25,110 nt of DNA from a virus, in IMG/VR virus record IMGVR_UViG_3300021376_004228, positions 1 to 25,110 of that record, one strand, 5' to 3'. Shown in pieces: positions 1-25,110 of the stretch. The translations under genes and the position numbers were made by a program. How positions within the stretch are numbered: position 1 is the first letter of the stretch; the number at the start of each line of letters is the position of its first letter. Below the pieces are notes generated by a model. The model was not told the origin of the DNA and did not search any database. It worked only from the letters and a program-made list of their open reading frames with translations.

Positions 1-1
1 T

Positions 2-3000
2 GATGTTGAAAATTATATCCGTGAAAGAAAACTTGCTATATACGAAGGTCGTTATGAAGATGCAAGAAGGCTTGATGCGGAAGAAAGAAAAGCAAAACAA
101 TCAGCCGATAAAGAATTGCTTGATCTTGACAGAGGTTATAACAGAGATCTTCAAGCCGAGCAAAGAGAGATTGCAAAAGCTGTCATAGCAAATCAGAAAG
201 AACAGCTTGAAAAGCAATTTGATCTTCTTGAAGAGCAATTTGATGAGCAAGTTGAACTTTTGAAAGAAAAGGGTTTTGCTTCAAAAGAAGAATTTGAAAA
301 ATCACTTAAAAATCTTGGCGGCATAGGGGTTGATTTCTCAGAAAAAATGGCTACCATATTTGGTAGCTCTATGGATGAGCTACCAAGTGCTATTTCCAAA
401 TCTATAGACTCAGCAATTAAATTATTTGACACAGACCTCAGCACACTTGTGGATATTGCTGCACAAAAATTTGGAGCAACTGCAAATGTTAAAGATCCAA
501 AATCAATTCTTGGCGCTGCTTATCATATGGCAAATGGAGTCACCGATGCTTTCAAATCGGCGTTTAACGCCAGCGTAATTCCGCAATATGTTACTCCAAC
601 AATGGATGCTATTAAGACTTTGTTGACTACCACTACAACATCTGAAGCCATTACCACAATGTGGGATCAAGCAGGTATTCGTGCTGTAAATGCAATGATT
701 AACGGAATAAAGAGAACAATCGCTGGGCTTAAGGGCGATCTATTTAGTGAATTTAAAACTAAATTTGAATCTCTTATAAAAGAACTTCAAGATTTAGCTA
801 CAATTAAAATTACACTTGAAACAATTCGTGAAGAAGAAAAAGGCGCTGGCGCTGGTGCCAAGTCTGAGTCAACACCAGGGTTCCAGTTTGAAGACCCAAG
901 TGCTCCAAAATCACGTCCTGAAAAACCATCATATGCTTTCGGTTCAGCCGACAATATGGAAAGGCAAATTGAAGAATTTAATGAAAGATTAAGATCTAGA
1001 TTAAGTGGCTCTGTGGACAACATGGAGCGTCAAATGAATACTGCGATTGATGAATCTTTTGACGCAAAAAAAATTGAAGACAAAATTGTGAAAATTGCTG
1101 TCCCAGCCCTTTCTAGAGTTTTTAAAGAAATCATGATAAAAATTGGTACTTCAATGGGTTCTTTTATAAAAGATAACTTGCTGATGGTGTTAACAATAGC
1201 AATAATTGGTCCTTTGAATTTGTTAGCAGCAACTGCACTGGGTAGAATGATGACAGCGGCTTGGGAGAAAATAAAAACTTTTTGGACTGAACAATTGCTT
1301 CCTTGGCTAGGTGGATTGAAAGATCAAATTGGCGAAAAAGTCAAGGATGCTTGGCGAGGTTTGTCCACAGGCTTATCAAATACATGGGGCAATATAACAA
1401 ATTGGTTTACGGTTACAGTGCCAGAAAATGTTGGTGGTTTTGTAAAGAAAATTGGTGAAAAATTATCTGGCGCATGGGATGGCTTGTTTACTGGATTGAA
1501 AGATGTATGGAATGACATAAAGAGCTGGTTTGGTAAAAATGTTACTAACAACCCTGTGTTTAGTACAATTAGAGGCATCACTGGAAGAATTGGTGGAATT
1601 TTTCAATTTTCAGCTGGCGGTCTGGTTCCGGTTAAGGGCTATGCAAAAGGTGGCTATACTGGCGGATCCCCTAACACCGCAATACCAGCAATATTACACG
1701 GTGGTGAATTTGTTCTTAACGCTAAGGCTGTTGAAAGAATTGGTGTTGGTGCTTTAACAAAAATGAATGATAATCGCATTCCGTATTTTAAAAAAGGCGG
1801 ACCTGTCGGAAAAGTTCCAACTGGTAGTGCTCTTCGGGGTAAAAGCGCAGACATGATGGAAAGGGCAATATTGGGTAAAACTAATGCGCCTCTGCCTAAA
1901 GTTTATCCAGCATCACCAATGACTTTTGCAGAATTAAGCAAAACTGATAAGAAGTCAAGTTTGGATTACGATAAAGCTGCTAAGCAGGGCAAGCCTGTTG
2001 GACGAAGTGTTATGGATATTTTCTCCACAGATACCAAGAAAATAACTGGTGGAATAAAAGAACTTGGATCGGTTTTTAAATGGGGGTTGGTTGATGCTGG
2101 AAACAGCGTAATTAAACTAGGTAATGAAATTAACAATATTGTTGGCTCAGTAACCGATGCCGCCATGTCTCCGTTTACTAAAAAATCTTCAAATCCGATT
2201 ACAAACTACATAGCAAGGCAAGACGCTCAAACCGGAAAGCCTTTAAACATCGGAGCAATGTTTGGTAAAAACATTCCTTTGCAAAACAGAGAGGGCGTTG
2301 CTCCCGGTTCTAAATTTGGATTCGTTGATGCTTTTAATGTCGCAACAACTGTTATTCCTATAAAAATACCTGGTTTGAGCAAAATAGGAAATTTTGCAAG
2401 CGCAGCAATTTCTGAAAAAATGGGAATTGGCGGAGTTATTAGCTTAAAGGATGCAATCTCTCCGTTAATTAAACAAGGTGCAAGGAATTTTGTTCAACAT
2501 ATTGGGCTTAATTCTCTTGATGCTGCAAATCCAACACTTACTGAAAGAATTAAACATGTATTAACTAGAGATACTATTTTTGCAGATGGTCTTAAAGGTG
2601 TACCGAGAAGATGGTATCAGAGTAATTTTGAAAATCCTAGACCCATGATAGCCCTTGACCGTAATAACGCCCCTGAATTTATAAAAGCATTGCCGTACAA
2701 TTATGCTCCGGGCGCAGACGATGTTGCAACCGGGCGAATTGACAGAAATGTTTTGGATTTATTTGATGAATTAGATTTCATTTCGGGTTTTAAAACTCAA
2801 ATAAATAGAAACCAGCAAATTTATGTTGCTAGACTAGCGGCAAAAGCAAAACTTCAGGCCGACGGCATAATGCCAAAATTTTTGTCTTCTCCTGAAGATA
2901 TGATTTATTGGAATAATTATATTGATGACCTGTTGGGGTTAAAAACTGGTGAGAAATCTCGTGCCCAACACGCAGCAGAAGGCGACGTACTATTTGGTAG

Positions 3001-5773
3001 TATTATGGAAAATTTTGCGGACGCCTTATCGGGACGAAAAAAGGATTTTTTTACGGACCCAAGAATCATCCCCCAATCAAAAGAGGTTTCTAAATTTGAA
3101 ACGGCAATGGATCTTTTAAGTAGAAAAATTGCTGAATATTTAGGAAAAATACATAATAGTCCAAAAGGAGAGCGGGTAGGTAATTATAAGGATTGGGTAA
3201 ATAGTATTGGTAAAGCTCTTGGTTTACGACCACACATGAGACATGTTCAACAACTTCCTTATTTAAATTTAAGCAAAGCAGAGCAATCGTTGAGTAAACT
3301 AGCGCAAAATCAAAATACATGGAAGTTCTCTATTAAAGACAAAATAAAATCAATTTTACCAAAACGATCTTCTAAATCTATATGGGATGAATTTGATAAT
3401 GATGTAAAATCTTTTATTCCAAAAATATTTAGTAAATTGTTTTCAAAAGCTACTAAAGTAAAAGGAAAAGTTGGATTAGGATCAATTCAAAAAATTGCTC
3501 AAAATGCAAAAGAAACAGCAATACTAAGGCTTGCAGGAATAAAAAACCTTACAAATTTTAGATCATCCCCAGCTATTGAAAAGGGTCCAGAAATTATTAT
3601 GACTGCTGTTAAAGGGGAGGTTAAAGATCAAGCAGATAAATCAATCGCTATGTCTCTTGGGCCAGTTGCTGATTATCTTGGTGCAACAACACCAGAAGAA
3701 ATTGTCGCTATTGCAAGAACAAGGGGATATGGGATATCAAGAGAGCAAGCTGAGAAAGCCATTGTTGGGAGATTTGATACTCCATACTATACACTATCTA
3801 GTGGTGAAAAAATTGCATTCAATCCCCCAGAAATTGGGGATTTATTTCCAGGTATTACAAATATTCCTAAAGCACCATCGGCTATATCTGGTTTTGATAT
3901 GGCAACAAAAGCTGGTAAGGACGCAGCGGATCAATATCTTTATGCAACTATTGGAGCAAATAGACATTTACCAATTTTAAGATATTCAGAGATTTCAAAT
4001 GCCCTTGCTGGATTAAATAATCCTTTTACTAATCAGGTTTCTGATTTTCAATATATAAAAGCCCCCCATCAGTTATTAGATTCTATTTCAATGGCAAGAC
4101 CAGATTTGCCCAAATATACGACTATTGCAGATGCTTTATTTTATCAAATGTATCATGGAAATTTATTGCAAAGATTTATCGCTGGAAGACAAATTAATAA
4201 TTTTGCTAAATCTGGAAAATCAATTATAGATGACGCTATGGCTGTAAATAAATTTCATCTGGCGGAGGCGATGAGAACATATCCAAGGTCTATTATTAAA
4301 TATATGTCACCAGATGGCATAGCAGGAGTGGGGTTCATAAATAAAAGAGAACTCAGTAGTAGTTTATTAGATAATATTCACAATTGGGATGGTGTATCTG
4401 GTCTTGATGCTACCAATTATGCAGTAAATCCAATGGGAACAAGAAATACTAAAGATTTAATTAATTTTTACGAATCAAAACCAGTTAGTGAATTAATGGA
4501 ACAAGTATTGCTTGTTCACGAAACTTCATTTAAGCCAATTATGGATAATCTTGGAAATGTTACTATAAAACCAACTGGTTTTTATGATCCTAATATAAAT
4601 AGGCAAACAGTTCATTTTGCTGTAAATCATAGAGCTGGTGGTCACATTGCTAGAGAGGGACTTGATGAAGGAACTGGCTATGTTGTAATTAGCACTCTTA
4701 ATAATGCAGTTAGTGCAAATCCTGGAACCCTTCATACCCTTGGGGCTGTTGATACATATTTTTCTGCTGGTATGGGCGGGTTAAAGCTTCCAGCGTCTGG
4801 TGTTCGCGTCGTAAAAAATACACCAGAGGATATTGCTGCAGCAATGAATGAATTAGCCCCTGGTAAAAATTTTAGACCACAACGTTTTGAATCATCAATG
4901 ATGGGAACCACTTATGGTGATTCTGTAACAGAATCATATCTTCAATACATTCATCATAGATTAGGTGTGCCTTTCACCGGTACAGGGCATCAAGGTAAAT
5001 TAGTATCAACACTTTCAAGAAACAGCTGGATGGAAAATTTCTTTGCATACATAACTGAAGAAGGTGGTAATCCATTTAAAGTCTTAGAGCTTATGAGGGA
5101 TAAATCAATTGATCTTAAAGAGCAATACATAACTGAGTTAATGGTTGGCTCAGCATTTAAGGGTGACGAATTAGTTCCTGGTGTTCGTCAAGGTATTTTC
5201 CAAAGAACGGTTTTTGATGGTCCAGCGGCAAATTATGCAGATGCATTATTTAAATATGTGGGAGATATAGAGAAAGGGTTGTTTTTCCCAAGTTATTTAT
5301 TAAATAATAAACAAGCAATAAATGATCTTATTGGTGCTTTAATTGCAATGGAACGTGGCAAGTTTGGGCGCTTTGGAGGCGGAGATATTCCTAAATTTAA
5401 AAAAGGCGGATTCGTACCCGGCGCTCCATCTATGCCAATTCCTGCAACTCTGCATGGTGGTGAATTTGTTCTAAATGCAGAGGCTGTAAGGAAGATTGGC
5501 ATACCTGCTCTGAGTCAACTTAATAAAGCAAAGTTCTCTGTCCCGGAAATTCCGTCTATGAGAATCCCCAGCCCATCGTTGCAAGCTGTGAGCGGAGCAA
5601 GTTCTTCAACGCAAAATGTAAACATTTATGTTGATACGTTTGTTGGGGAACCAGAATGGTTTAAATCAATGATGAAAGAGTATAATACAAAAATTTTACC
5701 CAGAAACCAAAAAGCAGCCGGTCTGGAAAACAGAGTTATTTCAACTTATAATGGTTTAAATAGGGGTAACTAA
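2..5773 (+). CDS. Tape-measure protein, 5'-truncated by the window
   Basis: The frame is open from base 2, so the gene begins upstream; the apparent start at 116 is an internal TTG Leu codon. The visible part has 1923 residues. It opens with a charged coiled-coil region (about residues 1-100), then a Ser/Thr and amphipathic region, a hydrophobic segment at about 391-413, and W-rich repeats from about 443. A Gly-rich motif with HGGEFVLNA follows at 566-574 and recurs at 1818-1826 near the C-terminus. Gly-Gly/Val-Pro and GEFVLNA motifs near a hydrophobic stretch are typical of tape-measure proteins of Gram-positive phages, which set tail length and help DNA entry. The roughly 1200 residues between the two motifs look globular and I do not recognise them. 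The next gene starts on its stop (TAATG). The tape-measure identity is fairly secure; the role of the insert is unknown. Confidence 0.85.
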   Translation, partial: DVENYIRERKLAIYEGRYEDARRLDAEERKAKQSADKELLDLDRGYNRDLQAEQREIAKAVIANQKEQLEKQFDLLEEQFDEQVELLKEKGFASKEEFEKSLKNLGGIGVDFSEKMATIFGSSMDELPSAISKSIDSAIKLFDTDLSTLVDIAAQKFGATANVKDPKSILGAAYHMANGVTDAFKSAFNASVIPQYVTPTMDAIKTLLTTTTTSEAITTMWDQAGIRAVNAMINGIKRTIAGLKGDLFSEFKTKFESLIKELQDLATIKITLETIREEEKGAGAGAKSESTPGFQFEDPSAPKSRPEKPSYAFGSADNMERQIEEFNERLRSRLSGSVDNMERQMNTAIDESFDAKKIEDKIVKIAVPALSRVFKEIMIKIGTSMGSFIKDNLLMVLTIAIIGPLNLLAATALGRMMTAAWEKIKTFWTEQLLPWLGGLKDQIGEKVKDAWRGLSTGLSNTWGNITNWFTVTVPENVGGFVKKIGEKLSGAWDGLFTGLKDVWNDIKSWFGKNVTNNPVFSTIRGITGRIGGIFQFSAGGLVPVKGYAKGGYTGGSPNTAIPAILHGGEFVLNAKAVERIGVGALTKMNDNRIPYFKKGGPVGKVPTGSALRGKSADMMERAILGKTNAPLPKVYPASPMTFAELSKTDKKSSLDYDKAAKQGKPVGRSVMDIFSTDTKKITGGIKELGSVFKWGLVDAGNSVIKLGNEINNIVGSVTDAAMSPFTKKSSNPITNYIARQDAQTGKPLNIGAMFGKNIPLQNREGVAPGSKFGFVDAFNVATTVIPIKIPGLSKIGNFASAAISEKMGIGGVISLKDAISPLIKQGARNFVQHIGLNSLDAANPTLTERIKHVLTRDTIFADGLKGVPRRWYQSNFENPRPMIALDRNNAPEFIKALPYNYAPGADDVATGRIDRNVLDLFDELDFISGFKTQINRNQQIYVARLAAKAKLQADGIMPKFLSSPEDMIYWNNYIDDLLGLKTGEKSRAQHAAEGDVLFGSIMENFADALSGRKKDFFTDPRIIPQSKEVSKFETAMDLLSRKIAEYLGKIHNSPKGERVGNYKDWVNSIGKALGLRPHMRHVQQLPYLNLSKAEQSLSKLAQNQNTWKFSIKDKIKSILPKRSSKSIWDEFDNDVKSFIPKIFSKLFSKATKVKGKVGLGSIQKIAQNAKETAILRLAGIKNLTNFRSSPAIEKGPEIIMTAVKGEVKDQADKSIAMSLGPVADYLGATTPEEIVAIARTRGYGISREQAEKAIVGRFDTPYYTLSSGEKIAFNPPEIGDLFPGITNIPKAPSAISGFDMATKAGKDAADQYLYATIGANRHLPILRYSEISNALAGLNNPFTNQVSDFQYIKAPHQLLDSISMARPDLPKYTTIADALFYQMYHGNLLQRFIAGRQINNFAKSGKSIIDDAMAVNKFHLAEAMRTYPRSIIKYMSPDGIAGVGFINKRELSSSLLDNIHNWDGVSGLDATNYAVNPMGTRNTKDLINFYESKPVSELMEQVLLVHETSFKPIMDNLGNVTIKPTGFYDPNINRQTVHFAVNHRAGGHIAREGLDEGTGYVVISTLNNAVSANPGTLHTLGAVDTYFSAGMGGLKLPASGVRVVKNTPEDIAAAMNELAPGKNFRPQRFESSMMGTTYGDSVTESYLQYIHHRLGVPFTGTGHQGKLVSTLSRNSWMENFFAYITEEGGNPFKVLELMRDKSIDLKEQYITELMVGSAFKGDELVPGVRQGIFQRTVFDGPAANYADALFKYVGDIEKGLFFPSYLLNNKQAINDLIGALIAMERGKFGRFGGGDIPKFKKGGFVPGAPSMPIPATLHGGEFVLNAEAVRKIGIPALSQLNKAKFSVPEIPSMRIPSPSLQAVSGASSSTQNVNIYVDTFVGEPEWFKSMMKEYNTKILPRNQKAAGLENRVISTYNGLNRGN
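1328..1573 (+). repeat. Trp-rich tandem repeat in tape-measure protein
   Basis: Two units with a 41-codon period begin IGEKVKDAW and IGEKLSGAW and continue to a TW or VW position and then NWF or SWF. Regularly spaced aromatic residues are usual in tape-measure proteins, where they pack along the tail tube. A shorter pair of DNMERQ motifs, 22 residues apart, lies upstream at about 950-1040. Confidence 0.65.
1616..1771 (+). repeat. First GGEFVLNA module of the tape-measure protein
   Basis: The translated segment has Gly-Gly, Val-Pro, a Lys-Gly-Gly, then IPAILHGGEFVLNA, KAVERIG and GALTKMN. It matches the module at 5405-5527 residue by residue across about 35 positions. The two copies bracket the unexplained central region. 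Confidence 0.75.
5405..5527 (+). repeat. Second GGEFVLNA module of the tape-measure protein
   Basis: This is the second copy: FKKGG then FVPG, IPATLHGGEFVLNA, EAVRKIG and PALSQLNK. The upstream copy is also followed by a YFKKGG stretch, so the duplicated unit may include it. The nucleotide sequences have diverged more than the protein, so the duplication is not recent. Confidence 0.75.
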
Positions 5774-6168
5774 TGTCTATTGTCAACCTAATATTGATTA
5801 ACGGAAATGAAATTACTGAACACAATAGAACATTTGATTCTACTGAACTTTTGTCTGTAAACGACATAGACCTAGCAAGTGGTCATAAAAGAAGGTTTTA
5901 TAAGGATAATAAAAAAGAATTTAATTTCTCTTGGTCTTACCTACCCAGCCTCCAAGTAAAAACTGTTGATAATCGTAAAGGGCAGATTTATTTAGAAACT
6001 TTGGGTAATATTCGTGGAACTGTAACGGTTGCTATACAGACTGTTCCTAATGGCTCATATGATGAGTATACATGCTATGTTGATTCTTATTCTAAAACTT
6101 TAATTAGAAGAGATTTTTCAACACAATGCAGTTATTACGATGTCTCTTTAACTTTGGTTGAGGCTTAA
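5773..6168 (+). CDS. Minor tail protein, short paralogue
   Basis: This 131-residue protein starts at an ATG sharing a base with the tape-measure stop, so it is probably translationally coupled. It aligns along its full length with the C-terminal 140 residues of the next protein: shared landmarks are I-T-x-HNR, a YK or YYK pair, SWxYLP, TVDNR, Y-x-x-TLxRRD and a final S-x-TL-x-E. There is no signal peptide or membrane segment. Its place just after the tape measure suggests a distal tail or tail-tip component, but no family was recognised with certainty. Structure prediction against distal tail proteins would settle it. Confidence 0.6.
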   Translation: MSIVNLILINGNEITEHNRTFDSTELLSVNDIDLASGHKRRFYKDNKKEFNFSWSYLPSLQVKTVDNRKGQIYLETLGNIRGTVTVAIQTVPNGSYDEYTCYVDSYSKTLIRRDFSTQCSYYDVSLTLVEA

Positions 6169-6169
6169 T

Positions 6170-7261
6170 ATGACAAATTTTAGTCGCTTTAGCATAACAG
6201 AGCCTTTAAGTAGCGGTTATGATTTTTATACCGCAGATGCTGCAATAGCCATAAGCGCCTCTCTTTCAGCATCGCTTACCTTAACAGCTCAAGCAATAGA
6301 AATTTTGCACGCGCAATCAGAAATGTCCGGTGCTTCTGAATTGTCTGCAAATGCAGAAAAAATTGCATATGCAGAAGTTTCAATTCAAAACATTTTATCA
6401 ACATCTCTAACAGCGGTATTTGAAAGACAAGATGTTTCAACTTCTATTTCTGCAAATCTTAGCATTTCTGTAGACATGAAAAAAATTGCGTTTGGTCAAC
6501 TGGATGGTGCCGTGGGGGGATCGGGGGCATCACTGGAAGTTTCAATGCTTAAAGAAGCTCATGCCCAATCAAGCATTAGTGGGCATGTAGATGTTGCTGA
6601 TTCTCAAATAATAAAAACTGCAAAAGCAAATTCGGCACTAAGTGGCGCTTTGAGTGTTGCGACGGTTTTGCAAAGGGTGTCTTTGATTTCGTCGTCAATG
6701 TCTGCCCATGTTGATTTGTCTGTTCTTGGCAAGATAGTACTCATTACTATTCGCACCAGTTTGATAAACAATTTAACTGTAACGCCAAGAATTATTAAAT
6801 ATCGCCCATCCGTTGGCGGGGTTGAAATACTTGATACGCAGCAGATCAGAACTTTGCTTTCAATAGATAATAAGGTTATAACAAATCATAACAGAATCAT
6901 TGAATCCTCTATTGAGCCAATTTATATCGAGAACACTAATGTTAAAAACACTAGAAGTCGTTATTATAAATCAACTACAAGAGCCAGTAGGAATGTCTTT
7001 GTGCTTTCATGGCAATACCTTCCGAATAGTAAAGAACAAACGGTTGATAACAGGTTGGCTAGGGACTATATTGTGTCAATAGCCAGAGATCCCGATTACC
7101 ATGTGCTTAAAATTACCAATATGGATTCATCAGGGGTGACGCCTGATACTCAAACAAGTTATAATGTATTGGTGACAAATTATAACGAAACTCTGGTTAG
7201 AAGGGATATTAGCTCCAATACTTACTATTGGGATTGCTCAATTACTCTGAGCGAGGTCTAA
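6170..7261 (+). CDS. Repeat-containing minor tail protein
   Basis: I place the start at the ATG at 6170, one base after the upstream stop; an in-frame TTG at 6158 lies inside the previous gene. The product has 363 residues. Residues about 24-210 are roughly nine degenerate copies of a 20-23-residue unit rich in Ser, Ala and Gly with alternating hydrophobic positions. Residues about 220-363 are a copy of the domain that makes up the whole preceding protein. It is thus a repeat stalk fused to a tail domain. It probably belongs to the tail tip or side fibre, judging from position and architecture; the function is unproven. Its stop overlaps the next ATG by one base. Confidence 0.6.
   Translation: MTNFSRFSITEPLSSGYDFYTADAAIAISASLSASLTLTAQAIEILHAQSEMSGASELSANAEKIAYAEVSIQNILSTSLTAVFERQDVSTSISANLSISVDMKKIAFGQLDGAVGGSGASLEVSMLKEAHAQSSISGHVDVADSQIIKTAKANSALSGALSVATVLQRVSLISSSMSAHVDLSVLGKIVLITIRTSLINNLTVTPRIIKYRPSVGGVEILDTQQIRTLLSIDNKVITNHNRIIESSIEPIYIENTNVKNTRSRYYKSTTRASRNVFVLSWQYLPNSKEQTVDNRLARDYIVSIARDPDYHVLKITNMDSSGVTPDTQTSYNVLVTNYNETLVRRDISSNTYYWDCSITLSEV
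6241..6800 (+). repeat. About nine degenerate 20-23-residue Ser/Ala repeats
   Basis: Successive protein units begin near ISASLSASL, SEMSGASEL, VSIQNILSTSL, TSISANLSI, GAVGGSGASL, SSISGHVDV, NSALSGALSV, SSSMSAHVDL and IRTSLINNL. Most are followed by about ten residues ending in an Ala or Ile pair. The pattern of a Ser/Gly turn followed by alternating small and hydrophobic residues suggests beta-strand repeats. The DNA copies have diverged too far to look like repeats at base level. Confidence 0.6.
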
Positions 7262-10200
7262 TGCTAACTTACGGACTTTACAATAAACCAATATCTAATA
7301 CTTTTGTAGATAAAATTTCTGCTATTTCCCAAAAAATAAAACCAATGGTTATTGTTCATTGGCTTGATAGTCGCCATATTGATAAGGTTGACGCTAATAC
7401 CGAAATAGCATCAAGCAATGCTACTTATGTTATACCTACGAATAATGATATAACTAATGAAGCCTACGGAATGCTGTCAGAATCAAGATCATTATCTGAT
7501 AATGAAATATTGTTTAATAAATTAAAAAGGGCAGATTTTTATTTTACACCAAATGAATCAATTAACGGAATTGAAAGAGAATCGTTTCCGTGGGCTGTTG
7601 CTGGGGCTAAAGATGTTAACGGAAATATAATTACCGCAAATGGCAATTGGCACTGTTTACCTACATCGAGCAGTTCTAAAACAAATGTTTTGGACTTAGA
7701 TGATAATTTTGAATTTGGATACTGGTCATCTTATAAAAGTACCAGCAATTTACACGCTACCAGAAACGGCTACGAGTTTTCAACACCTGTTGTATTAACA
7801 TATCTATTTACAGCTAGGCCGGTAAATTTAATTAAAATCATTACATCGGAACATTATGGACAAATTAAATCTTACAATGTAAAAGCCTATGTGAACACAT
7901 CAACATTAGTTTTTGATCAAGATGGGGAGATAGCTGAAGATAATTATTACTTTACACATTACCTTCAAGGCATTTCTAACAGTGCTATCAATAAAATATT
8001 AGTAACTATATATACCACCAAAAACCCATTAGATAACGCCAGGGTTCAAGAGGTGTGCCCTATCTATGAAGTAGATATGACTGATTATGTAATTGATGTA
8101 AATGTTTCCAAAGTAAGAGATGTGCATGAAACAAGCCTTCCAATTGCTGGCGGGGGATCATCAACGGCATCTATTAGTTTTAATAATAATAATAAAGATT
8201 TTAATATATTTAGTTCAAATTCTTTGTTTGGAAAATATATGAAAAAAGATTTAAAGTTTTTTATATATGGCGGTTGGCAAATTCAAAAAACAGATGATTA
8301 TGAGATATCAACTTTTTTAACAACTTCTATTAATGCCAACTCTAATACAATTCCTGTTGGAACAACAATTGGGTTTCCAGACGGGGGTGGGGATAATAAT
8401 TTTATATTAACAATTGATAAAAATACTATTAATAGAGAATATGTTCTTTGCTCCAAAAATTCTCCATTTTTGTTTAATGCTGTTGAAAGAGGCTATGGTG
8501 ATTCAATAGCCAGAAGCCATAATGCTAACGCAACTGTGCATTTTGACACTTTTGAATATGTCCCTTATGGTGTTTTTTATATAGATGAATGGCAAGCCGC
8601 TTCTTCATCAATGGTTGTTAGTGCTTCATTGACGAATTGGAGCAAATTTTTAAATGAAAAAACTTTTACTAAAGGTTTTTTTATTCAAGATTCTACAATA
8701 TCTTTAGCAACTAAAAATATTTTAATGAATTCAAATTTTCCAGAAAAAGATATATTTTATTTATCAAAACCATCAGAATCTTATACAAGAAATAATGCTA
8801 TTTTGCATTATAATTTTAATGAAAATATTGTTGATAGAGACAATGCAACAAGAACAATATCTAGTTCATTAAGGGCAAGATTTGTTGAGGTTACATCTAA
8901 TGATTTAGTTGGGCTTAAAGATATTCTTCTTGATGCCAACGATAAAGATTTAACTGTTATGGAAAAAGCTTTGGATATTAAAGCCTATTTTACCCCATCA
9001 TTAACAACTACATCAAGTGCTATATCAACACAAAACCAGGCTTATTCGGTCGCCTTAAATTTCACTGCCGGTACTTTTACAAAACATGCCGGCGGTGCTG
9101 TTACGCAGTTTTATAACGGTGTTTTTGATGGGTTCTATATTCCCGATATATCTGGGAATCAAAGTTTAATGATTTTAATAAATCGGGGTGGTGTTCGCGT
9201 TTATTTGGACAAAGTATTGATTATCAACGACTGGTACTCGGTTGAGTCCGGCACTAATTCACCAGTGACTCTGGAATCCGCTAATTATAATTTAACTGCT
9301 GGCAAAATGTATGAATTAAGAATTGAATTTTTTACTGGTGCTCTTAAAACAGGAGCGCCCTTTCAAATTCAATTAAAACGAAATGATAGCAGCGGTATTG
9401 ATTGGGTTTATTCTGATCAAACAATAACAATGGCCGCCTTGGACAGAATTGGCAGCAAATCAAACCAATCGTATCTTTCTTTTAATTCTGGCACTGGTCA
9501 ATGGTCCGTTGTCCCCAACCAGAATCAAATAGAAAGAGCTTCTAGGAGAAATAATGCAATATATGTGGGAAACCCCACCCTGGCTCAACCAGGAGGGGTC
9601 GTTTCCGATACAGACAACAAGAGTTTGCTTCTGTCATCAAATTCTTATTTAAGAATACCTTACGACATATCTTATAATATTTTTGAAAGCAATTCTCACA
9701 CATATACTGGTGATTTTACAATTTCTACATATGTTAAGTTTAATGCAAATTCTTTCTCTGGTAATGGTGAGTTTATTAGTAACTGGAATAACTCCACCCC
9801 AAATTCTGGGTTTGAATTATTTTACAATTCCTCAATGCACGGAATAAAAATAATAACATCATCGGGGACTGAAGTAATTTCATCTAATACAGCGCTTTCA
9901 AACTCTTCCTTCTCGTTAATGTCTTTTGCATTAAAAGGCAATATTTTAAAATATTATGTAAATGGTGTGCTGTCAAATACGATTACCCTGTCGGGCACTC
10001 CAATTTCTTATATCAACAAAGACCTTTGTATTGGTGGTCGTGGCGCTTCTTACGCTTCTGGTGCAGAAGTAGCCCCAGCCACAATTCGTGAATTTACAAT
10101 TGATGAGTTTGTTATATTTAATAACGCATTAAGTGATGAACAAAATTTAAATAATTATATTGAAACTCAAATCCAACCATCGGATGTATTCCCGTTTATA

Positions 10201-11301
10201 TATGGGAACGATACTACTGCTCAAAGCATAATTGATAGCATAAGTCTCGCTGATCTTGGTCGGCTGTATATAGATGAAAATGAAAAAGCCAGATATGAGC
10301 ACTATTATCGTCTTTTTGAAACAACAATAGATCAACACGCCAATGTTCAACAAATTTTTTCAGATACAATAAATATTATTGATGCTAGTTATAATGTTCA
10401 GTTGCAAACAAACAAGGTTGTTGTAAAAGTATCAGGCATAACTAATAATTTAATTTCCAAACAGTCTTTGTGGAGGGCTGAAGATCCCACTTCTTTGGGG
10501 ACTGTAAATCTCGTATCCAATATTACTAATACATCCAATACATTGCCAGTAAGTACTACGGATAAACCCCCATTCCCCAAATCGGGCTATCTTAAAATAG
10601 ATAATGAAATTATAAAATATAGTAATACAACAAGCAACGCTTTTTTGTTGGCAGAAAGAGCACAATTCGGCACAGCTGCTGCGGCTCATTCTAACAGTGC
10701 TCTTGTGCGAGAAGTTCTTAGTTTTGATATTAAGTTTGATAAATCGCCTGCATTTCGAGTGCAAAATCCGTTTATAACTAATTTGGTTGAACCATTACCA
10801 CCATTAATAGAGCTTATTAAATTTGAACCCAATCATTATGGGGCAAAATTAATTATTGCGGCTTCTAATGCAACAACTTCTGGTTCGTTAGTTTATGTTG
10901 AAGGAGAAGATGTTGCCAGCAATACTAAGGCTTTTGCGTCAATTGCGGGCATCCCGGTTGTTGTTACTGAAGCTAAAGGTGAAGTAGTTGAGAAAGTTGC
11001 AAAGCTTGACGATAATATTAGAAAATATGGTCTTAAAGAATTAGTTATAGAAAATGAATTTATTTCTAATTTAGAAAAAGCACAAAAAATAGCAAATTTT
11101 ATTATTAGCAAAATGAGTGAACCAGTTCCGGTTATAAATTTAAATATATTGCCTAATCCAAGAATTCAACTTGGAGATCGAATAAAAATATCTTCAATGG
11201 ATTCTTTTGATATAATTAATGGAGAATATTGGGTTATCAGCACAGATTGTGTGTTTTCCGATAGCCCATCGCAAAGCATTGTTGCAAGGAAGGTTGTTTA
11301 A
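7261..11301 (+). CDS. Large tail hub/tip protein with PA14-like and LamG-like segments
   Basis: The start is the ATG at 7261, overlapping the previous stop by one base; the in-frame upstream TTG at 7228 is inside the previous gene. The product has 1346 residues. The N-terminal third and the last 100 residues look like a tail-hub scaffold, ending in a beta-rich part with QLGDRIKI and GEYWVIS. Residues about 593-723 resemble a PA14 domain (GGVRVYLDKVLI, then AGKMYELRIEFF). Residues about 780-963 resemble a LamG/concanavalin-like fold (FTISTYVKF, YYVNGVLSN, FTIDEFVIFN, ALSDEQ). A short phage module with an ID-x-E or ID-x-N core and an E-R-x-x-G...H ending occurs twice, at about 354-428 and 1084-1155. 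The inserted domains fit host glycan binding. Family assignment is by pattern only. Confidence 0.65.
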   Translation: MLTYGLYNKPISNTFVDKISAISQKIKPMVIVHWLDSRHIDKVDANTEIASSNATYVIPTNNDITNEAYGMLSESRSLSDNEILFNKLKRADFYFTPNESINGIERESFPWAVAGAKDVNGNIITANGNWHCLPTSSSSKTNVLDLDDNFEFGYWSSYKSTSNLHATRNGYEFSTPVVLTYLFTARPVNLIKIITSEHYGQIKSYNVKAYVNTSTLVFDQDGEIAEDNYYFTHYLQGISNSAINKILVTIYTTKNPLDNARVQEVCPIYEVDMTDYVIDVNVSKVRDVHETSLPIAGGGSSTASISFNNNNKDFNIFSSNSLFGKYMKKDLKFFIYGGWQIQKTDDYEISTFLTTSINANSNTIPVGTTIGFPDGGGDNNFILTIDKNTINREYVLCSKNSPFLFNAVERGYGDSIARSHNANATVHFDTFEYVPYGVFYIDEWQAASSSMVVSASLTNWSKFLNEKTFTKGFFIQDSTISLATKNILMNSNFPEKDIFYLSKPSESYTRNNAILHYNFNENIVDRDNATRTISSSLRARFVEVTSNDLVGLKDILLDANDKDLTVMEKALDIKAYFTPSLTTTSSAISTQNQAYSVALNFTAGTFTKHAGGAVTQFYNGVFDGFYIPDISGNQSLMILINRGGVRVYLDKVLIINDWYSVESGTNSPVTLESANYNLTAGKMYELRIEFFTGALKTGAPFQIQLKRNDSSGIDWVYSDQTITMAALDRIGSKSNQSYLSFNSGTGQWSVVPNQNQIERASRRNNAIYVGNPTLAQPGGVVSDTDNKSLLLSSNSYLRIPYDISYNIFESNSHTYTGDFTISTYVKFNANSFSGNGEFISNWNNSTPNSGFELFYNSSMHGIKIITSSGTEVISSNTALSNSSFSLMSFALKGNILKYYVNGVLSNTITLSGTPISYINKDLCIGGRGASYASGAEVAPATIREFTIDEFVIFNNALSDEQNLNNYIETQIQPSDVFPFIYGNDTTAQSIIDSISLADLGRLYIDENEKARYEHYYRLFETTIDQHANVQQIFSDTINIIDASYNVQLQTNKVVVKVSGITNNLISKQSLWRAEDPTSLGTVNLVSNITNTSNTLPVSTTDKPPFPKSGYLKIDNEIIKYSNTTSNAFLLAERAQFGTAAAAHSNSALVREVLSFDIKFDKSPAFRVQNPFITNLVEPLPPLIELIKFEPNHYGAKLIIAASNATTSGSLVYVEGEDVASNTKAFASIAGIPVVVTEAKGEVVEKVAKLDDNIRKYGLKELVIENEFISNLEKAQKIANFIISKMSEPVPVINLNILPNPRIQLGDRIKISSMDSFDIINGEYWVISTDCVFSDSPSQSIVARKVV

Positions 11302-12719
11302 TGACAAGGGTACGAGGCTCCAGCGGTATATCCGAGAGCTCAATTGTATTTTACAACGGCGGTCATAACCATGATGGCATATCTTCCGCTCTTATAGACA
11401 CAGATGAATACTCCCTTTATGACTGGACAGTGGGTTTTGTTGGGGCGGGCTCTAGGCTGATTCGTCAGCAAGCAAATTTTGATGCTTTAAAAAATGTAAT
11501 TGCGAGTGTTGTTACCGAAACCGTACTTGGACCCACCGGTATTCGTCTGGCTCCAAACAGTTTACATGCTATTAGTATTGTTTCAAACACTATAACGGCA
11601 GATCAATTGGCAGCCAATATTGTTTTAGTTAATAACATAATAAGAAGTAATAATTACGTTGCCAATACTTCTGGGTGGGCTATTCATGGTAACGGTTTTG
11701 CTGAATTTGATATTGCTGTAATTAGGGGAACAATTGTTGCTAATTCAATTTCTATAAATGCCTACAATTTTTGGAATTCTAATGGGACATTTTCGGTTGG
11801 TGCTCCTGATAATCTTATGGTTTATGACGGCACAAATTTGGCATTAACAGGAACGGTTACTGCAACAGCTGGGCAGATTGCTGGATGGACAATTTCTGGA
11901 GATAGCCTTGTCACTGGTGGTAATTTTTCTGGCGATATGGTGCTTGGTGAATTTCCGGAAAGTGATGGTTATGCCGGAATGCAAGTTAGAGGTGAGGCTC
12001 AGGCAGGAACTTCACTTGTAGGCGAGGTTGTTGCTACTGGTGGTGAGGAAGGTGAAGCTTTTGTTCGGGTTGCCCTAGTAGACGCAAGCAACAATCAGCC
12101 TACACAAAATAAAACTAAGTTAATTTCACGCGGGGTTGTATATCAGTACCACAGCGAGCAGCAATGGGAATTTTTTAAAGATGACAACAATGTTTTGTTT
12201 GCAATTGTAGATGGTATTTCTTACTGCCTAATGCAGTGCAATACTAGTTTAAGCACCAATGCAACTACAACTACTACTAGTTCTGGCGCTACCACCACTA
12301 CTACCACCACTACTACCACTACCGCAGGTCCGTGCCTCACCCCGCCAGGAAATGGCTGGACAGCTTCTGGTGGTGTTGAAAATAGAGCTTGGGACTATCC
12401 AGGCGCCCCTCCTTGTGATAATTCAAATTGTGTGCAACAATGGCAACTTTATACCAAAGCAGGCTGTGGAAATTACGATTTGTTTCTGGGCTGTTCTTGC
12501 CCTCCCCCCGGCCAGGGCGGTGGCGGTGGTGGTGGTGGCGGCGGTGGAGGCGGTGGGGGCGATACAACTACGACCACTACGACTACTACGACTACTACGA
12601 CCACCCCGGCTCCAGGGTTCAACGGCAGAATTTGCAGCCCTGGTAATCTTGGTTTCTATGGTTGCAATAACCCCGGTCAGTGCGCTAATCCGCCTGGTGC
12701 CTTGAACTGCACGATATGA
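11301..12719 (+). CDS. Tail fibre-like protein with Thr/Gly linkers and Cys-rich tip
   Basis: The 472-residue protein starts on the base shared with the previous stop. The N-terminus has GHNHDG and a YDWTVGF stretch like tail proteins of actinophages. The middle (about 100-215) has repeated short strands, including TATAGQIAGWTISGDSL, which resembles the fibre-like part of tail-tip proteins. From about residue 307 it changes: two Cys in CLMQC, a Thr5-SSGA-Thr11 linker, a Cys-rich block, Gly15, Asp, Thr14, then a last Cys-rich block ending NCTI, with 12 Cys in all. This resembles small disulfide or metal-stabilised binding modules on extended linkers. It is likely exposed at the tail tip and involved in host contact (inference). 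Thr residues are plausible O-glycosylation sites for the transferase encoded 700 bases downstream. Confidence 0.65.
   Translation: MTRVRGSSGISESSIVFYNGGHNHDGISSALIDTDEYSLYDWTVGFVGAGSRLIRQQANFDALKNVIASVVTETVLGPTGIRLAPNSLHAISIVSNTITADQLAANIVLVNNIIRSNNYVANTSGWAIHGNGFAEFDIAVIRGTIVANSISINAYNFWNSNGTFSVGAPDNLMVYDGTNLALTGTVTATAGQIAGWTISGDSLVTGGNFSGDMVLGEFPESDGYAGMQVRGEAQAGTSLVGEVVATGGEEGEAFVRVALVDASNNQPTQNKTKLISRGVVYQYHSEQQWEFFKDDNNVLFAIVDGISYCLMQCNTSLSTNATTTTTSSGATTTTTTTTTTTAGPCLTPPGNGWTASGGVENRAWDYPGAPPCDNSNCVQQWQLYTKAGCGNYDLFLGCSCPPPGQGGGGGGGGGGGGGGGDTTTTTTTTTTTTTTPAPGFNGRICSPGNLGFYGCNNPGQCANPPGALNCTI
12264..12323 (+). repeat. ACN trinucleotide tract encoding Thr5-SSGA-Thr11
   Basis: Near-perfect ACC/ACT/ACA triplets encode a Thr run of five, a four-residue SSGA break, and a Thr run of eleven. 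It forms the first linker of the fibre tip. Mixed third bases mean pure slippage is limited, but triplet changes would keep the frame. Confidence 0.85.
12516..12560 (+). repeat. GGN trinucleotide tract encoding Gly15
   Basis: Fifteen consecutive Gly codons, mostly GGT and GGC, stand out from the AT-rich surroundings. They form a flexible linker between the second Cys-rich block and the second Thr run. Confidence 0.9.
12564..12605 (+). repeat. ACN trinucleotide tract encoding Thr14
   Basis: Fourteen consecutive Thr codons, mainly alternating ACG, ACT and ACC, follow the Gly run after one Asp. Codon choice differs from the first Thr run (ACG is common here, absent there), so the two tracts probably did not arise by copying one another recently. 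Confidence 0.9.
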
Positions 12720-12746
12720 TGATAATATAAATAGGAGAAACAAATT

Positions 12747-13184
12747 ATGATTTTAAAAACAGCAGATATTTTGTATTCACCACAGCGAGATGGTTCATAT
12801 GATGGCATTTCTGGTCCCCCAGTTGCTCATGCAGTTACTCCAATTGCATTTGTGATAGATAATGAGGTGGTATTTGCTCAAGGATTTTCCCCTTCTATTG
12901 GGGATAATATTTTTCTCGCTAACCCAACATACACATCTAGAATTGAATCTATTGATGGTGTGGAAACAGAAATTGTCATAGCAAATGTAAATGGCGCTAT
13001 TACAGAAATGATTGTTGATGATTTGTTTACAGCAGTACTTTTAAGTGCTCCGCTTGCAGTTTTGATTGAAAAACATTCACTAGTAAACACTGGATGGAGT
13101 CATGATGAAAACGGATTTTTTATAATGCAATTAATAGATGGTGTTCAAAAAAGAATTGATAGCATGGGAAATGTTGTCGCATGA
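12747..13184 (+). CDS. Hypothetical protein in the tail region
   Basis: This 145-residue protein is preceded by a clear ribosome-binding site (AGGAG at 12733-12737). It is mostly beta-strand-like, with no Cys, membrane segment or signal peptide. The middle has short alternating hydrophobic strands around SRIESIDGVETEIVI. It ends with a stretch resembling the end of fibre-type proteins (HDENGFFIMQLIDG). I do not recognise the family. Lying between a fibre and a glycosyltransferase, it may be a fibre accessory or a small virion protein. Its stop overlaps the next start as ATGA. Confidence 0.55.
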   Translation: MILKTADILYSPQRDGSYDGISGPPVAHAVTPIAFVIDNEVVFAQGFSPSIGDNIFLANPTYTSRIESIDGVETEIVIANVNGAITEMIVDDLFTAVLLSAPLAVLIEKHSLVNTGWSHDENGFFIMQLIDGVQKRIDSMGNVVA

Positions 13185-13417
13185 GTGTTAAATCACGATG
13201 GGAGCAGTATAAAGAAAAAATTGGGGATGTCAGACCCTGGGATATATTGGATCCCCATAAACATGTTAAATCGGAGGAAATCAGCGATGCAAGATACAAA
13301 ATATGTCTTGAGTGCCCAGAGTTAATTGATTTAACAAAACAATGTAAACAGTGTGGTTGTTTTATGCCTTTAAAAACTAAATTAGAGGCTGCGTTTTGCC
13401 CATTAAAAAAATGGTAA
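13181..13417 (+). CDS. Small zinc-ribbon-like protein
   Basis: The 78-residue protein overlaps the previous gene by four bases. It has Cys at 42, 45, 55, 58, 60 and 73 in the pattern C-x2-C, C-x2-C-x-C, then CPL-x-KW at the very end. Phage proteins of this type, with a conserved QCKQCGCFM core and a CPLxKW tail, occur widely in environmental phages, but I know no proven role. The Cys pairs strongly suggest zinc binding. It lies directly before the glycosyltransferase. Confidence 0.65.
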   Translation: MSVKSRWEQYKEKIGDVRPWDILDPHKHVKSEEISDARYKICLECPELIDLTKQCKQCGCFMPLKTKLEAAFCPLKKW

Positions 13418-13426
13418 TTTTGATCA

Positions 13427-14356
13427 ATGTCATCAATTTTTATTCAAATTCCATCGTATAGGGATTTTGAATTAAATAAAACCATTGCTAGTGCCGTAAA
13501 TAACGCAAGCGGTGAAAATAAATTACATTTTGGCATTCATCAATGTTTATTTTTTGATTCTGAAATTGTAATAAATAAATTTTATCCTGATTGGGTAACA
13601 ATGGATTGTGCCAATAGCATTGCTCCAAATAATATTGGTTTACAAAAATCAAGATATATAGCTAATGAATTTTATAATAATGAAGATTATTATTTTCAAA
13701 TTGATGCACATATGAGATTTGTAAAAAATTGGGATTTAAAAGCAATTAAAATGATAAATAATTTTATTAATTTTGGAATTAAAAAACCTTTAATGACCGC
13801 ATATCCGTGTTCGTATTGGTATGCAGATGACGGTGTATCTGAAATAGAATCAGATTATTATACAACAAGAATTTTATTTGTCCAAAATACACAACAATTT
13901 ACAAAAACATTAATACCCCTCAATACAGCCTATCCCGTAGATGCATATTGTGCTTATACATATAGCGTATCCGGGGGGTGTATTTTTACATTTGGTTCTT
14001 TTGCGCAGATAAAGCCAAATCAAAAAATTGCATTTTGGGGCGAAGAACCACTGATAGCAGCAAGAGCTTTTACTCACGGCTTTGATTTAGTTGTCCCCCC
14101 AGAAAAATTAGTTTCTCACCTGTATGCCGGGGGACAAAGGGTTAAGATGATAAGAAGATATCATGTGTGGGAAGATTTTTCTTCAATCTGGGATCAAATG
14201 GAGGCCGTTTCAAAAATAGAATATAAATCAATTTTTACAGAAAGAAGAATTGGCGATGATGCATTGGGCGCTGTAAGAACCCTAGAGGAGTATGAGCAAT
14301 TTGCTGGATTGGATTTTAGAACGGGTCAGATACATCAATCTAAATGGGCAGAATAG
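13427..14356 (+). CDS. GlcNAc-transferase-type glycosyltransferase (GT60/PF11397-like)
   Basis: The 309-residue protein opens with IFIQIPSYRDFELNKTI, the family hallmark strand with S-Y-R-D and a following Thr-Ile. It has YFQIDAHMRF around residues 90-98, where D93-A-H95 corresponds to the D-x-H/D-x-D nucleotide-sugar metal site. Later it has a GGCIFTFG loop and FWGEEPLIAARAF at about 204-216, with the acidic pair expected for acceptor or catalytic positions. The family includes the Dictyostelium Skp1 transferase, which puts GlcNAc on hydroxyproline, and many bacterial and phage members of unknown target. The length is complete and no membrane anchor is visible, so it should act in the host cytosol. 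The nearby Thr-rich fibre protein is the obvious candidate acceptor (inference). Confidence 0.75.
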   Translation: MSSIFIQIPSYRDFELNKTIASAVNNASGENKLHFGIHQCLFFDSEIVINKFYPDWVTMDCANSIAPNNIGLQKSRYIANEFYNNEDYYFQIDAHMRFVKNWDLKAIKMINNFINFGIKKPLMTAYPCSYWYADDGVSEIESDYYTTRILFVQNTQQFTKTLIPLNTAYPVDAYCAYTYSVSGGCIFTFGSFAQIKPNQKIAFWGEEPLIAARAFTHGFDLVVPPEKLVSHLYAGGQRVKMIRRYHVWEDFSSIWDQMEAVSKIEYKSIFTERRIGDDALGAVRTLEEYEQFAGLDFRTGQIHQSKWAE

Positions 14357-14368
14357 TTTAAAATAAGG

Positions 14369-14374
14369 TATAAT
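14369..14374 (+). promoter_or_regulatory. Possible -10 box (TATAAT)
   Basis: A perfect TATAAT lies in the 70-base gap before the gene at 14427, one of the few gaps here long enough for a promoter. No convincing TTGACA-like -35 stands 16-18 bases upstream, and AT-rich DNA yields such hexamers by chance. A good ribosome-binding site (GAGG at about 14412) follows. Treat it as a candidate. Confidence 0.35.
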
Positions 14375-14426
14375 GGTGGAGATAAGATATAGCACGTGGT
14401 GGAAAATAAAAAAGAGGAAATAACAT

Positions 14427-15086
14427 ATGGCTTACGAAAATTATTCTTTTGTGTCTTGGTCTGATGGCACCCCTATAACCGGAGAAAGGCTTGCCCAAAT
14501 GTCTATGAATATGGAGCAAATTAGGGATGCTAACGATAGAAAACCTAACGGTATTATTCAATTGATTCAGTCAACAACTGCCCCGGCTGTTGCCAATGTT
14601 ACTACAACAAATTCATTAGTTATTCAGTTAACAAATCCTGGCGGTGGAACTGATCAAAGAATTTCAATTCCAGCAGATCGGTATTTTCGTGTTACATGCG
14701 TATTCCCTGGATTTGAAATTGCGGCTAAAGGTGCCGAGGATGCAATATTAAGTTTAAAACTATTTCAAGTAGCATCTGGATTTGATGCGGCAAGTCCATT
14801 AATGCAATGGGATATGGCTTTGCCCCCGCATATATTTTATGATGTTAACAGTAATGCAAACATTACGGCTAGTCAACAAAGTTATAAAAGTCAGCCAACG
14901 ACTGTTGGTGCTGGGGTTTATTCTATTGTGGCTCAAAGCGGGGGCGGGCTTTCTCAGCAATCTTTTTCTGTTGTTGTTAAAAGAACTTTTGTTTCTGGGG
15001 CAACAAATGCACCGCAAATTAGTGTTGGTCCAACCCCTGCTAAAAAATTACAATTATATGTTGAGGACATTGGCTCTGGTTCATAA
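14427..15086 (+). CDS. Probable minor virion/tail protein
   Basis: The 219-residue protein starts after an AGAGG ribosome-binding site. The N-terminus (YENYSFVSWSDGTPITGERLAQM, here given in two parts: YENYSFVSWSDG and TPITGERLAQM) and the C-terminal LYVEDIG resemble small minor tail or decoration proteins that lie near fibre genes in actinophages. The middle is beta-rich. There are no Cys-rich parts or membrane helices apart from a single Cys in RVTCVFPGF. Exact family and place in the virion are unknown. It is the last probable structural gene of the module. Confidence 0.5.
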   Translation: MAYENYSFVSWSDGTPITGERLAQMSMNMEQIRDANDRKPNGIIQLIQSTTAPAVANVTTTNSLVIQLTNPGGGTDQRISIPADRYFRVTCVFPGFEIAAKGAEDAILSLKLFQVASGFDAASPLMQWDMALPPHIFYDVNSNANITASQQSYKSQPTTVGAGVYSIVAQSGGGLSQQSFSVVVKRTFVSGATNAPQISVGPTPAKKLQLYVEDIGSGS

Positions 15087-15526
15087 TGACAAGAAGAATT
15101 TTAGCATCTAAAAGGGAAGATGTTAATTGGGCATTAAGGTCTATTTCTGGAGAAAATAATCCAAATTACGGGGGTGGCAAATATGTTGATGACAAAGGAT
15201 ATGTTCGCATTTTAGATCAAGAACACCCGTTTAATATTAAAGGTTATGTCTACGAGCATAGAGCCGTGCTTGAAAAATATTTAGGAAGGCATGTTCAGCC
15301 ATGGGAAACGGTGCATCATATAAATGAAATTAAAAGCGACAATCGCTTGAACAATCTTTTTTTATGCACCCATTCGGAACATAGTGCGCTTCATAGGGAG
15401 GGCAGGAAACCGACTGCTGAGCATAGAGAAAAAATGCGACAAAGTATGAAAAAACGCAATAAACAGATAAGAGATAATTTGAAAGAAAAAAATAAAAATT
15501 TTCAAAATAAAGAGGATTTGCCCTAA
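15086..15526 (+). CDS. HNH homing-type endonuclease
   Basis: The 146-residue protein starts on the base shared with the previous stop. It carries the HNH_3 pattern: YVYEHRAVLEKYLGR at 54-68, then VHHIN at 76-80, a DNRLNNL element at 85-91 and a closing SEHSALH. H77, H78 and N86 are in the expected catalytic and metal positions. The ENNPNYG motif near residue 25 and the GRKPTAEHREKM stretch near 106 resemble NUMOD3 DNA-binding motifs of homing endonucleases. No intron boundary is apparent, so it is a free-standing nuclease. It sits at the junction between tail and transition genes, a typical niche for mobile HNH genes. Confidence 0.8.
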   Translation: MTRRILASKREDVNWALRSISGENNPNYGGGKYVDDKGYVRILDQEHPFNIKGYVYEHRAVLEKYLGRHVQPWETVHHINEIKSDNRLNNLFLCTHSEHSALHREGRKPTAEHREKMRQSMKKRNKQIRDNLKEKNKNFQNKEDLP

Positions 15527-15570
15527 GGATAATGTATGATAGGGGTATCTATCCTAAGGAGATGTATGAA
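15522..15570 (+). repeat. Duplicated ribosome-binding/start segment
   Basis: CCTAAGGATAATGTATGA at 15522-15539 is followed 31 bases later by CCTAAGGAGATGTATGA at 15553-15569. Each copy has an AAGGA ribosome-binding site and an ATGTATG. Both starts (15536 and 15566) open the same reading frame. Between them, GATA-GGGG-TATC (15538-15549) could form a small hairpin. Confidence 0.6.
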
Positions 15571-16636
15571 ACAATGTGAAGGTGTGGGGTGTACACATCA
15601 ATTTGAACCAAAAACAGCAAATCAAAGATATGCCGACAGCAGTTGTCGCAAGACGCTTGATAAAGACGGAGTGTGCAGGGTTCGCAGAGAATCTCGTGGC
15701 CCTCAGTGGCCGGTGATCAAACAAGGACCACCAATTCGTCTTCCAAAACAAAGAATTGTAATTAGAAAAGTTGAAAAATATAAAAAATGTGTAATTGTGC
15801 CAGACGCACAAATTGGCTACTACAGGGGTCGTGATGGCAAGCTGGAGCCAACCCACGATGAAAAAGCAATTGAAATTATGCTTTCAATTGTGCGTGATTT
15901 AAGACCCGCTTCAATTGTTTGTGTTGGCGACAATCTGGATTTCCCCACATTGGGGAAATACATTACTACTCCGGCATATCAGCAAACAATGCAGGCTGCA
16001 ATTGATCGGGCAACAACATTTTGCGCACAATTAAGAGATGCTTCACCATCAGCCAAAATAGTATGGCTTGCTGGCAACCATGAAGAAAGGATGCCAAAAT
16101 ACTTATTGCTAAACGCAGCCGCTGCGTATGGAATTCGTAAAGGCAATATGCCGAATACTTGGCCGGTTCTTACAGTGCCATATTTGGTTCGCATGGATGA
16201 GTTTGGGGTTGAATACAGACCTGGATATCCGGCTTCGGATTTTTGGATTAATGAAAGACTCAGAGTTATTCATGGAGATAGGGTTAAATCATCCGGCTCC
16301 ACTGCCAATGTTTATTTAAACAGTGAAAAAACCAGTGTGATTTATGGTCATATACATCGGATTGAAACCGCTTTTAAAACTCGTGAAGATTTTGATGGCG
16401 CTCGTACAACAATGGCGGCATCTCCTGGCTGTTTGGCTAGGATTGACGGGGCGGTTCCTTCCACTAAGGGCGGTGTAGACCTTGATGGCAGACCGCTTGT
16501 TAGATACGAAAATTGGCAACAGGGTGTCGGTGTTGTTACATATGAAACGACAGGACAGCATAAATTTCTTTATGAAGTTACGCCAATATATAATGGATGG
16601 GCAATTTATAATAACAAAGAGTATTTTGCAAAATGA
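15566..16636 (+). CDS. Calcineurin-like metallophosphoesterase with Cys-rich N-terminus
   Basis: I choose the ATG at 15566, which follows AAGGAG by four bases; an in-frame ATG at 15536 would add ten residues. The 356-residue product has an N-terminal Cys cluster (C4, C9, C27, C37) with an NQRYADSSCRK stretch, like short zinc knuckles. The catalytic domain follows: D80-A-Q82, GDNLD at 121-125, GNHE at 170-173, HGD at about 235 and GHIH at 261-264. These are the ordered metal-binding motifs of the family, except that the first motif has Gln where His is usual. Such phage enzymes may be DNA or nucleotide phosphoesterases; the substrate is unknown. It begins the compact run of overlapping genes. 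Confidence 0.75.
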   Translation: MKQCEGVGCTHQFEPKTANQRYADSSCRKTLDKDGVCRVRRESRGPQWPVIKQGPPIRLPKQRIVIRKVEKYKKCVIVPDAQIGYYRGRDGKLEPTHDEKAIEIMLSIVRDLRPASIVCVGDNLDFPTLGKYITTPAYQQTMQAAIDRATTFCAQLRDASPSAKIVWLAGNHEERMPKYLLLNAAAAYGIRKGNMPNTWPVLTVPYLVRMDEFGVEYRPGYPASDFWINERLRVIHGDRVKSSGSTANVYLNSEKTSVIYGHIHRIETAFKTREDFDGARTTMAASPGCLARIDGAVPSTKGGVDLDGRPLVRYENWQQGVGVVTYETTGQHKFLYEVTPIYNGWAIYNNKEYFAK

Positions 16637-16872
16637 AAATTAAAATTCTAAACAATTTTCGGTGCGTAAAATGTGGGGGAATGAAATATGTTGGAGATCC
16701 ATACTATGCTATGCAAAGGCATTGGGTTGATATAACATGCATTAAATGCTCTCACAGTTCTGATATAGAATTAAAAAAACTTAACCGAATACTAAAAGCT
16801 CTTAATTTTAAAGAAATTTGTAGTTTAATTCCATCGCAAAATTTTTCTAAACAAAAAAATAAAAGCATATGA
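16633..16872 (+). CDS. Small zinc-ribbon protein
   Basis: The 79-residue protein overlaps the phosphoesterase stop by four bases (ATGA). It has C11-x2-C14 and C36-x2-C39, a simple four-Cys zinc ribbon, followed by a Lys-rich helix and tail. This suits a nucleic-acid or protein adaptor. I recognise no family. The next gene again starts on its stop. Confidence 0.6.
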   Translation: MKIKILNNFRCVKCGGMKYVGDPYYAMQRHWVDITCIKCSHSSDIELKKLNRILKALNFKEICSLIPSQNFSKQKNKSI

Positions 16873-17300
16873 TTACTAATAAAATAATTGTTAACAAATT
16901 TTATAAATTTGGTAATGATATTGTTAAAATTTTAAAAATTTTTAAATCTCAAAACAAAATTTTAATAATTAAATTATCAAGTTCTGAAAAAATAAATATG
17001 CCTTTGGAACAGTCCGATCTAATATTGCACAGAATATACACTATTGGTGAAATATCTAAAATTGTGAATAAAAGACCTGACACTATTCGGAAGTATGAAA
17101 AGAAAAATTTAATTCCGCAAAGTAAAAAATTTAGCGACACCAGTGCAAGTTATAAAAATTGGAGATACTATGACACACAGGATGTTCACGATATGGTATC
17201 CTTTTTTTCTAGGCGTTCCCCAGGAAGGCCTGTGAATAATAAAACAATAAAACAAAGAATAATATCCATTGAACAACAAGTTAAAATGAGGAGAAAATAA
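16869..17300 (+). CDS. MerR-type helix-turn-helix DNA-binding protein
   Basis: The 143-residue protein has a Lys/Ile-rich N-terminal part of about 53 residues. A MerR/excisionase-like winged HTH follows at about 55-115: RIYTIGEISKIV, then DTIRKYEKKNLIP and a WRYYDTQDVHDM wing. The C-terminal tail is basic. No effector or Cys-rich sensor domain is seen, so it resembles stand-alone phage MerR-like regulators or AlpA/Xis-like proteins. With the WhiB-like protein 640 bases downstream it forms a likely regulatory pair (inference). Confidence 0.7.
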   Translation: MITNKIIVNKFYKFGNDIVKILKIFKSQNKILIIKLSSSEKINMPLEQSDLILHRIYTIGEISKIVNKRPDTIRKYEKKNLIPQSKKFSDTSASYKNWRYYDTQDVHDMVSFFSRRSPGRPVNNKTIKQRIISIEQQVKMRRK

Positions 17301-17301
17301 T

Positions 17302-17511
17302 ATGGCTAAACCAAATGAAAGCACCGTTGAAGTATGGGCTTCAATCGGTATTACCAAAAATCTAGGTAATTACGAATCGCTGCGTCTTGATGCTGGAGCA
17401 AAAATTACTTGCTTGGCAATTGAAGACGAAGATGCATGGAAAAAATTATGGCAATCTGTTGATGCTCAAATTGAAGCAAAATTGCAAGAACTTGATGCCG
17501 AAAAGCAATAA
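17302..17511 (+). CDS. Conserved-looking small hypothetical protein
   Basis: The 69-residue protein has a strong GAGGAG ribosome-binding site overlapping the end of the previous gene. It starts with a short beta-rich part (VEVWASIGIT, NLGNYESLRLDAGA) and ends in an acidic helix (VDAQIEAKLQELDAEKQ). The first part looks like a module I associate with phage genomes but cannot name. No catalytic motif is visible. Its stop overlaps the WhiB start by one base. Confidence 0.55.
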   Translation: MAKPNESTVEVWASIGITKNLGNYESLRLDAGAKITCLAIEDEDAWKKLWQSVDAQIEAKLQELDAEKQ

Positions 17512-17801
17512 TGAAAAAAAATTGGAGAGACAAGGCTCTCTGCTCAAACGATAAAAATAACAAAAAATGGTTTTCATATAATATTGATGATATTCAATAT
17601 GCCAAATCTGTGTGTAAAAAATGCACAGTAAGGCTAGAATGTATTACCAATGCTTTATCTGATGGGTTTTATGGAGTTAATGCCGGTATCTCTGAATACG
17701 ATTATAAACTTATAACTTGGAAAGAAGCAGGTAGCGAAGATGAATCTAACTGGTCAAGATCTAATAAAACACTTCAAAGAGTGTTGCGAGAAGCGAAATA
17801 A
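17511..17801 (+). CDS. WhiB-like iron-sulfur transcription factor
   Basis: The 96-residue protein has C11, then C35-x2-C38-x5-C44, the four Cys that ligate a [4Fe-4S] cluster in WhiB proteins. Trp5 and the first Cys lie in the expected N-terminal context (WRDKALC). The usual GVWGG turn is GVNAG here (55-59), followed by a SEYDYK stretch in place of SERER. WhiB proteins bind the primary sigma factor and alter transcription in Actinobacteria; phage versions can interfere with host WhiB functions. This is the strongest clue to the host phylum. Its 3' end overlaps the next gene by 62 bases. Confidence 0.8.
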   Translation: MKKNWRDKALCSNDKNNKKWFSYNIDDIQYAKSVCKKCTVRLECITNALSDGFYGVNAGISEYDYKLITWKEAGSEDESNWSRSNKTLQRVLREAK

Positions 17802-18045
17802 GTTATTTATTCCAGATTCCCCTCGTCAGGAAGCTGTGGCGGATGCTCTAGCAAAATTTTATAATAATGAAAGTTTGTTAAAAGCTTGCGATTCTTTTAT
17901 TAAATCAAACAGTGGACCATTTTTAGTATTTGATTTTGCTGTTCAATCTAAAACTTATGTTGACAGAATCCAGTTTGACAGTAAATCAAATGAAAAATTT
18001 AAAGATGTAGTTAAACAAACAAAATTGCGAATGGAGCAAGAGTGA
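17740..18045 (+). CDS. Hypothetical protein overlapping the WhiB gene
   Basis: The 101-residue protein starts at an ATG 62 bases inside the WhiB gene, in another frame. The open frame continues well beyond the overlap and ends exactly at the GTGA helicase start, which supports it being real. It is mainly helical, with EAVADALAKFY and a LVFDFAVQSK strand, and no recognised motif. Position before the helicase suggests a replication accessory or loader-like role, but that is a guess. A shorter start inside the frame cannot be excluded. Confidence 0.55.
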   Translation: MNLTGQDLIKHFKECCEKRNKLFIPDSPRQEAVADALAKFYNNESLLKACDSFIKSNSGPFLVFDFAVQSKTYVDRIQFDSKSNEKFKDVVKQTKLRMEQE

Positions 18046-19256
18046 ATTACGAAATTAGATTAATTAACAGCATTGTTGATACCAATAATTATGTGTCAGC
18101 TGTTAATGGCGGTGTTGAAAATGTGTTTAAAGAATACAGGGACATTTGGAATTTTGTTGTAAATCATTACGGTACACATAAGAAAGTACCATCTAAAGAA
18201 ACCATTAAGCAGCACTATCCGGATTTTGAATTTATCTCAACGCCAGAGCCTGTTGAGTATTATATAGATGAAGCCAAAAAAGAATCGCTGTCTTTTCAGA
18301 CTAGAAGTATTGTTTCCAAAGCTCACAGTTTAATAACTGAATTCGGACCAAGAGAAGCTCTTTCTTATTTGATGGAAGAAACATCAAAGGTTTACAAATT
18401 TGCTTCAAGCCTAAAAGATACAGATTTGGTTGGTGACTGGAGAGAGAGATTTGATGATTTAGTTGAGAGATCCAAAAACCACAAAGAAATTCAAGGCATA
18501 CCAAGTGGTGTTAAGGTCATAGATAAAGTTTTTGGCGGTTGGCAACCAGGTGATTTTGTTGTTCTGCTGGGCTGGACTGGGGTTGGCAAATCATTTATTG
18601 CAAGATTGTTTGCAGTTAATGCCTGGAAAGCGGGGTATAGACCAATGATTATTTCGTTAGAGATGAATAAGCAACAGGAAGGCCAACGCTTAGATACTCT
18701 GCTTAACAATGGCGAAGGTTATTTCACCAACAGCGATTTAATAAAAGCAAATGCCGGTATTGTTGACACCTATGAAAAATGGGCTAACGCTACATTTAAC
18801 GGAAAACAATCAATACACTTAGTTACTTCCGAGGGAATTGAAACAGCCGATCAGAGCATGGTGCAAGCCAAGATTGACCAGTATCATCCAGATATGGTAA
18901 TTCTTGATTACCATGGTCTTTTTGACGACAGTTCTGGTTCTAAAACAGAAACCGAAAAGGCTAAAAATTTGTCTAAGGCTTTTAAGAGAATTGCCGTAAG
19001 AAACTCAATACCAATTATTGATGTTGCTGCGGTAACAATGTCTGAAGGGCATTCAGAGCGCCCACCAGAGCTTGAGGAAGTTGCCTGGAGTAAACAGTTA
19101 GCTTATGATGCAGATTTGGTTTTGGCGATCCATAGAGAGCCAAATTCAGATTTGTTCCAGGTGGTGTCAAGAAAAGTTAGAAGAGCAACGCAATTTGGAT
19201 TTTACTTAAGATGGAATTTAGAAACTGGAAAATGGCAAGAGGAGTGGGATATCTAA
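18042..19256 (+). CDS. DnaB-like replicative helicase
   Basis: The start is a GTG overlapping the previous stop (GTGA). The 404-residue protein has an N-terminal helical region of about 150 residues, then a RecA-like motor. Visible motifs are GGWQPGDFVVL before the Walker A loop GWTGVGKS (177-184), SLEM with the catalytic Glu, the Walker B-type VILDYHG, and QLAYDADLVLAIHRE followed by a basic SRKVRRATQ region. These match the DnaB/gp4-type helicase domain, which unwinds DNA ahead of the polymerase using NTP. It is shorter than host DnaB (about 450-470). The genes for primase and polymerase follow it. Confidence 0.85.
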   Translation: MNYEIRLINSIVDTNNYVSAVNGGVENVFKEYRDIWNFVVNHYGTHKKVPSKETIKQHYPDFEFISTPEPVEYYIDEAKKESLSFQTRSIVSKAHSLITEFGPREALSYLMEETSKVYKFASSLKDTDLVGDWRERFDDLVERSKNHKEIQGIPSGVKVIDKVFGGWQPGDFVVLLGWTGVGKSFIARLFAVNAWKAGYRPMIISLEMNKQQEGQRLDTLLNNGEGYFTNSDLIKANAGIVDTYEKWANATFNGKQSIHLVTSEGIETADQSMVQAKIDQYHPDMVILDYHGLFDDSSGSKTETEKAKNLSKAFKRIAVRNSIPIIDVAAVTMSEGHSERPPELEEVAWSKQLAYDADLVLAIHREPNSDLFQVVSRKVRRATQFGFYLRWNLETGKWQEEWDI

Positions 19257-19432
19257 TGGATAATAAAATTACTGGTCAAGCTATTGATGTTGAAACAATA
19301 AACAAGATAAGACCATGGATTGAAGATGAAGCAAGGGCTAAATACGGCTATACTGGAAAAACTAAATTAATTACTGATTATAATAAAGATACTCAGGATT
19401 ATACATTTTCTATAGTTTTCTATGAATCTTGA
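19256..19432 (+). CDS. Small hypothetical protein between helicase and primase
   Basis: The start is the ATG sharing a base with the helicase stop; the longer frame upstream lies within the helicase gene. The 58-residue product is charged, with IEDEARAKYG and a final beta pair (YTFSIVFYES). No motif is recognised. Its end overlaps the primase start by 11 bases. Being embedded between two replication genes, it may be a replisome accessory (inference). Confidence 0.5.
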   Translation: MDNKITGQAIDVETINKIRPWIEDEARAKYGYTGKTKLITDYNKDTQDYTFSIVFYES

Positions 19433-20315
19433 AAAAGAAATCAAGGATTTATTCCTTAACCACAATATATACATAAGCTCAAACACTGGCGAAGAAATTA
19501 ATGTTTTTTGTCCATTTCACAAAAATAGCAATAGTGCTGCAATGTATATCAATATCAAAACTGGTCTATGGCAGTGCTTTAATCCATCTTGTGCCAAGAA
19601 AGGTAATTTTAGGCAACTGTATTACGAAATAACTGGCAAATCTTTTGGCAAAAATTATTCTATAGATCCGTATAATTTAGATAAAGAATTAAATCAATAT
19701 AAAAATGAATATGTAATTGATAACTCATTAAATATTGATTCTATTGCTATAGATTATGATAAAGATGCATATCTTCTTGATACTTTGATTGAGAGAGGGT
19801 TATCTCTTGATACATTAAAGTATTTTGAAGTAGGGTATTCAAAAGAAAAAAATAGAGTTGTAATTCCTGTTAGGTCTGCGTCTTACGAACTTGTTGGTTT
19901 TATCGGTAGAGCAACATTGGATAGCCAACAGCCTCGGTATTTATATAACAAGGGGTTTAGGCGCGCTGATTATTTGTTTAATTTGCAAAACGCAAAAGTA
20001 CACGGTGATGTTATAATAGTTGAAGGCAGTATTGATGCAATGTTTGTACATCAAGCAGGGTTCAATAATGTCGTAGCAAGTCTTGGTGCCGCAATCCCTA
20101 AAAGTCAGATAATTTTGTTAAAAAAATATTTTGACAAAATTATTATTTTTTCTGACAATGATATGGCTGGAGAAGCCATGAGGGATGGTATCATAGAGCA
20201 ATGCTTAGGAAAGAATATTTCCGTAGCAGAAGTTTCAAAAGGATTGAAAGATCCTGGCGAAATGAATACAGAACAAATACAAAACGCGATAAAATTCGCA
20301 AAACATATTATATAA
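19422..20315 (+). CDS. DNA primase with CHC2 zinc finger and Toprim domain
   Basis: The 297-residue protein starts inside the previous gene. C30-PF-H33 and C52-x4-C57 form the CHC2 zinc-binding site that recognises template DNA. The middle has IPVRSASYELVGFIGRA, part of the primase core. The Toprim domain has IVEGSID (Glu and Asp) at about 198-204 and SDNDMAGE at about 245, the acidic metal site. It makes RNA primers for replication. At 297 residues it lacks the extra C-terminal helicase-binding domain of host DnaG (about 600 residues), so it resembles the compact primases of phages. Confidence 0.85.
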   Translation: MNLEKEIKDLFLNHNIYISSNTGEEINVFCPFHKNSNSAAMYINIKTGLWQCFNPSCAKKGNFRQLYYEITGKSFGKNYSIDPYNLDKELNQYKNEYVIDNSLNIDSIAIDYDKDAYLLDTLIERGLSLDTLKYFEVGYSKEKNRVVIPVRSASYELVGFIGRATLDSQQPRYLYNKGFRRADYLFNLQNAKVHGDVIIVEGSIDAMFVHQAGFNNVVASLGAAIPKSQIILLKKYFDKIIIFSDNDMAGEAMRDGIIEQCLGKNISVAEVSKGLKDPGEMNTEQIQNAIKFAKHII

Positions 20316-20319
20316 GGAG
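20314..20319 (+). promoter_or_regulatory. Strong ribosome-binding site for the ssDNA-binding-type gene
   Basis: AAGGAG lies five bases before the ATG at 20325, overlapping the primase stop. It is among the best matches to the anti-Shine-Dalgarno in the window and fits an abundant protein. Confidence 0.75.
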
Positions 20320-20324
20320 ACATT

Positions 20325-20966
20325 ATGTCATTTACATCAATTAAAACATTAAAAGACCTTGAAAAGGCAGTAGTAGAGAAAGGACCAAAAGGTGGGGCAA
20401 AGAAATTCTTCACTGTTAACGCTGGGCAATCTTACAAGATTAGATTCCGCCAAGAGTTGACTGAAGATTCAAAAAATTACAACCCCGAAGTTGGCACAGG
20501 CATCACAGTTCCAGTTGTTACTTCAACAATCAATTGGAAGTGGAAAGTTGCTTCAACAGCCGGTATGGAAAAATTTAATTACCGTTGCTGGGCAACTGAA
20601 CAATCTGTTGTTGATAAAGCGTGGAGACCAAAACCGCACCTTCTTCTTAACATTGCTGTTGAGATAGAACCAGGAGTTTGGGAACCAAGAGTTTTGGATA
20701 CAACATTTAATCAACGTCATATCGGGCTTACTTTGCTTGAATACGCAAAAGAATTTGGTTCTATTACTGATAGATACTATAAATATTCAAGAACCGGTAC
20801 TGGCGCTTCGGATACGAATTATAGCCTGATCCCTCTTGAGCCATCTCCAGAGACTCAAGAAATTAAAAATATGCCATATCATCAACTTGATTCGGTATAT
20901 AAAATGTTGCCATACGAGCAACAGCAAGCGTTTTTGACTACAGGCGAAGTTAAAGACAGCTGGTAA
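20325..20966 (+). CDS. Probable single-stranded-DNA-binding protein
   Basis: The 213-residue protein has a Lys-rich N-terminus (GPKGGAKKFF), then an OB-like strand pattern (YKIRFRQELT, VPVVTSTINWKWKV, LLLNIAVEIEPGVWEPRVLDTTF). The C-terminal tail contains acidic and Pro-rich parts (PLEPSPETQEI) and ends GEVKDSW. Its strong ribosome-binding site and place between primase and polymerase fit an SSB. I do not see the gp32 zinc motif, so the match is by context and fold pattern only. It might instead be a recombination mediator. It is the last gene before the tRNA. Confidence 0.55.
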   Translation: MSFTSIKTLKDLEKAVVEKGPKGGAKKFFTVNAGQSYKIRFRQELTEDSKNYNPEVGTGITVPVVTSTINWKWKVASTAGMEKFNYRCWATEQSVVDKAWRPKPHLLLNIAVEIEPGVWEPRVLDTTFNQRHIGLTLLEYAKEFGSITDRYYKYSRTGTGASDTNYSLIPLEPSPETQEIKNMPYHQLDSVYKMLPYEQQQAFLTTGEVKDSW

Positions 20967-20996
20967 AAATAACTTAAGAGTTTAATCTCTTGGTTA

Positions 20997-21069
20997 GGGT
21001 GTATAGCCCAACGGCAGAGGCAGTTGACTTAAAATCAGCAAAGTATGGGTTCAAATCCCATTACACCCA
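20997..21069 (+). tRNA. tRNA with UAA anticodon (Leu), short variable loop
   Basis: The cloverleaf is clear. The acceptor pairs GGGTGTA (20997-21003) with TACACCC (21062-21068); a three-pair D stem GCC/GGC has a GG-bearing loop. The anticodon stem GTTGA/TCAGC encloses CTTAAAA, giving anticodon UAA (21030-21032). The T stem ATGGG/CCCAT encloses TTCAAAT. The discriminator is A and CCA is not encoded. By anticodon it reads the UUA Leu codon, common in this AT-rich genome. The variable loop is only five bases (21040-21044), whereas bacterial Leu tRNAs normally have a long arm. Confidence 0.9.
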
Positions 21070-21071
21070 CT

Positions 21072-21596
21072 ATGAATAAAAACATTGTATTGAACCTAGA
21101 CGGTGTGATAGCGGATATAGACACTTCGGTATCCGAATATCTGCACTATGATTGCGGCATTAGTTTGGACTATTCAAAATGGATTACAACAAATACTAAA
21201 GACAAAGAAGCTTTGCATTTATTTTCTAAAAAAATTTTTTGGAAAAATTTAAAACCATTTGAAGATTCTTGGTATAAATGCAATGAGTGGTTTAGTAAAA
21301 ATATAGACATACACATTATCTCAACAAGAAAAGAAGAAATTAAACAGATCACCGATTCTTGGCTGGATGAGTGGAGTATCGGATATAATAAAATTCACTA
21401 TTGCAATTTTGGTAAAAAGTTAGATGTCATTAGCAGTATCAATCCTGTTTTTGTAATTGAAAATAATCCTAGTGAAATTAAGAAGATAGAAAAGGCCGGC
21501 TTTAAGTGTTATTTGCGTAAATCTTGGTATAATAAAACTCATTGGAAAACTATGGATAGCGTTGATTCATTATACGACATTAGATTTGAGCAATAA
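21072..21596 (+). CDS. HAD-family 5'-nucleotidase-like protein, probably altered active site
   Basis: I choose the ATG at 21072, because an upstream in-frame ATG at 21045 lies in the T arm of the tRNA. The 174-residue protein has the HAD pattern of pyrimidine deoxyribonucleotidases: NIVLNLDGVIAD at the N-terminus, IHIISTRKEE for motif II, and VFVIENNPSEI for motif IV. In active relatives motif I is D-x-D-G and motif IV has D-D. Here the nucleophile position is Asn (AAC) and the acidic pair is Glu-Asn. It may be inactive or have a changed role in nucleotide handling. No ribosome-binding site precedes the ATG, which is three bases past the tRNA. The fold call is fair, the activity doubtful. Confidence 0.65.
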   Translation: MNKNIVLNLDGVIADIDTSVSEYLHYDCGISLDYSKWITTNTKDKEALHLFSKKIFWKNLKPFEDSWYKCNEWFSKNIDIHIISTRKEEIKQITDSWLDEWSIGYNKIHYCNFGKKLDVISSINPVFVIENNPSEIKKIEKAGFKCYLRKSWYNKTHWKTMDSVDSLYDIRFEQ

Positions 21597-24500
21597 GTGA
21601 CTGATTTTGTACACTTACACTGCCACTCAGAGTATTCATTGCTGGATGGCATGTCTACTCCTGATGAAATAGCAAAAATTACAAGCACTAATGGGCAAAT
21701 TGCTGCTGCAATTACTGATCACGGGACAATGGGGGGCGTACTCAAATTCCAAAACGCTTGCCATAAACATAAAGTTAAACCACTATTCGGGATAGAATCG
21801 TATTTTGTACCATCGGTAAGCGCCGACGCTAAAGATAAATCGGAAAGATTTCATTTAATTTTGTTGGCTAAAAATGATGACGGTCTTAAAAAATTATTTA
21901 AGATTAACGAAATTGCTTGGAATAACAATTTTTATTATAAGCCAAGAATGGATTTTGAATTATTAAAAGATTTAGTTGACAACGACATTATTGCTTTATC
22001 GGGCTGCATGGCTAGTGCAATTTCTAAAGCCATAATTTCTGGCAATACCGCAAGAGCTGAGGAACTTTCTAAACAGTTCATTGATATATTTAAAGATGAT
22101 TTTTACTACGAAGTTCAGGCGTGGAATCCAAAAGAACTTAACGATGGTATTTTTGATTTGGCAAAAACTTTTGGGAGAAAGGTTGTGGCGACAGCAGATT
22201 GCCATTTCCCTACACATAAAGATAAAGGATGTGAAGAAATCCTATTGATGATATCCCAGTTCCCTGGGCTGTCTCCAGCGGATCAGCGACACGCAAAGGA
22301 CCATGCCGGCATTGCTAGTGATATGTCCTTGGATTTGGTGGCGAAAATTAATAATATGTATCCTAACAGGAATCTTCGGTTTGACAAGATTAATCCCTAT
22401 GTGGCTTGCGCTGATGATGTGGCTTCGTGGTTTAGGGATTCTGGATATGATAGAATTGATATATTAGAAAATACTTTGGAAGTTGCGGAGAAGTGTACCG
22501 CTCGTATACACAAACATAAAAACTTACTTCCAAAGTATCTCAAAAATTTGGACTCCAACGAATATTTGGAGGAGATATGCCAATTTAAGTTGAGCAGCCT
22601 TGGTCTGGGTGATGAGTATAAAGCCAGGTTGTCTGAAGAGATTGGTATTATTAAACAACTTGGGTTTGCCGATTATTTTTTGATTGTTTGGGATTTGGTC
22701 AAGTGGGCTGATTACAACAATATTGGTCGCGGCACTGGCCGGGGTTCGGTTGGCGGCAGTTTGTTGGCGTTTTTGCTTGAAATTACAGAGGTTGACCCGA
22801 TAAAATATAACCTTTTGTTTGCTCGTTTTATAAATCCTGAACGAAATGATTATCCAGACATTGATTTGGATTTTGAAGATAAGCGCCGAGATGAGGTTCG
22901 TGAATATTTGGCAAAACGCTGGGGTGAGGATAAGGTTGCTGCGATTTCAACATATGGCGAGTTTAAACCAAAGTCTGCCGTAAAAGATGTTGCCCGAGTG
23001 CTACAAGTTCCTTTTGCCGAAATCAACGCAATTACCCCGTTTTTTGAAACAATTGACGAGTTAAAAAAGACAGATAAAGGCAAGATTTTTACCAAAAAAT
23101 ACCCCGAGATCACCAATGTTGCCGAACGCCTTCAAGACCGTATTCGCAATGCGGGGGTGCATGCTGCTGGCATGGTTGTTTCGGCTTTGCCACTTAACGA
23201 GGTTTGCCCTGTTGAATCCCGAAAGGATTCTCAAGGTTCCGAGCGCACAATGGTTTCGGCTTTTGACATGGTTGATGCGGAGGCTGTCGGACTTATTAAA
23301 ATTGACATTTTGGGTCTAAAGACCGTATCTGTGATTAAAGATTGCTTAGAAATCATCTCCAAGCGTTATGGAGCCAATGTAAAGCAGGCTTCTCTGGGGC
23401 TGGATGATCCCAAGGTTTTTAAAAGCTTTAACGATGGCAATACAGTCGGCGTGTTCCAGACGGATGCCGCCGCGTATCGCAATCTTATTGAACGCATGGG
23501 TATTACTAATTTTAATGATTTGGTTGTGTCAAATGCTTTGGTTAGACCTGGCGCTTTGCTTTCTCAAGGTGCAAGGTATATTGACTGCAAAAAAGGGTTA
23601 ACCAAGCCTAAATATCCTAATGAAATTGTTAAACCAATCCTTGAAGAAACTTATGGCACTGTTATTTTTCAAGAACAGTTGATGCAAATGGCTGTTTTGT
23701 TGGCTGATTTTACTTGGGCCGAAGCCGATTCGTTAAGAAAGATCATTGGCAAGAAAAGAGATGTTGCCGAGTTTGACAAATATAAAAACAAATTTGTTAA
23801 CAACAAATATCTGACCGCTGCACAATCGGAAAAAATTTGGTCCGAGTTTGAAATGTCGGCTTTATATATGTTTAACAAATCTCATGCTGTTGCCTACTCA
23901 ATGTTGTCATATCAAACCATGTGGTTGAAAATTAACTACCCACTTGAGTTTATGTTGGCATTGTTGTTTAACGAATCTGCAAATGATAAAATTACTGCGT
24001 ATTTGATGGAAGCCCAAAGGCTTGGGCTAACCATTTATCCCCCCGATATCAATAAATCTGAAGAATTTTTCTCTATTTCAACAGATGACGAGCCGCTTGG
24101 GATTAGATTTGGATTAACCAATATTGCCACATGTGGCGCTGCTGCCATTAGCGAGATTTTTAGTAAAAGACCATTTAATTCTTTTGAAGAATTTACCAAT
24201 AAATGTAGTAAATCATCTGTTAAAGCTCCGCTAAGAGAAAATTTAGAAAAAATTGGGGCGTTTGCATCAATTGGTCATGTTTCTCAGTATGACCATTCAA
24301 AATATTTCTTGCCGATTCTTGGTTTCCCAATTAAATCAAGTGAGCATGTTACCGAAATAGATGAATTTGTAGAAAATGCCGCAGATTTTCATGAAATTAA
24401 TTCTGATTTAACTTTGATTAAAGCGGTGGTGCGATCTACCAAAAAAGCAAATAATTATCTTAGAATAGAATTTGAAGATCACTCCGGGTCCTGCACAGTT

Positions 24501-24995
24501 TTTGGCGAAAGAAACACCGAAGTCGCTCAGAGAGATTACCTGTATTGCTTAATTGGAGACAGAACATTGCATGCTTATTGCGATGTGTACGAAGCCCAAG
24601 ACTCAAAACTTTGGAATATTATGATGTTGAAGAAAAAGGGTGAAAACCACGAATATTCTTGGCTCTATCAGCATGACATCGGGTTTGTTACAGACCCCAA
24701 AACATTGATGTATATTTTTAATATAAGAATATTTACTACATCCAAAAATAAAGAGATGGCAAGTGTTTATTGCTGGGATGGTAGACAATTTTTCAAGATA
24801 GTTATCTTCGCAAATGTTTTAAAAAATGTCAAAAGTAAGCTGAAAGAGAACAGTTGGTATGCAGTAAGATTGTCTCGGATTGAAGACAAAAATTCTTTAA
24901 CCCGTTTAGACTCATATAAACTTGAATATTCTGATAAAATTATTAGCGTGGAAGAATATATTGAAAGAAAAAACTTGGTTAAAATAAATGATTAA
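21597..24995 (+). CDS. dnaE: DNA polymerase III alpha subunit (family C)
   Basis: The start is GTG at 21597, immediately after the upstream stop; 1132 residues is close to host DnaE (about 1160-1180). The N-terminal PHP domain has H6-L-H8-C-H10, TDHG with D41 and H42, and DCHF at 201-204, so the metal site seems intact and may support proofreading. The polymerase core has GRGTGRGSVGGS at about 378-389, YPDIDLDFED with the catalytic D-x-D at about 421-423, and IKIDILGL with the third Asp at about 570. C-terminal parts show OB-like strands (KAVVRSTKKANNYLRIEF) and a final beta-rich domain. It is the phage replicase. The next gene overlaps its end by eight bases. Confidence 0.9.
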   Translation: MTDFVHLHCHSEYSLLDGMSTPDEIAKITSTNGQIAAAITDHGTMGGVLKFQNACHKHKVKPLFGIESYFVPSVSADAKDKSERFHLILLAKNDDGLKKLFKINEIAWNNNFYYKPRMDFELLKDLVDNDIIALSGCMASAISKAIISGNTARAEELSKQFIDIFKDDFYYEVQAWNPKELNDGIFDLAKTFGRKVVATADCHFPTHKDKGCEEILLMISQFPGLSPADQRHAKDHAGIASDMSLDLVAKINNMYPNRNLRFDKINPYVACADDVASWFRDSGYDRIDILENTLEVAEKCTARIHKHKNLLPKYLKNLDSNEYLEEICQFKLSSLGLGDEYKARLSEEIGIIKQLGFADYFLIVWDLVKWADYNNIGRGTGRGSVGGSLLAFLLEITEVDPIKYNLLFARFINPERNDYPDIDLDFEDKRRDEVREYLAKRWGEDKVAAISTYGEFKPKSAVKDVARVLQVPFAEINAITPFFETIDELKKTDKGKIFTKKYPEITNVAERLQDRIRNAGVHAAGMVVSALPLNEVCPVESRKDSQGSERTMVSAFDMVDAEAVGLIKIDILGLKTVSVIKDCLEIISKRYGANVKQASLGLDDPKVFKSFNDGNTVGVFQTDAAAYRNLIERMGITNFNDLVVSNALVRPGALLSQGARYIDCKKGLTKPKYPNEIVKPILEETYGTVIFQEQLMQMAVLLADFTWAEADSLRKIIGKKRDVAEFDKYKNKFVNNKYLTAAQSEKIWSEFEMSALYMFNKSHAVAYSMLSYQTMWLKINYPLEFMLALLFNESANDKITAYLMEAQRLGLTIYPPDINKSEEFFSISTDDEPLGIRFGLTNIATCGAAAISEIFSKRPFNSFEEFTNKCSKSSVKAPLRENLEKIGAFASIGHVSQYDHSKYFLPILGFPIKSSEHVTEIDEFVENAADFHEINSDLTLIKAVVRSTKKANNYLRIEFEDHSGSCTVFGERNTEVAQRDYLYCLIGDRTLHAYCDVYEAQDSKLWNIMMLKKKGENHEYSWLYQHDIGFVTDPKTLMYIFNIRIFTTSKNKEMASVYCWDGRQFFKIVIFANVLKNVKSKLKENSWYAVRLSRIEDKNSLTRLDSYKLEYSDKIISVEEYIERKNLVKIND

Positions 24996-25110
24996 ATGGG
25001 TTGATGCCACCATGATTGGGCGGGCAGACGGCTATGGCAGCGTGTCCGATAATTTATGGAATATTTTTAAAGAAAGCAACCTCCCGATTGAAAGATTACA
25101 ACCACATATA
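24988..25110 (+). CDS. Start of an unidentified gene, cut by the window end
   Basis: An ATG at 24988 overlaps the polymerase stop by eight bases and the frame stays open to the end (41 codons). The visible N-terminus begins MIKWVDATMIGRADGYGSVS. A basic/aromatic strand followed by a G-Y-G turn and a helix resembles the start of GT4-type glycosyltransferases, but 41 residues are too few to decide. Confidence 0.5.
   Translation, partial: MIKWVDATMIGRADGYGSVSDNLWNIFKESNLPIERLQPHI

Follow-up and report, generated by a model that had tools for sequence, protein, structure and literature searches.

The tail fibre gene in the window (the whole 25,110-nucleotide stretch of the IMG/VR virus record IMGVR_UViG_3300021376_004228 that was analysed) is followed by a predicted GT60-type, mucin-like O-glycosyltransferase, which probably modifies the T5, T11 and T14 linkers of the fibre and would represent one variant of an exchangeable slot in which linkers are finished. 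Gene order, enzyme family and predicted fold, together with a match between linker and enzyme across lineages, point to this reading, for which the probability is estimated at about three in four. The features involved are listed in Table 1.

Table 1. Features of the fibre and enzyme-slot region, in window coordinates.
Feature	Position	Strand	Basis or remark
Tail fibre or tail-tip protein, proposed substrate (472 aa)	11301..12719	+	ORF call; weak PF09327 match; homologues in loci L004 and L097
T5 linker run	12264..12278	+	fibre residues 322-326
T11 linker run	12291..12323	+	fibre residues 331-341
G15 linker run	12516..12560	+	fibre residues 406-420
T14 linker run	12564..12605	+	fibre residues 422-435
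Small conserved gene (145 aa)	12747..13184	+	between fibre and DUF6171; omitted from the initial annotation
DUF6171 zinc-ribbon protein (78 aa), conserved anchor before the enzyme slot	13181..13417	+	PF19668, phrog_13558
PF11397/GT60-type polypeptide glycosyltransferase (309 aa), occupies the enzyme slot	13427..14356	+	PF11397, PHROG 24687, motifs, AlphaFold model
Next ORF (219 aa, probably structural), right slot border	14427..15086	+	relatives follow the transferase in L003/L004

The fibre ORF lies downstream of a minor-tail-protein gene (7261-11301; phrog_10359, 1.3e-20), and its own match to the tail-tip fibre family PF09327 is weak (0.0028, below the cut-off). Its C-terminal part is a chain of Cys-rich modules with Thr and Gly linkers between them. 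The initial annotation had counted 30 Thr residues in the linker runs, which is exactly the sum of T5, T11 and T14. In 2000 shuffles of the fibre protein the longest run never exceeded 6 residues. Each run is spelled with two to four synonymous codons and is thus not one repeated codon. These mixed codons are left unexplained if replication slippage maintains the Thr and Pro runs as neutral spacers of low complexity and the transferase gene is an accessory one with no relation to them, an explanation that draws on the frequency of low-complexity regions in phage proteomes (PMC6821194) and of poly-Thr ORFs without GT60 in viral contigs. It also fails to account for an enzyme match that is far beyond chance and survives the redundancy and relatedness controls described below, and it is already disfavoured as very improbable.

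The transferase starts 708 bases after the fibre stop codon, in agreement with the approximately 700 bases first noted. Most of the protein is covered by the PF11397 GlcNAc profile (E 3.5e-33, 116 bits; cut-off 21), and PHROG 24687, "glycosyltransferase", matches at 4.6e-34. The motifs from which a polypeptide-modifying family had initially been proposed are present, namely S-Y-R-D near the N terminus, D93-A-H95 and W204-G-E-E207, and residues D93, H95 and E207 are invariant in a comparison of 45 relatives. An AlphaFold model (pLDDT 94.9) was compared with known structures. Polypeptide GalNAc-transferases fill the first 29 places among the Protein Data Bank entries (Z 18.6-22.3 over 248-270 residues), the next best entry follows at Z 16.6, and Foldseek also points to the ppGalNAc-transferases. 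The enzyme therefore combines the family profile, the conserved D-x-H site and, in the model, the GT-A type polypeptide-transferase fold of a GT60 member. The nearest bacterial GT60 proteins, from genome contigs, share about 30% identity with it and are spread across many phyla, so that no host can be called from them. The window phage is a freshwater phage.

Between the fibre and the transferase lie two conserved genes. Relatives of the 145-residue protein immediately precede DUF6171 in 50 loci; it had no match in Pfam, PHROG or NCBIfam. The DUF6171 protein itself matches PF19668 above the cut-off (E 2e-6, 28.5 bits; cut-off 27) and phrog_13558 at 8.5e-17. This zinc ribbon had been suggested as a partner of the transferase, but DUF6171 also precedes oxygenases and empty slots, and 70 phage records match it as against only 3 that match the transferase. 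A transferase-specific partnership was consequently rejected, and DUF6171 is regarded as the constant part of the locus. The position behind it in viral contigs serves as a slot that varies in its modifying enzymes.

To relate slot content to linker chemistry, 132 non-redundant loci of related phages were surveyed. Thr-rich linkers were accompanied by GT60 without an oxygenase in 21 of 25 loci and by another putative sugar enzyme in 3 of 25. Pro-rich linkers went with a prolyl-4-hydroxylase-like 2OG oxygenase in 63 of 79, sometimes plus GT60, and the slot was empty in 23 of the 28 loci with neither linker type. Both associations are significant in Fisher tests (3e-18 for 2OG with Pro, 3e-14 for GT60 with a Thr run) and stable across cut-offs. 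In 16 of the 20 non-redundant loci with a GT60 enzyme of the window clade directly behind DUF6171, the linker has a run of T5 or longer, as against 0 of 29 DUF6171 loci without an enzyme, and GT60 genes outside this slot had a Thr run nearby in 1 of 69 bacterial and 0 of 25 distant phage loci. The co-occurrence check proposed with the initial annotation thus did not find the transferase equally common without Thr linkers; the idea of a dedicated Thr-linker O-glycosylation passed it. Because most relatives combine Pro-rich linkers with prolyl-hydroxylase-like enzymes, the Thr/GT60 pairing belongs to a broader rule. The enzyme-to-linker match suggests that the tail fibres are chemically finished by the phages themselves.

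The slot oxygenases resemble solved prolyl 4-hydroxylases in a profile comparison (1.2e-10) with HxD...H conserved, and a model of one reached a pLDDT of 91.6. They accompany many unrelated Pro motifs (PTPT, PVAP, PVVP, FPPF, PPPP, PPPI and PGPG). A PF13640 oxygenase together with a PF11397 transferase stands behind a Pro-rich fibre in, for example, L040, L047, L048 and L119. A literature search, with subscription journals mostly outside its reach, returned no paper tying phage hydroxyproline, tail fibre and oxygenase together.

Two held-out scans were performed with the rules frozen beforehand. The Pro/oxygenase rule held, with a 2OG enzyme in 14 of 19 and 17 of 20 Pro loci. Held-out data for the Thr rule are few: the scans gave one Thr locus (L431) and an independent poly-Thr scan gave one poly-Thr ORF followed by DUF6171 (L178), and both fit. 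Among nearest relatives with different cassettes, 35 of 54 pairs differed as predicted and 0 were reversed. Path-disjoint pairs on the weakly supported DUF6171 tree favoured GT60 with Thr by 9.9 to 0.0 (p 0.002) and 2OG with Pro by 13.2 to 0.0 (p 2e-4), and the GT60 tree holds just 5 independent oxygenase contrasts. The path-disjoint pairs bear on the explanation that the fibre C terminus, DUF6171 and the enzyme are swapped as a block, so that descent rather than chemistry links them and the enzyme's target may be a receptor or glycan of the host. Such hitchhiking would fit the clustering of labels on the GT60 tree (12 changes versus 21.5 shuffled) and an exchange at exactly this boundary in L003, L139 and L004. 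It does not predict that path-disjoint contrasts repeatedly show the match with zero reversals or that oxygenases go with so many unrelated Pro motifs, and prolyl hydroxylases have no obvious host-glycan role; it is considered quite unlikely.

The linker rule has exceptions. GT60 occurs with FPPFFPP in L022 and L133, L010 carries TTPPPG, and L003 combines a PGPEPG linker with GT60 as the sole slot enzyme. L003 is 99.3% identical to L139 as far as the DUF6171 end and 99.6% identical to L004 from the transferase start onwards, so that it is either a chimeric contig or the product of a recent recombination. Where the slot contains GT60 of a distant clade, the linkers are of the Pro type. A reverse scan of other viral contigs for the DNA pattern (ACN)10 yielded 120 loci, about 100 of them with poly-Thr ORFs, and only L178 had DUF6171 and GT60 behind the ORF. 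Thr runs can thus do without GT60, and the notion that poly-Thr generally implies GT60 in phage proteins was rejected. In a look for a cultured test phage, nine DUF6171 phage records (L167, L168 and L464-L470) showed no combination of a Pro/Thr fibre linker with a cassette, which agrees with the rule but yields no model system. In S-CAM7 a prolyl 4-hydroxylase adjoins collagen-like (GPP) tail proteins, and S-SCSM2R has a large oxygenase/transferase/radical-SAM island with no such linker nearby.

The transferase could instead target another virion protein, such as tail tube or capsid, as has been reported in mycobacteriophages, and owe its place near the fibre only to the accumulation of late morons downstream of tail genes. 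Capsid glycosylation by phage-encoded transferases is known, as cited in PMC11256854, and phage GT60 genes do occur elsewhere without any fibre (L063, L064 and L169). This leaves unexplained why slot content tracks the linker amino acid and why a T5 linker is missing from all 29 empty slots, and a different virion target is judged unlikely. If the fibre is the substrate, the transferase would add a single sugar, most likely an alpha-HexNAc drawn from the host UDP-GlcNAc pool, to many Thr hydroxyls of the T5, T11 and T14 linkers in the infected cell, either ahead of tail assembly or while it proceeds. Once glycosylated, the runs could serve as extended, protease-resistant spacers between the Cys-rich modules. 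In phages with Pro linkers the same slot holds a 2OG oxygenase, either by itself or, in the manner of the Skp1 pathway, together with GT60, and in phages without Thr or Pro linkers it is usually empty.

For tailed phages of fresh and coastal waters in general, the balance tips towards a slot behind the fibre with exchangeable enzymes that finish the fibre post-translationally and are matched to its linker. Poly-Thr would become mucin-like through GT60, poly-Pro would become (glycosylated) hydroxyproline stalks of a collagen, extensin or Skp1-like kind through prolyl hydroxylases, which GT60 and radical-SAM enzymes may accompany, and other linkers would be left alone. If true, phage virions too would have proteins finished in mucin-like and hydroxyproline-based ways, adsorption fibres would be tuned by a new route, and small soluble enzymes for Thr or hydroxyproline O-glycosylation in bacterial expression would become available. 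Viral genes for prolyl 4-hydroxylases and glycosyltransferases regularly appear in lists of "auxiliary metabolic genes" of unclear use, and the linker match offers a concrete candidate substrate in the phage's own tail fibre. The finishing slot would also account for the high frequency of prolyl 4-hydroxylase genes in aquatic viromes. According to a Baltic Sea survey (PMC9301287), viral P4HA is frequent and its use "remains cryptic". The enzyme type is the same as that of the slot oxygenases; the passage concerned classes it among auxiliary metabolic genes and mentions collagen-like tail fibres, but not a matched Pro-rich linker.

Among known systems, the GT27 GalNAc-transferases are the structures that the model resembles most (Z up to 22.3) and share D-x-H and W-G-x-E type motifs. 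They belong to another CAZy family, however: PF11397 is the sole Pfam match of the window enzyme, no GT27 sequence-level family match was found, and sequence and profile searches against Protein Data Bank chains gave no relevant match. The ricin-type C-terminal lectin domain is also absent from its 309 residues, of which 1-306 form the aligned catalytic region. Mycobacteriophages such as Che8 encode transferases that act on virion proteins, as is proposed for the window phage, but according to PMC11256854 their targets are capsid proteins, whereas here fibre linkers are indicated and the enzyme is matched to linker composition. CAZy family GT60 includes Skp1 Gnt1 and the Trypanosoma cruzi polypeptide alpha-GlcNAc-transferase (PMC6939170). 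Gnt1 acts on hydroxyproline, only once the hydroxylase PhyA has acted (PMC6939170), and the paired PF13640 oxygenase and PF11397 transferase of related phage loci resemble this Dictyostelium/Toxoplasma pathway. A prolyl hydroxylase gene accompanies GT60 in relatives such as L119, L040 and L047 but is absent from the 25-kb window, a genome fragment outside which a distant copy may lie, and the proposed phage substrate is a repetitive linker where Skp1 offers one Pro. The T. cruzi enzyme was assayed on KPPTTTTTTTTKPP, whose eight-Thr run resembles the fibre linkers, with alpha-GlcNAc-Thr as product (PMC3769586). It works in the eukaryotic secretory pathway on surface mucins, unlike the predicted phage enzyme, whose gene lies beside that of a tail fibre. 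The pairings of GT60 with Thr and of oxygenases with Pro thus mirror both known GT60 acceptors, Thr in the Trypanosoma mucins and, after prolyl hydroxylation, hydroxyproline in Skp1.

In the 25,110-base virus record, replication genes come after a tail module, and every number in the initial annotation's description of a Thr-run fibre, a zinc ribbon and a transferase matched the window ORFs (see table). The 30 Thr residues found in runs in the fibre use mixed codons, and the run lengths are far above shuffled expectation. A small protein at 17511-17801 has, by eye, what we take to be a WhiB-like cysteine pattern; such a pattern would suggest an actinobacterial host.

Features of the window and of the loci compared with it (L-numbers)
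Feature	Record	Position	Remark
Tape-measure-like ORF, minor tail proteins, fibre	window		tail module
Fibre ORF	window	11301-12719	C-terminal Cys-rich modules, low-complexity linkers between
T5 linker	window	12264-12278	fibre ORF
T11 linker	window	12291-12323	fibre ORF
G15 linker	window	12516-12560	fibre ORF
T14 linker	window	12564-12605	fibre ORF
Small conserved gene	window	12747-13184	behind fibre
DUF6171 zinc ribbon	window	13181-13417	after small conserved gene
PF11397 glycosyltransferase	window	13427-14356	after DUF6171
DnaB-like helicase, primase, DNA polymerase III alpha	window		after tail module
Junction	L003	5889/6001	exactly at slot boundary
Epimerase and transferase-like genes	L101	8245-10142	
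Tandem oxygenase run	L037	4021-7054	
Tandem oxygenase run	L042	4260-7296	
Tandem oxygenase run	L154	downstream of 3201	
Radical SAM/SPASM	L011, L014, L017, L018, L031, L036, L037, L040, L150		between DUF6171 and GT60

The window transferase belongs to PF11397 (CAZy family GT60), the family of Skp1 Gnt1. A T. cruzi enzyme activity that initiates Thr-linked mucin O-glycosylation was assayed on KPPTTTTTTTTKPP (PMC3769586); together, these two activities define two known acceptor types for the family, Thr in runs and hydroxyproline. An AlphaFold model built from 45 relatives (pLDDT 94.9) was closest to mucin-type polypeptide GalNAc-transferases, which make up all 29 top PDB entries (Z 18.6-22.3; next group 16.6), and the transferase is thus predicted to have the fold of peptide-glycosylating enzymes. 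Residues D93, H95 and E207 are invariant in the alignment of relatives. Because PDB sequence searches with the transferase gave no relevant match, membership of GT27 was ruled out.

Near relatives were collected with two queries, the window transferase and DUF6171 (PF19668). DUF6171 is a constant landmark in them, with a linker-bearing fibre upstream and a variable enzyme position, here called the slot, downstream. The slot holds GT60, 2-oxoglutarate (2OG)-Fe(II) oxygenases, radical SAM/SPASM proteins, an epimerase paired with a fucosyltransferase-like protein, DUF7164 or GT61 (the last in L140), or is empty. The oxygenases belong to PF13640, the prolyl 4-hydroxylase family, and a profile of 27 of them matched solved prolyl 4-hydroxylases at 1.2e-10 with the HxD...H site kept. 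Four to six 2OG or JmjC-like oxygenase genes can stand in tandem behind one Pro-rich fibre, which suggests several distinct hydroxylations. The radical SAM/SPASM proteins (PF04055 and PF13186), often located between DUF6171 and GT60, accompany Thr as well as Thr-Pro linkers and may be candidates for further fibre modification. Behind the Thr-rich fibres of L101, L106 and L112, GT60 gives way to a PF01370 sugar-nucleotide epimerase together with a transferase-like protein that has no Pfam match and is presumably fucosyltransferase-like by its motifs; this pair possibly places a different sugar on Thr.

Linkers were classed by script from low-complexity window composition upstream of DUF6171 and slots by homology, each blind to the other. 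Among 75 non-redundant discovery loci, an oxygenase was present with 29 of 37 Pro-rich linkers, GT60 without oxygenase with 20 of 24 Thr-rich linkers (three of the remainder having the epimerase/fucosyltransferase-like pair), and no enzyme in 11 of the 14 loci with neither linker. The class rules were then frozen, and fresh DUF6171 scans supplied two held-out sets. The first (29 loci) gave an oxygenase in 14/19 Pro loci and an empty slot in 9/10 with neither linker; the second (27 loci) gave an oxygenase in 17/20 Pro loci, GT60 only at its single Thr linker, and a mixed result for neither linker (3/6 empty). Pooling yielded 132 loci, with the Pro cut-off moved from 0.25 to 0.245, admitting two borderline PAVTPAVT linkers: oxygenase in 63/79 Pro, GT60 only in 21/25 Thr and an empty slot in 23/28 neither-linker loci. 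The pooled test was rerun at Pro cut-offs of 0.20, 0.25 and 0.33, and the association was stable at redundancy cut-offs of 90, 75 and 65% and at several class thresholds. The co-occurrence of transferase and Thr linkers in related phages, raised in the initial annotation, was borne out: a T5+ linker is found in 16 of 20 loci where a window-clade GT60 directly follows DUF6171, versus 0 of 29 DUF6171 loci without enzyme.

Exceptions exist on both sides. GT60 occurs without long Thr runs in L022/L133 (FPPFFPP), L010 (TTPPPG) and L035 (TTAATTAA), the last two linkers still being Thr-rich, and no enzyme follows the Pro linkers of L127, L164, L353, L385 and L392. L003 has GT60 only behind a PGPEPG linker. 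Through the DUF6171 stop it is 99.3% identical to L139 (PGPEPG linker, oxygenase), and from the transferase start through the downstream genes it agrees with L004 (Thr linker, GT60) at 99.6% identity; on these identities it would be either a natural slot exchange at a recombination hot spot or a chimeric contig from assembly. In L394 (7587-8550), a GT60 behind an FPPFFPP fibre is split over two reading frames, either a broken gene or a sequencing error.

Descent was weighed against chemistry with three controls. Among 54 pairs of nearest relatives by DUF6171 with differing cassettes, that is, slot contents, the linker differed as predicted in 35 and in reverse in none. Disjoint-path pairs on the DUF6171 tree, which is short and weakly supported, gave 13.2 same and 0.0 opposite of 28 for oxygenase versus Pro (p about 2e-4) and 9.9 same and 0.0 opposite of 18 for GT60-only versus Thr (p about 0.002); restriction to well-supported branches left too few pairs. 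The oxygenases accompany many unrelated Pro motifs (PTPT, PVAP, PVVP, FPPF, PPPP, PPPI, PGPG), a variety that points to chemistry rather than one inherited block. The GT60 tree offers too few oxygenase contrasts for comparison; its linker label needs 12 changes versus 21.5 when shuffled, indicating that subclades hold their acceptor type yet have switched several times.

The third control was GT60 genes elsewhere: a T5+ ORF was nearby in 1 of 69 bacterial loci and in none of the 25 loci from distant phages. About 100 poly-Thr ORFs found by DNA-pattern scan in other viral contigs almost never had an adjacent GT60. Judged from sequence, Thr runs appear to serve many virion proteins, with GT60 tied to them only in the fibre-DUF6171 setting. 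Poly-Thr of 8 to 60 residues is common in structural-looking proteins of very different phages (L170-L289), mostly without a nearby GT60.

From the observed gene order, family, fold and recurrent linker-enzyme match, we infer the following. After translation, the transferase would draw on host UDP-sugar to glycosylate Thr hydroxyls in the linkers of the adjacent fibre, turning these linkers into mucin-like extended spacers; the prolyl hydroxylases of the relatives, alone or together with GT60, would play an analogous part on Pro linkers. Dense O-glycans would hold the Thr run extended and shield it against proteases; concealment from host defences may be a further effect. The zinc ribbon and the preceding small gene may aid fibre assembly or recruit enzymes to the fibre.

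In the part of the literature covered, no earlier report of a phage match between fibre-linker composition and adjacent enzyme was found. The cultured cyanophage Synechococcus phage S-SCSM2R (L471) has a dense island at 5812-15323 in which 2OG oxygenases and several glycosyltransferases lie together with a radical SAM maturase and an amidinotransferase, with no linker protein nearby. Cultured Synechococcus phage S-CAM7 (L474, 1266-8516) has a very large collagen-like protein (GPP/GPT repeat) encoded close to a gene annotated as a putative prolyl 4-hydroxylase, and might serve for laboratory study of fibre hydroxylation. Glycosylated virions are known in mycobacteriophages (cited in PMC11256854) and viral prolyl hydroxylases are already known (PMC9301287). 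Virion glycosylation, viral prolyl hydroxylases and GT60 biochemistry are each known, but separately.
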